NCBI GenBank assembly: GCA_947364235.1
Contig: CANARY010000005.1
Span: 62,001-126,000, forward strand
DNA length: 64,000 nucleotides
Direction: 5' to 3'
From: an uncultured Candidatus Melainabacteria bacterium
GTDB taxonomy: Bacteria > Cyanobacteriota > Vampirovibrionia > Gastranaerophilales > Gastranaerophilaceae
The position numbers and the translations under genes are program-made. How positions within the stretch are numbered: position 1 is the first letter of the stretch; each line of letters starts with the position of its first letter. The notes under the pieces were generated by a model. That model was not told the origin of the DNA. It was given only the letters and a program-made list of their open reading frames with translations, and searched no databases. Below are positions 1 through 64,000 of the stretch, piece after piece.

Positions 1-12
1 TAAATCTCAATA

Positions 13-228
13 TTAAGGTTTATGAAGAAATTTCTTTACAGCTATTTGTGTTAGTTTTCCTACTGCAAATAAAATTGCACTGGCAAAAGGAATAGGAGTA
101 ATCAATCCGATTCCTCCTGCAACAATCGGTAAATTATCAATTGTAACTTTTTTAGGTATTTGTTTAGTTATTTTTTTTATTTTTGCTGGTGTTTTTACTG
201 ATATAGTTTTAATAGCACTAATCTTCAT
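13..228 (-). CDS. Small putative membrane protein, 71 aa
   Basis: I do not recognise this protein. The first 30 residues are very basic (many Lys) and are followed by one hydrophobic stretch of about 25 residues (around 35-60, rich in Gly, Ile, Ala, Pro), then a basic tail ending KKFLHKP. This fits a single-span membrane or membrane-associated peptide. It diverges from lysS across a 69-bp gap. No Shine-Dalgarno sequence precedes the ATG; an AT-rich TATAAA-like run sits directly upstream, so a leaderless mRNA is possible. The short length and absence of a known family keep confidence moderate. Confidence 0.5.
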   Translation of the reverse strand: MKISAIKTISVKTPAKIKKITKQIPKKVTIDNLPIVAGGIGLITPIPFASAILFAVGKLTQIAVKKFLHKP

Positions 229-239
229 AATTTTATATT

Positions 240-253
240 AACACAAATGTGTT
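240..253. promoter_or_regulatory. Inverted repeat in the divergent promoter region
   Basis: AACACA-AA-TGTGTT forms a 6-bp-arm dyad between the divergent small gene and lysS. It could be an operator, but it is short, occurs in AT-rich DNA, and may be chance. Confidence 0.25.
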
Positions 254-297
254 TATGATAATATATAAACTATAAGCAATCTAAATGAGGATAAATT

Positions 298-1833
298 ATG
301 ACACAGCAAACAAAAGAGCCTATTTCGGCAAAAGAAACAATAAGACAAACTAGAATTCAAAAACTTGCAGAGCTCGCAGACAAAGGAATTAATCCATATC
401 CTTATGCATTTGATAAAGATGCTGATGCAAAAGATTTGCAGGAAAAATACAAAGACCTGTCTGCTGGAGAAGAAACTGAAGATTATTATTCTGTAGCAGG
501 AAGAGTTATGGCTGTTAGAAATTCAGGTATGTTTATCGATTTGATGGATACAACAGGAAAAATTCAGATATTTTCTCATAAAGAAAATATGGATCCTGAA
601 ATGGTTAAAACGCTCAAATTAGTTGATATTGGTGATATTCTTGGATTTTACGGTTCAATTAGAAGGACTCCAAGAGGTGAATTATCTGTAAAAGCAAAAA
701 GTTTTAGAGTGCTTTCAAAATCTCTTCTTCCGCTTCCTAATAAACAAATCAGTGAAGAAAAGCTTGAGCAGCTTAAATCTCACCACACAATGTCTGATAC
801 TGAAACTAAGTACCGCCAAAGGTATCTTGATTTAATTGTAAACGAAAGTACAAGAGATACTTTAAGAAAAAGAAGTTTAATTATTCAAAAGGTACGTGAA
901 TACCTTTACAAGCAAGGGTTTATTGAAGTTGAAACTCCAATGCTTCATACTCAGGCATCTGGTGCAAATGCAAGACCGTTTATGACTCATCATAACGCTT
1001 TAGATATGGATTTAACATTAAGAATCGCTCCGGAGCTTCATTTAAAAAGGCTTATGGTCGGCGGTTTGAACGATAAAATATTTGAACTTTCAAGATGTTT
1101 CAGAAACGAAGGTATTGATACTCGTCATAACCCTGAATTTACAATGATTGAGCTATACCAGTCTTTTGTTGATTACAATGAGATGATGGCTTTGACTGAA
1201 AACCTTGTTGCTTATGTTGCGCAAGAAGTTCTTGGTACAATGAAAGTTAAATACGGAGAGCACGAAATCGATTTGACACCTCCATGGGATAGAAAAACTA
1301 TGATTGGAGCTATAAAAGAAATGACTGGTGTTGATTTCGGTGAATTCTTTACTGCAAAAGAAGCTTATGACAAAGCAAAAGCTATGCATGTTGAAGTTGA
1401 TGAAGAAATGAACTGGGGTCAGGTAATTGAAGCAGTATTTGAAGAAAAAGTTGAACCGACTCTTATTCAGCCTATTCATATCATTGATTATCCAAGAGAA
1501 ATTTCTCCGCTTGCAAAAGTTCACAGAGATAATGACAGATTAACTGAACGTTTTGAAACACGTGTAAATGGCTGGGAAATTGCAAATGCGTTCTCAGAAT
1601 TAACTGATCCAATTGACCAGAGACATCGTTTTGAAGCTCAAGCTTTAGCAAAAGCTAATGGAGACGAAGAAGCAATGGAAATTGATGAAGATTACATCAA
1701 TGCTCTCGAGTACGGATTGGCGCCTACAGGCGGTATGGGAATGGGAATTGACAGGCTGGTAATGCTTCTTACCAACTCGCCTACAATAAGAGACGTAATC
1801 GCGTTCCCGACTTTGAAAAAAATAGAAAACTAA
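298..1833 (+). CDS. lysS: Lysyl-tRNA synthetase (class II)
   Basis: Charges tRNA-Lys with lysine in the cytoplasm. At 511 aa it is the usual length for bacterial class II LysRS. An N-terminal OB-fold anticodon-binding domain (about residues 60-170) is followed by the class II catalytic core. Motif 2 is visible as FRNEGIDTRHNPEF, and motif 3 as GMGMGIDRLVML near the C-terminus. The ATG start has a GAGGA Shine-Dalgarno 6 nt upstream. thiL follows after a short gap holding a GC-rich hairpin. A tRNA-Lys(UUU) gene, its substrate, is elsewhere in the window (22880-22955). Confidence 0.97.
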   Translation: MTQQTKEPISAKETIRQTRIQKLAELADKGINPYPYAFDKDADAKDLQEKYKDLSAGEETEDYYSVAGRVMAVRNSGMFIDLMDTTGKIQIFSHKENMDPEMVKTLKLVDIGDILGFYGSIRRTPRGELSVKAKSFRVLSKSLLPLPNKQISEEKLEQLKSHHTMSDTETKYRQRYLDLIVNESTRDTLRKRSLIIQKVREYLYKQGFIEVETPMLHTQASGANARPFMTHHNALDMDLTLRIAPELHLKRLMVGGLNDKIFELSRCFRNEGIDTRHNPEFTMIELYQSFVDYNEMMALTENLVAYVAQEVLGTMKVKYGEHEIDLTPPWDRKTMIGAIKEMTGVDFGEFFTAKEAYDKAKAMHVEVDEEMNWGQVIEAVFEEKVEPTLIQPIHIIDYPREISPLAKVHRDNDRLTERFETRVNGWEIANAFSELTDPIDQRHRFEAQALAKANGDEEAMEIDEDYINALEYGLAPTGGMGMGIDRLVMLLTNSPTIRDVIAFPTLKKIEN

Positions 1834-1839
1834 TTGTAA

Positions 1840-1865
1840 GGGCGGAGCTTTTTAAAGCTCCGCCC
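1840..1865 (+). terminator. GC-rich hairpin between lysS and thiL, possible weak terminator
   Basis: A perfect 12-bp inverted repeat (GGGCGGAGCTTT / AAAGCTCCGCCC) with a tiny loop starts just after the lysS stop. No long T tract follows (CTCTT), so it may be an attenuating or RNA-stabilising hairpin rather than a full terminator. Confidence 0.5.
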
Positions 1866-1877
1866 CTCTTAAATGCC

Positions 1878-2738
1878 ATGAAAGAACAAGATTTTATAGA
1901 TATAATTAAAAAACAAATAGGGGATGAATTTCTTGGAGATGACTGCGCTTATCTTAAAGAGTTTGGAATAGTAGTTTCTCAAGACAGCCTTATAGAAGAT
2001 GTTCATTTTAAACGCAAATGGTGCACGCCGTTTCAGCTCGGGTATAAGTCTATAACGGTTAATATTAGTGATATTCTTGCATCCGGGGCAAAGCCTGCTT
2101 ATCTTACAATTGCACTTTCTTTGCCTGATGATATTGATGATAATTTTGTCAAGCAATTTTATTCCGGAGCAAAATCAGCTTTAAATGGTGCAAAAATTAT
2201 TGGAGGAGATATTACAGGAGGTAAATATATTTCAGTTTCTGTTACAGCTATTGGTAAGACAGAAGGACGCAGAATATCTTCAAGAAGCCATGCCAGAGCT
2301 GGGTATAAAGTTATTACAAGGGGTGAATACGGGTTGAGTTCAGCAGGGCTTAATGCTTTAGTAAATGGAGTGAAGAATGAAAAATTAATTAGAGCCCACT
2401 TAGAGCCAAAATTAGATGAAGATTTTTCAAAGAGTATCTCTGAGCAAATTCAAACTGATTACGCAATGATGGACACGTCAGACGGCTTAGCTGATGCTTT
2501 ATTTAAAATTGCTGAAGCAAGCGGCTTAAGTATTGTTTCAAATGAAATACAAGGTATGTATGGAGCTGAAGATTATCACCTTATAGCAGCAGTTCCGGAA
2601 GAGTTTCTTAAAAAGTTGACAAATTTTTATATTGTTGGAGAAGTTGTAGAAAAACAGGATTTTGTTTTAAAAATTGGGCATAAAGAATACAAGAATTATG
2701 ATGAGTTAAAACTTTTTGACCATTTTAGGAGAGGTTAG
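1878..2738 (+). CDS. thiL: Thiamine-monophosphate kinase
   Basis: Phosphorylates thiamine monophosphate to the cofactor thiamine diphosphate using ATP. The 286-aa protein has the PurM/AIR-synthase-like fold of ThiL: an N-terminal GDDCA metal-binding motif (about residues 20-24), DSLIEDVHF, then NISDILASGAKP, GGDITGG and the C-terminal MDTSDGLADAL motif. It is slightly shorter than typical ThiL (about 320). Its end abuts the ispD start, so the two are probably co-transcribed. The ATG at 1878 has no convincing Shine-Dalgarno. No TPP riboswitch is visible upstream. Confidence 0.93.
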   Translation: MKEQDFIDIIKKQIGDEFLGDDCAYLKEFGIVVSQDSLIEDVHFKRKWCTPFQLGYKSITVNISDILASGAKPAYLTIALSLPDDIDDNFVKQFYSGAKSALNGAKIIGGDITGGKYISVSVTAIGKTEGRRISSRSHARAGYKVITRGEYGLSSAGLNALVNGVKNEKLIRAHLEPKLDEDFSKSISEQIQTDYAMMDTSDGLADALFKIAEASGLSIVSNEIQGMYGAEDYHLIAAVPEEFLKKLTNFYIVGEVVEKQDFVLKIGHKEYKNYDELKLFDHFRRG

Positions 2739-2739
2739 T

Positions 2740-3390
2740 ATGAATAAATTTTCGGTTATTATAACAGCAGGCGGAACTTCGTCAAGGTACGGAAATAAAA
2801 ATAAGTTGCTAGAATATTTAGATGAGAAAACAGTGATAGAACATACTGTATCTGCATTTTTGGATTTTGAAGATATAACAGAAATTATAATTCCGACCAA
2901 TAATTCAATAAAAAATGAAATTGTTTCTTTGTTGAATGATAATAGAATTAAGATAGTTGAGGGCGGTGATTCTCGTCAGAAATCTGTGTTTAATGCATTA
3001 AAATATGTGAATAATGAATATGTAATAATTCATGACGGTGCTCGTCCTCTTATTAAGTCTGGTGTTATTTCTCAGGTCATGGATTTAGTTGAAAGAAATG
3101 GTGCTGTCTCTGTAATGACAAAAACAACTGATACTATTAAAGAAGTGGATTCTAATGGACGTATAATCAAGACTATTGACCGTTCAAAACTTTATAATAC
3201 CCAGACTCCTCAAGCGTTTAAAACTACTGTTATTCTTGAAGCGCATGAGAAGTTGAAAGATGGAAACTTTACAGATGATTCTTCTATGCTGGAAGAGTTG
3301 GATATTCCGGTTTATATAGTAAATGGAAGTTATACAAATATAAAAATTACTACAAAAAGTGATTTAGATTTTGCAAAACTTTATATTTAG
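2740..3390 (+). CDS. ispD: 2-C-methyl-D-erythritol 4-phosphate cytidylyltransferase
   Basis: Third enzyme of the MEP isoprenoid pathway: joins CTP and MEP to give CDP-ME. The 216-aa protein shows the nucleotidyltransferase start IITAGGTSSRYGNKNK, the central VIIHDGARPL and the late NTQTPQAF motif of IspD. I chose ATG 2740 over a longer TTG start at 2716 because AGGAGAGG lies just upstream and the family begins a few residues before the AGG motif. It follows thiL with a 1-nt gap. A second MEP-pathway gene, dxr, is at 26328. Confidence 0.95.
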   Translation: MNKFSVIITAGGTSSRYGNKNKLLEYLDEKTVIEHTVSAFLDFEDITEIIIPTNNSIKNEIVSLLNDNRIKIVEGGDSRQKSVFNALKYVNNEYVIIHDGARPLIKSGVISQVMDLVERNGAVSVMTKTTDTIKEVDSNGRIIKTIDRSKLYNTQTPQAFKTTVILEAHEKLKDGNFTDDSSMLEELDIPVYIVNGSYTNIKITTKSDLDFAKLYI

Positions 3391-3453
3391 TCTAAAAGGC
3401 TGAGACTAAATATTAATGTATTTGTATCAATAAAATCTTATAGTGTAAACACT

Positions 3454-4359
3454 ATGAAAAGACTTTTATCAATATTTTTTATATTAGTATATATTTCTTG
3501 CGGAGTGCCTGTTTCACTTGCTGCTCCGGCACAAACAGCAGCAATTTCTAAAATTGAAAATAATATCTACGGATTTGAATACAAGAAAGATTCAACCCAA
3601 AAGCGCGTTGAACGTTTGGAGCAAACTGTGTATGGTAAAATTTCTTCGGGAGATTTGAACAAAAGGCTTAAGAAGCTTTCTGAAGATATTTCAGCAGATG
3701 TAATAGGGCTTGAGATTGATCCGGTTGAAGATACTTTTGCAGAAGCTGATAAAGTTGCAGAGGACAGTTCGGTTAATTATCCGGTTGTAGATGAAATCGA
3801 GAAAAAAATATTTAACACAACGCATAAAGATAGAGACTTCCATACACGTATTGTTACTATTGAGAAAAAACTTTTTGGTAAAGTTTATGATGTGGATGAT
3901 TATTCAACCCGCATGGATAGAATAAAAGCAGAAGTTATGCCTGAAAGCGTTGACACTGACAGGTTTGCTCACGAATACCGCGATAATCGTGATAATAGTT
4001 TAAGTTCTAATGATATCGGCGGAACAGGTTTTAGCAGATTCAGCATGCCGTTTGGACAGAAAAATTATACACGTCCTTATGCAAACTATGGTGATGAATT
4101 TACTACCGGTTCAGCTGCTCCTATGCCGTCACAATCTATGCAGCCAAATCTTAATGATGAGCTTGCTCAAATGGAATACGAAATGTTTGGAACGGAATTT
4201 TCAAATGAAGACACTGCACAGCGAATTAAACGTTTGAATAGTGTTAATAAAGCTAAAAAATCATCGCATAGATATGATTCTAATAAGTTCCAGCAAAGAA
4301 TGTCTACTGCTATGGAAATCGGTGCAATGATTTTGATGATTCTTGCAATGGTTCTATAA
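3454..4359 (+). CDS. Secreted protein with paired E-x-x-[IVLM]-[FY]-G repeats
   Basis: Function unknown. A signal peptide (residues 1 to about 24, ending VSLAAPA) precedes a charged region. I see five copies of a motif of the form IE-xx-(I/V/L/M)-(F/Y)-(G/N) followed about 15 residues later by R(L/I/M)-xx-(L/I): near residues 33, 55, 111, 132 and 242. Copies 1-2 and 3-4 share their junction, so the end of one is the start of the next. The C-terminus is hydrophobic (IGAMILMILAMVL), a possible anchor. There is no Shine-Dalgarno; a TATAGT hexamer ends 9 nt before the ATG, so the mRNA may be nearly leaderless. It converges with the Tic20-like gene, 2 nt apart. Confidence 0.75.
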   Translation: MKRLLSIFFILVYISCGVPVSLAAPAQTAAISKIENNIYGFEYKKDSTQKRVERLEQTVYGKISSGDLNKRLKKLSEDISADVIGLEIDPVEDTFAEADKVAEDSSVNYPVVDEIEKKIFNTTHKDRDFHTRIVTIEKKLFGKVYDVDDYSTRMDRIKAEVMPESVDTDRFAHEYRDNRDNSLSSNDIGGTGFSRFSMPFGQKNYTRPYANYGDEFTTGSAAPMPSQSMQPNLNDELAQMEYEMFGTEFSNEDTAQRIKRLNSVNKAKKSSHRYDSNKFQQRMSTAMEIGAMILMILAMVL

Positions 4360-4361
4360 TA

Positions 4362-4769
4362 TTATTTACGGCCTGTATTAGTATTAATAATATTAGACAC
4401 CCAAGGTATGTAACTATAAAGTCCCATAAACGATGTAATTGCAAGATAAAGAATTATCAGTGTTGTAAAACCTTGAATAATTGAAAGTCCGAACAGATAA
4501 GGAAGCGGCATATTTATAAAATACGGTATAGCATTAACTACTGGTATTCTATATAGAATCACATAGATAAGCTCTGCGAAAACAGTTAATAAAAAATATG
4601 CAATAGAAAGAAATATTGACTGTAAGATATGATACATTAGAAATGGCGTTACATGTTTTTTTAATAAAGCTGCAACAAGAAGCCATATAAATCCTGCTCC
4701 TCCTGCTGTTAAATAAGAAGCAGCTGATATTATTCTTTCAATCGGATATATTTGTCTAGAAGGCTGCAA
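4362..4769 (-). CDS. Tic20-like multispan membrane protein
   Basis: A small protein with about four hydrophobic helices. The pattern (RIISAASYL at the start, FLMYHILQSIFL in the middle, a final helix ending in SFMGLYSYIPWVSNII) resembles the cyanobacterial Tic20/Ycf60 or DUF4870-like family, but I hold the family name loosely. The gene overlaps the end of the upstream TPR gene. I chose TTG 4769, which has an AAGGAG Shine-Dalgarno 6 nt upstream; an ATG at 4805 gives 12 more residues but has no ribosome site. It is last in the minus-strand rpiB-rsfS-TPR cluster. Confidence 0.65.
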   Translation of the reverse strand: MQPSRQIYPIERIISAASYLTAGGAGFIWLLVAALLKKHVTPFLMYHILQSIFLSIAYFLLTVFAELIYVILYRIPVVNAIPYFINMPLPYLFGLSIIQGFTTLIILYLAITSFMGLYSYIPWVSNIINTNTGRK

Positions 4770-5826
4770 CGATTTCTCCTTTTCTTTCTTCTTCAATAAA
4801 ATCATCTAAAACTTGAATAAATACAAGCTTGTACTCGTCATTTTCAGGGCGCATATTAACTGCAGCTCTATATGAATGAATTGAACGTTCTATCTCGTTA
4901 TTCATATAGTAAACATTTGCAATCAATAGATAAATACTTGGATCAAGCTTATTAATTTTAAGAGCTTCTTTATATTGTGATTCTGCTTCTGTGTATTTTT
5001 TTATGTTTGAATACAAGTTGCCTGATAAAATGTAAGCATTTGCTTCATTTGGATTAATTTCGATTGCTTTCTTATAAAGCTCAGCTGCATCTTCATAATC
5101 TTTAAAGTCAGATTTTGCTATAGCGTAGCAAATGTAAGCTTTATAATTATCTCCCGGCAGTGCGATTGCTTTTTCAAAATAATCATAACATTTTTCTTTG
5201 TCTTTATTTACAGCGAGTGTATTTGCGATACAAAGAGCTACTGTTTTGTTATCAGGAGCTAATGCGAATACTTTATAATAATATTCAAGTGCTTTATTGT
5301 AATCAAAAAGCTTGAAACATACATTTCCTAAATCTACAAGAGCTGTAAGATTTTCTGCATCAAGTGAAAGAGCTTTTTCGTAGTAAGCTCTTGCTTCAAC
5401 GTAGTCTTCAAAATCGTGATATAAAAGAGCAATTGCGTTATAAATTTCAGGATCTTGAGAGTTGAAGTCAAGGGTTCTATTGTAATAATGTAAAGCTTTC
5501 GGGAAGTTTTTAAGCTCAGCGTAAGTATTTGCCATGTTGTAATATACAAGGTAATTGCTAGGATTTACAAGCATAGCTTGATTAAAATATTTCAAAGCTT
5601 TTTTATATTCTTTTGAATAATACCAGATACTTCCAAGGTTTAGAAGTGTCTGAAGGTCTTTAGGATCAATTTCCAGCAGGCTTTCATATACAGAAATAAC
5701 TTTTTCATACTGGCTGTCCATTGCATAATACTTTGCAAGTTCATGGTAATGGTCTGTGTTATTAGGCTCAAGAGCCATTTTTAAAACAGTTTTTTCAATA
5801 GCTTTGTTTAATTCTTTTTTATCCAT
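4756..5826 (-). CDS. TPR-repeat protein, 356 aa
   Basis: Almost entirely tandem tetratricopeptide repeats (about ten 34-residue units), each with the W/Y-LG-Y-A-F-A-P pattern, for example ALKYFNQAMLVNPSNYLVYY and EARAYYEKALSLDAENLTAL. Such proteins scaffold protein-protein interactions; no catalytic domain is visible. I chose ATG 5826 (MDKKELNK) rather than an upstream start inside rsfS because it follows the rsfS stop by 4 nt and has a GAAAG-type ribosome site. Its position after rpiB and rsfS suggests cytoplasmic housekeeping, but no specific role can be read. Confidence 0.85.
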   Translation of the reverse strand: MDKKELNKAIEKTVLKMALEPNNTDHYHELAKYYAMDSQYEKVISVYESLLEIDPKDLQTLLNLGSIWYYSKEYKKALKYFNQAMLVNPSNYLVYYNMANTYAELKNFPKALHYYNRTLDFNSQDPEIYNAIALLYHDFEDYVEARAYYEKALSLDAENLTALVDLGNVCFKLFDYNKALEYYYKVFALAPDNKTVALCIANTLAVNKDKEKCYDYFEKAIALPGDNYKAYICYAIAKSDFKDYEDAAELYKKAIEINPNEANAYILSGNLYSNIKKYTEAESQYKEALKINKLDPSIYLLIANVYYMNNEIERSIHSYRAAVNMRPENDEYKLVFIQVLDDFIEEERKGEIVAAF

Positions 5827-5830
5827 TTTA

Positions 5831-6238
5831 TTATCTTTCAATATCTTTGTATTCAGAGTAATCTTTAGATTCTTCCATCCATTTATCTTGAGGAACGCTG
5901 AATGCATGGTTCCAGAATTTTTCTATTGCATAAGCTTCTCTTTCATCCTGATGCAGTATATGTATTACGACATCACCGTAATCAATAAGATTCCAGCGGT
6001 TTTTAACATCGTTTTCTCTTCCCAAAGGCAAACGTGCAAAAGTTGCTTTGATTTTATCAGAAAGCTTTTCTGTAAGTGCTTTTACCTGAGTATTTGTCTG
6101 TGCAGAACAGATAACAAAATAATCTGCAAACGATGAAACATTGCTTATATTTAAAATAGAAATATCTTTAGCTATTCCTTCATCTAAAAACCTAGCTGCT
6201 ATACAAGCCAGCTTATATGATGTTAATTCTTCGTTCAT
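5831..6238 (-). CDS. rsfS: Ribosomal silencing factor RsfS (Iojap-like)
   Basis: RsfS binds ribosomal protein uL14 and blocks 30S-50S joining when nutrients are scarce. The 135-aa protein has the diagnostic core SSFADYFVICSAQTNTQ (about residues 35-51), WNLIDYGDVVIHIL, and the ending REAYAIEKFW. The start codon overlaps the rpiB stop by 1 nt (TAATG), indicating translational coupling. The TPR gene follows after 4 nt. Confidence 0.95.
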   Translation of the reverse strand: MNEELTSYKLACIAARFLDEGIAKDISILNISNVSSFADYFVICSAQTNTQVKALTEKLSDKIKATFARLPLGRENDVKNRWNLIDYGDVVIHILHQDEREAYAIEKFWNHAFSVPQDKWMEESKDYSEYKDIER

Positions 6239-6663
6239 TAAATCTCCAACATGTCTATTCTTTTAGTGTGCCTGCCGCCTTCAAATTCAGTCTTAATCCA
6301 GATATCTGTTATATCAAGTGCAAGACCTGAACCTGTAATTCTTTCTCCAAGGCAAAGTATATTTGAATCATTATGCATTCTTGTCATTCTTGCTGTAAAA
6401 GTATCAGTGCAGTGTGAAGCTCTTATACCTTTAAACCTGTTTGCAGCAATTGACATTCCAATACCAGTTCCGCATACAAGTATGCCTCTGCAGCCAGTCT
6501 CTAAAACTTTTTTGGCAGCTTCTTTTGCGATTACAGGATAATCACAAGATTCTGCTGAATAACAGCCTAAATCAATTATTTCAATATCCTGTTTTTTTAA
6601 ATGTTCTATTATTTTATTCTTCAGGCTGTATCCGCCATGGTCTGAGCCTATTACTATTTGCAT
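6238..6663 (-). CDS. rpiB: Ribose-5-phosphate isomerase B
   Basis: Interconverts ribose-5-phosphate and ribulose-5-phosphate in the pentose phosphate pathway. At 141 aa it is the standard RpiB length. Visible motifs are the N-terminal IGSDHGGYSLK, the active-site CGTGIGMSIAANR and the HNDSNILCLGER segment. I chose ATG 6663 (MQIVIGSDHGG) rather than a longer TTG start because the family begins here and a GGGA ribosome site lies upstream. It is the first gene of a minus-strand operon with rsfS and the TPR gene. Confidence 0.95.
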   Translation of the reverse strand: MQIVIGSDHGGYSLKNKIIEHLKKQDIEIIDLGCYSAESCDYPVIAKEAAKKVLETGCRGILVCGTGIGMSIAANRFKGIRASHCTDTFTARMTRMHNDSNILCLGERITGSGLALDITDIWIKTEFEGGRHTKRIDMLEI

Positions 6664-6679
6664 AACTAAATTTTCCCTT

Positions 6680-6743
6680 TGTAACAATTGTAACATTTTT
6701 GAAATAATTTATCAATAATGAACATTTTTTATATTTAATAAAG
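6680..6743 (+). promoter_or_regulatory. Candidate promoter of the calpain-like gene, weak match to a recurrent bipartite element
   Basis: TTTGTAACAA (6678-6687), repeated in part as TTGTAACA (6689-6696), is followed after 36 bp by an AT-rich 20-mer (6724-6743) ending in AAAG. The 20-mer matches the box ATACTTTATATAT-N3-TAAG at about 13 of 17 fixed positions. The arrangement resembles the stronger elements at 21708-21777, 45528-45599 and 55111-55181 but is clearly more degenerate. Confidence 0.35.
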
Positions 6744-6745
6744 AT

Positions 6746-7504
6746 ATGTTAGGTCGTATTCAAGCTGTAAATACTTCATTCAGAGCGTCAATTTCTGATA
6801 AAGACATTGATGCTTTTGAGCATGCAAAACAGCATTTCAGCGACTGCTATTTAATGTCTTCGCTTGAAACTCTTTCACAAACGCCTAATGGAAGACAGGT
6901 ATTAAAAGAACAGATTCAATACGACGATAAAAATCCAAAACTTCTAAACTGCTATCTTTATTCAGAAGATGGCGTAAAAGAAAAATATACAATACCAACA
7001 AATGCTGTTGTTGGTAAATATGAAAAATTATATCGTCTTCAGCCAAACGAAATAGTCAGAAGCATGGATATTTCTATAGATCAGTATGAGACTAAACATA
7101 AATCAAAACCCTGGATTTGCAGAATTGCAGATAGTTTGAATACTTACACTTTTGAAAAGAACATGCCTTCCCATTTTATGAAAGTTTTAACCGGCGTAGA
7201 ACCAAGAGTAATTGCTGAAACCGATTTTAATCTGGATTTAAGCAGTTACAAAAATGAAGTCATGCAGCTTTTTGAACGGATGGATAAAGAAAAAGAACAC
7301 AGCTTTGTAATCGGAACTGGTATGAAAATGCTTGACGGAAGGCATTGGCACGTATATGTTATTCAGGATGTTGATTTAGAAGAAGGAACAATTACAGTAA
7401 AAGAAAAACGCGGTAATAAGCCCCGTAAAATGAAAATAAATACAGCATTAAATACATTCAAATATATTGTTGGGTATTTTAATAGTGATTTAAAAAAAGG
7501 CTGA
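6746..7504 (+). CDS. Putative calpain-like cysteine peptidase
   Basis: The 252-aa protein shows the layout of a calpain-type (family C2, papain fold) peptidase. There is a candidate catalytic Cys in SDCYLMSSLETL (C34; compare the family pattern G-D/N-C-W-L-L), a late His in GRHWHVYVIQDVD (H202, or H200), and a possible third residue N224 in RGNKPRKM. These residues are seen; activity is inferred. No signal peptide is visible, although the first residues (RIQAVNTSFRA) are unusual. No Shine-Dalgarno precedes the ATG. It diverges from rpiB and converges with a histidine kinase gene. Confidence 0.55.
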   Translation: MLGRIQAVNTSFRASISDKDIDAFEHAKQHFSDCYLMSSLETLSQTPNGRQVLKEQIQYDDKNPKLLNCYLYSEDGVKEKYTIPTNAVVGKYEKLYRLQPNEIVRSMDISIDQYETKHKSKPWICRIADSLNTYTFEKNMPSHFMKVLTGVEPRVIAETDFNLDLSSYKNEVMQLFERMDKEKEHSFVIGTGMKMLDGRHWHVYVIQDVDLEEGTITVKEKRGNKPRKMKINTALNTFKYIVGYFNSDLKKG

Positions 7505-7517
7505 TAGTCTTTTACCC

Positions 7518-8777
7518 CTAAAATGGTATTTCAACGATAAAAGTAGAACCGTTGTTAACTTCGCTTTTTAATGAAATTTTTCCTTCGTGCAGTTCTACAA
7601 GTTCTTTTGTTATAGTTAACCCTAAACCAGTAGAACTTTCTTTCTTAGTATAAGCATTATCCAGTTGAACAAATTTAGCAAAAATTTTGCCATGGTATTT
7701 TTCATCTATGCCAATACCATTATCATGAACGGTAATTGTGAATTTTTCATCATCAGCATTAATGGAAATTTCAACAATATCATTTTCAGGAGAGTACTTT
7801 ATAGCATTGCTTGCAAGGTTATAAAGAATTTGTTGTATTTTTTGATAATCTGCAAATACTTCAAAATCAAAAGTCATATCTTTTTTTAATATAACATTCT
7901 TTTTTTGCGCAAGCGGTAATAGAATATTGCAGACTTCATCGACAGCTCTGCTGATAAAAAATGCGCTTTTGACAATTTTCATAGCGTTTGCTTCAATTTT
8001 TGACATGTCGAGAATTCCGTTAATCATTCCAAGCAAATGAGTAGCTGAAACTTTAATATCACTTACATATTCACATTGTTTAGGATTTAAATTCCCGTAA
8101 AGCTGAGTGCTTAAAATATCTGCAAAACCTAAAATAGAGTTTAAAGGAGTTCTCAACTCATGTGAAATATTCGCAAGAAACTCATTTTTAACTCTGTCTG
8201 CTTCCAGAATTTTTTCGTTCTGTTCTTTAATAGTTTTGTAAGCTTGATTTTTTTCTAAAATACCGTCTTTTAAAGCTTTTAACTGCATTTTGAATACGTT
8301 AGAAAGTTCTAAATCTTTTAATACATAAGAAAGTACAGAAGAAGCTGCATTTAAAGCATCTAAGTCAGCATTGGTATAAAATCTGTCTTCTCTTTTTGAC
8401 AGTACAATCACCCCGAAAACAGTCGATTTTATTGATATTTTTGCGACGAGGTAAGACTTTTGCCTGCTTCCTTGTAATTCAATTGTACTTACAATATCTG
8501 CTTCAGATGGTAATATACTGCCATCTTTTGAGAAAATAAATTCTTTTACTTTCTGTGACATTGGAAATATCTTTTCCTGTTCATAGTTGGCATGATTTTT
8601 ATAAGAATACTTAAGCTGTAAGCTGTCCGGATTAACAAAATAAATAAATCCTTCGTCAAATACAAGCATCTTCTCAAGTTTTCTAAAAATATTTACACCT
8701 GCATTTGAGCTGTTTAAATTAATTTCAAACAGCTCTGGTACAAGCTTTAATATTTTTTCAGGTGTTAATAATGGCAT
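7518..8777 (-). CDS. Histidine kinase, GAF-like sensor plus HisKA/HATPase
   Basis: A 419-aa cytoplasmic sensor kinase with no membrane segment. Residues about 20-155 look like a GAF domain, 160-195 are coiled coil, then HisKA with the phospho-acceptor H206 in NISHELRTPLN. The HATPase domain is complete: N box NLASNAIKYS (N324), G1 DNGIGI (352-357) and G2 TGLGL (383-387). It should therefore autophosphorylate. No response regulator is adjacent, so it is an orphan. A short gap separates it from the SNF2 helicase gene upstream, so the two may share a transcript with gpmI. Confidence 0.93.
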   Translation of the reverse strand: MPLLTPEKILKLVPELFEINLNSSNAGVNIFRKLEKMLVFDEGFIYFVNPDSLQLKYSYKNHANYEQEKIFPMSQKVKEFIFSKDGSILPSEADIVSTIELQGSRQKSYLVAKISIKSTVFGVIVLSKREDRFYTNADLDALNAASSVLSYVLKDLELSNVFKMQLKALKDGILEKNQAYKTIKEQNEKILEADRVKNEFLANISHELRTPLNSILGFADILSTQLYGNLNPKQCEYVSDIKVSATHLLGMINGILDMSKIEANAMKIVKSAFFISRAVDEVCNILLPLAQKKNVILKKDMTFDFEVFADYQKIQQILYNLASNAIKYSPENDIVEISINADDEKFTITVHDNGIGIDEKYHGKIFAKFVQLDNAYTKKESSTGLGLTITKELVELHEGKISLKSEVNNGSTFIVEIPF

Positions 8778-8793
8778 AATTATATTTTACCTT

Positions 8794-11793
8794 TTATCCT
8801 GCACTAAGAGAGAAAATATCGTAAATTTCTTTATCTGAAAGCTCTGTTATAATTTTTTCACCTTCATATACTGCTAAATCTGCAAGTTCTTTTTTTGATT
8901 TAAGCATTTCATCAATTTTTTCTTCAAAAGTACCAAGTGTTATCATTCTGTGGACCATAACATTTTTTTCTTGGCCGATACGATATGTTCTGTCTGTTGC
9001 TTGATCTTCAACAGCAGGATTCCACCAAAGGTCATAATGGATAACGTTTGTTGCACTTGTCAGGTTTAAACCTGTTCCGCCGGCTTTCAAAGACAATATC
9101 ATGATTTTTCTATCATCATTATGTTGGAAATCTTCAATTAGCTTTTCTCTTTGAGGGACAGTTAATGAACCGTGAAAGAAAGAAGGCTCAGAACCGCACT
9201 CTTCATATAGAATTTTTGTAAGCAGATCACCCATTTCTTTATATTGTGTAAATATGAGTGTTTTTTCATTATTATCAAGAATGCTTTGTACAAGTGAAAC
9301 ACATTTTTCAGCTTTACCTGAAAGTTCTTTTGAAGTTTCGCCGCTTTTTAAGAACTGATAAGGATGGTTGCAAATTTGTTTAAGAGCCGTGATAAGCTTA
9401 AAGATATTACCTCTCCTATTTACTCCGGTAAATCCGCTGATTTTTGTCATCATCTCATCCAGAGTCTTTTCATACAAAATTGCTTGAGATTTAGCAAGAT
9501 AACAATAATCATTCATAACCATTTTATCAGGCAAGTCTGAAATTACGTGTTTGTCAGTTTTTAAACGCCTTAATACAAACGGAGAAACAGAAAGCTTAAG
9601 CTTAGAAGCTCTAGATTTTTCCTTAAATCTTTCAATCGGAACTGCATAACTTTTTTGAAACTCTTTCAGCGAGCCAAGATAGCCTTTATTTATAAAATCA
9701 AAAATACTCCAGAGCTCAGTCAGCCTGTTTTCGACAGGAGTACCGGTCATTGCTATTTTGATATCCGATTTTAAAGATTTTATAGCCAAAGTTTGTGCAG
9801 TATCAGGGTTTTTGATATTTTGAGCTTCGTCAATAACAACCATTCCCCAGGTATTTTTTTTCATTTCTTCGACATCAATTCTCATAATTGCATAAGTGGT
9901 AAGAATTACATCGCATTTTGTATCAAGCTGCCTGTCTATACCGTGATAAGTAGATACTTTTAACGTAGGAGCAAACATTTGCAGCTCTTTCATCCAGTTA
10001 CCCATAAGAGTTGTAGGACAGACTACAAGAACAGGATTCTTAATCTTTTTTTCTTCTTTCAGCTTAAGAATAACGCTTATTACCTGAATAGTTTTTCCAA
10101 GCCCCATGTCATCGGCCATACAGCAGCCAAAACCTTTAGAAATATTTGTCCAGAGCCATTTTAAACCTGTCATCTGATAAGCTCTTAAATCTCCTTTTAA
10201 GTTCTCAGGCTGAGTAACTTCAACCGGTTTTGCAAAATCTTTGATAACATTTGCATAAGCTTCATCATAGTTAAAGTCATAGTTTTGAAGCTGGCCTGAC
10301 ATAGAAGCATGTATAAGTTCGAGTCTTGTCATTTTCTTGTGGTTTGCATTTTTAATCTGCTCAACAAGCTTTTGACCTTCAGCTTTATCTACTAAAATAT
10401 ACTTTCCATTGTACTGTATAAGACCGTTGCTTTCACTGACAAGCTTATTAAATTCTTCAAGTGAAATCTTTTCATCACCCAATGAAATTTCATAAGAAAA
10501 TTCTAAAATATCATCCAATGAAATTGCACTGCTTGAAACAGTATTAAAGATATTCATTAAATCATCTGAGCGTGAAGCTTTTACTCTCGCGTTGATTGAA
10601 GCCCGCGGTACAATAATATTTGTAAGCTCCTCTGGCAGAATAACTTCTATTTGAGCTTTTTGCAGGTAATAAGCCGTTTGCGCAATGATTTTGTAAACTT
10701 CATTCAAATTCAATGTTAAAGCAAGTTTATCTTCGTTTTCAAACAAAGTTTCAAGTTCAGGCATATATCTTACAGCATAGTTAAGCTGCTTTTCTATAAT
10801 TTTGCCTATATCTTCAGCTGCTAAATCCCAGATGGTTTCTTTTTCATATAAATCATCTAAAAGAATTGTATCATTAGTTTTGCGGTTTCTGATATGAATT
10901 TTTAGCTCGAACATATCATCACTGACTTTATTAACAACAAAGAACGGAATTAAATCATATTTACCGAGATAAAGCTCATCAAACCACTGCGCGATATTTT
11001 CTGCAACATCCTTGCCCTTTAATAAACAGCGCTGCTCTAAATCTTTGACCATATAATGACCTGATTTGATGTCTTTAAATCGATACGCTTTAATGCTTAA
11101 GAATTTATAAACAAGATAGTTTAAGTATTCCCTGATGAATCTTTCAACAAAATTTTTCGGCTTCTCACCTTTTATAAAAAGATTTTCAGGCAGATTTTTT
11201 TCCAGCTCGTTGATAATCTTTGCAGACTCTTTATTTGAAATAATTGGTTCATATACAATACGGAAACACCCGCCTGATGCACCTTCTTTTTTGTGAACAG
11301 CAGGTATAAAGTAAAGTTTTTCAATCAGCTTCATTACAAAATGTGTAAGTTTGTTAAAATAAGCAAAACTTTGAGTAAGCGAAGAGAAATCAACGATTTC
11401 GCCAAAACCGCCAAAATAGTCTAAAACCAAATCCAGCGGCATTACATAACCAATTTGTCCGTTAACTTCTTTAGACGTAAATCTGAACATTGAACCTTTG
11501 GATTTCAAATAAAATTGAAAATTATTAGTAGGAGTTATAAAGAAAGAAAGCTTTGGATTTTCTGCACTCCCATCGTTTATAAGGTAGAAATCAGTATTTC
11601 TAACAGGCGAATTCGGGGATAAAAATATCCCTTCAAATTCGTCTTCAACTAATTGATATATTAAGCTTAGGGTATATCTAAAATCCTTATTTTTAAATCC
11701 TTCCGGATTTTCACTCAGATTAAAGAAAAATTCATCTACATTATTTTTTTTCAATGATAAATTTATGTATATAGGTTTAACGTTTTCGGTCAT
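8794..11793 (-). CDS. SNF2-family helicase / ATPase
   Basis: A 999-aa DNA-dependent ATPase of the Swi2/Snf2 (HepA-like) superfamily. The C-terminal half has the motor: motif I DDMGLGKTIQ (about residues 565-575), motif II DEAQ, motif III TGTPVENR, and the C-lobe ending in DLWWNPAVEDQATDRTYRIGQ. The N-terminal 500 residues are not a domain I recognise, and I see no SWIM zinc finger. Such enzymes remodel protein-DNA complexes or help recover stalled transcription. It follows gpmI after 9 nt and is probably co-transcribed. Confidence 0.93.
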   Translation of the reverse strand: MTENVKPIYINLSLKKNNVDEFFFNLSENPEGFKNKDFRYTLSLIYQLVEDEFEGIFLSPNSPVRNTDFYLINDGSAENPKLSFFITPTNNFQFYLKSKGSMFRFTSKEVNGQIGYVMPLDLVLDYFGGFGEIVDFSSLTQSFAYFNKLTHFVMKLIEKLYFIPAVHKKEGASGGCFRIVYEPIISNKESAKIINELEKNLPENLFIKGEKPKNFVERFIREYLNYLVYKFLSIKAYRFKDIKSGHYMVKDLEQRCLLKGKDVAENIAQWFDELYLGKYDLIPFFVVNKVSDDMFELKIHIRNRKTNDTILLDDLYEKETIWDLAAEDIGKIIEKQLNYAVRYMPELETLFENEDKLALTLNLNEVYKIIAQTAYYLQKAQIEVILPEELTNIIVPRASINARVKASRSDDLMNIFNTVSSSAISLDDILEFSYEISLGDEKISLEEFNKLVSESNGLIQYNGKYILVDKAEGQKLVEQIKNANHKKMTRLELIHASMSGQLQNYDFNYDEAYANVIKDFAKPVEVTQPENLKGDLRAYQMTGLKWLWTNISKGFGCCMADDMGLGKTIQVISVILKLKEEKKIKNPVLVVCPTTLMGNWMKELQMFAPTLKVSTYHGIDRQLDTKCDVILTTYAIMRIDVEEMKKNTWGMVVIDEAQNIKNPDTAQTLAIKSLKSDIKIAMTGTPVENRLTELWSIFDFINKGYLGSLKEFQKSYAVPIERFKEKSRASKLKLSVSPFVLRRLKTDKHVISDLPDKMVMNDYCYLAKSQAILYEKTLDEMMTKISGFTGVNRRGNIFKLITALKQICNHPYQFLKSGETSKELSGKAEKCVSLVQSILDNNEKTLIFTQYKEMGDLLTKILYEECGSEPSFFHGSLTVPQREKLIEDFQHNDDRKIMILSLKAGGTGLNLTSATNVIHYDLWWNPAVEDQATDRTYRIGQEKNVMVHRMITLGTFEEKIDEMLKSKKELADLAVYEGEKIITELSDKEIYDIFSLSAG

Positions 11794-11802
11794 AGGTCTC
11801 TC

Positions 11803-13341
11803 TTATTTAATCAAACTGTTACAATCCATTTCTGCAGGCTTTTCAATGCCCATTAACTCAAGAATTGTAGGAGCAACATTGCATAAAGCTCCATTCTCTT
11901 TCAACTCAATCGCTTTAGGTGCATTAATTACAACAAGCGGAACTTCATTCGTAGTGTGTGCAGTCTGCGGTTTGCAGGTTTTTTCGTCAACCATTGTTTC
12001 TGCATTACCGTGATCAGCAGTAAGAACCATTGTAACTCCTGCTTCTTTACATTTTGCAGCGATTTTACCTACGCATTCATCAACGACTTTACAAGCTTTT
12101 GCTGCTGCTTCTATTACACCGGTATGACCTACCATGTCAGGGTTTGCAAAGTTTACAAGTATAAACCCGTATTCTTTATTATCAATTGCTTCAAGAACAT
12201 TTTCGCAGACTTCCGGCGCGCTCATTTCAGGCTGCAAATCGTAAGTTGCAACTTTAGGAGAAGCAACAAGCTTTCTTGTTTCGTGAGGTTTCGGCTCATC
12301 AATACCGCCATTAAAGAAGAATGTAACGTGAGCATATTTTTCAGTTTCAGCAGTTCTGAACTGATTAACTCCGTTTGCTTCTAAAACATCACCTAAAATA
12401 TTAACAAGCTGAGTTTTAGGGAAAGCAATCGGGAATGTAAATGTTGCTTCGTAACTTGTCATTGTACAGTAATAAATATTTTTAAGAACTTTTTTGCGTT
12501 CAAAACCGTCAAAATCAGCAAAGTTAATAGCTTTAGTAATCTCACGTGCTCTATCCGGCCTGTAATTAAAGAATATAACTGCATCATTATCATGAATTCT
12601 GCTTTCATTTACTTCTTCTTCGCTGCCTATTGCTGCAGGAAGTACAAATTCGTCAGTAGCACCGTTTTCATAAGATTTTTTAACTGCTTCAACTGCAGAA
12701 GAAGCCTTTTCGCCTTCTCCGAATAATAAGCAATTGTAACCTTTTTCAACTCTATCCCAGCGGTTGTCTCTATCCATGATGTAATATCTGCCGATAACAG
12801 TTGCAACAGGAGGAAGATTATATTTCTTAAGTTCGTCTTCTACTGTTTGTAAATAAGTGCAAGCACTTGCCGGAGGAGTATCGCGTCCGTCAAGGAACGC
12901 ATGTAAATAAACTTTTTTAAGTCCTTCATCAGCAGCAAGCTTGATTAAAGCAAGAACATGGTCTAAAGATGAGTGAACTCCGCCGGTTGAAACAAGTCCG
13001 TAAATATGAAGAGCAGAGTTATTTTTCTTAGCATGCTCGATTGCTTCTAAGAATTTTTCATTTTTAAAGAATGAACCGTCTTTGATTGCGCGGTTAATTT
13101 TAGATAAATCTTGGTAAACAACCCTTCCTGCACCCAGATTAAGGTGTCCTACTTCGCTGTTGCCCATTTGACCTTCGGGAAGCCCTACATATTCACCGTC
13201 AGCGTGAATAGCAGTTGACGGGTTATTTTTTATTAATTCCGGAACGTTAACCGGATGTGAAAGTTTTGTAGCATCATATTTTTCAGAACCGGTTGAAATT
13301 CCCCAGCCGTCCATAATACATAACAATACTCTGTTTGTCAT
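11803..13341 (-). CDS. gpmI: Phosphoglycerate mutase, 2,3-bisphosphoglycerate-independent
   Basis: Interconverts 3- and 2-phosphoglycerate in glycolysis, using Mn2+ ions. The 512-aa length is standard. The alkaline-phosphatase-fold metal sites are visible: CIMDGWG at the N-terminus, the active-site Ser in GQMGNSEVGHLNLGAG (about residue 62), HAFLDGRDTPP, FNYRPDRAREIT and the late LTADHGNAE. It opens a probable operon with the SNF2 helicase and histidine kinase genes. The start has a GGAG-like ribosome site. Confidence 0.97.
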   Translation of the reverse strand: MTNRVLLCIMDGWGISTGSEKYDATKLSHPVNVPELIKNNPSTAIHADGEYVGLPEGQMGNSEVGHLNLGAGRVVYQDLSKINRAIKDGSFFKNEKFLEAIEHAKKNNSALHIYGLVSTGGVHSSLDHVLALIKLAADEGLKKVYLHAFLDGRDTPPASACTYLQTVEDELKKYNLPPVATVIGRYYIMDRDNRWDRVEKGYNCLLFGEGEKASSAVEAVKKSYENGATDEFVLPAAIGSEEEVNESRIHDNDAVIFFNYRPDRAREITKAINFADFDGFERKKVLKNIYYCTMTSYEATFTFPIAFPKTQLVNILGDVLEANGVNQFRTAETEKYAHVTFFFNGGIDEPKPHETRKLVASPKVATYDLQPEMSAPEVCENVLEAIDNKEYGFILVNFANPDMVGHTGVIEAAAKACKVVDECVGKIAAKCKEAGVTMVLTADHGNAETMVDEKTCKPQTAHTTNEVPLVVINAPKAIELKENGALCNVAPTILELMGIEKPAEMDCNSLIK

Positions 13342-13426
13342 ATTAAAAATCTCCTCTTAAAGTCATTATAACTTGATTATTTTATGACAAACAGGCAGGA
13401 ATGTAAATACAGCTATTTTCTCTAAT

Positions 13427-13477
13427 TATTAACTTTTGTAACGAAAAGTTTGCACGCTGTAATTCAGTCAGTATAAT
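13427..13477 (+). promoter_or_regulatory. Candidate promoter with upstream regulatory 18-mer, for the 573-aa protein gene
   Basis: An 18-mer at 13427-13444 (TATTAACTTTTGTAACGA) matches the recurrent element at 55111-55128 in 16 of 18 positions. Just downstream lies TTGCAC (13450-13455), 16 bp, then TATAAT (13472-13477), a good housekeeping-type promoter. The start codon is 163 nt away, giving a long leader. A second TATAAT occurs at 13497-13502. The spacing of the 18-mer to the -10 box is about 12 bp shorter than in the flagellin promoter. Nothing else is recognisable in the roughly 300-bp gap before 13640. Confidence 0.5.
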
Positions 13478-13639
13478 GGTTTTAGTATTTTAAGCATATA
13501 ATGCGCAAAAAAATATAGCCTTAATATAGCAATTTTTATTTCGTTTGTGTGTTTAGATATATAAGAACGTAAAGATGTATAGATTTATGGGATTACGTAG
13601 AAAAGAAAAGTAAGTTGTAAAATATAGGAGTAATTAGTT

Positions 13640-15361
13640 ATGTCAGATGAATTAATGATTCAGCCTCAAAGGGTAAGTACAACACCTTATTTATTAGGTG
13701 GTGCAGCTCTGGGTGCAGCCGCAGGCTATGGAGCATCTGCTATGTACAAAAAGGGCGGAGAAGCAAAATCTTACGAAGAGCTTATTCAAAAAGCTAATGA
13801 TAACGACAAAGTCGAGTTAACTTCTAAGAAAGAAGCTTTAGAAAAAGCAGAAAAAGAATTAGCAGAAGCAGGTAAAGCTGTTTACGAAGGAAACGAAAAA
13901 GCTATCTTAGATGACGCTATTAAAGCAAGAGATGCAGAGCTTGCAAAATTAACAGAAACTAAGCAAAGTGTAGTCAAAAAGGGCGGAGACATTCTTCCTT
14001 ATGATTCAAATTGGTCAATGACAGATAAGCAGAGAAATGATTATCAGCGTTTATTTGCTGATTATGAAGCTGCTAAAACTAATTTAGAAACAAGTGCAAA
14101 ATATGTTGATTTAAATGATGCAGCTGCAAGACGCAGATTGTCAATTACTGATGCATTTGATGAAATTATTACTGATGCTAATAATGAAATTAAGCCAAAA
14201 AGTAAGCGCAGAAAAGATATTAAGTCATTAGACGAATACTTATCAAGTAAACAAGGTAAATCAGCAATTGAAGATGCTGTGACTAAGAATAAACTTGCAA
14301 GATTAACAGACGGTGAAATTATTAAACTTGGCGGCGGAGAAAGAGCTTTAGTTGATACAAAACCTGCTGTAGTTGGTCCTGGATATAAATATATTCCTGT
14401 AACTGCTAGAGATGGTTCAACAAAGTATGCTAAAGTTCAAACTTCAAGAATGGTTGGCAGAACAGAATACCAAAAATTAATGGAACAGAGAACTGATGAA
14501 GTTGCAGAAAGAATTTCCAGCTCATTTAAAACTTATGTAGAAACTTTAGGTAAAAAAGATAAACTAGCAGATACTATGAAAATTGATAAAGGACTGTTAA
14601 GAAATCTTGGTATTAAGCGACCTGATGTTGATACAGCCTTCTTAGAAGATTTAAAAGCAAATATTAAAACTTTTGAATCAGAGTTAAAAGTAATAGATGG
14701 TGCAAAATTAGTCAAGACTGGCGGAACCTGGGGTTATGAAGCTGCAGTAGAATCAGTATTAAGCAATTATGGTGTAGATACTCCGGAAGAAGCTAAGAAA
14801 ATTTTGGATGCAAAACTTGGTATCGGTCGTAAATATGCAGCAGAAGAAAAAGTGCTTCAAGAAACACTTGACGGTATTATTGAAAAAGATCCAACTTTGT
14901 CAAAATTAAAAAATCAATTAGAAAAAGTTAAAAAAGGCGATAAAAACTTAAATAAGATTGTAAGCCAGATTAAAGGCCAGTTTAAGAAATATTTAGGCGG
15001 TGAAACTTCTACAGTAACAACTGCTGGTTTAACAGAAGCTCAAGCTATGGAAAAAGACAGTTACAAAAAATTAGCAGAAGCTGTTGAAAAAGCGCAGGCT
15101 GCGTATGATAAAGTAGCTGCTGAAAAAGGCAAAGTTAACGAAGGTGCGAAGAAAGCTGCAGAAGAAACAGTTGCTAAAGCAAAAGGTGCGTTTGAAGAAG
15201 CTATGGCAAAAGCAAACGGTGCTGTAAAAGGTATGAGCGGTAAGACAAAAGCTATGATTGCAGCAGGTACAGCTATCGTAGGCGGTATTATCGGCTCAAA
15301 TATGGCAAGTGCTAAGAATAAAAAAGCAGAACAAGCATTTGAACAACAAATCATCGCTTAG
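13640..15361 (+). CDS. Coiled-coil protein with hydrophobic segments at both ends, 573 aa
   Basis: I do not recognise this family. A Gly/Ala-rich hydrophobic segment lies at residues 15-36 (YLLGGAALGAAAGYGASAMY), a second glycine-zipper-like segment near the C-terminus (about 537-556, IAAGTAIVGGIIGS). Between them are some 480 residues very rich in Lys, Glu and Ala with several predicted coiled coils. There is no signal peptide cleavage site or catalytic motif. The ATG has an AGGAG site 9 nt upstream. It is a single transcription unit with its own promoter region (13427-13477) and terminator (15405-15436). A structural or surface-tethering role is only a guess. Confidence 0.8.
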   Translation: MSDELMIQPQRVSTTPYLLGGAALGAAAGYGASAMYKKGGEAKSYEELIQKANDNDKVELTSKKEALEKAEKELAEAGKAVYEGNEKAILDDAIKARDAELAKLTETKQSVVKKGGDILPYDSNWSMTDKQRNDYQRLFADYEAAKTNLETSAKYVDLNDAAARRRLSITDAFDEIITDANNEIKPKSKRRKDIKSLDEYLSSKQGKSAIEDAVTKNKLARLTDGEIIKLGGGERALVDTKPAVVGPGYKYIPVTARDGSTKYAKVQTSRMVGRTEYQKLMEQRTDEVAERISSSFKTYVETLGKKDKLADTMKIDKGLLRNLGIKRPDVDTAFLEDLKANIKTFESELKVIDGAKLVKTGGTWGYEAAVESVLSNYGVDTPEEAKKILDAKLGIGRKYAAEEKVLQETLDGIIEKDPTLSKLKNQLEKVKKGDKNLNKIVSQIKGQFKKYLGGETSTVTTAGLTEAQAMEKDSYKKLAEAVEKAQAAYDKVAAEKGKVNEGAKKAAEETVAKAKGAFEEAMAKANGAVKGMSGKTKAMIAAGTAIVGGIIGSNMASAKNKKAEQAFEQQIIA

Positions 15362-15404
15362 TAATAAAGCAAAAACTAATGAAACATATTTTACAAACAA
15401 GAAT

Positions 15405-15436
15405 AAAACCGGTTGATTAATTAAGCCGGTTTTATT
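15405..15436 (+). terminator. Rho-independent terminator after the 573-aa protein gene
   Basis: AAAACCGG and CCGGTTTT form an 8-bp stem around a 13-nt loop, followed by a T-rich tract (TTTTATTTTTA). It lies 44 nt after the stop codon. Confidence 0.75.
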
Positions 15437-15481
15437 TTTATGTTATACTTATATAACGAATCGTATCAGCCGGAGAGAGAA

Positions 15482-17119
15482 ATGGGAAGAGTTAAAAATT
15501 ATATATTAAGTCACATTGACTTGTTTACAGTTTTGGGTTTAGGAGTATTTTTTTATTTTATTTACTTTCATAATCTCTGGGCTTATGCTCTTATGGATGT
15601 GGATGAATCCAGATACGTTTCTATGGCAAAAGATATGTTTAATACAAAAGACTATCTTACGCTTTATCTTAATAATGAACATTTCTTTGAAAAGCCTCCG
15701 CTATTTTTCTGGGGTGAATGCTTATCGTTTGCTTTATTTGGTAAAATAAACGAGTTTACAGCTCGTATTCCTGTTGCGTTAGCTGGAACGCTATGTGCTT
15801 ATATTACATACTTTACGGGTAAAAAAGTTATTTCGAGAACTTACGGAGTTGTTTCCGCTTTAATGCTTTCAACGTCTTTAGAGTTTTTAATTCTTGCAAA
15901 ATTTGCAATTCTTGATATTGGAGTTGCTGTATGTGTATGGTTTTCGCTTTGTTTTGGGATGCTTACCAACTTCTGTGAAGAGAAAAATAAAAAATATTTC
16001 TGGTGGTTGTTTTATATTTTTTCAGGTTTAGCAGTTATGGCAAAAGGAATCCCCGGTTTTATTGTGCCGTTTGGTTCAATGTTTTTCATCTCTATTGCTT
16101 CAAAAAAATTTAAAGAAATTTTTAAACCTCAATATTTTCTTGTCGGATTTTTATTGTTTTTCTTAATTACAGTTCCTTGGCATGTTATTATGTTAAAAAT
16201 GCATAATTCACTTTTCTTTGATGAATATGTGATTAAGCATCATATAGCAAGATTTTTTGGAGAAGATACCTTAGGCAGAAAACAGCCTTTCTACTTTTAC
16301 TTTCTAACAATTTTATGGGGGTTTTTCCCTTGGATAGTTTCAACGCTTGCTGTACTTGGGAGAAAGCTATATAAGAGAGATTACAACCTTGATTTGACAG
16401 ATACAAGAAAGTTTTTGCTTTATAACGGAATTATAGCTTTATTTATCTTGCTCTTTTTCTCTGCTTCCGATACTAAGCTTATTACATATATTCTTCCTAT
16501 TTATCCTGCTTTGGCTTGTCTTGGCGGGTATGTCTGGACAAATTATATTGAACACGGTGAATACAGCCGTTTTATTAATAAAACAGTGTATGTTGTAGGA
16601 GTTCTTCTTTTGCTTGCATCGCTTGCAGCTGTTTTGACTCCTTATTATCTGCCTGAACAACTTATTAAAGATATTGAAGCGTGTAAAACTCTTTGTATTG
16701 TTTCTCCTTTGCTTTGCGGGCTTGCTTCGATAATTTTTGCTAAAAAAGGTAAATATACAGCTGTATTTTTTACTTATGTAGTATTTATTGCGTGGTTTTC
16801 AGCTATTGGAACGGAGAAATTTTTTGAAGTTGATTATAAATTTGGCCAGGATGATTTGATTAAGTTTGCAGAATATGCAGAAGAACATAACAAAACTCTT
16901 ACTACTTATCAGTTTTCGCATAAGTATTCTTTAATTTATTATGGCGGAAAGCCTGTAGAGTATGGTTTAACATACGATATCAAAGACTTAAAACGTGAAC
17001 TTAATGAAAAAGATAAGCTGGTTATTATTCCGTATAAACGAATTGATGATGAAGTTCAAAAGCTTAATTATCGAGTTATTTATAAAGGAAGAAAATATAT
17101 ATTGATTGAGAAGAAATAA
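15482..17119 (+). CDS. ArnT/PMT-like membrane glycosyltransferase
   Basis: A polytopic membrane protein of about 545 aa with roughly 12 hydrophobic helices, of the GT-C type (family GT83, ArnT-like). It would transfer a sugar from a polyprenyl-phosphate donor to lipid or glycan outside the membrane. The N-terminal loop carries the characteristic acidic motif DVDESRYVSMAKDMF (D39, D41, E42, R44), followed by EKPPLFFW. The acceptor cannot be read from sequence. I chose ATG 15482 because GGAGAG precedes it; the longer frame from 15440 starts inside probable promoter sequence (TATACT/TATAAC). Confidence 0.85.
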   Translation: MGRVKNYILSHIDLFTVLGLGVFFYFIYFHNLWAYALMDVDESRYVSMAKDMFNTKDYLTLYLNNEHFFEKPPLFFWGECLSFALFGKINEFTARIPVALAGTLCAYITYFTGKKVISRTYGVVSALMLSTSLEFLILAKFAILDIGVAVCVWFSLCFGMLTNFCEEKNKKYFWWLFYIFSGLAVMAKGIPGFIVPFGSMFFISIASKKFKEIFKPQYFLVGFLLFFLITVPWHVIMLKMHNSLFFDEYVIKHHIARFFGEDTLGRKQPFYFYFLTILWGFFPWIVSTLAVLGRKLYKRDYNLDLTDTRKFLLYNGIIALFILLFFSASDTKLITYILPIYPALACLGGYVWTNYIEHGEYSRFINKTVYVVGVLLLLASLAAVLTPYYLPEQLIKDIEACKTLCIVSPLLCGLASIIFAKKGKYTAVFFTYVVFIAWFSAIGTEKFFEVDYKFGQDDLIKFAEYAEEHNKTLTTYQFSHKYSLIYYGGKPVEYGLTYDIKDLKRELNEKDKLVIIPYKRIDDEVQKLNYRVIYKGRKYILIEKK

Positions 17120-17120
17120 C

Positions 17121-17152
17121 CTCACTCAACTTCTTTTAGTCCATTGAGTGAG
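17121..17152. repeat. Inverted repeat between glycosyltransferase gene and dnaE
   Basis: CTCACTCAA and TTGAGTGAG form a 9-bp dyad with a 14-nt loop, just after the glycosyltransferase stop codon. It lacks a T tract, so it is either a weak terminator or an RNA-processing hairpin. Confidence 0.35.
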
Positions 17153-17199
17153 TTATAAGTTTTACAAACCTTAATATGTTATTGTGCTAGATTAGTATT

Positions 17200-20100
17200 A
17201 TGTCAAAATTTATACCATTACATATTCACTCTGAGTATTCACTTTTAGACGGAATGAGCAGAGTCGGGGATTTAGTTAAGTACGCAAAAGAAAATGATAT
17301 TCCAGCAATCGCAATCACTGACCATGGAGTTATGTATTCAGCTGTTGAATTTTATGAACTTGCAATTCATCATGGAGTTAATCCGCTTATTGGATGCGAA
17401 TTTTATGTTCATAATGGTGATATTCATCAAAAAGATGCAAGCAATAACCCTCTTTATCACTTAATTTTGATTGCAAAAGATAATAAAGGGTACAAAAATT
17501 TAATTAAACTTGTATCAACTGCTTGGTGTGAAGGTTTTTATTATAAACCTCGTATAAATTTTGAGCTTTTAAAGGAGTTTCATGAAGGTTTGATTTGCTG
17601 CTCTGCCTGCTTAGGGGGAGAAGTATTGCAAGAGCTTTTAAAAGGCGAATATCAAAAAGCTAAAGACACTGCAGCGCGTTATAAAGAATTGTTTGGTGAT
17701 GATTATTATATAGAGCTACAAGATCATAATCTGGAAGAGCAAAAACGTACAAATCCTGATTTAATCAAGATTGCTAAAGAACTTGATATCAAGATGGTTA
17801 TTACAAATGACTCGCATTACTTAAGAAAAGAAGATGCTGATGCGCAGGACACGCTTTTGTGTTTACAAACTAACGCAAATAAAGATGATGAAAAGCGTTT
17901 TCATTTTCCTAATAATGAGTTTTATGTGAAATCAAAAGAAGAAATGCGAAAAGCTTTTTCATGGATGGATGAAGCAACTTTTGAACAATGTTGCGCTAAT
18001 ACAGAAGAAATTGCAAATAAATGTAAAGTAGAAATCGAACTTCACAACGCTCCTCTTCCGCATTACGATGTTCCAGATGAGTTTCTGGCAACTGCAGATA
18101 AAGTTGATTCAAAGATTATTGAGCGTTTAAAAACAAAGCATAAAACTGAATCGACAGAAGAAGTTATTGAAGAAGCTATTTATATACAGGGGATTGAAGA
18201 TTATCTTGAACACGTTGTATTTGAAGGGCTTAAAAAACGTTACGGCGATCCGATACCTGAAGAAATTGTAGAACGTACGAAGTATGAACTTGGCGTAATT
18301 AATCACATGGGCTTCCCTGCTTACTTTATGATTACTTGGGATTTTATCCATTTTGCTAAAACACATGATATTCCTGTAGGGCCTGGCAGAGGTTCTGCTG
18401 CGGGTTCAGTTGTTGCTTATGCGCTTGAGATAACGGATATTGACCCGATTTATCATAAGCTGTTGTTTGAAAGATTTTTGAACCCTGAACGTTTTACAAT
18501 GCCCGATGTCGATATTGACTTTTGTATTGAACGACGAAGCGAGGTCATTGATTACGTTACTCAGAAATATGGTGAAGATAAAGTCTGTCAAATTATTACG
18601 TTTTCTACTTATGCTCCTAAAGCAGCTTTTAAAGGCGTAGGTAGAGTTCTCCAAGTTCCATTTGCTGAAAGTAACAGAATTACAGGACTTATTGAACCAG
18701 CTCTTGATGTTGCAAGGGCATCAAATCCAAAAGCTGAATGGCTTAGAGATATTATTGCAGCTGATGGAGAGTCTGATTTCAAAAAGCTTTATAATGAAGA
18801 TTATCAGATAATGAATCCTGATACCGGAAAATCGATTAGCTTTAAACGCTGGGTAGATATGGCTGTAGCGATTGAGGGCTTAAAATGTGGTACAGGCACA
18901 CATGCTGCCGGGGTTATTATTTCACATGCGCCTCTTGATACTATTTTGCCTGTTCAGCCGTCTAAAGATGGTATTGTTCAAACAGGTTACCCTAAGCATG
19001 AAGCAACTGAGGTTCTAGACCTTCTGAAAATGGACTTTCTTGGCTTAAGAAACCTTACTATGATTACAAAAACTTGTAAAATGGTAAAAAAATACAGAGG
19101 TATTGATGTAGATATTAATCATATTCCGCTCGATGACAAGCCTACATACGATATGCTTGTAAAGGGTGAAACAATTGGTGTGTTTCAGCTGGAATCTCAA
19201 GGTATGATGAACCTTGTTAAACGTCTAAAGCCGGACGTTTTTGAAGATTTAGGCGCATTGGTAGCTTTATTTAGACCGGGACCTCTAGGTTCAGGAATGG
19301 TTGATGACTTTGTTGCCAGAAAACACGGTAAACAAGCTATTACTTATGCTCATACCCTGCTTGAACCTGTATTGAAAGATACTTATGGAACAATTGTATA
19401 TCAAGAACAAATTATGCAAGTGTTTCAGGTTTTAGCTGATTATTCACTCGGTCAAGCTGACCAGGTACGTCGTATGATGGGTAAAAAAGACCTTAAGACG
19501 ATGGAAGAGCAGAGGGGTAAGTTTATTGAAGCTTCTGCAAAACACGATATGAAAAAAGAAGATGCTGAAAAACTCTTTAACCAGATTCTTGCTTTTGCTT
19601 CTTATTGTTTTAATAGGTCGCACTCTGCAGCTTACGCCTTTGTTGCGTATCAAACTGCTTATCTGAAAAGACATTATCCAGTAGAATATTTCTCAGCATT
19701 GCTTTCAAGTGTTTCTGATAACAAAGATCAGACGCAGTTGTATATTGAAGAAGCTCAAAAATATGACTGCAAGGTCCTTGCGCCTGATATTAATAAATCG
19801 TACCTTGAATATGCACCTGACGGAAATAATATTCGTTTTGGCATGGCAGCAATTAAAGGTGTGGGAGCTCCTGTTGTAGAAGCAATTATCAAAGAACGAG
19901 AAGAAAATGGTGATTTTACAAGCATTTTTGATTTCTGTAAGCGTTTAGATTCAAAATATGTAAACAAAAAGTCTCTTGAAGGCTTAATTAAAGCTGGAGC
20001 TTTTTCAAATATAGAAAAAAGCAGAAAACAGCTTTTTGAGAATATGGAACATATTCTTGACGTGACTTCTAAAGAAGCCAAAGATCGTGCAATGGGGCAG

Positions 20101-20835
20101 GTAAGCTTATTTTCTGCTTTAGGCGGTAATGAAGATTTTGCTAATGTTCAGTACCAGCTTGTCGGCTCTGATGCCGAATATACTGATAAAGAAATTCAGC
20201 TCTTTGAGAAAGAATTTTTAGGGTTTTATGTCACGTCGCATCCGCTCTTCTCAATAAGAGATAAACTGCAATTCCTTATGACGCATAGAATCTCGGAGCT
20301 GGCGGAGGTTAAGGAAGAAGATGAAGTTACAATTTGCGGTCTTGTAACTGCAACAAGGCAGATACCGACTAAAAAGGACCCGTCTAAGTTCTTGAGGTTT
20401 ATAACTTTAGAAGATTTATCCGGTAAAGTTGACTGTGTTTGCTTCCATAAAAAACTCTTAGAATATGGAGACTTGCTTGTACAGGATAATAAAGTCGTGA
20501 TTACCGGTAAAGTTCAGCGGCGCGGTGAAGACCAGATAAGTGTGCTTATTGATAATGTTAAATCGGTTGAGAATTCAAATATTGTTACAGTAAGCTTAAA
20601 ACGCGATGTAAAGTATGAAGAGCTTTGCGGAATAAAGAATATTTTAGCAAAATATCATGGTGATGATCCGGTTATGTTTAAGCTGCCTCCGGTGAATGGT
20701 TATAGTACAAAAATTCTGACTTCGCCTGTTTTCTGGGTTGAATCGACAAATGATTTGGTAAATCATATGCAGCAGTTTTTCTCAAACGATGTTGATGTTT
20801 CAATCAGGTCGTTAGATCAGCCGTTAGAAGTATAA
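17200..20835 (+). CDS. dnaE: DNA polymerase III alpha subunit
   Basis: Catalytic subunit of the replicative polymerase. The 1211-aa protein is full length for DnaE. It has an N-terminal PHP domain starting LHIHSEYSLLDGMSRV, polymerase motifs GPGRGSAAGSVVAY and the catalytic aspartates in MPDVDIDFCIERR (about residue 438), a helix-hairpin-helix region, and an OB domain near residues 1035-1110 (VTICGLVTATRQI). Unlike many cyanobacteria, the gene is neither split nor interrupted by an intein. No Shine-Dalgarno is seen; TAGATT ends 6 nt before the ATG, so a leaderless mRNA is possible. A strong terminator follows. Confidence 0.97.
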   Translation: MSKFIPLHIHSEYSLLDGMSRVGDLVKYAKENDIPAIAITDHGVMYSAVEFYELAIHHGVNPLIGCEFYVHNGDIHQKDASNNPLYHLILIAKDNKGYKNLIKLVSTAWCEGFYYKPRINFELLKEFHEGLICCSACLGGEVLQELLKGEYQKAKDTAARYKELFGDDYYIELQDHNLEEQKRTNPDLIKIAKELDIKMVITNDSHYLRKEDADAQDTLLCLQTNANKDDEKRFHFPNNEFYVKSKEEMRKAFSWMDEATFEQCCANTEEIANKCKVEIELHNAPLPHYDVPDEFLATADKVDSKIIERLKTKHKTESTEEVIEEAIYIQGIEDYLEHVVFEGLKKRYGDPIPEEIVERTKYELGVINHMGFPAYFMITWDFIHFAKTHDIPVGPGRGSAAGSVVAYALEITDIDPIYHKLLFERFLNPERFTMPDVDIDFCIERRSEVIDYVTQKYGEDKVCQIITFSTYAPKAAFKGVGRVLQVPFAESNRITGLIEPALDVARASNPKAEWLRDIIAADGESDFKKLYNEDYQIMNPDTGKSISFKRWVDMAVAIEGLKCGTGTHAAGVIISHAPLDTILPVQPSKDGIVQTGYPKHEATEVLDLLKMDFLGLRNLTMITKTCKMVKKYRGIDVDINHIPLDDKPTYDMLVKGETIGVFQLESQGMMNLVKRLKPDVFEDLGALVALFRPGPLGSGMVDDFVARKHGKQAITYAHTLLEPVLKDTYGTIVYQEQIMQVFQVLADYSLGQADQVRRMMGKKDLKTMEEQRGKFIEASAKHDMKKEDAEKLFNQILAFASYCFNRSHSAAYAFVAYQTAYLKRHYPVEYFSALLSSVSDNKDQTQLYIEEAQKYDCKVLAPDINKSYLEYAPDGNNIRFGMAAIKGVGAPVVEAIIKEREENGDFTSIFDFCKRLDSKYVNKKSLEGLIKAGAFSNIEKSRKQLFENMEHILDVTSKEAKDRAMGQVSLFSALGGNEDFANVQYQLVGSDAEYTDKEIQLFEKEFLGFYVTSHPLFSIRDKLQFLMTHRISELAEVKEEDEVTICGLVTATRQIPTKKDPSKFLRFITLEDLSGKVDCVCFHKKLLEYGDLLVQDNKVVITGKVQRRGEDQISVLIDNVKSVENSNIVTVSLKRDVKYEELCGIKNILAKYHGDDPVMFKLPPVNGYSTKILTSPVFWVESTNDLVNHMQQFFSNDVDVSIRSLDQPLEV

Positions 20836-20836
20836 C

Positions 20837-20864
20837 AAAAAGCCCTTCATCAGAAGGGCTTTTT
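20837..20864. terminator. Bidirectional terminator between dnaE and the M/Q-rich protein gene
   Basis: A perfect 12-bp stem (AAAAAGCCCTTC / GAAGGGCTTTTT) with loop ATCA. The A and T runs on both sides let it terminate the convergent dnaE (+) and coiled-coil (-) transcripts. Confidence 0.9.
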
Positions 20865-20880
20865 ACTAAAATTATTATGA

Positions 20881-21675
20881 TTAACCTAGACCGAACTTCG
20901 GAGCTGAGTCTTTTATTCCTTCGCTGCAAGCTTGTTCGAGTGCTTGTAATCTTTCCTTTGCGTATGCAAGTTGTGTTTCTGTAGATTCTTTTTCGAGTTC
21001 CATATCGGTTTGTTCTGCTTCTAGTGGTGCAAGTGCTGCATCTTGTTCTGCTTCTAATTGTGCTTTTGCTGCTTCCAGCCAGATTGATACATTGCTCTGA
21101 TAGTTTGAACTCATCTGCTGACACATCATTTGTGCTTGAGATTGGTTCATTTGAGCTTGTTGCATTGCGGATGTAAATATTTGATATTGTTCCGCACTAT
21201 AATTACCGTTTGCACCATAACCTGTTATTTTAGTAGAATCAGTTTTATCATATTGAGGTCTTAAAGTTCCAGCCATGTATTCCTGCATCATTGCTTTGGC
21301 TGTTGCTTCACCCATTAGAACAGTTGTTTTTCCACCGTTACCATCAGGTACTTCAAACTCATCTTTTTTAAGCATTCCGCCAACTTGATTTAATACAAAT
21401 GATGTAATACCGCCTCCAGACATATTCCAAGGATTGAATGCCTGATTTTGCATACCCAGACCCATCTGGTTCTGGAAGAATACACTAGCCTGGCTCTGCA
21501 TCATTTGAGCTTGTTTTTCAAGCTGAGTCATTTTGCTTGAATACATTTTCTGCACTCGAGCAATATTCTTTGTCATACGGTCTAAGCGGCTGCCGTACTT
21601 GCACTGCTTTAACGTCAGTTTGTTAACTTGACGTTTGAGCCTCATTTTTTCGTGTAATAGTAACAAGAAAGCCAT
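20881..21675 (-). CDS. Met/Gln-rich coiled-coil protein, 264 aa
   Basis: Not a family I recognise. The N-terminus (residues 1-65) is basic and helical, the middle (65-125) is Gly/Asn/Gln-rich and probably disordered, and 150-190 is dense in Met and Gln (AMQQAQMNQSQAQMM). The last 60 residues are an acidic coiled coil (LEAEQTDMELEKESTETQL) ending SAPKFGLG. The architecture recalls the 143-aa protein at 55202, and both genes share the same bipartite upstream element. No signal peptide or enzyme motif is visible. The ATG at 21675 has only a poor ribosome site (GGAG 14 nt away, or TAGG at 8 nt); ATG 21645 is an alternative. Confidence 0.75.
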   Translation of the reverse strand: MAFLLLLHEKMRLKRQVNKLTLKQCKYGSRLDRMTKNIARVQKMYSSKMTQLEKQAQMMQSQASVFFQNQMGLGMQNQAFNPWNMSGGGITSFVLNQVGGMLKKDEFEVPDGNGGKTTVLMGEATAKAMMQEYMAGTLRPQYDKTDSTKITGYGANGNYSAEQYQIFTSAMQQAQMNQSQAQMMCQQMSSNYQSNVSIWLEAAKAQLEAEQDAALAPLEAEQTDMELEKESTETQLAYAKERLQALEQACSEGIKDSAPKFGLG

Positions 21676-21707
21676 TTTTTGTGCCTAGTCTCCGTATTTT
21701 TTATACT

Positions 21708-21777
21708 CTTATATATATAAAGTATAGTTTCTATTAACAATTTCATATTTTTGACAATATTGTTACAAAAGTTTACA
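21708..21777 (-). promoter_or_regulatory. Bipartite promoter element of the M/Q-rich coiled-coil gene
   Basis: Read on the minus strand: TGTAAACTTTTGTAACAA (21777 to 21760), a 34-bp gap, then ATACTTTATATATATAAG (21725 to 21708), 32 nt before the start codon. The same pair with matching spacing occurs at 55111-55181 and 45528-45599. The proximal box contains a -10-like TATATA; the distal part is probably a protein-binding site. Confidence 0.65.
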
Positions 21778-21784
21778 TGAATTC

Positions 21785-21816
21785 TTGTTACAAAAATTTA
21801 CAGGATATAATATAAT
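21785..21816 (+). promoter_or_regulatory. Promoter of the TOPRIM gene overlapped by a second regulatory 18-mer
   Basis: TTGTTACAAAAATTTACA (21785-21802) is a second copy of the recurrent 18-mer, starting 25 bp after the copy at 21760. It is followed by overlapping TATAAT hexamers at 21806-21811 and 21811-21816. The second ends 7 nt before ATG 21824, which predicts a leaderless mRNA. The 18-mer covers the -35 region, so a bound protein could repress or recruit polymerase. Confidence 0.6.
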
Positions 21817-21823
21817 ATTTTTG

Positions 21824-22816
21824 ATGAGGTACAAAAAATTAACAACCGAGCAAATTTTAATATCTTTAGACAGGCTCACTAGGTTTAAATATACTAAGAA
21901 AAAATATTTAAGAGTTTTTACGGATATAATATTATCGAACTTAATAGAGCCTAAGTATAAAAAAAATGAGTTAATTAATTTACCTTGTGAAATTATTACA
22001 AGGCTGGCAGAAGAAATTTTTAACGGCTCGCTGCCAAGTTGTAATAATGATTTTTCTATTAACCAAAGACTTTGCGAGTATGAAAATTCGGTTTTTTATA
22101 TTGATGAAGATACTAGAGTTTTGCTAAACAATAAAATCAATTATAATGATGCGTTGTGTTTAATACCTGATGATGCTCCGGTAAATCTTAGGTGGTTAAA
22201 ATCTATAAATAAAAGCAGTGATTTAATACAATTAAGGGAACAAGAACTTTTAAAACATCCAATCGAAAAAGTTTTGCTTGTAGAAGGTATAACGGAAGAA
22301 ATTTTGCTGCCGGCATTTTCTAAGTTTTTGGGGCATGATTTTTATCAAAAAGGAATACAAATAATACCAGCAGGAGGTAAAAATCAAGTTGTAAAAATGT
22401 ATTACCAGATGATAGAAGAAGTAAAGCTGCCTATTTTTTTACTGCTTGATAAAGATGCAGAAGAAAATATTCGTCAAATAACTCCAAAGCTTCGTGAAAT
22501 TGATAAAATTCATCTTGTATCTTGCGGCGAGTTTGAAGATTTACTGCCAAAACCTTTAATAGTTAAAACTATTAATAATCATCTTAGAAATTTTAATTCT
22601 GTATCTGATGAAGATTTTGATGATGGCATGTCAGAAGTTGAAAATTTAGAGAATATTTTTAAAACAAAAGGTTTGCATGAATTTAAAAAATCAGAATTTG
22701 CAAAACTGGTAAGAGATAATATCTCTTCAAAATCAGATATTTCGGCAGAAATTACAGAAATAATCAAAGAAATATCAGAAGAAAATAAAACTCTTGACAG
22801 TAAATTTTGTTCCTGA
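21824..22816 (+). CDS. Stand-alone OLD-type TOPRIM protein, 330 aa
   Basis: The C-terminal half carries a TOPRIM nuclease/primase fold like that of OLD-family endonucleases. KVLLVEGITEEILLP has the conserved Glu, LPIFLLLDKDAEEN has the D-x-D pair, and CGEFEDLLPKPLI matches the OLD-type extension. The ABC-ATPase that normally precedes this domain in OLD proteins is missing. The first 140 residues are an unrecognised helical region. ATG 21824 is preferred over the TTG at 21785, which lies in the promoter. It sits next to tRNA-Lys. Nuclease activity and any defence role are inferences. Confidence 0.65.
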   Translation: MRYKKLTTEQILISLDRLTRFKYTKKKYLRVFTDIILSNLIEPKYKKNELINLPCEIITRLAEEIFNGSLPSCNNDFSINQRLCEYENSVFYIDEDTRVLLNNKINYNDALCLIPDDAPVNLRWLKSINKSSDLIQLREQELLKHPIEKVLLVEGITEEILLPAFSKFLGHDFYQKGIQIIPAGGKNQVVKMYYQMIEEVKLPIFLLLDKDAEENIRQITPKLREIDKIHLVSCGEFEDLLPKPLIVKTINNHLRNFNSVSDEDFDDGMSEVENLENIFKTKGLHEFKKSEFAKLVRDNISSKSDISAEITEIIKEISEENKTLDSKFCS

Positions 22817-22879
22817 TAAGATTAATCTTGTGGTCAGTAAATGGTCACAGCCGAAGTAAAAAAGAATTTAATAATATTT

Positions 22880-22955
22880 GCGCTTGTAGCTCAGCAGGTA
22901 GAGCACTCCCCTTTTAAGGGATAGGTCGCGCGTTCGAATCGCGCCAAGCGCACCA
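22880..22955 (+). tRNA. tRNA-Lys (anticodon UUU)
   Basis: Folds as a cloverleaf: acceptor GCGCTTG/CAAGCGC, D stem GCTC/GAGC, anticodon loop CTTTTAA giving anticodon TTT, T arm GCGCG-TTCGAAT-CGCGC. The 3' CCA is encoded. The outer anticodon-stem pair is mismatched (C-T). It reads AAA/AAG and is the classic target of MnmD-type wobble modification. Confidence 0.95.
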
Positions 22956-22962
22956 TTTATTT

Positions 22963-22987
22963 AAAAGGGTTTCGACCCTTTTTTTAT
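22963..22987 (+). terminator. Terminator after tRNA-Lys with UUCG loop
   Basis: AAAAGGGT and ACCCTTTT pair around a TTCG tetraloop and are followed by a T run. This immediately follows the tRNA CCA end and would stop its transcription before rmlC. Confidence 0.85.
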
Positions 22988-23013
22988 TTGCTAATTTTTT
23001 GCTATTTTTAACG

Positions 23014-23035
23014 TTTTGTCTAAATTTTGTCTAAA
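23014..23035. repeat. Perfect 11-bp tandem duplication
   Basis: TTTTGTCTAAA occurs twice head to tail in the gap between the tRNA-Lys terminator and rmlC. Function unknown; AT-rich, so possibly replication slippage. The remaining gap to 23115 holds AT-rich promoter-like sequence (TATAAT near 23068) but nothing clear. Confidence 0.5.
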
Positions 23036-23115
23036 AAATATTACCCAACTGGCTGATTAAAAAAGTTATATAATTTACTCTTTTTGTGTTAAAATAAACC
23101 TTGAGGAGTAGGAAT

Positions 23116-23658
23116 ATGCCGTTTGAGTTTGAAAAACAAAAGATAGAAGACGTAATACTTGTTAAGCCAAAAGTTTTTGGTGATAATCGCGGTTTTTTTA
23201 TGGAATCTTATAAAAAATCAGATTTTTTTGAAAATGGAATAGATGTAGAGTTCAATCAAGACAATCATTCTAAGTCAATCAAAGGGGTTTTGAGAGGACT
23301 TCATTATCAAGAAGCTCCGTATGGTCAGGCTAAGCTTGTTCGGTGCGGAAGAGGAAGAATTTATGATATTGCTGTAGATATTCGTAAAGGTTCAAAAACT
23401 TTTGGTGAATATGTAAAAGTTGAACTTTCAGAAGAAAATAAATACATGCTTTATATTCCTGAAGGATTTGCTCATGGTTTTGTTGTTTTATCAGAAGAAG
23501 CTGAGCTTCTCTATAAAGCGAGCGGAGAATATTCTCCTCAGGCTGACAGAGGTGTTCTTTGGTGCGATAAAGATATTAATATTGACTGGGGCATCGATTT
23601 TGAGCCTATTCTATCAGAAAAAGACAAGAAACAACCTACATTGAAGGAGATTATATGA
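23116..23658 (+). CDS. rmlC: dTDP-4-dehydrorhamnose 3,5-epimerase
   Basis: Third step of dTDP-L-rhamnose synthesis. The 180-aa cupin protein has DNRGFFMESYKKSDF, NQDNHSKSIKGVLRGLHYQ (with the catalytic His), YDIAVDIRKGSKTFG and IPEGFAHGFVVLSEEAE, all typical RmlC motifs. I chose ATG 23116, preceded by GAGGAG; a TTG at 23101 lies in the ribosome site itself. It opens the rmlCBDA-dxr operon; its end overlaps rmlB by 4 nt. Confidence 0.96.
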   Translation: MPFEFEKQKIEDVILVKPKVFGDNRGFFMESYKKSDFFENGIDVEFNQDNHSKSIKGVLRGLHYQEAPYGQAKLVRCGRGRIYDIAVDIRKGSKTFGEYVKVELSEENKYMLYIPEGFAHGFVVLSEEAELLYKASGEYSPQADRGVLWCDKDINIDWGIDFEPILSEKDKKQPTLKEII

Positions 23659-24632
23659 ATTTATTAGTTACAGGCGGTGCAGGCTTTATTGGAAGCTGTT
23701 TTGTAAGACATATTTTGAATAAATATCCTGATTATAAAGTAATCAATATTGATGCTCTTACATATTGTGGAAATTTAGAAAATTTAAAAGATATTGAAAA
23801 TAATCCGAACTATAAGTTTGTTCATGGCAGCATCTGCGATAGAAAGCTAGTTAGAGATTTGGTTTCACAGGTAGATTGCGTTGTAAACTTTGCAGCAGAA
23901 TCTCACGTAGATAATTCTATCAAACATCCTGAAATCTTTGTTGAGACAAATGTTCAAGGCACATTAAACCTTCTTCAAGCCTCAAAAGAAATCGGAGTTG
24001 AAAGGTATTTGCAAGTTTCTACAGATGAAGTATACGGTACACTTGGCAAAACAGGTTATTTCTATGAAACAACTCCGCTTGCTCCAAACAGTCCTTACTC
24101 AGCAAGTAAGGCAGGTGCAGATATGCTTGTAAGGGCTTATTATGAAACTTATAAAATGCCTGTATTAACTACTAGATGTTCAAATAACTACGGACCTTAT
24201 CAATATCCGGAAAAACTTATTCCATTTTTTGTTTCAAAGCTGCTTAGAGGTGAAAAAGTACCTGTATACGGTGACGGCTTAAATGTTAGAGACTGGTTAT
24301 ATGTTTATGACCATTGTGCTGCAATTGATACTGTGCTTCACAAAGGAAGAGTTGGTGAAGTTTATAACGTAGGCGGTCATAATGAAAAAACAAACATGGA
24401 AATTACACGCCTTATCTTGAATGCTATGGGTAAAGACGAATCTTCAATAGAATATGTTCAGGATAGATTGGGTCATGATAGAAGATATGCAATTTCTAAT
24501 GACAAAATTACTTCAGAGCTTGGCTGGGCGCCTTCTGTTACATTTGAACAAGGTATTAAAATGACTATTGACTGGTATCTTAAAAATCAAGATTGGATTA
24601 AACATATTGAAGCTAAGAAAGCCGGGGTTTAA
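23655..24632 (+). CDS. rmlB: dTDP-glucose 4,6-dehydratase
   Basis: Second step of dTDP-L-rhamnose synthesis: oxidises, dehydrates and re-reduces dTDP-glucose using tightly bound NAD. The 325-aa short-chain dehydrogenase has the NAD motif GGAGFIGS at the N-terminus, the catalytic STDEVYG and YSASKAG (Y-x-x-x-K), and RCSNNYGPYQYPEKLIP. It overlaps rmlC by 4 nt and has a GGAG site inside that gene, so the two are translationally coupled. rmlD follows after 2 nt. Confidence 0.97.
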   Translation: MNLLVTGGAGFIGSCFVRHILNKYPDYKVINIDALTYCGNLENLKDIENNPNYKFVHGSICDRKLVRDLVSQVDCVVNFAAESHVDNSIKHPEIFVETNVQGTLNLLQASKEIGVERYLQVSTDEVYGTLGKTGYFYETTPLAPNSPYSASKAGADMLVRAYYETYKMPVLTTRCSNNYGPYQYPEKLIPFFVSKLLRGEKVPVYGDGLNVRDWLYVYDHCAAIDTVLHKGRVGEVYNVGGHNEKTNMEITRLILNAMGKDESSIEYVQDRLGHDRRYAISNDKITSELGWAPSVTFEQGIKMTIDWYLKNQDWIKHIEAKKAGV

Positions 24633-24634
24633 AA

Positions 24635-25468
24635 ATGGCAGTACTTGTTACAGGTGCAAAAGGAATGCTTGGACAAGATTTATGTCCGATTTTAGAAGAT
24701 TCCGGCTATGAAGTTATAGAAACGGATAGAGATGAACTTGATATTACAGATAAAGGTGCAGTGGAAAAGTTTTTTTCAGAAAACAAGCCTGAGCTTATAA
24801 TTCATTGTGCTGCATACACAAATGTTGATAAGGCAGAAGAAGACCTTGAAACTGCAAGGCTTTTGAATGCAAAAGGTGCAGAAAATATTGCAGAAGCTGC
24901 TGCTAAAAATAATTCTGTAATGGTTTATATTTCAACAGATTATGTATTTGGCGGTAAAGTTGCAGGAAGCAATAACGAGCCTTATAAACCTGAGGATACT
25001 GTAAATCCTTTGAATAATTACGGACTAACAAAATTTGAAGGCGAAGAAGCCGTAAGAAAGCATTGTGAAAAGTATTATATTGCACGCACAAGCTGGCTTT
25101 ATGGTCATCATGGCAGAAATTTTGTAGAAACAATGCTGTCGCTTAAAGATAAAGAGGAGTTAAAAGTTGTTGATGACCAGATTGGTTGTCCTACTTGGAC
25201 AGTTGAGCTGGCAAACGGTATTTTAAAACTTCTTGAAAAGCCGTTTGGTACTTATCATGTCTGCGGAAGCGGATCAACAAGCTGGTATGGATTTGCAAAA
25301 GAAATATTTGAACAGTCTGGGTTAGAAGTTAATTTAAAGCCTTGTAAAACAGAAGAGTTTCCGCGGCCAGCTAAACGTCCGTCATATAGTGTTATGGATA
25401 ATGCGAAAATCTGCAGAGATTGGAAACTTGCGTTAAAAGATTATTTAAATTTGAGGGTTGAAGAATGA
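24635..25468 (+). CDS. rmlD: dTDP-4-dehydrorhamnose reductase
   Basis: Final step of dTDP-L-rhamnose synthesis, NAD(P)H-dependent. The 277-aa extended SDR protein has [10 protein letters not shown] at the N-terminus, the [12 protein letters not shown] segment, [10 protein letters not shown] and the catalytic [11 protein letters not shown]. The late [14 protein letters not shown] motif is diagnostic of RmlD. The stop overlaps the rmlA start by 4 nt. Confidence 0.96.
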
Positions 25469-26331
25469 AAGGTATTGTATTAGCTGGAGGAAGCGGAACT
25501 AGGCTTTATCCGAGTACTATGGTTGTGTCTAAGCAGCTTTTGCCTGTTTATGATAAACCAATGATTTATTATCCGATATCAGTACTTATGCTGGCAGGTA
25601 TAAGAGATATTTTAATAATTTCAACTCCTCAGGATTTGCCGAATTTTGAAAAGCTTCTGGGCGATGGTTCACAGTTTGGCGTAAAATTCTCATACAAAGT
25701 ACAGCCAAGTCCTGATGGGCTTGCTCAAGCATTTATTCTTGGAGAAGAGTTTATCGGAGATGATTCAGTTGCTCTTGTTTTAGGAGATAATATTTTCTAT
25801 GGTCAAAGTTTTTCAAGAATGCTGCATAATGCTGTTGAATCAGCTCAGAAAGGTTTTGCCACTGTTTTTGGCTATCAAGTAAAAGATCCTGAAAGATTTG
25901 GTGTTGTTGAATTTGATTCTAATGGAAATGCTCTTTCTATTGAAGAAAAACCTGAAAACCCTAAATCAAACTATGCGGTAACAGGTTTATATTTCTATAA
26001 TAATGATGTTGTTGAATATGCAAAATCTTTAAAACCTTCTGCTCGCGGAGAGCTGGAAATTACGGATTTAAATAGGATTTATCTGGAAAAAGGTATTTTG
26101 AAAGTAGAACTTTTTGGACGAGGATTTGCATGGCTTGACACAGGAACTCATAGGTCTTTAATGCAAGCTGGTCAATATATTCAAACTATAGAAGACAATC
26201 AGGGAATTAAAATTGCTTGTCTTGAAGAAATTGCTTTAAGAATGGGATTTTTAACCAGAGATGAAATTATTGAAAGAGCTCAAAAATATAAAAAGAACGA
26301 ATATTTTTCTTATGTAAGAGGGTTAGAATGA
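25465..26331 (+). CDS. rmlA: Glucose-1-phosphate thymidylyltransferase
   Basis: First step of dTDP-L-rhamnose synthesis: joins dTTP and glucose-1-phosphate, and in characterised enzymes is feedback-inhibited by dTDP-rhamnose. The 288-aa protein starts with the nucleotide-binding [21 protein letters not shown], then [20 protein letters not shown] and [10 protein letters not shown]. It overlaps rmlD by 4 nt and dxr by 4 nt. With rmlC, rmlB and rmlD it completes the pathway in one operon. Confidence 0.97.
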
Positions 26332-27440
26332 GAAAAATCAGTATACTTGGTTCTACAGGCTCTATTGGAAGGCAGGCGCTTGAGGTAATTGAGAAACTGC
26401 CTGAAAAATTTGAAATAATAGCTCTTGCAGCTGGCGGAAATATAGATTTACTTAATGAGCAAATAAAAAAGTTTAAGCCGAAATATGCTTCTTCAACTGA
26501 GGTATCAAAGATTCAAGGAGCTGAAGCAGTTTCATTAGAAGAGATATGTTCAAACAAAGAAAATGACATAATTCTTGTTGCTGTTTCAGGAAAAATTGGT
26601 TTAAGTCCGACTATTACAGCAATTAAAAACGGTATAGATATAGCACTTGCTAATAAAGAAACTCTGGTAATGGCAGGCGATATAGTAATGCCTCTTGCAA
26701 AAAAGTATGGCGTAAATATTATTCCTGTTGATAGTGAGCACTGTGCAATACATCAGTGCATAAAGGATATTTCTCAGGTTGAAAAATTAATTATTACAGC
26801 TTCAGGCGGTCCATTCTTGAAAAAATCTGTTGAAGATATGAAAAATTCAACAGTTGAGCAGGCTCTTGCTCACCCAAGATGGAATATGGGTAAGAAAATA
26901 ACTGTTGATAGTGCAACTCTTATGAATAAAGGACTTGAAGTAATTGAAGCTCACCATTTATTTGGAATGGACTATGATAAAATTGATGTAGTTGTGCATC
27001 CTCAAAGTATTGTACACTCTGCAATTGAATATGTGGATGGAAGCGTAATTGCTCAAATAGGACTTCCAAGCATGCATATTCCTATTCAGTATGCAATTAC
27101 TTATCCTGAACGTTTTGAAGGAATTAAATCAAAAAGCTTCAGTTTTGCAGATATAGCACGTTTAGATTTTGAAGCTCCAGAACGAGACAAGTTTAAAGCA
27201 CTTAGCCTTGCTTATGAAGCAGGTAAAACAGGCGGTTCTGCTACTGTTTGTTTAAATGCGGCCAATGAAGAAGCTGTATTTGAATTTTTAGACGGTAAAA
27301 TCAAGTTATTTGATATTATAAATGCTGTAGAAACTATGATGTCAAAGCAAAATATTATCAAAAATCCTTCTATTGAAGAAATATTTGATATTGATAATGA
27401 AATTAGGCTTAAGACAAGAGAAATGCTTAGTCATGTTTAA
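26328..27440 (+). CDS. dxr: 1-deoxy-D-xylulose 5-phosphate reductoisomerase
   Basis: Commits DXP to the MEP isoprenoid pathway, forming MEP with NADPH and a divalent metal. The 370-aa protein begins with the NADPH motif [19 protein letters not shown] and has [10 protein letters not shown], the metal-binding [19 protein letters not shown] and [31 protein letters not shown]. Its start overlaps the rmlA stop by 4 nt, so an isoprenoid gene is coupled to rhamnose synthesis. It overlaps the convergent bioF by 4 nt. Confidence 0.97.
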
Positions 27441-28540
27441 AGGATATTTTTAAGCAGATTTTCAAAATCTTGTATATTGATATCAGCTGTTAGTGATATT
27501 CTGAGTCTTGATGTACCTTCTGGTACTGTAGGAGGCCTGATTGCAGGCACATAATAGCCCAAAGATTTAAGTTTTTCAGATATTTTAAGCGTTTCTTCAT
27601 TACTGCCTATTACAATTGGTATTATATGTGAAGCAGAAATAGTCTTTATTCCTTTATTTTTTAACAATTGATGAACTTCTGAAGTTAAGCTCAATAATTG
27701 TTTCTGCCTATTAAGCAAATAATCACGTTTTTCTGTCAAAAGCCAGTTTGACCAAGCAATATTTATTGGCGGAATTGATGTTGAAAATATAAAAGAACGC
27801 GCTTTATTAATCAAATATGTAATAATATCATTACTTCCAGTGCAAAACGCTCCAAAAGAGCCTACAGCTTTGCCAAATGTAGCTGTAATGATATCAATAT
27901 CTTCTGATATCGGCTCATAACAGCAAAAACTATGCGCTTCGTCTATCATAAGCAAGCAGTTGTATTTCTTTTTTAACTCAATAAGCTTATTTATGTTGGA
28001 AATATCACCATCCATGCTGAAAATTGATTCTGAAACTATTACAGCACGTTTATAAAGGTGCCTTTTCTCTTTTAAAATCTTTTCTAAGTTAATATAATCT
28101 AGATGTTTAAAACGATAAAAGTCACCTTGTGAAAGCTGCATACCATCAATTATACTTGCATGATTCAGCTTATCCGAAAAAATTACGTCTCCTTTTCGTA
28201 TAAGAGCAGATATTACACCTAAATTGCATTGATAACCTGTATTAAAAATAAGGGCAGCTTCTTTATTAAAAATTTTTGCAACAGTATTTTCAAGAGCTTT
28301 ATATTCTGGAGCACTTCCTGTAAGCAGTCTGGCTGAAGCTGTTGAAAGTAAAGAATTATTCTTGCTTAAAAATTCTTTACGTAATTCTTCCTTAGTGCTT
28401 ATACCAAGATAGTCATTAGAAGCAAAATTAATGTATTCTTTTCCATCTATAACAATTTTGCTATCAGATTTTGCTTCTATGTTTGGTATTCTCCTCAGCT
28501 GCCCTTTAGTTTTTAAGAGCTCCAATTCTGTCTTTATCAT
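27437..28540 (-). CDS. bioF: 8-amino-7-oxononanoate synthase
   Basis: PLP enzyme of the alpha-oxoamine synthase family. I call it BioF (biotin synthesis: pimeloyl thioester plus alanine to KAPA) because of the C-terminal signature AIRPPTVPEGTSRLRISLTA. Other motifs are FASNDYLG at the N-terminus, LNHASIIDG, IDEAHSFC and the PLP lysine in TATFGKAVGSFG. The 367-aa length is slightly short but complete. Its start overlaps the end of the upstream ctp gene by 35 nt. No other biotin gene is visible nearby. Confidence 0.9.
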   Translation of the reverse strand: MIKTELELLKTKGQLRRIPNIEAKSDSKIVIDGKEYINFASNDYLGISTKEELRKEFLSKNNSLLSTASARLLTGSAPEYKALENTVAKIFNKEAALIFNTGYQCNLGVISALIRKGDVIFSDKLNHASIIDGMQLSQGDFYRFKHLDYINLEKILKEKRHLYKRAVIVSESIFSMDGDISNINKLIELKKKYNCLLMIDEAHSFCCYEPISEDIDIITATFGKAVGSFGAFCTGSNDIITYLINKARSFIFSTSIPPINIAWSNWLLTEKRDYLLNRQKQLLSLTSEVHQLLKNKGIKTISASHIIPIVIGSNEETLKISEKLKSLGYYVPAIRPPTVPEGTSRLRISLTADINIQDFENLLKNIL

Positions 28541-29756
28541 TTAATATATCTTTCGCTTTTTCCAACTGTATATCTTTCTTTGAGTCAATAAGAATCTCAA
28601 AGTCATTTCCTATTTCAATATCAGGCTTAATTCCCAATTTATTGATATCCGTTCCATTTGGAGTCAAATATCTTGCAATAGTAATATTTACCCCTGTTTG
28701 GTTAGGAAGCGGAACTACTTTTTGAACAAGCCCTTTACCAAAAGTTTTTCTACCTACAAGAGTTGCTCGGTGGTAGTCTTTTAATGCACCAGATAGAATT
28801 TCACTTGCACTTGCGCTTGCTCCATTAACAAGCACTACAACAGGTTTATTTAGAGGCAGTAACTCTTCTTGAGCCATAATTGACTTCCTGTAGCCGTTTC
28901 TGTAAATAATGTCTACAATTGTTCCGTTGTCAATAAACATATCAGCAATAAATATTGCATTATCGAGCAAACCGCCTGTATTACCACGCAAATCAAGTAT
29001 TAAAGAGTCTGTATTTTTAGTATTTTCAAGCGCTTCAACAAATTCATTAGGTGTAGAACCGCTCATAAAGCTTATGATTTGAATGTAACCAATGTGGTTA
29101 TCAACAATAGAGCTTTTAACAGTTTTAATCTTAATTTCTTTACGTTTTAACTTCTTAGTTAATTTTTTATTATTACGCAAAATGGTTAACTCTACGACGC
29201 TATTTTCAGGCCCTCTGACGAGCGCAGCTACTTCAGATACGTTCATACCGTTAGTATCTTTACCGTCAACAGCTATTATAATATCGCCTTGTTTAAGCCC
29301 TGCAAATTCAGCAGGAGTAGAAGGCATTATATTAAATATTTCTATTTTACCAGAGTTTGAGTAAATATTTACACCAATACCATATATTTTAGAAGTTATA
29401 GATGTTGTTAAATCTTCAAAATCTTTCTCTGGCATAAATCTTGTATAAGGCTCATCAAGGCTTGCAATCATAGTGTCTATTGCAACTCTGGCATCATCCT
29501 GAGTCTTAATTTTGCCTTGATAATGAGTTTTCCACCTTGACCAGTCCTGGTGGTTTAAGCTCGGCTCATAATATTCTTTGTTTATGATTTTCCAAGTTTT
29601 ATCAAACAGCTTTTGAGGAGCTATTTGCTCCTTATTTATTATTTCTTGACGATTAAAGTACGCATTTGTTTTAGTAAATGCCGATAAAAATAATTTATTG
29701 AAAATTACTAAAATCAAAACGGACAATATAAATATAAGTAACTGTTTTTTCTTCAT
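28506..29756 (-). CDS. ctp: C-terminal processing peptidase, S41 family
   Basis: A membrane-anchored periplasmic or extracytoplasmic serine protease that trims protein C-termini. An N-terminal hydrophobic anchor (residues 2-25) is followed by a PDZ domain (around IYGIGVNIYSNSGKIEIF to ALVRGPENSVVEL) and the S41 catalytic domain with LDLRGNTGGLL, the catalytic Ser in NGASASASEILSGAL and the general-base Lys in GRKTFGKGLVQ. I chose ATG 29756, which puts the basic residues directly before the anchor; ATG 29771 and TTG 29774 are possible. No Shine-Dalgarno is visible. bioF follows with overlap. Confidence 0.93.
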   Translation of the reverse strand: MKKKQLLIFILSVLILVIFNKLFLSAFTKTNAYFNRQEIINKEQIAPQKLFDKTWKIINKEYYEPSLNHQDWSRWKTHYQGKIKTQDDARVAIDTMIASLDEPYTRFMPEKDFEDLTTSITSKIYGIGVNIYSNSGKIEIFNIMPSTPAEFAGLKQGDIIIAVDGKDTNGMNVSEVAALVRGPENSVVELTILRNNKKLTKKLKRKEIKIKTVKSSIVDNHIGYIQIISFMSGSTPNEFVEALENTKNTDSLILDLRGNTGGLLDNAIFIADMFIDNGTIVDIIYRNGYRKSIMAQEELLPLNKPVVVLVNGASASASEILSGALKDYHRATLVGRKTFGKGLVQKVVPLPNQTGVNITIARYLTPNGTDINKLGIKPDIEIGNDFEILIDSKKDIQLEKAKDILNDKDRIGALKN

Positions 29757-29840
29757 ACAACAATTTAACATCAAGAATATTTGTTAATCAATATACTTTT
29801 GGCGCTTAGATTGATTATTGTAAAGCTTTTTTAAATTTGT

Positions 29841-30509
29841 TTACTGATTTTTGAAGCCAGGTGAAGTTAATGGTAAATTCTTGTATCCTTCATTTGCAAA
29901 AACAGTCTTTTTAATGTACTTATTTGTATTGTTTCCTTTTTCTAAAAGCTGTTTCAAAATATTTTCTCTGGTAACTAAAGCTGACTCTAAATTATTAGAT
30001 TCCGGATACATCTTCAGAATTTCGCTCCATACTACAGCTTCCATTGTCCATGCGTAAGTTTCTTCGCTTAAAGAGTTATATTCATCCTGATGAATAGCTT
30101 CATGCGCAAGAAGAGCTGCAAGCGCTCCAGGAGGAGCATATTCATGCTTTGGATTAATATAAATATACAATTTCCCCTTGGCTTTCCAGCCAATCGCATC
30201 AAATGTTTTGTACGCTTCATTAAGCTCAGATAAGTCTTTAAACATAACTTTCACAGGAGTTTGAGTCACATTGTAACCTAAAATAGCCTTCCTTGAAAAA
30301 TCACCGGAAGTCCCTTTTAACATGTCTAAAGCTACATGAAATATTTGCTCATTTGAAACTTTTTTGTACTCATCAGATATGCTGTTAATATACTCTTGTG
30401 TGTACTTTTCAGGCAGTTTCACTGTCTGCGGTACAGGCTGATAGGATTTTGCAGCCGATATTGGAGCAGATAAAGCCAGTAAAATCAATATATTAAGAAG
30501 TTTTTTCAT
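29841..30509 (-). CDS. Secreted protein with HExxH zinc-protease motif
   Basis: A 222-aa exported protein. The signal peptide (residues 1 to about 19, MKKLLNILILLALSAPISAA) is followed by a globular region with LLAHEAIHQDE (H136, E137, H140) and a downstream SEETYAW whose Glu (149/150) may be the third zinc ligand, as in gluzincin-type metallopeptidases. The motif is seen; protease activity is inferred and the substrate unknown. A GGGAGAGG ribosome site precedes the ATG. It lies downstream of nothing on its strand and is probably monocistronic. Confidence 0.7.
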   Translation of the reverse strand: MKKLLNILILLALSAPISAAKSYQPVPQTVKLPEKYTQEYINSISDEYKKVSNEQIFHVALDMLKGTSGDFSRKAILGYNVTQTPVKVMFKDLSELNEAYKTFDAIGWKAKGKLYIYINPKHEYAPPGALAALLAHEAIHQDEYNSLSEETYAWTMEAVVWSEILKMYPESNNLESALVTRENILKQLLEKGNNTNKYIKKTVFANEGYKNLPLTSPGFKNQ

Positions 30510-30588
30510 TTGCCTCTCCCTCTATTCTTTATATTATTATATACGTTTTTCTGCCTTAAAGTCAAAAATATTCTTTTGCTGCAGCCCC

Positions 30589-30617
30589 TTGCATTTAGGC
30601 TCAAACATTGATATAAT
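30589..30617 (+). promoter_or_regulatory. Housekeeping promoter for a leaderless mnmD mRNA
   Basis: TTGCAT (30589-30594), a 17-bp spacer, then TATAAT (30612-30617), close to the sigma-70 consensus. The -10 box ends 7 nt before ATG 30625, so transcription should begin at or beside the start codon. Confidence 0.7.
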
Positions 30618-30624
30618 AAGGGTT

Positions 30625-31983
30625 ATGAGGGATTATGAACCGTATTTTACAGAAGATGGCTCTGTAGGGCTGTATTCTTATTCTGACAAAGATGTTTACC
30701 ATTCTAAATTTGGAGCTCTAACCGAAGCATGGGAAAAGTTTATCCTGCCTGCTGAACTCGAAAATATGGATTTTGAAAATCTTAAAGTACTCGATGTATG
30801 TTATGGAATTGGTTATAATACAAAAGCTTTGATGAGCTTTTTAATTAATAATGTAAAAATAAATAAAAAAAATATTTTCACAAAAATATTATATTACGTA
30901 TCGATAGGTATCAATAATATTTTAAATAACAAACTTAAGTTATCACCACCTATCGTTACGATAGATGATGATAAAAAATATTCGTTTTTGATTGACTGTC
31001 TTGATATAAATGAAGAACTTATAAAGCTAAGTCCGCTTTTTAAAACTTTAAAAACTCCAGGAGAAGTTTTTGATGGTTTTGTACCTCAGCTGTTAACTTG
31101 TTTTGATTCTTATTTTATTCTTAGAAAAATATTTATTAATATTGCGTCGCGATTTTATCCTAAAAATAAGAAAGAAATAAATGAGCTTTTGGATTTAAAA
31201 TTCAAAGATATGCATATCGAAAAAGAATACAAAATAAACGAATATGTTAATTACATTCTTTTAAATAGATTATATGAACAATTTGGTTCCGAGTATTTTA
31301 ATAAAGAATTCAAAAAAATTATAAGAGAAAAGAAAAATCGAAGGTTTTTTGATAAATCTCTTAAAAAATATTCTCAATTTAATCAGTTTTGGGGATACAA
31401 CAAGTCATCTCGCTGCACTTTAAGCGCCTTCTTACATAATATATATTATAGGTACTTATCGATGCGATACAAAAAGGGCAGGTTTAAGACTATTGAGAGC
31501 CTATTTAACGTGAATTTTCATATAAATGATGCCCGAAAGACCATTTTAGCTCTTAACGTTCAATATGACCTTATATTCCTGGATGCATTCACATATACAA
31601 AAGCACCGCAATTATGGTCAATGGAGTTTATAGAAGAGCTTTATAAAAGAACTGCTCCATCAGGTTTGTTGATGACTTATTCAACTTCTGCTCAAGTAAG
31701 AAATACTCTTTTAGAAAATAATTTTTATGTTGGAAAAATATACCATAAGAAAACAGGAAAAGTTATTGGAACAATAGCTTCAAAAGATAAAGCAAAAATA
31801 AAATATCCGCTTACACCTTATGAAATAGGATTATGTAATACAAAAGCCGGAATACCTTACCATGATCCAAATCTTTCATTTAGCAGCAAAGAAATACTGG
31901 AGCTTAGAGAATATGAATTTAGACACAGCGAACTCATAAGCTCTTCAAAATATATGAAAATAAGAAGGAATACAAATGCTTAA
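30625..31983 (+). CDS. MnmD-like tRNA wobble-uridine methyltransferase with a large insertion
   Basis: The two ends match the SAM-dependent methyltransferase half of MnmC (MnmD, DUF752), which makes mnm5(s2)U at the wobble position of tRNA. The N-terminus has GLYSYSDKDVYHSKFGALTEA and the SAM motif VLDVCYGIGYNTKAL. The C-terminus has YDLIFLDAFTYTKAPQLWS and GLLMTYSTSAQVR. Between them, about residues 75-300 hold an unrecognised Lys/Ile/Asn-rich insertion, making the protein (452 aa) nearly twice the usual size. ATG 30625 is preferred over TTG 30589, which is the -35 box. It overlaps the downstream FAD oxidoreductase gene by 8 nt. Confidence 0.75.
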   Translation: MRDYEPYFTEDGSVGLYSYSDKDVYHSKFGALTEAWEKFILPAELENMDFENLKVLDVCYGIGYNTKALMSFLINNVKINKKNIFTKILYYVSIGINNILNNKLKLSPPIVTIDDDKKYSFLIDCLDINEELIKLSPLFKTLKTPGEVFDGFVPQLLTCFDSYFILRKIFINIASRFYPKNKKEINELLDLKFKDMHIEKEYKINEYVNYILLNRLYEQFGSEYFNKEFKKIIREKKNRRFFDKSLKKYSQFNQFWGYNKSSRCTLSAFLHNIYYRYLSMRYKKGRFKTIESLFNVNFHINDARKTILALNVQYDLIFLDAFTYTKAPQLWSMEFIEELYKRTAPSGLLMTYSTSAQVRNTLLENNFYVGKIYHKKTGKVIGTIASKDKAKIKYPLTPYEIGLCNTKAGIPYHDPNLSFSSKEILELREYEFRHSELISSSKYMKIRRNTNA

Positions 31984-33220
31984 ATATGATGTAATTATTG
32001 CAGGAGGAGGTACTGCAGGCTGCGCTTGTGCTTATACAGCAGCTAAACTTGGACTTAAAACATTACTCGTAGAAAAAAACTCTTTTCTTGGCGGCTCAAT
32101 AACATCCTCCCTTGTTATTCCGGCAATGAAAACTTCTGAAAATGCAATAAACACTGAATTCTTCAGCATTTTATATGATAAATTATATAGTTTAGACGGT
32201 GCTATAACATATTCCGACGGCAACAAAGGCTGGTTTAATCCAGAATTGACTAAAATTGCCTTAGACTCATTACTGACTAATGCTGGCGTTGAAATCATAT
32301 TTGAATCCGAAATTAGAAATATAAATAAAAGATTATCGTCATATATCGTAACGGTAGATGGTGATAATTTATTTAGTTCAGCTAAGAAGTTATTGCCATC
32401 TATCGAAACAAAGTATCTTGTAGATGCAACAGGTGATGCAAAAATTTGTCAGGAATTAAATTGTGAATTTTTAGAGAATAAAAATTCACAGCCAATAAAT
32501 TTAAGATTTATAATGTCGGGTGTAAATACAAAAGAATTTTCCGATTGGTTAATGGATTATGACAGCGACCGAAATGTAACCACAAGTTGTGAACAAGGCG
32601 GTTATATATACTTATCTACAGCTTATACTTGGGATAATGATAAGAAATGGGCGTTAGCCCCTGTATTTAAGCAAGCTATAGAGGATGGAACGCTCAAAGA
32701 AGAAGATTCAAACTATTTTCAGCTGTTTTCAGTGGCTGGAACAGCTGATGCCATTGCTTTTAACTGTCCGCGTTTATTAAACAGCATCTCTAATCCGTAT
32801 GTAGAAGGCCGTGCAAGCATTTTGAGGCTGTCAAATTTCTGTAAAAAGTATTTGCCGGGTTTTAAAAATGCACATATATCATCAATTGCAAACTCTTTAG
32901 GAGTGCGTGTTTCAAACCGTGTTAAAGGTAAATATGTTTATACAGTTGATGATTTAAGAAGCGGTAAAACTTTTAAAACACCTGTTGTAGTATCGAATTA
33001 TCCAATTGATGTACATTCTGATAAAAAAGATGCTTCTAAACTAGAAAAAGTTTATAAAGAATATCAGCTTCCAATTGAATCTTTGATTGTAGATGATAAC
33101 CTTTTTGTTATAGGGCGTTGTATATCAGCAGATTTTGAAGCTCAAGCAGCACTTAGGATAATCCCATCATGTTTTTCTATGGGAGAAGGCCTGGCAAAAT
33201 ATTTAGCTGAAAGCAATTAA
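31976..33220 (+). CDS. FAD-dependent oxidoreductase (PF12831-like)
   Basis: A 414-aa flavoprotein. The dinucleotide-binding motif DVIIAGGGTAGCACAYTAA is at the N-terminus, followed by LLVEKNSFLGGSITSSLVIPA. The second FAD signature is LVDATGDAKICQEL, and the C-terminus LFVIGRCISADFEAQAALRI is typical of the FAD_oxidored family. The substrate is not evident. Its start overlaps mnmD by 8 nt. Since MnmC proteins fuse an MnmD-type methylase to a (different) FAD oxidoreductase, a joint role in tRNA wobble modification is a reasonable but untested inference. It overlaps the convergent kinase gene by 4 nt. Confidence 0.8.
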   Translation: MLKYDVIIAGGGTAGCACAYTAAKLGLKTLLVEKNSFLGGSITSSLVIPAMKTSENAINTEFFSILYDKLYSLDGAITYSDGNKGWFNPELTKIALDSLLTNAGVEIIFESEIRNINKRLSSYIVTVDGDNLFSSAKKLLPSIETKYLVDATGDAKICQELNCEFLENKNSQPINLRFIMSGVNTKEFSDWLMDYDSDRNVTTSCEQGGYIYLSTAYTWDNDKKWALAPVFKQAIEDGTLKEEDSNYFQLFSVAGTADAIAFNCPRLLNSISNPYVEGRASILRLSNFCKKYLPGFKNAHISSIANSLGVRVSNRVKGKYVYTVDDLRSGKTFKTPVVVSNYPIDVHSDKKDASKLEKVYKEYQLPIESLIVDDNLFVIGRCISADFEAQAALRIIPSCFSMGEGLAKYLAESN

Positions 33221-34101
33221 CCTTCAAAATTATTAGTAATTGTATGGATATACTCCAGAATTTGAGAAAAATATGCTAAATTTGTATCGCCATTAATAAT
33301 AATATCGGCATCTGCTCTAAATGGCTGTACATATTTTTCGCCAGCGCCAAGAATATATTCCCAATGTTTTTTAGCGTTTTCTAAGTCTTGATTACGTTCT
33401 GTATAAGCTCTTGTCATAAAACGTTCTTTACGCAGGCTTATATCTGTTTCAACATAAACTTTAATATCAAATATATCTTTATTTTCTCCAAACATTGAAG
33501 CCATACCTTCAACAACAACAATTTTATTGGAAGGCACAAACTTAGATTTTGGCATCGAAACCCCTGTGCCGTTTAATAAATATTCTGGAGAATATACATC
33601 TTCACCGTGAGAAATCTTATCTAAATCTTCTTTTAAAACATCTAATTGAAAACTATCCGGCGAGTCAACGTCATAACCATTATCACGTAAATTATCAAAT
33701 GTTCCGTATTTTTTTATCAGCTCAGAAATATCATTAAAATAATTATCTGTTGTTAAAATTGTTACAGGCATATCAAAACGTTTAATTACATTTTCTATTT
33801 CTCTGCAAATTGTAGATTTACCGGAAGCAGATTCTCCTGTAATTCCTATCATAATTCTTTTTTCAGGATTTTGAATAAGCCTGCGTGAAAATTTTTGAAT
33901 AAAATCATACCGAACCTCAACAAAAATCGGCTCGGCAGCTTTTTTATCATAAGATAACACTTGTTTAAATTTAGATTGCAGGTAAAATGCCAGCAGCTCA
34001 CGTCCTGTCTTCTGATTAAAATCAGGTTTTAAAATTTTATCAGATGAGTTTAATTCTTTTTCAATTAAGTGGGAAATCCCGTTTTTATCTTCTTCTGTCA
34101 T
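33217..34101 (-). CDS. Uridine kinase / phosphoribulokinase-family P-loop kinase
   Basis: A 294-aa protein with a Walker A motif GITGESASGKST (about residues 86-97), LTTDNYFND, a Walker B-like KIVVVEGMASMFG and KERFMTRAYTERN, the layout of uridine kinase/PRK-family enzymes. The first 80 residues are an extension not usual in uridine kinase, so the substrate is uncertain. A TATAATATAAT -10 region (34119-34129) lies just upstream of the start. It overlaps the convergent FAD oxidoreductase gene by 4 nt. Confidence 0.8.
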   Translation of the reverse strand: MTEEDKNGISHLIEKELNSSDKILKPDFNQKTGRELLAFYLQSKFKQVLSYDKKAAEPIFVEVRYDFIQKFSRRLIQNPEKRIMIGITGESASGKSTICREIENVIKRFDMPVTILTTDNYFNDISELIKKYGTFDNLRDNGYDVDSPDSFQLDVLKEDLDKISHGEDVYSPEYLLNGTGVSMPKSKFVPSNKIVVVEGMASMFGENKDIFDIKVYVETDISLRKERFMTRAYTERNQDLENAKKHWEYILGAGEKYVQPFRADADIIINGDTNLAYFSQILEYIHTITNNFEG

Positions 34102-34156
34102 ACACCAGTTCCAATGTTATTATATTATAACATAAATAAATTATCTTTACTGCAAT

Positions 34157-35752
34157 TTAAGACTCAAACAATTCGCTTATTTTATCTGCAATATCTCTAG
34201 GGTCAATTTCCTGAGTTATTTTATTGATATCTTGAGCCATCTGATAAAGTTTAGCTGCTTCTACCTTATCTCCAACAATAGATATAGAACGTGCCAGGTT
34301 GAAATGAGCAAGAGCATAATTTGGATTAGATTCAACAGCTTTTCTAAACAGCTCTATTGCTTTAGTGACCTTTCCTAAATCATCCAGATAAATGACACCA
34401 AGATTATTAAATGCAATATCATAGTTTTTATTGTACTTAATTGCAAGCTCATAAGATTTAATTGCTTCTTCAGTATCACCTTTACCCCAGTATAAAAATC
34501 CTAAGTTACAATGAATTTTAGGATTATAAGGCTGCAGCTCTAACGCTTGTCTATACACAGCCAAAGCATTATTATAATCTTCTTTATCGTAAAAAGCGCT
34601 GCCTAAATTCACATAAATATCAATATCATCAGGAGTTAGAACATAAGCTGTTTGATAAGCAGATATTGCAGCATCAGGGTCAGATTTATTTTCTTGATAA
34701 ACAAATCCCATTGTTTGCGCAATTACGCTTGTCCAAGACTTATTAGGATTTAAAGTTATTGCAGTCTGATAATTTGAAACAGCTAAATCAAACTCTCCTT
34801 TAATATAATAAATATTTGCAAGGTTTGAGTATAAATCCGGCATATTAGGCGCCATTGCTATTAATTTATTGTACACATCAATTGCTTGATTATAATCGCC
34901 TTGTTCCTCATAAGCTCTGCAAAGATGTCTATAAGCAGCAATATTAAACGGATCCAGCCAGATTGCCATTTTATACTCTGTAATAGAATCTTCAAAATAA
35001 CCAGTCGATAAATAAATATCACCGAGCACACAATAAAGAGGAGCAAAACCCGGAGCTTTTTCTATCGCATCTTTATAAAGCTGAATTGCTTTGGCAAAAT
35101 TTTTGACCTGAATAGCATAAAAACCTTTTAAGAAAAGAGGTAGAAATCTAAAGTAAGAAATATTGTTTATAATATTTTTTTGAGCTGTTTTATCAAAAGG
35201 AACTAACAAAACAGACATTATTTTTTCATAAAAAGCTTTTAACTTTGTTCTAGTATTTTTGAAAGAAGACGCTTCATACAGTTTGCAAAGCAAATAATGT
35301 GAGCTTGATGACATCATTGGAGATGATATTATTGCCGCTTCTGCAGCGTCAATTGCATCTGTAAAATGAGCTTTTTTAACGAAAGTTTCTGCCAGCATGT
35401 AATAAGCATCGTAATAATTATTTTTCTTTTCCAAAGCCATAGTAAAATAGTTTATAGCTTTGTCTAAATCTCCTTTATGATAAAAAGCAACGCCTATTTT
35501 ATAATAAATCTGGCAAGAATCAATCAAAGACTCCATTGCAAGCTGGTATTCTGTAATTGCTTCATCCAAGTATTGGCAAGCATTAAAGATATCCAAATGC
35601 CACTTCATATATAAATCACCAAGTCTTACGTGAAGAGTAGGATTTGTTGGATCTTTTTGTAAATCCAGCCGGCATCTTTCTATCTGATCAAACATTTTAT
35701 TTTTTGAACTTATTTTGCTTTTTTTAATATCGTCTTCTGCTAATTTTTTCAT
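34157..35752 (-). CDS. TPR-repeat protein, 531 aa
   Basis: Made almost wholly of tetratricopeptide repeats (12 or more units), e.g. AFYHKGDLDKAINYFTMALE and ALAVYRQALELQPYNPKIHC. A less regular helical stretch lies around residues 170-210. No signal peptide, membrane segment or catalytic domain is visible. The start has an AGGAAAG site and lies 8 nt after the PilZ-like gene, so the two form one operon. It may act as a scaffold for that partner. Confidence 0.85.
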   Translation of the reverse strand: MKKLAEDDIKKSKISSKNKMFDQIERCRLDLQKDPTNPTLHVRLGDLYMKWHLDIFNACQYLDEAITEYQLAMESLIDSCQIYYKIGVAFYHKGDLDKAINYFTMALEKKNNYYDAYYMLAETFVKKAHFTDAIDAAEAAIISSPMMSSSSHYLLCKLYEASSFKNTRTKLKAFYEKIMSVLLVPFDKTAQKNIINNISYFRFLPLFLKGFYAIQVKNFAKAIQLYKDAIEKAPGFAPLYCVLGDIYLSTGYFEDSITEYKMAIWLDPFNIAAYRHLCRAYEEQGDYNQAIDVYNKLIAMAPNMPDLYSNLANIYYIKGEFDLAVSNYQTAITLNPNKSWTSVIAQTMGFVYQENKSDPDAAISAYQTAYVLTPDDIDIYVNLGSAFYDKEDYNNALAVYRQALELQPYNPKIHCNLGFLYWGKGDTEEAIKSYELAIKYNKNYDIAFNNLGVIYLDDLGKVTKAIELFRKAVESNPNYALAHFNLARSISIVGDKVEAAKLYQMAQDINKITQEIDPRDIADKISELFES

Positions 35753-35760
35753 AATCTTTC

Positions 35761-36363
35761 CTAATCAGAATTGTTGCTGTATAAATACATGTAATATAAT
35801 AAAGCCCGTCTGTCTTCTTCTACCATAGACATGTATGAAATTGTAAATTCATTATCATAAACAGGATCAACATAAGTTACAGTACCTTTAAAATGTATTA
35901 TACCATAGTCTTTGGGTAAAATTAACTCACATTCAAAAGAATCCTCTTCTTTAAAATCATAATCGCAGGTAAACTTAAGATATGACGTTGAAATTTCAAA
36001 CGTACTGACTTTAAAAGTCTTTTCATCTTTTACAATATTCAAAGTTTCCATTGCTTCTATCACAGGAAGCTCTTCTCCTGGAGTAAGCTTCAAAGCATTG
36101 TAATCAAGTTCAACAGAAAACTCATCTTCTAATGGAGATGTTATTACTATTGTATTAAAATCCACAGTACCAATTTTAGAAAAAGCTTTTACAGTCAATT
36201 TACAGCCCACATCAAGAAACTCAATATACCGCATAAAATACGGAGGTAGTTCGATTGCAATTCTATCTTCCAGTATTTGAGAAATTGTACAAGCTATTTC
36301 AACAATAGTACTCTCTTTTTGGAATAATATACTAAGTTTTTGCCCCTGCTTCAATAATTCCAT
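35761..36363 (-). CDS. PilZ-like domain protein
   Basis: A 200-aa protein in two halves, resembling YcgR-type proteins. The C-terminal half has the PilZ-like pattern: FEISTSYLKFTCDYDF, FECELILP, GTVTYVDPVYDNEFTISYMSM and EDRRALLYYMY. I do not see a clear RxxxR motif, so cyclic-di-GMP binding is doubtful. A diguanylate cyclase is encoded at 59878. The start ATG 36363 lies 7 nt after TATAAT on the minus strand and has no Shine-Dalgarno; ATGs at 36369 and 36372 are alternatives. It is followed by the TPR gene. Confidence 0.6.
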   Translation of the reverse strand: MELLKQGQKLSILFQKESTIVEIACTISQILEDRIAIELPPYFMRYIEFLDVGCKLTVKAFSKIGTVDFNTIVITSPLEDEFSVELDYNALKLTPGEELPVIEAMETLNIVKDEKTFKVSTFEISTSYLKFTCDYDFKEEDSFECELILPKDYGIIHFKGTVTYVDPVYDNEFTISYMSMVEEDRRALLYYMYLYSNNSD

Positions 36364-36370
36364 ACTCATC

Positions 36371-36376
36371 ATTATA
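36371..36376 (-). promoter_or_regulatory. -10 box for a leaderless PilZ-like mRNA
   Basis: TATAAT on the minus strand, ending 7 nt before ATG 36363. The same TATAAT-N7-ATG layout is seen at 21811-21824 and 30612-30625. The -35 region is poor. Confidence 0.5.
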
Positions 36377-36418
36377 AACTAAAAAAAGTTTTTCCGCTAA
36401 TCATATAAATAGAGTAAT

Positions 36419-39400
36419 TTAATACGGAAGAGTGTCAACAAATTCAGGTATTTTAACATTTGTCATAGGTACATCTTTCTGTCTGTATGATTTTTGTGAA
36501 TATGAAATCCAGTTAAATAGCTGCACTGAACTTGGTTTGTCTAATACACCATTTATAACACTTCTAAATTCTTTAGTATTTTTCATTGAAAGCTGCGGCA
36601 ATTTATCAATATCTTCAGGAAGTATGTTGAACTGATTATCTTCACCAGTCAGCATAACCATTAATTTTTTGAAAGAAAAATCGCCAAATGCTCCCAAACC
36701 CGTTATAACTTCATCAGACAAACGGCCAAGAACTACTAATTTAGCAAAATCAGTATCAGGATTATAGACTCCTTTGATAAATAATGACATCAAAGGCCCC
36801 TGAGACTGCAATAAGCTTATTTGTGCAATTCCATCTTTTAAGTCAACATCACCTCTTAAATACTTAAATAAACCTGTATCTTTTAAAGTTATTGCTTTAG
36901 TAACAACACTTAAAGAAGTTCTAAGCATATTATCTGCAATTACATTCTGTGCATATAATAAATGCTCAAGTTTGCCTAAAGTACCCATTCTTCCGTTATG
37001 AACAATAAATTTAATATTTCCATTCAACGACTGTTTTGAACTTAAATTACCTTTAATAGAAGTATCAAAATCCATTACGCCGCTTACAGAATCTTTTCTA
37101 GTAGAAACCACGTCAAAAATCGGAGAAGCACTTACTCCTCTTGCTTGAATATTTGAGTTGAAACTTTCATCTTTTAAATTAAATTCTGTTGAACCGGCAA
37201 GTTTTCCATTAAACATCTCTGAAGACATATTTTTCAACATAAGATTATCATTTTTTAATGAAAAATCAGTTGTAAATGCTGATAACATTAAAGGCGAATT
37301 ATAAACATTGACACTCAGCTTTTCTGAATAAAACTTGCCGTCTTCAATACAAATAGGGAGAAGCTTAAACATCGGGCTATCTTTGTACATCAAAAAAGTA
37401 TCAGTATTTATATATTTTGATTTTATATTAGCATTTTTAATCAACAATTCTTTTGAAACATCTGTTGAAATATTAGCGCTAATTCCCATAACAGAATCTG
37501 CAATTTTAACCTGCGGAGCATTCAACGCTGCAGTTGTTTTATTAAAGTCTATAGTCAAATTATTTACTGCCAGCTGTAAAAACTGATTAATTACATTTTG
37601 TGCCGTTATTTGACCTGCTGCTTCAGGTTTTTTAACACTACCGTTAATAAACACATCGCCTTTTAACTGAGCAATAGTATCTAAATATGTTAAATTAAGC
37701 TGCTGCGGAATAAATATTCGTAAATTTTTGAATACAGGATTATCAATATTATCTATATTGCCTGAAATAATTATCTTTTTCGGTCCTCGAAGATTCAGTT
37801 TAAAATCATTAGACAGCCGACCGGAAAAAGCAGAAACGCTTAAATCTTCAATTTTAATATTTTTATTTTCTATTTTAGAAACCAGATTTACAATAGCAGG
37901 CTCATCCAAAATCAGCGCCTTTTCCATTAAAACTTGAGCTGCTATATTTTGCATGTTACGAGTACCATTAACCGAAAATCTCAGCGGATAAGCTGCTTGA
38001 GCAAGATTTACACTTTTGATATCGCTGGAATGCACATAGCCATTCATATTAACATTGAATGTTAAGTCCTTTGAATTGTAATTAGTTATTTCAGCTTTTG
38101 CTGTAAGCTTAGAATTCGGCATAAATATATTTGTTTCAGGAATTTTAATCATATCTCTGTCCACAAATAATTTAAGCAGGGGAAGCTTAATTATACCAGT
38201 TTTAGAAGTATTAATTATTATGCTGTTTATATAAGCTGTGTTGTCTTTATTTGTATCAATCTTCAAAGAATTAAACGCAACTTTATTTTCTCCATTCGCA
38301 CATTTGAAATTATCTACCTGCAAGTTTTCTTTATGCACAATATTATCTAAAGTTCCGCTAACATTAGCAGCAAGAGATACTATACCGCTTTGAACACCAT
38401 AAACAGCAGGGCAAAGGTTTTTAAGTTCAACTTTACTCATTAAAATATCAATATCAATATTTTTATCTACTTTACCTTTCATCATAATAGGAGCATTATT
38501 TACGTACCCTACTGCATTGGTAATATTTATCGTATTATTAGAAAAATCTATATCTGAGCTGATATTATTAATATTAATTCCATTTGCTTTGACAGAAGCA
38601 TCCGAAATCTTCAAAAATCCGGCAGACTTCATTTTGTTTAAATCACCTTTTATTACAAAATCTGCTTTCAATGTACCATTCACAGCTTCGATATTTTTAA
38701 ATCTTGAAAAGTCTGTAAGCAATTTTAACTTTTTATATAATTCTTTTAGCTGAATTTCATCAGTTTTAACTTTTAAATCAAGGCTGCGTTTCTTTGAATT
38801 ATTAATAACTCCATCAACATATACTTTTTTATCATTGGAAGCGTAAATATTCGATAGAACCCCGATTTTATCACCTAAGAAAGTTAAATATATGAAGCTC
38901 TTAGGCGATTTTCTTGCAGGATCAAGCACAGATATATTGTCAATATTAACAAGCCCTGAAATTTGAATATCGCCATTAATATTATTATAAAGCTTTAAGT
39001 CTGCAATAATATCAGAATGGAAATCTAATGCTTCAAGCTGTTCCACAAACTCATTAATATTTACGCTGCAAGCGGTTTCTGGTAATTTTATATTTGGAAG
39101 AATAGAAATATCATAAGTTAAATATTTTTTATTATTAATAGAAAATTCACCAGTCGACTTCAGCTTTAAATTCTCATAATTAACAACTTTAGCAAGCTCT
39201 AAGCCTAAACCTGAAAGCTTATATTTTTTATCATTAGAAGCATCATAATATCCTATGCTGTAATTTTTAAGTGTTATATCAGGGATTTCATTAAAATCTT
39301 TAGTTTTTAGCTTTTCTATAAATTCGTTCATGTATTTATCATTAGAAGCAGCTTTTACTATAAATTTATCAGCATAAAGCCTTTTTACAATAACATCATC

Positions 39401-39685
39401 TTTTATAAGAGAGCTCCAAGGTATGAAAAACTTCACATTATCAAACTGGCCGAATTTCTGTCCATCCTCATACATAAGATGCATTACTGGAGCTTTGACT
39501 TTCAACGACGGTCCTAGACGAAGAATTAAGCGTTCTATGTGAATTTTAACACCTAAATCTTTAGTTACTTGAGATTCAATCTCAGGTATAAAACGTGTTG
39601 CATCAATAGGAATAAAACATATTGAAATACAAAACGCAAGCAGCACTAAAAATATTATTAACAAGTTTCTATATTTTTTCTTCAT
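36419..39685 (-). CDS. AsmA/TamB-like envelope protein, 1088 aa
   Basis: One N-terminal membrane anchor (residues 5-25, LLIIFLVLLAFCISICFI) followed by a very long beta-rich, repetitive region that matches the general look of AsmA-family proteins (VKAPVMHLMYEDGQKFGQFDNVKFFIPWSSLI near the start; an AsmA C-terminal-like FLRGDVDLKDGIAQI near the end). Such proteins bridge the inner and outer membrane and are thought to move lipids, which implies a diderm envelope. I chose ATG 39685 (MKKKYRNLL); it starts 1 nt after the ABC ATPase stop, so the two are coupled. Confidence 0.8.
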   Translation of the reverse strand: MKKKYRNLLIIFLVLLAFCISICFIPIDATRFIPEIESQVTKDLGVKIHIERLILRLGPSLKVKAPVMHLMYEDGQKFGQFDNVKFFIPWSSLIKDDVIVKRLYADKFIVKAASNDKYMNEFIEKLKTKDFNEIPDITLKNYSIGYYDASNDKKYKLSGLGLELAKVVNYENLKLKSTGEFSINNKKYLTYDISILPNIKLPETACSVNINEFVEQLEALDFHSDIIADLKLYNNINGDIQISGLVNIDNISVLDPARKSPKSFIYLTFLGDKIGVLSNIYASNDKKVYVDGVINNSKKRSLDLKVKTDEIQLKELYKKLKLLTDFSRFKNIEAVNGTLKADFVIKGDLNKMKSAGFLKISDASVKANGININNISSDIDFSNNTINITNAVGYVNNAPIMMKGKVDKNIDIDILMSKVELKNLCPAVYGVQSGIVSLAANVSGTLDNIVHKENLQVDNFKCANGENKVAFNSLKIDTNKDNTAYINSIIINTSKTGIIKLPLLKLFVDRDMIKIPETNIFMPNSKLTAKAEITNYNSKDLTFNVNMNGYVHSSDIKSVNLAQAAYPLRFSVNGTRNMQNIAAQVLMEKALILDEPAIVNLVSKIENKNIKIEDLSVSAFSGRLSNDFKLNLRGPKKIIISGNIDNIDNPVFKNLRIFIPQQLNLTYLDTIAQLKGDVFINGSVKKPEAAGQITAQNVINQFLQLAVNNLTIDFNKTTAALNAPQVKIADSVMGISANISTDVSKELLIKNANIKSKYINTDTFLMYKDSPMFKLLPICIEDGKFYSEKLSVNVYNSPLMLSAFTTDFSLKNDNLMLKNMSSEMFNGKLAGSTEFNLKDESFNSNIQARGVSASPIFDVVSTRKDSVSGVMDFDTSIKGNLSSKQSLNGNIKFIVHNGRMGTLGKLEHLLYAQNVIADNMLRTSLSVVTKAITLKDTGLFKYLRGDVDLKDGIAQISLLQSQGPLMSLFIKGVYNPDTDFAKLVVLGRLSDEVITGLGAFGDFSFKKLMVMLTGEDNQFNILPEDIDKLPQLSMKNTKEFRSVINGVLDKPSSVQLFNWISYSQKSYRQKDVPMTNVKIPEFVDTLPY

Positions 39686-39686
39686 A

Positions 39687-40715
39687 CTAAATAGCTTCTC
39701 CGCTTTCTTTATCAAAGAAATACATATCATTGACAGATAGTTTTAAATCAATTTTTTCCTCAACAGGATAATCAAGAGGAAGTCTTGCTGAACATTTACA
39801 TCCATTTAAGTTAAAGTAAACAATACGTTCGCCGCCGGTCATTTCAATTATTTCAGGTTTTACAGCTAAAGAGACGTCTCCACAAATCATTTTTTCAGCT
39901 CTGATGGCTGCAAAAACTCTGCCGCTTATATTTTTTTCTGTTTTAAATTCAACACCTTCAATAAAAAATTTACCGCCTTGAACATCAACATCGACAAAAT
40001 TCATTTGACCTATAAATCCAGCTACAAACTTATTTCTTGGATTATTATAAATCACTTCAGGAGCATCAGCCTGCTGAATTTTTCCTTTATCAAGCACGAC
40101 TATTCTATCTCCCATCGTCAACGCTTCTGTCTGGTCGTGAGTTACATATATAAATGTAGTTTGCAATTTCTGATGAAGACGTTTAATTTCTGAACGCATT
40201 TGCACTCTTAAATTTGCATCCAGATTAGAAAGCGGTTCATCCATCAAAAATACTTTAGGATTTCTTACAATTGCCCTGCCTAACGCAACTCTTTGCCGCT
40301 GTCCTCCGGAAAGCTGACGCGGCTTTCTATCAAGTAATTCTTCTAAATTAAGTGATTTTGCTACATCTCTTACCTTTTTATCAATCTCAGCTTTGCTGTA
40401 TTTTCTCATTTTTAAGCCGAAAGCAATATTGTCATATACACTCATGTGCGGATAAAGCGCGTAGCTTTGAAAAACAAATGCAATATCACGATCTTTAGGA
40501 TGGGTATTATTTACAATCTTGTCATCAATTATTATTTCACCAGAGGAAATATCTTCAAGCCCTGAAATTAATCTCAAAATAGTTGATTTGCCACAGCCTG
40601 ATGAACCTACAAGTACTACAAACTCTTTATCTTTTATTTCCAGATTAATTCCGTCTATTACATTTTTCTTACCATCGTAAGTTTTTACGAGGTTTTTCAA
40701 AATCACATTGCTCAT
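39687..40715 (-). CDS. MalK/UgpC-type sugar ABC transporter ATPase
   Basis: A 342-aa ATPase of the carbohydrate-uptake (CUT1) class. It has Walker [10 protein letters not shown], the Q loop [11 protein letters not shown], the signature LSGGQRQR, Walker [14 protein letters not shown], the switch His in VTHDQTEA, and a C-terminal TOBE-like domain (about 240-340). No permease or binding-protein genes are adjacent, so it may serve several transporters, as MsmX does in Bacillus. I chose ATG 40715, preceded by GGGAG at 7 nt; a longer start at 40736 lacks this. It lies between the degenerate kinase and AsmA-like genes. Confidence 0.93.
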
Positions 40716-40738
40716 AGCTAAGCTCCCAAACTCCAAAT

Positions 40739-41815
40739 TTAATTCGGAATTATTACATTAAAACTTGTATTCTTAAGAATTTTAGATTCTACCCAGATAT
40801 TGCCGTTTAAGGATTGAACCAGGTTCTTAACACTTGCAAGTACTATTGCTCTTAAAACATTTTTACGATTAATTGAATCAACTATTTTGTATGGATCAAA
40901 CATGCATTCCAAATCATTTTCTGATAATAACAAAGAACTGCTTGATAGCGTCATCAAAGTGTATTGTCCTTGAGCAAGATTTTTTGAAGTTAAAAATTCT
41001 TCATCAGGATTGGAAAGATATACCTGAATCTCACCCATATCAAGAGATTTAATTATTACTTCCAATAAATCCTGCAATATATTTTTCATAATGCCTTCAT
41101 CAGAAGAAATTGTCTTTTTGAAATTATCGGAAGTATTTATCGAAATTCTTATATCTTTTTCTTTAAAAAGCTGTTCATTAAAACGTACTACAGTATTAAC
41201 AAGGCTTGTTATATCAAAAGTTTTTTTATCCGGCTCTTTTAAACATGATTCTGTCTGCGAAAGCTCTAAAAGCTTTCCTACAAAATACATTAAATCTGCT
41301 GAATTTTTATTAATTATTTTAATATACTTTTCTTGCTGTTCATTCATTTCACCGCCAAGTCCATCAGCCATAGCCTGTGAAAATCCTACTATTGACTGGA
41401 TTGGTGATTTTAAATCATTTGCCAGCTTGATTAAAAAATTATTTTTTTCTCTATTAATTTCTTCTGCATCCTGCTCTATTTTTACAGGCTGTACCTCTGC
41501 AGCATCTCTGAAATCTAGAACATAACCTTCTTCAATTGCTTTAACGGTCATGTCAAAGTATACTTCTCTGCCTGCTGCTTTTGTGATTACCGGGCGGTTA
41601 GTTGTTATTGCATTGTTGATTAAATTCATCGGATTTTCTATGAAATCCGCAATATTAGACGTTAATAGATGCATTTTAGAAGTTTCAAAAATTTCAGCAG
41701 CTGCATCATTTACCCATTGTATTTTTCCATCTTTTCCGCACATTATAAGTGCGTCAGGAAGCGCTTTTTCCACATCTATTGAATTAGTTCTGAATAAAAT
41801 CTTTTTTATGTCCAT
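40739..41815 (-). CDS. Degenerate (pseudo) histidine kinase with PAS domain
   Basis: A 358-aa protein with a PAS domain (about 12-105: [23 protein letters not shown]) and a region that aligns with HisKA/HATPase. However, the catalytic residues are gone. The H box reads [13 protein letters not shown], with N133 in place of the phospho-acceptor His. The N box reads DLLEVIIKS without its Asn, G1 (D-x-G-x-G) is SSSSLL, and G2 (G-L-G-L) is VLRAI. It cannot be a normal kinase, and probably senses or binds a partner. A GAGG site precedes the ATG. It heads the cluster with the ABC ATPase and AsmA-like genes. Confidence 0.8.
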
Positions 41816-41948
41816 ATTACCTCACCCTTTGACTTGTATTTTAGCACAACATAATTAAAAGATTAATTTATGATTAAGTTTATTAAGATTTGTAATTTTT
41901 TGTATTATCATAAAATTAAATGGAGTAAATAATTAATAGGGGCATAAA

Positions 41949-42974
41949 ATGAAATATAAAGATTATTATGAGATATTAGGCGTTTCACGTGATTCAGATG
42001 CTTCAGCTATAAAGTCTGCATACAGAAAGCTTGCGCGTAAATACCATCCTGATGTAAACAAAACAAAAGAAGCCGAAGAAAAATTTAAAGATATTAATGA
42101 AGCTTATGAAGTACTGTCTGACAAAGCAAAACGACAAAGATATGACAGCTTAGGCGCTAATTGGCAAGGCGGAGCTGATTACACACCTCCTCCTGGATTT
42201 GAAAACTTCAGCTTTAATTTTAATCAAGGCGGAGCCCAAAGCTTTGATTTTGGAGGCGGAGGTTTTTCAGACTTCTTTAGCTCATTATTTGGCGACATGA
42301 TGGGAGGCGGCATGGGCGCCCAGCAAGCTGGACAGAATTTTGGCGGCTTTGATTTTAGACAAAGTGCCGGAGCCGGCAGACAGAGAAGAGCCGAACAGCC
42401 TAAAAGCGAAGATTTAGATATTACAAAAAATCTTAATGTTACTGCTAAAGAAATTTTTGAAGGAAAACCAATTTCTGTAACATTCAATGATATGGAAAAA
42501 TGCACACATTGTCATGGCGGAGGATACTGTCCAAACTGCGGCGGAACTGGAATTGTTTCAAACAAGAAAAGTGTTAAAGTTAAGCTGCCAAAAGGAGTTA
42601 CTGAAGGTAAAAAAGTACGTTTAAAAGGTGAAGGCAAAGCAGATGCCTATGGTAATAAAGGAGATTTATACCTCATAGTTCATTTTAAAGATACCGAATA
42701 TGAACTTGAAGGCGAAAACTTGGTTAAAGAAGTTGAAATCACTCCTCCAGAAGCAGTTTTAGGCTGCTCAAAAGAAATCGAAACTCTTCACGGGAAAATT
42801 ACAATCAAAATTCCAGCAGGAGTTTCAAGCGGACAATCATTAAGATTGAAACAGATGGGACTCCCTAAAGCTTCAGGTTACAGTGATTTAAACGCTAAAA
42901 TAAAAATTGTAGTAACCAAAAATCCATCTAAAGAAGTTCTGGATTTGTATAAAAAATTACTGGCATTACAATAA
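41949..42974 (+). CDS. DnaJ-family co-chaperone with a reduced zinc centre
   Basis: A 341-aa J-protein. The J domain (residues 3-68) carries the HPD motif in KYHPDVNKT. A long Gly/Phe-rich stretch (about 75-150) follows. The two beta-sandwich client domains (150-335) are CbpA/DnaJ-like. Canonical DnaJ has four CxxCxGxG repeats and CbpA none; this protein has one reduced module, CTHCHGGGYCPNC (C185, C188, C194, C197), able to bind one zinc. It therefore lies between the two classes. A GGGG site precedes the ATG. It overlaps the convergent flagellin gene by 9 nt. Confidence 0.88.
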   Translation: MKYKDYYEILGVSRDSDASAIKSAYRKLARKYHPDVNKTKEAEEKFKDINEAYEVLSDKAKRQRYDSLGANWQGGADYTPPPGFENFSFNFNQGGAQSFDFGGGGFSDFFSSLFGDMMGGGMGAQQAGQNFGGFDFRQSAGAGRQRRAEQPKSEDLDITKNLNVTAKEIFEGKPISVTFNDMEKCTHCHGGGYCPNCGGTGIVSNKKSVKVKLPKGVTEGKKVRLKGEGKADAYGNKGDLYLIVHFKDTEYELEGENLVKEVEITPPEAVLGCSKEIETLHGKITIKIPAGVSSGQSLRLKQMGLPKASGYSDLNAKIKIVVTKNPSKEVLDLYKKLLALQ

Positions 42975-45407
42975 TTGCAGCGCTATAGACGGGGTTTGAT
43001 TAGCTGCAGCAAGAAGCGCAGCAGATGCTTGCTGTAAAATTTGGCTGCTTATGTACATAGAACTTTCTTTTGAAATATCTGCATCACGAATGGTAGAATT
43101 TGATGAGATAAGGTTTTCGTACTGCACGTTAATCTCTTCTAAAACACTTTCTAAACGATTTTGACAAGAACCATATTCGGTCTGTTTTGCAGAAATAGAA
43201 GCTAAAATATTATCAATAGTTTCCAGATAATTAACCCCATTTTTACCTATATTACGCAATTCCTCAATATTGTCTAAAGCAAAAGATGTATTTATAGATA
43301 TTTGCGACTCAGCTGATGAATTAATACCTACTTGGAAGATAATATCTGTATTAATATTGGTATCGTAAACAGGAGTTTTATGCACAATAGTTATAAGCTC
43401 GCTGATTTTTATATTTTCAGTAGTATTATGCGACCCCGCACCGGTGCCTATATTAGAGGTTGATTCAAGAAAACCATTAGCTTTTGGAGTAAATACAAAA
43501 GGAGCAGGCGTTCCCTTAGGTTTTGCTCCGCTATCAGCAGAAATCGTAATATTTCCCCCTTTACTGCCTATAAAATCATCAATGCTTGTTGAAGTAGATG
43601 CATTGACAACACCTGTCGAAATGCATTTATTTAAAACAGCATTAACTGAATACCCTGCAAAACCTCCAAGTCTTTGATTACCTTCTATATTTCCTATAGA
43701 ATAACAATTTGTAATCGTTCCGGCTAAAAATCCTGCAAATCCTCCTGCCCCGTTAGCACCAATTACATTTCCAGTTGAATAACAATTTTTAACACTTTTT
43801 GCTCCAGCATCACAATAACCCAACAATCCGCCTGTATATTCTTTTCCTTCAACTTTTCCGGTTGAAAAACAATCAGCAACTGTGCCGTAAGAAACTCCTA
43901 TAAGCCCGCCAACGCTATTATTTCCTTTTACATCTCCTGTTGCATAACATTTGCTGATAGAAGAATTTACACCTAAATTACCAAGAAAACCTCCTGCAGA
44001 ATCACCGCCAGATTCGACATTTCCAAGAGCATAACAATTTGATATAGAAGAATCTGATATTGTGCCCATTAGACCGCCGACTTGAAATCCGGTTGCTATT
44101 ACATTACCTGTTGCATAACAGTTTCTAACAACACTATTTTGGTTTATTCCGCCTATTAAACCTCCAATTTGGCTGTCTCCAACTACTTTTCCAGACGCCA
44201 TACAGTTTTCGATTATTGAATTAGGACCGCATATACCAGCAAGCCCGCCAGATTCTTTTTCAGATTTTACATTTCCGGTCGCGTAACAATTACGTACAGT
44301 TGTTTTGTAAGGATCTCCAATCAACCCGCCTATAAATCTGATGCCTTCAGCAGAACAAGTTGAAAAACAATTTTCTATTAAAGCTCCATTCGGTGTTCCT
44401 AATAATCCTCCAACTGCATCATTGCCTTTTACTGAACCAGAAGTATGACAGTTAGTTATATTATTATAAGTATACCCGACAAGCATTCCTACATCGTTAA
44501 ATCCCTCTATTTTTCCGGATGCATAGCAATTACTTATATCTGAACGTGCTCTGCCTGCAAGTCCGCCGGTAAAAGTGCCGCCTGTAATATTAACGTTTTT
44601 TAACCCTAAATTTGTTATTTCAGAGCCTGTATCAGTATAACCGAATAGACCTTGGTAGTTTTCATCTGGACGATTTATATAAAGATTTGTGATAATATGA
44701 CCATTTCCGTTGAATTTTGCTGCAAAAAGATTTACTGTATTACCTATTGGAGTCCAGCCCTCACCACTTGAATAACCAGAAAGGTCAATATCATTTACCA
44801 GTACAAACTCTGTGTCAGCTCCAATTAACCCGGCATTAGTCATAGAAGCAAGCTTAGCAAGCTCTTTTGCAGTTGAAATCGCATACGTTCCTTCCGTTAA
44901 TTTTTGCGTTTCATCTACTTCATCAAAGCCGATTAAACCTTCAGTCCGAATTTCTTCAACTTCAATAATATAATCTATAATCCTTTTATCTAAAAAAAGA
45001 TTTATTCCGTTAAATTCGGTACTAGAATACAAATGCTCCACTTCATCTAAACGTGCATTAATTTCAGCATTTATTGCATCTTTAGAACTATTGCCGTAAG
45101 TATCGTTTTGCGCTTGCATGGTCAAATCGCGGATTCTTGCAAATTGTTTTGACATTAATGAAAGCGAATCATTTGCTGTCATTAACAAGTCCAAACCTTG
45201 CGCTGCATTATCCTCTGCTACTTGATAGGCGCTAATTTTGGCTGACATTTTGGTTGATATACTGTAGTTCGCTGCATTATCCTTAGCACCATTAATCTTA
45301 AATCCCGTTGTCATTCTTTCAACAGCACGATTAAGCCCGCCCGTTGACTGTTTCAAACTGGCTTGCGCGATTAAAGATGATAAGTTTGTATTAACTGTTA
45401 GAGGCAA
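42966..45407 (-). CDS. Flagellin-like protein with GLUG-repeat insert, 813 aa
   Basis: The first 140 residues match the flagellin N-terminal D0/D1 (MPLTVNTNLSSLIAQ, LNRAVERMTTGFKINGAKDNAA, FNGINLF). The last 120 match its C-terminal D1/D0 (TIRDADISKESSMYISSQIL, QTPSIALQLL). In place of the usual D2/D3, residues 172-625 hold a GLUG-type adhesin domain with about 13 Gly/Cys-rich repeats. Polymerisation would display these repeats on the filament surface. The start codon is TTG, with a strong TAAGGAGGA ribosome site. The leader holds an 11-bp G tract (coding strand) and a conserved promoter element lies further upstream. No other flagellar genes are in the window. Confidence 0.9.
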   Translation of the reverse strand: MPLTVNTNLSSLIAQASLKQSTGGLNRAVERMTTGFKINGAKDNAANYSISTKMSAKISAYQVAEDNAAQGLDLLMTANDSLSLMSKQFARIRDLTMQAQNDTYGNSSKDAINAEINARLDEVEHLYSSTEFNGINLFLDKRIIDYIIEVEEIRTEGLIGFDEVDETQKLTEGTYAISTAKELAKLASMTNAGLIGADTEFVLVNDIDLSGYSSGEGWTPIGNTVNLFAAKFNGNGHIITNLYINRPDENYQGLFGYTDTGSEITNLGLKNVNITGGTFTGGLAGRARSDISNCYASGKIEGFNDVGMLVGYTYNNITNCHTSGSVKGNDAVGGLLGTPNGALIENCFSTCSAEGIRFIGGLIGDPYKTTVRNCYATGNVKSEKESGGLAGICGPNSIIENCMASGKVVGDSQIGGLIGGINQNSVVRNCYATGNVIATGFQVGGLMGTISDSSISNCYALGNVESGGDSAGGFLGNLGVNSSISKCYATGDVKGNNSVGGLIGVSYGTVADCFSTGKVEGKEYTGGLLGYCDAGAKSVKNCYSTGNVIGANGAGGFAGFLAGTITNCYSIGNIEGNQRLGGFAGYSVNAVLNKCISTGVVNASTSTSIDDFIGSKGGNITISADSGAKPKGTPAPFVFTPKANGFLESTSNIGTGAGSHNTTENIKISELITIVHKTPVYDTNINTDIIFQVGINSSAESQISINTSFALDNIEELRNIGKNGVNYLETIDNILASISAKQTEYGSCQNRLESVLEEINVQYENLISSNSTIRDADISKESSMYISSQILQQASAALLAAANQTPSIALQLL
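43566..44657 (-). repeat. Thirteen GLUG-type protein repeats within the flagellin
   Basis: Units of 26-29 residues (residues 251-614) of the form ...NCYATGNV.G....GGLIG; for example SVVRNCYATGNVIATGFQVGG. Twelve of the thirteen units keep a Cys at the same place. Units are diverged at DNA level, so this is an old array rather than a recent expansion. GLUG repeats form beta-helical stalks in adhesins and IgA proteases. Confidence 0.85.
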
Positions 45408-45443
45408 TAAGTCCTCCTTAAATCAATACTGATAGCGTATACG

Positions 45444-45454
45444 CCCCCCCCCCC
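45444..45454. repeat. Homopolymeric C11 tract in the flagellin leader
   Basis: Eleven consecutive C (G on the coding strand), 37-47 nt upstream of the flagellin TTG start and downstream of the proposed promoter at 45528-45599. Runs of this length are unexpected in such AT-rich DNA and are hotspots for slipped-strand mispairing. The tract is flanked by the palindrome GCGTATACGC (45435-45444). Confidence 0.85.
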
Positions 45455-45527
45455 GAACAGCTATAAGCATGTCGCAGCAAGGGTTTGAGCGATTTTTTGT
45501 TTTAATTGTCGACATTAAAATTTAATC

Positions 45528-45599
45528 CTTATACATATTATATTCCACATTTATATACTTTTATAACAATCTTAATTAATTTTGTTACAAAGATTTACA
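45528..45599 (-). promoter_or_regulatory. Bipartite promoter element of the flagellin gene
   Basis: Read on the minus strand: TGTAAATCTTTGTAACAA (45599 to 45582), a 34-bp gap, then TGGAATATAATATGTATAAG (45547 to 45528), with a TATAAT -10 box. The distal part matches that at 21760-21777 in 16 of 18 positions with the same spacing. The predicted leader is about 120 nt and includes the C11 tract. Confidence 0.65.
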
Positions 45600-45610
45600 C
45601 ATTTAATTTC

Positions 45611-45639
45611 TTGACATCAGAGCCATTTACAAAGACAAT
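45611..45639 (+). promoter_or_regulatory. Candidate promoter of the gcv operon
   Basis: A perfect TTGACA (45611-45616) followed after 17 bp by GACAAT (45634-45639). The mRNA leader would be short (about 15 nt), and I see no glycine riboswitch. Confidence 0.5.
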
Positions 45640-45661
45640 AAAAATAAGATGGGGGATGAGT

Positions 45662-46759
45662 ATGACTAAACAAACTTTTTTACACGATAAACATGTAGCA
45701 TTAGGTGCAAGAATGGTAGATTTTGCCGGCTGGGATATGCCTGTTCAATATTCTTCAATAATTGAAGAGCATAAAACTGTGCGTGACAGCGTTGGTTTAT
45801 TTGACGTCTCTCATATGGGAGAAATGATTATTCAGGGTAAAGATGCTCTTCCATTTCTTAACAAGCTTGTTCCTCAAGATATTACAAAGCTTGCTGATTT
45901 AAAAGCAGTATACTGTCAGCTTACAAATAAGAATGGCGGTATTATTGATGATTTAATTATATATAAGCTTGAAGATAACAAGTATTTAATTATTGCAAAT
46001 GCTTCAAGAATTGATGAAGATTTAAATTGGATGGTAAGAAATAAAATCGGTTTTGATGTAGATATTATTAATGAATCTCATAATTACTCTCTTCTTGCTG
46101 TTCAAGGTCCTAGAGCTTGCGAGCTTTTGAAATCTCTTGGTGCAGAGGATTTGCCGCCTTTCTTTTCAATAAAACGCGGAGAGCTGTTTAACATAAACCT
46201 TTGGATTTCGCGTACAGGATATACAGGAGAAGATGGTGTCGAAATTCTTGTAAAGAATGAGTTTTCAGAATATCTTTGGGATAAGCTTCTTGAGAGCGGT
46301 AAAGAGTTTGGGATTAAACCAATCGGGCTTGGAGCTCGCGATACACTGAGGCTTGAAGCAGCGCTTCATTTGTACGGTAATGATCTTGATGAAAGTATTA
46401 CGCCGGTAGAAGCCGGGCTTGCTTGGTCTGTATCTAAGAATAAAACAGAAGATTATAATGGCAAAAAAGTTATTCTTGATCAAATTCAAAATGGAATATC
46501 AAAAAAACTTATCGGCTTAAAAATGCTTGATAAAAATATTGCAAGACATGGCTATGAAGTGTATTATAATAATGAAAAAATTGGAAATGTAACAAGCGGC
46601 GGCGTTTCACCTGTTAGAGGAGATAATATAGCGCTTGCTTACATAAAAAATCTTGACAATTTGACTGTAGGCTCTACAATTCAAATAATGGTAAGAGATA
46701 AATTGCACAATGCTGAAATTGTTTCAAAGCCGTTTGTAAAAAAGAATAATAAAGGATAA
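45662..46759 (+). CDS. gcvT: Glycine cleavage system T protein (aminomethyltransferase)
   Basis: Transfers the methylene group from the H-protein-bound aminomethyl intermediate to tetrahydrofolate, releasing ammonia. The 365-aa protein has FAGWDMPVQYSS, LFDVSHMGEM, the folate-binding catalytic region YCQLTNKNGGIIDDLIIYK, and ISRTGYTGEDGVEI. I chose ATG 45662 (MTKQTFLHDKHVALGARM), preceded by GGGGGATGAG. An upstream in-frame extension from 45506 is non-homologous and crosses the promoter. gcvH follows after 25 nt. Confidence 0.96.
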   Translation: MTKQTFLHDKHVALGARMVDFAGWDMPVQYSSIIEEHKTVRDSVGLFDVSHMGEMIIQGKDALPFLNKLVPQDITKLADLKAVYCQLTNKNGGIIDDLIIYKLEDNKYLIIANASRIDEDLNWMVRNKIGFDVDIINESHNYSLLAVQGPRACELLKSLGAEDLPPFFSIKRGELFNINLWISRTGYTGEDGVEILVKNEFSEYLWDKLLESGKEFGIKPIGLGARDTLRLEAALHLYGNDLDESITPVEAGLAWSVSKNKTEDYNGKKVILDQIQNGISKKLIGLKMLDKNIARHGYEVYYNNEKIGNVTSGGVSPVRGDNIALAYIKNLDNLTVGSTIQIMVRDKLHNAEIVSKPFVKKNNKG

Positions 46760-46784
46760 TACTTATATATAGGAGAAAATTCGA

Positions 46785-47159
46785 ATGAACGAAAGTATGT
46801 TATGTACAAAAACGCACGAATACGTACTTGAGCAAGAAGAAAAGTACGAAATTGGTATCACTGATTATGCAATAGAACAACTCGGCGATATAGTTTTCGT
46901 TGAGCTTCCGGAAGTTGGTTCTGAATTTATAAAAAATGAAGCTTTTGCTACGATAGAATCAGTAAAAGCAGCATCAGAAGTTTACATGCCAATTTCAGGT
47001 AAAGTTATAGAAATTAATGAACAAATTGTTAACAGCCCGGAATTGCTAAACGAAGAAGGGTTTGAAGATAAATGGTTTGTAAAAATTGAATCTTCAGCAG
47101 ATCAAATAGAATTTGCAGACCTATTAGATTACTCAGATTATAAAGAAGAAATAGCATAA
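46785..47159 (+). CDS. gcvH: Glycine cleavage system H protein
   Basis: Lipoyl carrier of the glycine cleavage complex, shuttling the aminomethyl group between P, T and L proteins. The 124-aa protein is standard length. The lipoylated Lys lies in ATIESVKAASEVYMPISG (about residue 62). THEYV at the N-terminus and ITDYAIEQLGDIVFVELPEVG are also typical. A GGAG site precedes the ATG. Its stop overlaps the gcvPA start (TAATG). Confidence 0.97.
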   Translation: MNESMLCTKTHEYVLEQEEKYEIGITDYAIEQLGDIVFVELPEVGSEFIKNEAFATIESVKAASEVYMPISGKVIEINEQIVNSPELLNEEGFEDKWFVKIESSADQIEFADLLDYSDYKEEIA

Positions 47160-48397
47160 TGAAAAACTTTTTAGCACATACAGAAGAAATTCGTCAAGAA
47201 ATGCTCAAGGAAATTTCCTGCACTTCTCTTGAAGATTTATTCTCACAAATACCAGTTAAGTTTAAAGACTTTGCAATTGCAAACCCTCTAAGTGAGCTGG
47301 AAGCACAAAGGCAGGTAAAAGCTCTTGCCAGAAAGAACAGAACAGAGTATTCAAACTTTCTTGGCGGAGGTGTGTATAACAAATTTATTCCAGCTTGCAT
47401 AAACTATGTTGCTCAAAGATTTGAATTTCTAACAGCTTATACACCATACCAGCCTGAGATTTCTCAAGGCACATTACAAGTTATATATGAATATCAAACA
47501 ATGATTTCACGTTTAACTGGAATGGACATGGCGAATGCTTCTATGTACGATGGAGGTTCAGCTTGTGCAGAAGCAATTCTTATGGCACATAGAATTGCAA
47601 AAGGCAAAAAGAATAAAGCTTTGGTCTCAAATAGGCTTAATCCGGAATACAAAGAAGTAGTTAAAACATATTGCTGGGCACAAAGTATCGAGCTTGAATG
47701 GTTTGATGAGCTTCCTGAAGACGTATCAGAATACTGTTCTGTTCTTATTCAGTATCCTGATTACTATGGTGAAATCATTGAAATTACAAAACTTAATACA
47801 ACTCTAATTGTATGCGCTGATTTATCCGCATTAGCTGTAATTAAACCTCCAGCAGAAGCAGATATTGTTGTCGGAGATATTCAGCCTTTGGGTATAAGTA
47901 TGAGTTTCGGCGGGCCTCATGCTGGGTATATGGCATGCAAAGAAGCATTTATGCGTCAAATGCCGGGAAGATTAGTTGGAAGAACGCTTGATGCAGATGG
48001 AAAGCAAGCGTTTACACTTACTATTCAAACTCGTGAACAGCATATAAAACGTGAAAAAGCTACGAGTAATATTTGTTCAAACCAATCTTTAATAGCTCTT
48101 TGTGCAGCTCTTTATTTGAGTTTGCTTGGAGAACAAGGATTTAGAGAAACAAATATTATATCCGCTAATCTTGCTCATGCCCTTTCAAGAATGCTTAACG
48201 GAAAAGGAATCAGAACGCTTAATAAAAATTTCTTTAATGAGTTTGTTATTGAAGTAGAAAACGCTGATTCTTACCTTAAAAAGCTTAAAGATGAAGGGAT
48301 TTTAGGCGGAATAAAACTTGACGACAGGCGGGTTCTCGTTTGTACAACAGAAATGAACACAGAAGAAGAAATTGTAAATTATATTGAAGCTGTCTAA
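47159..48397 (+). CDS. gcvPA: Glycine dehydrogenase (decarboxylating) subunit 1
   Basis: The N-terminal half of the two-part P protein, which decarboxylates glycine with PLP. Typical motifs include NFLGGGVYNKFIP, FLTAYTPYQPEISQGTLQ, MTGMDMANASMYDGGSA-type sequence, and SFGGPHAGYMACK. At 412 aa it is about 30 residues shorter than usual. The PLP lysine is carried by subunit 2 (GcvPB), which is not downstream: a terminator overlaps the end of this gene and nupC follows. GcvPB must be encoded elsewhere for the system to work. It is coupled to gcvH by a 1-nt overlap. Confidence 0.95.
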   Translation: MKNFLAHTEEIRQEMLKEISCTSLEDLFSQIPVKFKDFAIANPLSELEAQRQVKALARKNRTEYSNFLGGGVYNKFIPACINYVAQRFEFLTAYTPYQPEISQGTLQVIYEYQTMISRLTGMDMANASMYDGGSACAEAILMAHRIAKGKKNKALVSNRLNPEYKEVVKTYCWAQSIELEWFDELPEDVSEYCSVLIQYPDYYGEIIEITKLNTTLIVCADLSALAVIKPPAEADIVVGDIQPLGISMSFGGPHAGYMACKEAFMRQMPGRLVGRTLDADGKQAFTLTIQTREQHIKREKATSNICSNQSLIALCAALYLSLLGEQGFRETNIISANLAHALSRMLNGKGIRTLNKNFFNEFVIEVENADSYLKKLKDEGILGGIKLDDRRVLVCTTEMNTEEEIVNYIEAV

Positions 48398-48416
48398 ACA
48401 AGATAGCTTCTTTTTT
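48386..48416 (+). terminator. Terminator overlapping the end of gcvPA
   Basis: GAAGCTGTCT and AGATAGCTTC (10 bp, one G-U pair) with loop AAACA, then six T. The stem begins inside the last codons of gcvPA, so the gcv transcript ends here. Confidence 0.88.
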
Positions 48417-48455
48417 GATATAATAAATAATATCATTTAAGAATTAGGAGTACTG

Positions 48456-49724
48456 ATGGAAAGATTTGTAGGGCTTATAGGCATAGTTGTAATATTTTTA
48501 ATTGTTTTTCTTATGTCAAATAACAGAAAAGCTATTAATTATAAAACCATAATAACAGGGTTTATCCTCCAAATCTTACTTGCTGTCTTTATTTTTAAAG
48601 TACCTCTTGGCGAAAAATTGTTTCTCATGATTGGCATGTTTATCCAAAAGATACTGGATTTTGCAACAGAAGGAGGACTTTTTGTATTTGGTCCGTTATT
48701 ACAGAAAACAAGATTAGCCGAACTTTTTGGAGAAAGCAGCAGTATTTTTGCAGTCCAGCTCATCTGTACAAACATTTTTATGATGGTTTTAGTAAATATT
48801 CTTTACTATTATGGAATTATGCAGCGAGTTGTTGCAGTTCTTGGTAAAGCAATGAATAAAATTATGCACGTATCTGGTGCAGAAGCTTTATCGAATGTTG
48901 CCAGCTCTTTTGTTGGTCAAATATTAGCACAAATAATGATTAAACCTTATCTTGAAAAGCTTACACGCTCTGAACTTCTTGCATCAATGGCAGGCAGTAT
49001 GGCTTGTATATCAGGTGCAATAATGCCGATTTATATTGGAATGGGAATACCTGCACAATACATCTTAGCTTCGTCTATCATGGCAGCTCCCGGAGCTATG
49101 ATTCTGGCTAAAATTATGTATCCTGAAACCGGTGAACCTGAAACAAGAGATAATATAAGAATATCCAAGCGAAGAACTTTTGCTAACGTATTTGAAGCTA
49201 TTTCAAATGGAGCGTCTGAAGGCATGAAAGTTGCAATTAATGTTACAGCAATGATTCTTGCGCTTGTAGCGCTTGTAGCGTTTATTGACTGGGCTTTAGG
49301 ACTTGGAGGTATGTTCCTGTATAAATATTGTCCAGGCTGTTCTCATCTGGCATTTTTAAGCCATCTATCTTTAAAACTTATCTTAGGCAAAATATTTGCA
49401 GTGTTTGCCATAATAATTGGCGTTCCTCTTAAAGATGCATCAATTGTAGGAGCTTTAATGGGTACCAAACTTGTACTTAATGAAATGGTTGCTTATGTAG
49501 GATTATCTCATATAGCTTCAACCATTGATCCTAAAAGCTTTATGCTGGCAAGTTTTGCTCTTTGCAGTTTTGGTAATTTTGGTTCAATTGCTATTCAAAT
49601 CGGCGGTATTGGCGAACTGGCACCAAATCAAAAGAAAAATCTTGCAAGACTCGGCTTAAGAGCTCTTATTTGCGGTACTCTCAGCTGTTATCTTTCTGCT
49701 GCAATTGTTGGAGTGCTTCTGTAA
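48456..49724 (+). CDS. nupC: NupC-family concentrative nucleoside transporter
   Basis: A 422-aa inner-membrane cation/nucleoside symporter with about 10 helices. Family motifs seen are FIFKVPLGEKLF, GEAL-like GAEALSNVASSFVGQ, and the late KLVLNEMVAYVGL and CSFGNFGSIAIQIGGIGELAP. It imports nucleosides for salvage. A TAGGAG site precedes the ATG. It follows the gcv terminator as its own unit; its 3' end overlaps the convergent small gene by 69 nt. Confidence 0.95.
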   Translation: MERFVGLIGIVVIFLIVFLMSNNRKAINYKTIITGFILQILLAVFIFKVPLGEKLFLMIGMFIQKILDFATEGGLFVFGPLLQKTRLAELFGESSSIFAVQLICTNIFMMVLVNILYYYGIMQRVVAVLGKAMNKIMHVSGAEALSNVASSFVGQILAQIMIKPYLEKLTRSELLASMAGSMACISGAIMPIYIGMGIPAQYILASSIMAAPGAMILAKIMYPETGEPETRDNIRISKRRTFANVFEAISNGASEGMKVAINVTAMILALVALVAFIDWALGLGGMFLYKYCPGCSHLAFLSHLSLKLILGKIFAVFAIIIGVPLKDASIVGALMGTKLVLNEMVAYVGLSHIASTIDPKSFMLASFALCSFGNFGSIAIQIGGIGELAPNQKKNLARLGLRALICGTLSCYLSAAIVGVLL

Positions 49725-49985
49725 CAAAAGTTCATCCTCAGCAGAAATGTTTAAATCTATAAGAATTGCAACTTTTTCTGATAAAACACTCAGCATATTA
49801 ATATAACTATTTCTTTCCGCACTTAACTGTGCAGAATATTTTCCAGTTGTTCCATAATATTGTCCGCTAAATTCTCGTTCCATACAAGAATCACTAGTCA
49901 TTTTAACGATTGTATCTATAATATATAACTCATTTAAAACATTCTGATAATAACATAACAATTTATCAATATGGTCTCGACCCAT
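49656..49985 (-). CDS. Small hypothetical protein, 109 aa
   Basis: Not recognised. It is helical, with an N-terminal basic/aromatic part (DHIDKLLCYYQNVLNELYII) and an amphipathic middle (YINMLSVLSEKVAILIDLNIS). The gene has an excellent AAGGAGG site 6 nt before its ATG, which is why I accept it despite its 69-nt antisense overlap with nupC. A TATACT -10 candidate lies just upstream. It shares a strand with the DUF262 and wHTH genes, about 80 nt downstream of them. Confidence 0.6.
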   Translation of the reverse strand: MGRDHIDKLLCYYQNVLNELYIIDTIVKMTSDSCMEREFSGQYYGTTGKYSAQLSAERNSYINMLSVLSEKVAILIDLNISAEDELLLQKHSNNCSRKITAESTANKSS

Positions 49986-50064
49986 TCAAAACCTCCTTAC
50001 TATTATTCCTATTAATAGTATAAAACGTCCAGGAAATTTGTCGTTAATGTATTTTCCAATTTGA

Positions 50065-51156
50065 TTATTTACAAGCAATAAATGCATTTAGATACTGAAT
50101 TAATTCATTAAATGCCACATTATTATCATTTTTTTTGCGATTTTTTAAATATTCTGCTATCGTATTTAATATTTCTACAAAAGTTGCTTCGGAAATATTT
50201 CCTTCTGCAAAATCATTATATACATCAAGAATATATGCATAAGTATCTTCTCCTGAAGATTTCTTAATTTGGATTAATGCTTGCTTAACATCTTCATTTG
50301 TAAAGTTGACATTCAAAATATTATAATAAAGATGAGCAGCATCTTTCATTTTCTTTATAATCAAGTCTTCAGGCATATACTGCATCATTGTATCAAAATA
50401 ATTTGTAAAACTCTCATACAAGCGTTCTATATTAAATTGTTTGTAATTAAACTTTGTTATAAAAAAATCTTTTAGAAATAGTATCAAATCTCTATCCTGA
50501 GGGAAATATCTATTTCTGAGATTATTCCATTCCTGCTCAACACCATTTGTTTTCAAAAAATCTTCTATCAATAAAAGCTGGTTTAATTTTCTATCTGAAT
50601 TCAATTTATAATACAAGTTTCTTTTGCAAACCCCTTCTGTTTCTACAATTGATACATGTATTTTCTTTAACATGGTAAAAATATTTGCAGCTTGTAAATT
50701 TTCTGATTTAATCTGTGACCAGAAGTTATGAAGCAAAACAAACATCGGAGTTTGTTTTTCATGTCCTGACAATCTTTCACCATTAATAATTTTGCTATAT
50801 ATTAGTGCATCTTGCTCTCCAAGCCGAAGCTTTGCCCTGCTCCCATTAATTAAATACTTTTTACGTATTGTTTTGATTGCTTTTTCATTTTGTGCTGTAG
50901 TTTTTTTATAACACTCACATACAGCATGAAGAAGTAAAGATAATGATATAATACGATTTAAACCATCGACAATTGTATACTGGTCAAACGTTTTCTGATT
51001 TACAAAAATAATTCCTAAATCAATTTTCTGGGTAAACTGTTCATCTTCAGTCATTAAATCCAAAAAATTAACAAGCTTACCATCACACCTTGCATAATCC
51101 AAAGTGTATAAATCCTTAGCTTTATTAAGAAATTCCAGTAAGTTTACTACTCTCAT
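50065..51156 (-). CDS. DUF262 (GmrSD-N-like / ParB-fold) protein
   Basis: A 363-aa protein whose N-terminal half resembles the DUF262 domain of type IV restriction enzymes such as GmrSD. YTIVDGLNRIISLSLLLHAV corresponds to the family DGQQRLTTL motif (here DGLNR), and YYKLNSDRKLNQLLLIEDFL to its later lN..g..L....l motif. The C-terminal HNH/DUF1524 nuclease of GmrSD is not seen; residues 230-363 are an unrecognised helical domain. The gene starts right after the wHTH gene stop (I prefer ATG 51156 over TTG 51159), so the two act as a unit. Its function is unknown. Confidence 0.7.
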   Translation of the reverse strand: MRVVNLLEFLNKAKDLYTLDYARCDGKLVNFLDLMTEDEQFTQKIDLGIIFVNQKTFDQYTIVDGLNRIISLSLLLHAVCECYKKTTAQNEKAIKTIRKKYLINGSRAKLRLGEQDALIYSKIINGERLSGHEKQTPMFVLLHNFWSQIKSENLQAANIFTMLKKIHVSIVETEGVCKRNLYYKLNSDRKLNQLLLIEDFLKTNGVEQEWNNLRNRYFPQDRDLILFLKDFFITKFNYKQFNIERLYESFTNYFDTMMQYMPEDLIIKKMKDAAHLYYNILNVNFTNEDVKQALIQIKKSSGEDTYAYILDVYNDFAEGNISEATFVEILNTIAEYLKNRKKNDNNVAFNELIQYLNAFIACK

Positions 51157-51159
51157 CAA

Positions 51160-51765
51160 TTACTCAGTCAAAACAAATCCGCCTGATGGAACATTTTTAA
51201 GTTTATCACCTTCAATTTTAGCACGCAGATTTTTAATATATTTGTAAACATAATCTCTAGGTAAATCCAACAATTGCGCTAAATCCTTCGCAAAAACTGT
51301 TTTACCAACGTTATTGATTAGATAATCAAAAACCATTTGTTCTCTATCAGTAAGAGCTCTTTTCAAAGTTATTTGTATATCTTTTTTATCATTAACAGAT
51401 TCTTCAACTTTCTCAGTAATAACCTTCTTCTCAACAACTTTTGGAAGAACTTCTTTTTTTACAGCTTGTTTTTTTACAGGAGCAGATTCCTGCTTGATTT
51501 TATCTTTTCTTCCAATTGAAAACGGAGTATGAGAAATTTGACGTTCTCTTTCAAAAGCACGTTCAGCAATTTTTGAAAATCCGTCATTAATATTTGAACT
51601 TGTATTTGATGAAGTTCCTTTTGACATAACAATATCAACAACATCGTTAGTTGGTTTGCTCTCTTCAACTTCTTTTCCCAATCTTGCAGCAAACTCTTCC
51701 AGCGTAATTTTTTCTAAAGAGCCTCTCCACTGTCTTATCTCTTCCTTCGTTAAATAATTAGGCAT
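51160..51765 (-). CDS. Putative winged-helix DNA-binding protein, 201 aa
   Basis: The last 65 residues look like a winged helix of OmpR-type: LTDREQMVFDYLINN, KDLAQLLDLPRDYVYKYIKNLRAKI and a C-terminal wing PSGGFVLTE. The N-terminus has a short helical motif (LTKEEIRQWRGSLEKITLEEFAARLG). The middle (about 50-135) is Lys/Val/Glu-rich and probably disordered. ATG 51765 has an AGGAG site 7 nt upstream. It is followed directly by the DUF262 gene and may regulate the pair or give it DNA specificity; this is inference. Confidence 0.65.
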   Translation of the reverse strand: MPNYLTKEEIRQWRGSLEKITLEEFAARLGKEVEESKPTNDVVDIVMSKGTSSNTSSNINDGFSKIAERAFERERQISHTPFSIGRKDKIKQESAPVKKQAVKKEVLPKVVEKKVITEKVEESVNDKKDIQITLKRALTDREQMVFDYLINNVGKTVFAKDLAQLLDLPRDYVYKYIKNLRAKIEGDKLKNVPSGGFVLTE

Positions 51766-51897
51766 CAAATATCTCCTATGCTCACCTTGTGATAGTCTAA
51801 CTTAATTCCCCATAACGGATTCCATACTTATAATGTATCACAAAATACTAAAAAATAATCAAAATATTTCGCGATGTAAAGATTTTTTTTTCAAAGC

Positions 51898-52509
51898 TTA
51901 ATAATCTTGAACAATTCTGCCAGGCAATCTGCTTTGCTGCACTGTATAAAGCAAAGATTCAGCGCTCTGCTTATTTTTAAATATACCAACCTGTAATGTA
52001 TAATTATTAGAACCTATGCATTTTACAATTGGATTTAATCCGCTGCCTGATTCTTGGATGATTTCTTTTGCAACTTTTGCTTGTTCTGCAGAAGTATAAG
52101 TACCTACAAAAACTTTATAAATAGGCTCAGCTTGAGGTGCTGATACCGGAGCAGGAACAGGTTCTTGAATAGTAGTTTTTTGTTTTTCCGGCTCTGCAAC
52201 AGGTTTTACAGGCTCTTTTACAACATCTTCAGTTTTTGACATTAAATCCGAAAAATTTTGCCCCTGATCCTCATTCTGTATGATTTCCAAACGATTATCG
52301 ACAATCTTTTTTATTTCTTCTACATTTTCTGGTTCTGCAGGCTGATGATATTCACCAATTGATGTATCTACGCTTGGAGAAAACGATTTAATTAAAAAAG
52401 TAAAAACTAAAAGCATACCAAAGAAAGAAATCACAAATATTTTTACAAGTGAATTATCTTGCTGAGCTTCTTTTTTCATATATTTTTTGTAACCAAATTG
52501 CTTTCCCAT
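51898..52509 (-). CDS. SPOR-domain membrane protein
   Basis: A 203-aa single-pass protein: a short basic cytoplasmic tail, one membrane helix (about 23-42, IFVISFFGMLLVFTFLI), a Pro/Glu/Val-rich linker (70-130), and a C-terminal SPOR domain (about 131-203, YKVFVGTYTSAEQAKVAKE to LPGRIVQDY). SPOR domains bind denuded peptidoglycan at division sites, so a cell-division or envelope role is likely. It begins 1 nt after the DUF366 gene and ends the HEAT-queC-DUF366 operon. Confidence 0.88.
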   Translation of the reverse strand: MGKQFGYKKYMKKEAQQDNSLVKIFVISFFGMLLVFTFLIKSFSPSVDTSIGEYHQPAEPENVEEIKKIVDNRLEIIQNEDQGQNFSDLMSKTEDVVKEPVKPVAEPEKQKTTIQEPVPAPVSAPQAEPIYKVFVGTYTSAEQAKVAKEIIQESGSGLNPIVKCIGSNNYTLQVGIFKNKQSAESLLYTVQQSRLPGRIVQDY

Positions 52510-52510
52510 A

Positions 52511-53065
52511 TTACACCCCGCGCACTTTTGTACTTGCTGATTTTATATCTTCAATCTCTTCTGCATATCGTTTCATAACTTCAAGCGCGAATTCATCAAT
52601 ATCATTTATTCCAAGTTCGCTGGAAAGCCCTGAAGCTTTTACAGGAGCTCCTTCTGAAAGAATATTGAGACCTGTATGGATAAGAACAGAAGTAATTGAT
52701 TTTGTAGCAATAGAAACAGATAATTTCCTGCCGTTAATCATTAAATCATCACCGTTTCTTACTACAAAAACTCCTTTTTCTTCAAGCAGCTCTTTTATTA
52801 TACAGATTAAAAGCCGCTGTCTAAATACACCTTCAACCAGCTCTACACCAAATTGTTCGGTTATAAAACTTAGCATATACTTACTATAAATAGGCTCATT
52901 ATTGATAACATCTTCTATATCAACCATTTCTGTAAGTTTTACTTCACATTCACCTTTAAACGCAACAATAGCATCACCTTGAATATTAAAATTTTTATAA
53001 ATCCAGTGAGGTGAAAGCTGTGAACCTATATATTTAATCTCTTCTTGAATTAGTTTTGTTTTCAT
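52511..53065 (-). CDS. DUF366 family protein
   Basis: A 184-aa protein matching DUF366: SPHWIYKNFNIQGDAIVAFKGEC, LTEMVDIEDVINNEPIYSKYMLSFI, RQRLLICIIKELLEEKG and a late SVSIATKSITSVLIHTGLN. The biochemical function of this family is unknown to me. It lies 3 nt after queC in one operon, which suggests, without proof, a role in deazaguanine metabolism. Confidence 0.8.
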   Translation of the reverse strand: MKTKLIQEEIKYIGSQLSPHWIYKNFNIQGDAIVAFKGECEVKLTEMVDIEDVINNEPIYSKYMLSFITEQFGVELVEGVFRQRLLICIIKELLEEKGVFVVRNGDDLMINGRKLSVSIATKSITSVLIHTGLNILSEGAPVKASGLSSELGINDIDEFALEVMKRYAEEIEDIKSASTKVRGV

Positions 53066-53068
53066 AGT

Positions 53069-53731
53069 TTAAAATAAAATACCTATGTATTTTTCCCCGT
53101 GATTTGCAATTAGCGCAGTTTTCAAATGACGGCAGGATTCACATTCACCGCAGTGTTTCTCTCCTCCTGCATAACAACTCCTTACAAGCTCAAGCGGTGC
53201 ATCATTATCCATCGCAATTTTTACTATATCATTCTTAGTATAATTAATCAAGGGTGCAATAACTTTAGGCTGTTTAAGAGTTGAAGACTCAAATACTCTT
53301 GAAATTTCCGCTCTAAATTTCTCTGTATTATCAGGAAATGTTGCTCCTTCATCTTTATTTGCCCCAAATAAAATAAAATCATACCCGAAAGAATCTGCAA
53401 AAGCAGCTGCAATATTTAAAAAAAGCCCATTTCTATTCGGAATCCAAACAGAAGCAGCACTCTCAATAGTCCCAAGATTAGATGTCGGAATTTCTTCATC
53501 CGATACAAGAGAAGTTTTTGTAATTTCTTTTAACCAATCAAGCTTAATAACTTTATGCTCTATATTATAATATTTACAAATCTTTGCAGAAGCATCGATT
53601 TCTGCCTTTGCAGACTTTTGACCGTAATCAAAAGTTAAAGCCAATTCAATTTTATACTCATTCTGAGGAAATGCAGCCACAGCAAGAGAATCCAAACCGC
53701 CTGATAATAAAATTATTGCTTTCTTAATCAT
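53069..53731 (-). CDS. queC: 7-cyano-7-deazaguanine synthase
   Basis: Converts 7-carboxy-7-deazaguanine to preQ0 in queuosine synthesis, using ATP and ammonia. The 220-aa protein has the PP-loop SGGLDSLA near the N-terminus and the zinc-binding CYAGGEKHCGECESC at the C-terminus, both essential for QueC. ATG 53731 is chosen because GAGG lies 9 nt upstream; ATG 53737 is only 3 nt from it. It overlaps the HEAT-repeat gene by 8 nt. No preQ1 riboswitch is seen upstream. Confidence 0.95.
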   Translation of the reverse strand: MIKKAIILLSGGLDSLAVAAFPQNEYKIELALTFDYGQKSAKAEIDASAKICKYYNIEHKVIKLDWLKEITKTSLVSDEEIPTSNLGTIESAASVWIPNRNGLFLNIAAAFADSFGYDFILFGANKDEGATFPDNTEKFRAEISRVFESSTLKQPKVIAPLINYTKNDIVKIAMDNDAPLELVRSCYAGGEKHCGECESCRHLKTALIANHGEKYIGILF

Positions 53732-54698
53732 CTTCATATTCCTCTAATAATGACTTTGCTTCAGTCTTTAAAAACTCATCGTATCCGGGAAGCGAAATAA
53801 CTTCATCTAAAATATCCCTGCCGATTAAATTATAAAGTGCAGTCAATGCATTTTTTCTTACTTCCTCGTCTTCGTCTTTTAAAGCAGTCCTAATTAACTC
53901 TTGAGCTTCTTCATACTCACTATTCATTAAAGCTTCTATCGCATTTATTCTTACCATTGCAGAAGAATCCATTAAAGCATTTTTTAAAACTCTCAATACT
54001 TTATTATTATTAATATTCAGCTTGCCAAGAGCTTCAACAATCCTTTCTTTAAGAAAAGAAAACTTCCCTAAAAGCCCTTGTTTTGCTTCCATTATCGAAA
54101 TCAAAGGATCTATTGCGCTAGCATCTCCAAGAAGCCCGAGAGCAAAAGTTGCTGACTCTTTAACATAAACAGACTTTTCTTCTTCATCCTTAACAACATC
54201 AATCAAAGACTCTACTGCATATTTGTCACCAATTCTTCCAAGTGCATCAGCACACGCAAGACGTATTTTATAATTCTCTTCCTTGTTATTTAAACAGTAC
54301 AAAAACGCGCCGACAGTCGAAGTGTCTTTATAATTAGCTATTGCCTTAGCACAAAGCGTCCTGACATTTATAAGACTATCAGCATCCTCTGACTCAATAT
54401 TCCTTAAAAGCATTATATCTAGAAGTTTTGAGAGAATTACTTTATCTCTATGCGAATCAGAAAGTCTGATTACACCAGATAAAATCTCCGCATTTTGAAC
54501 ATTTGCAAGTATATACTCATAGAAAGCTATAATAGAACTTTCTTCAAATTCCTGCTCAACCTCAGTAATATTCCTGATTACAACTTGAGGAGCTTCTTTT
54601 TCTACCCCGCAATTTTTTAATATTACACTAAAATCTAATGCATTTTTCTCCACAAAATTAACATACAATAAAAAATTATATTTATCAATAATAATCAT
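53724..54698 (-). CDS. HEAT-repeat protein, 324 aa
   Basis: A helical-repeat protein. From about residue 105 there are five or more HEAT/PBS-lyase-like repeats (for example RLACADALGRIGDKYAVESL and VRINAIEALMNSEYEEAQEL). The first 100 residues are less regular. PBS-lyase-like HEAT proteins are common in cyanobacteria but also act as general scaffolds; no phycobilisome genes are present here. It is the first gene of the operon with queC, DUF366 and SPOR. Confidence 0.85.
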   Translation of the reverse strand: MIIIDKYNFLLYVNFVEKNALDFSVILKNCGVEKEAPQVVIRNITEVEQEFEESSIIAFYEYILANVQNAEILSGVIRLSDSHRDKVILSKLLDIMLLRNIESEDADSLINVRTLCAKAIANYKDTSTVGAFLYCLNNKEENYKIRLACADALGRIGDKYAVESLIDVVKDEEEKSVYVKESATFALGLLGDASAIDPLISIMEAKQGLLGKFSFLKERIVEALGKLNINNNKVLRVLKNALMDSSAMVRINAIEALMNSEYEEAQELIRTALKDEDEEVRKNALTALYNLIGRDILDEVISLPGYDEFLKTEAKSLLEEYEDD

Positions 54699-54779
54699 TA
54701 TTTCAGTACTTTTTTACAGCTTATATGCGTAACATTTCTTAACACAATAAAATTAAAAAGGCAATTTTTAAGAAATGAA

Positions 54780-54799
54780 ATACTTTATATATACATAAG
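54780..54799 (+). promoter_or_regulatory. ATACTTTATATAT-N3-TAAG box upstream of the 67-aa gene
   Basis: The 20-mer is identical in its 13-base block and TAAG end to the box at 55162-55181. It ends 22 nt before ATG 54822 (20 nt in the other case). About 35 bp upstream is a poor match to the distal element (GTAACATTTCTTAACA, 54729-54744). Confidence 0.6.
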
Positions 54800-54821
54800 C
54801 ATTTAAGAAAAGGATTATATA

Positions 54822-55025
54822 ATGAACGAACAAGAATTAAACGCAGCAATGTCAGTTATAGCAGACCCAATTAAAAACGTTTATAAACTTGAAACCCGCC
54901 AAGATATCGAAGAAATTCAGAGAATCTGCAGAATTTTCGCTATTTCTGAAAAACAAGCTAACAAACACAAAATGCTTTCTATAAAGAATTTAGCAACTTT
55001 TAGATTAGTTTTAAGCAACAACTAA
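54822..55025 (+). CDS. Small hypothetical protein, 67 aa
   Basis: Not recognised. A soluble, helical, slightly basic protein (for example QDIEEIQRICRIFAISEKQANKHKM). It has an AAAGGA ribosome site, its own promoter-like box (54780-54799) and its own terminator, which together support a real gene. There is no export signal. Confidence 0.7.
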   Translation: MNEQELNAAMSVIADPIKNVYKLETRQDIEEIQRICRIFAISEKQANKHKMLSIKNLATFRLVLSNN

Positions 55026-55044
55026 TAATTAATATGATACATTT

Positions 55045-55075
55045 GAAGCGCCGTATGAAAATCATACGGCGCTTT
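55045..55075 (+). terminator. Terminator after the 67-aa gene
   Basis: A perfect 13-bp stem, AAGCGCCGTATGA / TCATACGGCGCTT, with a 3-nt loop, followed by TTCTT. It lies 20 nt after the stop codon. Confidence 0.85.
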
Positions 55076-55110
55076 CTTATCCTCAAACCAGTCAGCCGGC
55101 TCTATACATT

Positions 55111-55181
55111 TGTTAACTTTTGTAACAAATATATACCTTTTTGAAATTAGATATTTTTTAAATACTTTATATATGTGTAAG
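55111..55181 (+). promoter_or_regulatory. Bipartite promoter element of the 143-aa coiled-coil gene
   Basis: TGTTAACTTTTGTAACAA (55111-55128), a 33-bp gap, then ATACTTTATATATGTGTAAG (55162-55181), 20 nt before ATG 55202. The distal part differs from the 21760-21777 copy at one of 18 bases, and the proximal 13-base block is identical in both. Confidence 0.7.
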
Positions 55182-55201
55182 ATAACTAAAGGTATAGAAA
55201 G

Positions 55202-55633
55202 ATGGCTAACACAGCAGCATTATTGGGATCATTATTAAATACAAACGCTGATATAAATTATTATACTCAGCAGCAAATTTACTGGTCTGGTAAATATGAA
55301 GCTAACAGCGCAAAGTTATCAAAGCAGGTTAAAGCTGAAGAAAAATGGGAAAGCGCATTTGACTCTGCAATTGATAACACTAAGGAGCTTAGCTGCGGCG
55401 GTGTTAGAGTTAACAAAGACAATAAAAACGAGCAAATCGCAGATGCTTATGCTCACCAAAAAGTTAAACAATATAATGAAGAATTATCATTAGAACTTGC
55501 AGAGCTGGATGTTGAATACGATACAATGCAGCAAATGTACGAAACAATGCTTGAACAGCTAAGAGCACAAAAAGACGGTCAAAAAACAGCTACACAAAAC
55601 GCTGCTCAAGATACAGGCTTATTACAATCATAG
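55202..55633 (+). CDS. Coiled-coil protein, 143 aa
   Basis: Not recognised. The N-terminus (MANTAALLGSLLNTNADINYYTQQQIYWSGKYE-like region) is followed by a Lys/Glu-rich helical part and an acidic coiled coil (LELAELDVEYDTMQQMYETM) with a disordered Gln-rich tail. The coil-plus-tail ending recalls the 264-aa protein at 20881, with which it shares its promoter element. A modest AAAGG site precedes the ATG. No signal peptide or enzyme motif is visible. Confidence 0.75.
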   Translation: MANTAALLGSLLNTNADINYYTQQQIYWSGKYEANSAKLSKQVKAEEKWESAFDSAIDNTKELSCGGVRVNKDNKNEQIADAYAHQKVKQYNEELSLELAELDVEYDTMQQMYETMLEQLRAQKDGQKTATQNAAQDTGLLQS

Positions 55634-55660
55634 GTACAGAGGTAATTCAACATCTTATAA

Positions 55661-56482
55661 CTACAAATACACCTTTGACGCATTATACATTAAAGATGCA
55701 ATCGTCATCGGTCCAACCCCGCCGGGTACTGGCGATATATATTTCACAGTTGAAGAAACACAATCAAAATCTACATCACCGGTCAGTTTGCCGTTGGTAT
55801 CTCTAAATATACCAACGTCAATTACACAAGAATTTTTATTAACCATCTTACATCTTACAATCTTTTTACCCGCCGCAGATATTACAATATCAGCGGTTTT
55901 TATTTTGTCCTCAAGATTTTTTGTATGCGAATGCGCCATTGTAACAGTGGCATTACGTCTTAAAAGCATTTGTGCAACAGGCTTGCCTACAATATTTGAA
56001 CGCCCGATAACAACTGCGTCTGCGCCTTCAATTTGGATATTATATTCATCCAGAAGCATAATTATTCCTTGCGGAGTAGCCGGATAATAGTAAGGTTCTA
56101 GTCCGGTCACAAGCCTCCCGACATTTTCAGGAGTAAATCCATCGACATCTTTTTTAGGAGAAATTGCAGTTATAACTTTATTTTTATCAATATGCTCAGG
56201 AAGCGGCAGCTGGACAAGTATACCTGTCACATCTTTATCTTCATTAAGTTCAGTAATTTTATCAAGCAGTTCCTCTTCTGAAATAGTCGAAAGAAGCTCG
56301 ATTACAGTAGATTTAATCCCGACTTTTTCTGCTGCAAGTTTTTTGTTTCTCACATAAATACGGCTTGCAGGATTTTCTCCTACAAGAATTACTACAAGAT
56401 GCGGCTGTACAGCAAGCTGTTTAACGCGTTCTTCCACGCTTTCTAAAACCTTATTTGCCAAAGCTTTTCCGTCTAAAATCAT
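55661..56482 (-). CDS. folD: Methylenetetrahydrofolate dehydrogenase / cyclohydrolase
   Basis: Bifunctional enzyme interconverting 5,10-methylene-, methenyl- and 10-formyl-tetrahydrofolate. At about 273 aa it is standard. Motifs: the catalytic Lys in YVRNKKLAAEKVGI, VQLPLPEHI, the NADP loop VIGRSNIVGKPVAQML, and PVPGGVGPMTIASL. ATG 56482 is chosen with AGGAG upstream; its first base overlaps the stop of the CooC-like gene (TGATG). It could receive the one-carbon units released by the glycine cleavage system. Confidence 0.97.
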   Translation of the reverse strand: MILDGKALANKVLESVEERVKQLAVQPHLVVILVGENPASRIYVRNKKLAAEKVGIKSTVIELLSTISEEELLDKITELNEDKDVTGILVQLPLPEHIDKNKVITAISPKKDVDGFTPENVGRLVTGLEPYYYPATPQGIIMLLDEYNIQIEGADAVVIGRSNIVGKPVAQMLLRRNATVTMAHSHTKNLEDKIKTADIVISAAGKKIVRCKMVNKNSCVIDVGIFRDTNGKLTGDVDFDCVSSTVKYISPVPGGVGPMTIASLMYNASKVYL

Positions 56483-57234
56483 CAATTAATCTCCTGAGGA
56501 AGGTTTAATCTGTAATAAAACTGTTCAACAGCTTCTTTAACAACAGAAGAATTCCTATCAAGCCTGCCTTCTGAAAGTTTTTCATCGAAAGGAATTGAGC
56601 CTAATACATCAATTTCGGCTTCTAAAAGTTGATTTGATATTTCATTTAAATCTTCATTTTTAACTTTATTCAATACGATTCCAAGCTGTCCGCCTGCTGC
56701 ATATTTAGCAGAGAACTCTGCAATTCTTTTTGTCAAATGAATAGAATCTTCTGCCGGGTTAGTTACTATTAATGCAAGGTCAATATCAGTATCGACAAGC
56801 TGATTAAGATATTTCAAATCAAATTCGCAGTCAAATAAAACAAAATCATAGCGTTCTATTAAACGCTGGCAAGCATCATTTATTTGTGCTGTAATAGGAC
56901 ATCTGCAGTCTTTTGCTCCTACAAACCATGAAACAATTATATCTACGTTTTCTTCAAGAGATACAAGAATATCTTCCATTGCCCATTCAATATATTCATG
57001 TTTTGACATACCTTCAGGGATTCCAGTTTTATATTCATGTTTACCGCTTCTAATCCCATAAATTGTATTACGAATATCAAGTTTAAAAGAATGAGCAAGT
57101 TCACTTGATAAATCATTATCAAAAAGTAAAATTGATTTTTCTGGAAATTTTTCTTTTAAAATATTCAATAAAGCTTTAGTTATTGAAGTTTTTCCACTTC
57201 CGCTTTTTCCCGTAACCGCTATTTTTATAGTCAA
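56482..57234 (-). CDS. CooC/MinD-like P-loop ATPase
   Basis: A 250-aa SIMIBI-class ATPase. The P loop AVTGKSGSGKTSITKAL is at the N-terminus, and FVLFDCEFDLKYLNQLV and LALIVTNPAEDSIHLTKRI match the CooC/AcsF family, which loads nickel into CO dehydrogenase or related enzymes. It also keeps a CxC motif (C110-R-C112, in GAKDCRCPITAQI), the metal-binding site of characterised CooC. No CODH gene is in this window, so the client is unknown. It is translationally coupled to folD. Confidence 0.75.
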   Translation of the reverse strand: MTIKIAVTGKSGSGKTSITKALLNILKEKFPEKSILLFDNDLSSELAHSFKLDIRNTIYGIRSGKHEYKTGIPEGMSKHEYIEWAMEDILVSLEENVDIIVSWFVGAKDCRCPITAQINDACQRLIERYDFVLFDCEFDLKYLNQLVDTDIDLALIVTNPAEDSIHLTKRIAEFSAKYAAGGQLGIVLNKVKNEDLNEISNQLLEAEIDVLGSIPFDEKLSEGRLDRNSSVVKEAVEQFYYRLNLPQEIN

Positions 57235-57273
57235 AATTTAAATCCTCTTTTTCAAATTTTACCATAAACAAAA

Positions 57274-57297
57274 CACGGCAGTATTCATACTGCCGTG
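57274..57297 (-). terminator. Terminator after the NarL-type regulator gene
   Basis: A perfect 11-bp inverted repeat CACGGCAGTAT / ATACTGCCGTG with a tight loop; on the minus strand it is followed by TTTTGTTT. It separates the regulator transcript from the CooC-folD pair. Confidence 0.85.
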
Positions 57298-57325
57298 ATA
57301 ACATATTAAAAATTTTTAATTGCAG

Positions 57326-58012
57326 CTATACAAGTCCTTCTTTAACAGCTTTTACAGCAGCTTGGACTCTATCATTAACGCACATTTTTTGCAAAATAGA
57401 GCAAACGTGAGCTTTCGCTGTGTGAACACTTACAATAAGTTCTTTTGCAATCTCTGTATTACTTTTGCCTTCAACAAGATGCCTAAGAACTTCAAATTCT
57501 CTTTCTGTCAAAGGAACTCTTCCTTCTTCAGATGCTTTATCTTTTAAAATACCAATAGTTTCTTGTTTAGGAAAAGCATCCAAAACTTTTCTTGCAATCA
57601 CAGGGTCAAGCCAGCATACACCATTAGAAACATCGCGGATTACATCAGCCAGCTTTGACGGATCAATATCTTTTAAACAGTAAGCCATTGCACCTGAAGA
57701 TAAAGCTGCAATAACTTCTTCCTCTCTATCATGAGAAGTTAAAGCAATAACTTTAATGTCTTTATTCATTTCTTTAACTTTTACAGTTGCTTCAATCCCA
57801 TTCATGCCTGCAAGTCCTAAGTCCATAAGCACAATATCAGGACAATGCTGTTCAATCATTCTTAAACCGTCTGATGCATTATCGCTTTCTGCAACAACCT
57901 TAATGTCTTCATTAGAATTTAATGCGCAGCGTAATCCCACTCTTGTAAGCTTAAAATCCTCAATTATAATTACGCTAATAGTTTTCTTCTCTGCGCTTAC
58001 TGCTGTACTCAT
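57326..58012 (-). CDS. NarL/FixJ-family response regulator
   Basis: A 228-aa two-domain regulator. The receiver domain (about 12-130) has VIIIEDFK, the phospho-acceptor Asp in DIVLMDLGLAGMNG, ALTS and the Lys in CLKDIDP. The C-terminal LuxR-type helix-turn-helix (about 165-228) is LTEREFEVLRHLVEGKSNTEIAKEL. No cognate kinase is adjacent; the only intact one in the window is at 7518. An AGGAGG site precedes the ATG. It could be the protein that binds an element like that at 55111, but nothing here shows this. Confidence 0.95.
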   Translation of the reverse strand: MSTAVSAEKKTISVIIIEDFKLTRVGLRCALNSNEDIKVVAESDNASDGLRMIEQHCPDIVLMDLGLAGMNGIEATVKVKEMNKDIKVIALTSHDREEEVIAALSSGAMAYCLKDIDPSKLADVIRDVSNGVCWLDPVIARKVLDAFPKQETIGILKDKASEEGRVPLTEREFEVLRHLVEGKSNTEIAKELIVSVHTAKAHVCSILQKMCVNDRVQAAVKAVKEGLV

Positions 58013-58112
58013 CTCTATATCCTCCTATCGGGGTAGTATGTAATAGTTTGTTCCCCACAACTCCATTAAATAATACACCTAATTCAGAGTATATTAGCCG
58101 GTTAACTAATAT

Positions 58113-59381
58113 TTAGTACACATAATCTTCAATAAGCTCTATAACTTCACAAATCGAGTAATTATTCTCAGTTACAAAAATATTTTTTCCTGTCTTTTCA
58201 ATTACATAATCCAGAGAATTTCCATCTAAAAACAAGTTAGAATAAGGTTTTAACATTATTGCAGGTACTATAATATAATCAGCATCAATATCTTTAATCG
58301 CATTAATCAAATCTTCTGAAGTAATAAGCCCTGCAACAGTAATATTTTTACCCCAATAAGTTGATTGAACCGGATTTACAAGAATATCCAATCCTTCAAC
58401 CTTATTCAATTTTTCAGCAATATATTCAAAAGCCGATTTAGCTGCCACTGAACAAGCAAAAGCAATTTTTAAAGGTTTTATTTTTTCTGGAAGCTCAAAA
58501 GTATCAAAATCATCCATCAAAGACCTCAAAGAACCCACTCCGTCATCCAATTGCGAGAAATTACCGTAATATTGACTTTCAGGGATCATTACCCCGGCAA
58601 GAAGGAAAAATTCATCAGAACAGCATACTTTATCATAATTTGAAGCTATTTCAATTGTCTCTAAAGCAACTTTTTTATCTACGGTTGCCAATTCTTGTTC
58701 TCTAAACTGTGTAACTCCTACAGGCACAATAGCAACGGACAAAAGAGCATCTTCAAGAGTCGAAAGTTCATCTAAAGTACGCTTCAGCTCTTCGCCGTCA
58801 TTATACCCAGGACATAAAACAATTTGGGTATGAAATGGAATGTCATTATCTTTAAACCACCTTAAGTTGTCCATAATTTTAGCAGCATTTGGGTTTCGAA
58901 GCATTTTTACACGCAGCTCGGGATTGGTCGTATGCACAGATACATAAAATGGCCCTAAATGCAGTTGAGAAATACGTTCTTTATCCGCCTCCGTTAAATT
59001 TGTTGTAGTAATATATGTTCCCTGCAAATAAGAAAGCCTGTAATCATCATCTTTTACATAAAGCGTATCTCTAAGCCCTTTAGGCTGCTGCGCAACAAAA
59101 CAAAAAATACAGTTATTTAAACACGGTTTTACTTTATCAAAAACTGCACTCTCAAAAACAATACCTAAATCATCATCAAAATCTTTTTCCAGCTCAATTT
59201 CTTCAATTTCACCGTTCTTTTTTTGAATTTCTACTGTTATGAGCTCACTCTTACATAGATATCTATAGTCAATCATATCTTGCAGCTTTTCACCATCAAT
59301 TGAAAGCAGTATATCACCTTCTACAATTTCAAGCTCTTCTGCAATAGAACCAGATAAAACACTGCTAACCACGGCTGGCAT
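58113..59381 (-). CDS. DUF512 radical-SAM-like protein with PDZ
   Basis: A 422-aa protein of the cyanobacterial/Firmicute DUF512 family. An N-terminal PDZ-like domain (about 5-65, VVSSVLSGSIAEELEIVEGDILLSIDG-like) is followed by the Cys cluster CLNNCIFCFVAQQPKG (CxxxCxxC), RLSYLQGTYITTTNLTE, and the DUF512 C-terminal half. The CxxxCxxC implies an iron-sulfur radical SAM enzyme; the substrate is unknown. ATG 59381 has GGAGGG 8 nt upstream. It overlaps padR by 17 nt. Confidence 0.9.
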   Translation of the reverse strand: MPAVVSSVLSGSIAEELEIVEGDILLSIDGEKLQDMIDYRYLCKSELITVEIQKKNGEIEEIELEKDFDDDLGIVFESAVFDKVKPCLNNCIFCFVAQQPKGLRDTLYVKDDDYRLSYLQGTYITTTNLTEADKERISQLHLGPFYVSVHTTNPELRVKMLRNPNAAKIMDNLRWFKDNDIPFHTQIVLCPGYNDGEELKRTLDELSTLEDALLSVAIVPVGVTQFREQELATVDKKVALETIEIASNYDKVCCSDEFFLLAGVMIPESQYYGNFSQLDDGVGSLRSLMDDFDTFELPEKIKPLKIAFACSVAAKSAFEYIAEKLNKVEGLDILVNPVQSTYWGKNITVAGLITSEDLINAIKDIDADYIIVPAIMLKPYSNLFLDGNSLDYVIEKTGKNIFVTENNYSICEVIELIEDYVY

Positions 59382-59877
59382 GTTCAAAACCCTCCACAAG
59401 TGATATAAAATTCTTATATTCGCAAGTTAAATTATCAAAAACCATATTCGGAAAATATGACAGCTCCTTTGTTTTCATTATATTTTGTGTATCAATAAGC
59501 AAACTTTCTGCTTTCATTTTTAATAACTTAAATAATTCCTTCTGCATATCTTTATCTAAAACGTCAGCACAAGCTAGCTTAACACGGGCAGAAGTCAGAA
59601 ACTGCACAGGGTTTTCCATCGGAGGCAAGATAATCAATCGTTTAAGTTCAACAACACCTTCTTGAGTAATAGAATAAAATACTGACGGCCTGCCGCCTTT
59701 AGACATAGACTTTTGACTCTTAACAAAACCGGAATTTTCTAATCTTCTAAGAGCAGGCTTAATTGTTCCATAGCTGGGTGTGGTAAGCACAGAAAACTCT
59801 CCTCTAATCTCTTTTGATATTCCGTACATTGTCAAAACTTTTCTACTCAATTGAAATAAAATTAAAAGCTCTATCAT
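59365..59877 (-). CDS. PadR-family transcriptional regulator
   Basis: A 170-aa winged-helix regulator. The N-terminal PadR domain shows MYGISKEIR, PSYGTIKPALRRLENSGFVKSQ and GRPSVFYSITQEGVVELKRL. A C-terminal helical domain (about 90-170) likely dimerises and may bind an effector. Its start abuts the diguanylate cyclase stop (TAAATG), and its stop overlaps DUF512, so the three genes form one operon. Confidence 0.9.
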   Translation of the reverse strand: MIELLILFQLSRKVLTMYGISKEIRGEFSVLTTPSYGTIKPALRRLENSGFVKSQKSMSKGGRPSVFYSITQEGVVELKRLIILPPMENPVQFLTSARVKLACADVLDKDMQKELFKLLKMKAESLLIDTQNIMKTKELSYFPNMVFDNLTCEYKNFISLVEGFEHASRG

Positions 59878-61770
59878 TTATTCTGCATCATTCCTTACTA
59901 TACCAATAAACTCAAGAGCAAGTTTTTCGCTCCATTTGCGATTTCCTTCCTGTTCGATAAGCTCCAGAGCTTCATCTCTTGACATTGCTTCTCTATACGG
60001 CCGATTTTCAAGAAGCGCAAAATACGCATCTACAATTAAAATTATTTGAGATTCAACAGGAATTGCTTCACCAGCAAGTTTGTCAGGGTATCCTGTTCCA
60101 TTCCAGTTTTCATGATGCTTTTCAATTATAGGAATAACATCAACCACATTCGAAATCGGTTTTAAAATTTCTCTTGCCGCAATAATCGGATGCTGCTTAA
60201 TTGAAGCTTTATCTTCCTCAGTCAAAGGTTCTTTCTTTTGCAAAATTTCTTTAGGAAGCATTGTATTTCCTATATCATAAAGCAATATTGCAATTTTCAG
60301 CCTGTCAATAGCATCTTTTGATAAATCAAAACGCTTAGCTAAAGAAACAGCAAGTTCTACTTTTTGTTTTACAACCCCCGTAATATGTTCAGGGTTATAT
60401 GTAGCAACAAGAGTATCTGCAACTTGATAAAGCTTTTCATTATTTATATTCATTTCTTGAAGCTTTTGTATAAGAAGCTTAGAAGTTTCTTCTTCTAAAG
60501 GAATCCGATGTTTTGAGAGAATATCAACAAAAGTATTCACTGCAACTTCCTGCCAAGAAGTTTCGGAAGCCGGCTTTGCAATTGTAACACGGTTTCTTCC
60601 ATTTCTTTTAGACTCATACATAGCTCTATCAGTAATTTCCAATAGCTCGCTGATATCATCTGAATGCTCCAAATAAGTAGCAACCCCTAAACTTGCAGTA
60701 ATATGTCCGATTTTCTCAAGCTCTACAGCTTCAATCGCCTTTCTGATACGTTCTGCAGCTATACATCCGCCTGCAGAATCAACCCCCGGAAGCAAAAGGT
60801 TAAACTCCTCGCCGCCAAGCCTTGCTGCAATATCAATTGAACGCGCATTGTTTTTTAAAACTTCTGCAATCGCTTTAATCGCAATATCGCCGTAATTATG
60901 CCCGTAAACATCGTTTATTTGTTTCAAATGGTCTAAGTCTAAACCAATCACAGTAAATTTCTGGTTCTGGCGATCAGCACGAGTAGCTTCTTTTTTGATA
61001 AACTCTTCAAAATACCTTCGATTATATAACCCCGTCATCCCGTCAGTAATTGCCTGCTCTTTAACTGCCTGGAACAAATCTGCTATAGTAATCGAAAGCT
61101 CAATTTGTTTTGCAAAAAGACTGAGAAAATTCAACTCACTCCCGCTGACTCTCTCACGTGAAGAATAAACAACAAGTGAGCCGAAATGAGTCTGCTTGGA
61201 AGTTAACGGAACAAGAATGTAAGATTTCATATTTGAATCTTTTATAAATTCTTTTAATTTTTCGACCTCAAGCTCCGGCATAAAACCTTGAATAAGTTCT
61301 AATAAATTTGTTGACTGATAAATTTGATTTTTTTCAATTGTTTCCTTTAGTTCCTTTATATCAGGAAATTTCATTCTAAAATCAGTAATATTACAGTTAA
61401 ATTTCTTGTAAAATTTTTCATCCAAATCATCTCTTGAAGAAGCAACTATTTGAAGATATTTACCATCATTATCAGCTTTTTCATTAACAATAAAACTGTA
61501 CATATACCCCAGCTCTCCGCGAAGGCTGTTTACTATTGCATTCAAAACACTTGATAAGGGTTTTGAAGAATTCATCATATCCCAAATATGCTGCAACGTA
61601 AGCATCTGCCTGTTTGCACGGTCAAGCTCTCTTGTACGTATTTCAATTTCAGCTTCAAGCTTAGCATTAATCTCATAAACTTCAAGCAATGAAGGTTTAC
61701 CGGTCGTCACTGCCGAATCAACTTGATCTATTCGATTTTTAAACTTTCTTATATTATCAAAGAAACTCAA
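59878..61770 (-). CDS. GAF-GGDEF-HD-GYP-like cyclic-di-GMP protein
   Basis: A 630-aa signalling protein: coiled coil (30-65), a GAF-like domain (about 75-235), GGDEF (about 240-405), and an HD-GYP-like domain (about 430-625). The GGDEF site is intact (RLGGEEFNLL) with an RxxD inhibition site five residues before it (RSID). The HD-GYP half is degenerate: the metal-binding HDIGK motif reads YDIGN, although HHENWNGTGYP is retained. It probably makes, but does not hydrolyse, cyclic di-GMP. The start is TTG with an AAGGA site; no ATG is near. Confidence 0.9.
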   Translation of the reverse strand: MSFFDNIRKFKNRIDQVDSAVTTGKPSLLEVYEINAKLEAEIEIRTRELDRANRQMLTLQHIWDMMNSSKPLSSVLNAIVNSLRGELGYMYSFIVNEKADNDGKYLQIVASSRDDLDEKFYKKFNCNITDFRMKFPDIKELKETIEKNQIYQSTNLLELIQGFMPELEVEKLKEFIKDSNMKSYILVPLTSKQTHFGSLVVYSSRERVSGSELNFLSLFAKQIELSITIADLFQAVKEQAITDGMTGLYNRRYFEEFIKKEATRADRQNQKFTVIGLDLDHLKQINDVYGHNYGDIAIKAIAEVLKNNARSIDIAARLGGEEFNLLLPGVDSAGGCIAAERIRKAIEAVELEKIGHITASLGVATYLEHSDDISELLEITDRAMYESKRNGRNRVTIAKPASETSWQEVAVNTFVDILSKHRIPLEEETSKLLIQKLQEMNINNEKLYQVADTLVATYNPEHITGVVKQKVELAVSLAKRFDLSKDAIDRLKIAILLYDIGNTMLPKEILQKKEPLTEEDKASIKQHPIIAAREILKPISNVVDVIPIIEKHHENWNGTGYPDKLAGEAIPVESQIILIVDAYFALLENRPYREAMSRDEALELIEQEGNRKWSEKLALEFIGIVRNDAE

Positions 61771-61865
61771 TGAACTATCCTTAATTTAAAAATATTTCTA
61801 ATTATAGCACACTTTCAAGCATTATAATAGTAGCAAAAAAAAAGAAGAAAATAGACTTTTAAAAA

Positions 61866-61939
61866 ACCTCCTTGGCGGGAATTGAACCCACGGCCTTGGG
61901 CTTCGGAGACCCACGCTCTATCCAACTGAGCTACAAGGA
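61866..61939 (-). tRNA. tRNA-Arg (anticodon CCG)
   Basis: Minus-strand cloverleaf: acceptor CTCCTTG/CAAGGAG, D stem GCTC/GAGC, anticodon stem TGGGT/GCCCA with loop CTCCGAA (anticodon CCG), T arm GTGGG-TTCAATT-CCCGC. The 3' CCA is not encoded, unlike tRNA-Lys at 22880; a T run follows the discriminator G. Confidence 0.93.
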
Positions 61940-62002
61940 GATTTTAATATTATTTACATACAATCTTAACCCCAAATCTAATATTGGAGCCGAACCCCTT
62001 CC

Positions 62003-62836
62003 TTACTTACAGTCCAACCCCAAGTCCAAGGTCGGCGCTTTTGCAACAATTGCACTAGACGAAATTATATCAACGCCTGCAGCTGCTATGTCTTTAACCG
62101 TAGAAAGATTTACGTTGCCGCTTGCTTCAACAACAGCTTTGCCATTAATTAATTTAACACCTTCTGCCATTTGATCTAAAGTCATATTATCAAGCATAAT
62201 AATATCAACTCCGCAAGCAAGAGCTTCTTTTACCTGCTCCAGAGTGTCACATTCAACTTCAATCTTATGAGCGTGTGAAATATGCTGTTTTAATTTATTT
62301 ACAGCTTTGGTTAACGAACCTGCGTATTTAATATGGTTATCTTTTATCATTGCACAGTCCGCTAAATTAAACCTATGCAAGCTTCCTCCGCCTGTTTTTA
62401 CAGAGTATTTTTCAAATGCCCTAAATCCTGGAGTAGTTTTTCTTGTATCTACAATCTTAGCCTTATACTCACCAATAGCATTCTGATATTTATTAGTCTC
62501 AGTTGCAATTCCGCTCATACGCTGAATATAATTCAAAGCAGTACGCTCACCCATCAAAATATATCTTGCAGGCCCTGAGATATCCGCAATTTTATCACCT
62601 TTTTTTATCACATCGCCATCATTAAAATAAAACTTAATCTCAATTTTTGGAGAAAGAATTTTAAAAACTGCTTCAAAAACAGCCTTACCGCAGAAAATAC
62701 CATCAACTCTGGTATTTAATACACAACTCATCTTATCATCTTCTGAAGTTAAATAATCAGTAGTAATATCACCAAATCCAATGTCTTCCTGCAAAGCAGA
62801 CTTTACATGCTCTTCTATAAAAAAATTATTTAGCAT
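62003..62836 (-). CDS. nadC: Nicotinate-nucleotide pyrophosphorylase (carboxylating)
   Basis: Converts quinolinate and PRPP to nicotinate mononucleotide in NAD synthesis. The 277-aa protein has ALQEDIGFGDITTDYL, the substrate-binding ERTALNYIQRMSGIAT, DTRKTTPGFRAFEKYSVKTGGGSLHRFNL, and the late EVECDTLEQ and ASGNVNLSTV. The start overlaps the nadB end by 11 nt, so the two are coupled. nadA is not in the window. Confidence 0.97.
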   Translation of the reverse strand: MLNNFFIEEHVKSALQEDIGFGDITTDYLTSEDDKMSCVLNTRVDGIFCGKAVFEAVFKILSPKIEIKFYFNDGDVIKKGDKIADISGPARYILMGERTALNYIQRMSGIATETNKYQNAIGEYKAKIVDTRKTTPGFRAFEKYSVKTGGGSLHRFNLADCAMIKDNHIKYAGSLTKAVNKLKQHISHAHKIEVECDTLEQVKEALACGVDIIMLDNMTLDQMAEGVKLINGKAVVEASGNVNLSTVKDIAAAGVDIISSSAIVAKAPTLDLGLDCK

Positions 62837-64000
62837 AAACCAATTCCCTCTCTATATTCTTTGAAAAATCCGAACGGCAATGAGCCCCTGCAGATTCTTT
62901 TCTATTAATCGCACCTTCAATTATCAAAGAAGCTGCTGTCAGCATATTACGATATTCGTACTCATCTTTGTTAAGGCACTTTCTAGTCCTGTTAAAATCT
63001 TTTTTAAGTTTATTTACTTCATTTTTTGCATACAATAAAGCTTCTTCAGTGCGAATAATTCCAACATTATTCCACATTAAATCCTTAAGCTGAGATTTTA
63101 AACTTTCAATATCAAAATCAACGTCGCTTAGAGGCTGAGAATAAACATCGATAATTCGTCTGATATTTTCATCAATCTTCTTAGGGGTTGATAAATTCGC
63201 AAAAGATAAATAATCCGCAAGCTCGTACGCACAAACAACACATTCCAAAAGCGAATTGCTTGCAAGCCTGTTTGCTCCATGCAAACCAGTAGAAGCACAT
63301 TCACCAATAGCATATAAACCTTTTATAGAAGTTTTTCCTTCTACACCAGCTTTAATTCCACCCATACTGTAATGAGCAGCTGGAGCAACAGGAATAGGCT
63401 TTTTAGAAATATCAATACCTGATTCATCGCATCTTTTTGATATTGTAGGAAAACGCTTAAATAGTTTAGCATGGTCTATCATAGAAGCATTTAAAAATAC
63501 ATTAAAAGTATGCTCTTTACTCATTTCGCTATAAATAGCACGTGTAACAATATCTCTTGGTGCAAGCTCTCTTTTATCATGATAATTAACCATAAACTCG
63601 TCACCGCTATTATTGATTAGCTTAGCTCCTTCACCGCGAACAGCCTCTGAAATCAAAAATCTGTCTTTACTTTTAGGATTAAGCGCCAGCGCTGTAGGAT
63701 GAAACTGAATAAATTCCATATCTTTAATAACAGCCCCTGCATTGTAAGCCAAATCAATTCCATCACCAGTAGCTCCATCAGGATTCGTTGTATATTTATA
63801 AAGCTGACCAACCCCGCCAGTAGCTAAAACAAGCGCTGATGTATAAACGATTTCATGCTCTCCAGTCAGTTCGTTATAAACAATTACACCTTTGCACTCC
63901 TGTTCTGAATCAACAAGAAGCTCTGCTGCAAAAGCATTTTCCATAATAACAATATTACCGTCATTACGCACTGCACGGCATAAAGCTTCTGTAATCTTTC
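62826..64000 (-). CDS. nadB: L-aspartate oxidase, N-terminus beyond the window
   Basis: First enzyme of de novo NAD synthesis: oxidises aspartate to iminoaspartate with FAD. The visible 391 residues lack the N-terminal FAD-binding motif, which lies past the edge. The reading frame stays open to 64000 (KITEALCRAVRNDGN), so the GTG at 63971 is internal. Family motifs present: ALVLATGGVGQLYKYTTNPDGATGDGI, MEFIQFHPTAL, APAAHYSMGGI, and ALYAIGECASTGLHGANRLASNSLLE-type sequence. nadC follows with an 11-nt overlap. Confidence 0.95.
   Translation of the reverse strand, partial: KITEALCRAVRNDGNIVIMENAFAAELLVDSEQECKGVIVYNELTGEHEIVYTSALVLATGGVGQLYKYTTNPDGATGDGIDLAYNAGAVIKDMEFIQFHPTALALNPKSKDRFLISEAVRGEGAKLINNSGDEFMVNYHDKRELAPRDIVTRAIYSEMSKEHTFNVFLNASMIDHAKLFKRFPTISKRCDESGIDISKKPIPVAPAAHYSMGGIKAGVEGKTSIKGLYAIGECASTGLHGANRLASNSLLECVVCAYELADYLSFANLSTPKKIDENIRRIIDVYSQPLSDVDFDIESLKSQLKDLMWNNVGIIRTEEALLYAKNEVNKLKKDFNRTRKCLNKDEYEYRNMLTAASLIIEGAINRKESAGAHCRSDFSKNIERELVYAK

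Follow-up and report, generated by a model that had tools for sequence, protein, structure and literature searches.

Homopolymer contingency loci and translational coupling are each well known. Bordetella fim, with its poly-C tract, and Neisseria porA are promoter-spacer switches in which the homopolymer lies between the -35 and -10 elements. Coupling of translation through an overlapping stop and start (for example, ATGA overlaps) is usually described as a fixed arrangement. In Campylobacter jejuni, the ON and OFF states of Cj0170 and Cj1325 are set by the length of a G tract (PMC11955535). Flagellar phase variation in Salmonella and Escherichia coli is attributed to DNA inversion or excision in references cited in PMC7018530.

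The window considered here, a 64 kb (64,000 nt) stretch of a Candidatus Gastranaerophilales genome, has a G+C content of 33.6% and contains a single run of C or G of at least 6 nt. This is the C11 tract at 45444-45454, and the initial annotation had placed it exactly. The longest A and T runs in the window reach only 9 nt, and 100 dinucleotide shuffles of the window gave an expectation of 0.00 for runs of C9 or longer, so the homopolymer is far longer than expected by chance, as at contingency loci. Since the flagellin gene is located on the minus strand, its mRNA carries G11. Between the last base of the tract (45444) and the TTG start codon of the flagellin (from 45407) there are 36 bases, in agreement with the distance first noted. 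The tract, first described as part of a 5' leader, sits within a short upstream open reading frame (uORF) and not in untranslated leader.

The flagellin gene (42966..45407, minus strand) encodes 813 amino acids with Pfam matches to Flagellin_N (1.9e-27), Glug (3.9e-37), and Flagellin_C (6.5e-16), the GLUG repeats occupying the middle of the protein. On the coding strand, its leader begins with a promoter-like block common to flagellin leaders (TGTAAA..TTTGTAACAA..TGTTA..ATGTGGAATA..TATAA(G), consensus of 33 leaders; 45528..45605, minus strand), followed by an SD-like AAGGA (45526..45530, minus strand) and, 10 nt further, the uORF ATG (45515-45513). The uORF thus has an initiation site of its own by sequence, and other leaders have similar GGAtATG sites. 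Scripted translation of the uORF as assembled with G11 (45423..45515, minus strand) gives MSTIKTKNRSNPCCDMLIAVRGGGRIRYQY, which opens with MSTIKTKNRSNPCCDMLIAVRGGG, uses the tract to code for GGG, and terminates at a TGA located 18 nt upstream of the flagellin start codon. A strong Shine-Dalgarno sequence, AAGGAGG (45413..45419, minus strand), precedes the flagellin gene. The neighbors are a divergent gcvT-like (aminomethyltransferase) gene (45662..46759, plus strand), identified from its own sequence and from lying in a gene series that resembles gcvT-gcvH-gcvP, and, on the other side, a DnaJ/CbpA-like gene identified by eye (41949..42974, plus strand).

A change in tract length shifts the reading frame of this uORF. 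Relative to the flagellin start, the stop falls at +7 with G10 or G13, at -18 with G11 or G14, and at -13 with G9 or G12. At G10 or G13, the uORF ends at a TAA that overlaps the flagellin start region and lies within flagellin codons 3-4 (45398..45400, minus strand), whereas at G9 or G12 it ends at a TAA overlapping the flagellin Shine-Dalgarno sequence. We consider it fairly probable that the slippable poly-G tract switches the frame of a uORF to which translation of the flagellin is coupled. Transcription would start from the conserved promoter-like block and ribosomes would initiate at the uORF ATG. In the length class that brings the uORF stop onto the flagellin start (G10 and G13 in the window), the arriving ribosome would open a structured initiation region and reinitiate on the flagellin, giving the ON state. 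In the other two classes the uORF would end earlier and flagellin translation would drop, giving an OFF or low state, to which Rho-dependent polarity possibly adds. We infer that the uORF is translated and coupled, and that slippage causes the length changes through which expression would be switched. With several such flagellins per genome, the outcome would be a stochastic flagellin repertoire. At the window locus itself the effect of the switch may be small, because all three phases stop between -18 and +7 and the Shine-Dalgarno sequence is strong.

A second locus in the source genome (1.93 Mb in 12 contigs) is a clearer example of the proposed switch. Pattern searches, on which the genome-wide homopolymer counts are based, recovered a handful of G or C runs of at least 10 nt, among them a second G11 at C2:183705-183715 (L010), located 78 nt upstream of another GLUG flagellin. 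The C2 leader aligns with the window leader with 75% identity over 156 nt, and its uORF begins (MEKFLSELNNRQNPCSDMVTAARGGG...) where the window uORF begins. Here too the frame shifts with tract length, the stop falling at +7 with G10 or G13, at -75 with G11 or G14, and at -25 with G9 or G12. Both loci were assembled with G11, and coupling is predicted at both for G10 or G13. Contigs C11 (at its end) and C10 (at its start) break within C2-like leaders at CAAAACTCTTG, just before the expected position of the tract, and contigs C7 and C12 start within GLUG flagellin genes. The source genome thus probably has four switchable flagellins, two of them split by contig breaks, if C10 and C11 join to C7 and C12 as these breaks suggest.

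The same frame architecture recurs in tract-bearing leaders outside the window. In 23 of 24 such leaders, one of the two non-flagellin phases is open from the tract to the flagellin start, compared with 5.3 expected from dinucleotide shuffles (nominal P ~1e-33, although P values of this kind are too small because the leaders are partly paralogous). The sole leader without a continuous open frame is L065. The flagellin's own phase serves as an internal control, because the same relatedness applies to it, and is open in 0 of 24 (2.9 expected). The tracts are therefore not placed inside the switched gene, as they are in Campylobacter, and an N-terminal fusion of the uORF to the flagellin is ruled out by the closed flagellin phase in 24/24 leaders. 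Because one out-of-frame phase is open and the flagellin phase never is, it is the tract length that places the uORF stop on the flagellin start or away from it. In tract-bearing leaders the open frame terminates within about 4 to 14 nt of the first base of the flagellin, overlapping its start region, so in the coupled phase the upstream stop and the downstream start overlap or abut, as in translational coupling. Among leaders with spacers of at least 150 nt, 11 of 12 have an open non-flagellin phase, versus 0.11 expected. The longest open spacer (L090) spans 1,066 nt and consists partly of tandem repeats of 51 and 54 nt, each length being divisible by three. In contig C46 of G040, one in-frame stop is present across ~880 nt.

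Coupled frames kept across spacers of 200 to 1,066 nt are also consistent with the same switch acting at a different step, in which translation along a long leader protects the mRNA against Rho-dependent termination or decay, since polarity would be strong over such distances. However, the short spacers of 36-45 nt leave little room for polarity, and the predicted structure of the flagellin start regions favors coupling at the start itself; we regard polarity as a rather unlikely explanation. Compared with short flagellins, the tract/uORF flagellins have start regions with much more predicted structure (minimum free energy of -16.8 vs -8.3; unpaired fraction of 0.32 vs 0.67, p ~1e-9), a contrast that persists after shuffle correction for composition. 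Such structure is expected under translational coupling and is found in both the tract-bearing and the tract-less uORF groups. The window start region, with an unpaired fraction of 0.56, is less occluded than the group median, and masking of the start is more weakly predicted there than for the group.

The frame in which the leaders were assembled is also in keeping with a coupled uORF that can be switched. Under a fixed start rule that is simple and leaves some loci ambiguous, and at assembled tract lengths, 10/17 tract-less leaders have their uORF ATG in the coupled frame (the other 7/17 were not scored as coupled by this automatic rule), versus 1/13 tract-bearing leaders. The latter proportion would follow if, at a given moment, the majority of switchable copies were OFF. 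One further tract-bearing leader, L128 of G007, has G10 and is in the coupled frame, but was left out of this comparison because its contig ends just within the flagellin.

A different mode of action had been suggested by the initial annotation, in which changes in tract length alter folding of the leader, with Bordetella as a parallel. More generally, the tract could act at the RNA or DNA level, through leader folding, a G-quadruplex, or promoter spacing of the Bordetella fim type. A G11 run would be long enough for a two-layer quadruplex, and the predicted fold pairs part of the tract with an upstream CCC. However, folding of the window leader is not unusual (z -1.3 and -0.2), and the tract lies ~73 nt downstream of the -10-like TATAAG of the promoter-like block rather than between -35 and -10. 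Action at this level would also leave the open frames unexplained. We judge it to be improbable; the folding mechanism is not supported, and the promoter-spacer parallel does not fit this locus.

Tract length varies among closely similar leaders. Six leaders with near-identical flanks in G040 carry G9, G11, G11, G13, G13, and G14, which together represent all three phases. Only at G13 is the uORF open beyond 190 nt; at the other lengths it stops within 16 nt. Since at least one of these leaders, that on contig C49, has lost its flagellin, the G040 series demonstrates variation of the tract and not regulation. In G007, two leaders that are identical across 100 nt upstream have G10 and G13, and the G13 copy is located between dnaJ/cbpA-like and gcvT-like genes, as is the window locus, its flagellin being gone. 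Two contigs of SIG28 overlap as far as the tract and diverge there at G13/G14, a difference that could reflect either genuine variation or an error in the reads. Orphan leaders with promoter, uORF, and tract but without a downstream flagellin were seen at L129 and L130 (G007) and at L245 (G040). If RNA polymerase slipped or ribosomes shifted frame on the G run, a fixed DNA length would yield mixed frames and hence graded expression, and the same frame architecture would be expected to be selected. The differences in DNA tract length among near-identical leaders are instead what DNA slippage predicts, and we consider these alternatives very unlikely.

Some Gastranaerophilales are known to have flagella (PMC4040986). 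The GTDB species genomes matching the flagellin N-termini are mostly metagenome-assembled genomes (MAGs) labeled Candidatus Gastranaerophilales, uncultured cyanobacterium, or Melainabacteria; several come from animal feces or gut, and a few labels (Acinetobacter) are evidently wrong. We collected 139 distinct flagellin genes from the genus and the order, calling a tract where a G run of at least 8 nt occurs within 600 nt upstream and a flagellin long at 450 amino acids or more. Of 58 long flagellins, 22 are preceded by a tract, compared with none of the 60 short flagellins (Fisher 1.3e-8); the former fraction is slightly inflated by a few long loci that were fetched for their tract (e.g., L104), but the contrast is not in doubt. 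Short flagellins (e.g., L196, L208, and L218) share the promoter block and have another conserved leader (AAATGCAMGGACGCATTCGTAGGATGTG..CAGAAAGGAG). The restriction to long flagellins, the unequal tract lengths in near-identical paralogous leaders of one genome, and the presence of further G tracts within methyltransferase- and acyltransferase-like genes of the genus all support the original proposal that the tract is phase-variable. Methyltransferase- and acyltransferase-like genes are typical phase-variable classes. Some poly-G runs at contig ends do look artefactual (the end of C1 and a 65-base run at a contig end of G058), as they would if G runs arose from sequencing error or mutation bias and the uORFs were incidental. 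However, contig-internal tracts are found at a matching position across many MAG projects, are strongly tied to long flagellins, and are accompanied by open frames far above chance, which makes such a neutral or artefactual origin scarcely credible.

Several other G and C runs were noticed in these genomes. Runs of 8-16 nt occur within or at the end of neighboring DNA methyltransferase-like genes at L014 (G000:C7:108000-112000), L011 (start of C3), and L009 (end of C1), which are candidates for phase-variable methylation and possibly belong to prophage. In G003 and G011, G10 and G11 runs (L127 and L134) are located near the 5' end of long open reading frames whose likely ATG frame is out of phase with the body, making them candidate coding-tract switches. 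Runs of G9-G10 are found in or before acyltransferase- and glycosyltransferase-like open reading frames, identified by eye, at L108 and L109 (G013) and L116 (G008). A G7/C10 hairpin separates a NanE-like epimerase gene from a divergent open reading frame (L012, G000:C3:179295-179304). A reverse-transcriptase-like open reading frame (YMRYMDD motif, by eye) is present near a G8/C11 pair in phage-like genes (L013, G000:C7:84.2-85.0 kb). An intergenic G run followed by TAAAT (GGGGGTAAAT) recurs at, for example, L107, L112, L120, and L136-L138, and is perhaps a genus-specific repeat.

A candidate small RNA of ~74 nt was also noticed under a flagellin-type promoter block (G000:C7:18952-19025, plus strand; L280/L239). 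It is present in 59/63 genomes of the genus, nearly always in one copy and with 89-100% identity, ends in a terminator-like hairpin, and has no credible Rfam match. Its CUCCUCC and ACUCCUUUA stretches are complementary to flagellin Shine-Dalgarno sites, to which it might bind.

A broader reading, which we hold to be evenly balanced, is that one-by-one switching of duplicated large GLUG flagellins is genus-wide in gut Gastranaerophilales. The mutable poly-G tracts would reside in dispensable, fast-changing uORFs, each a mere frame gate whose post-tract sequence can freely change and acquire repeats, provided that one phase remains open as far as the flagellin start. If this is true, the mutable tract is kept outside the surface protein, so that the surface gene can evolve freely and yet stay switchable. 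Flagellin repertoires would then be expected to be stochastic in this widespread sister lineage of the cyanobacteria, which is non-photosynthetic, inhabits animal guts, and is largely uncultured. It also cautions that what looks like a poly-G "leader" may in fact be translated and act as a switch.

A mutable tract in a coupled uORF before a flagellin family had no match in the literature searched, most subscription journals lying outside it. The closest systems each share part of the arrangement. As in C. jejuni, a poly-G of similar length would switch frames at several loci per genome in an AT-rich gut bacterium; unlike the Campylobacter coding tracts, the tract here is in a separate uORF 36 nt upstream and the flagellin coding sequence is untouched. 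As in Bordetella fim and Neisseria porA, a homopolymer lies upstream of a surface-protein gene that remains intact, but in the present case it follows the promoter-like block and lies within an open reading frame. The overlap of the uORF stop with the downstream start, in a start region predicted to be structured, resembles translational coupling, although the mutable tract would make coupling conditional. Finally, the stochastic switching of alternative flagellins would parallel flagellar phase variation in Salmonella and E. coli, which is based on recombination, whereas the switch proposed here is based on reading frame.
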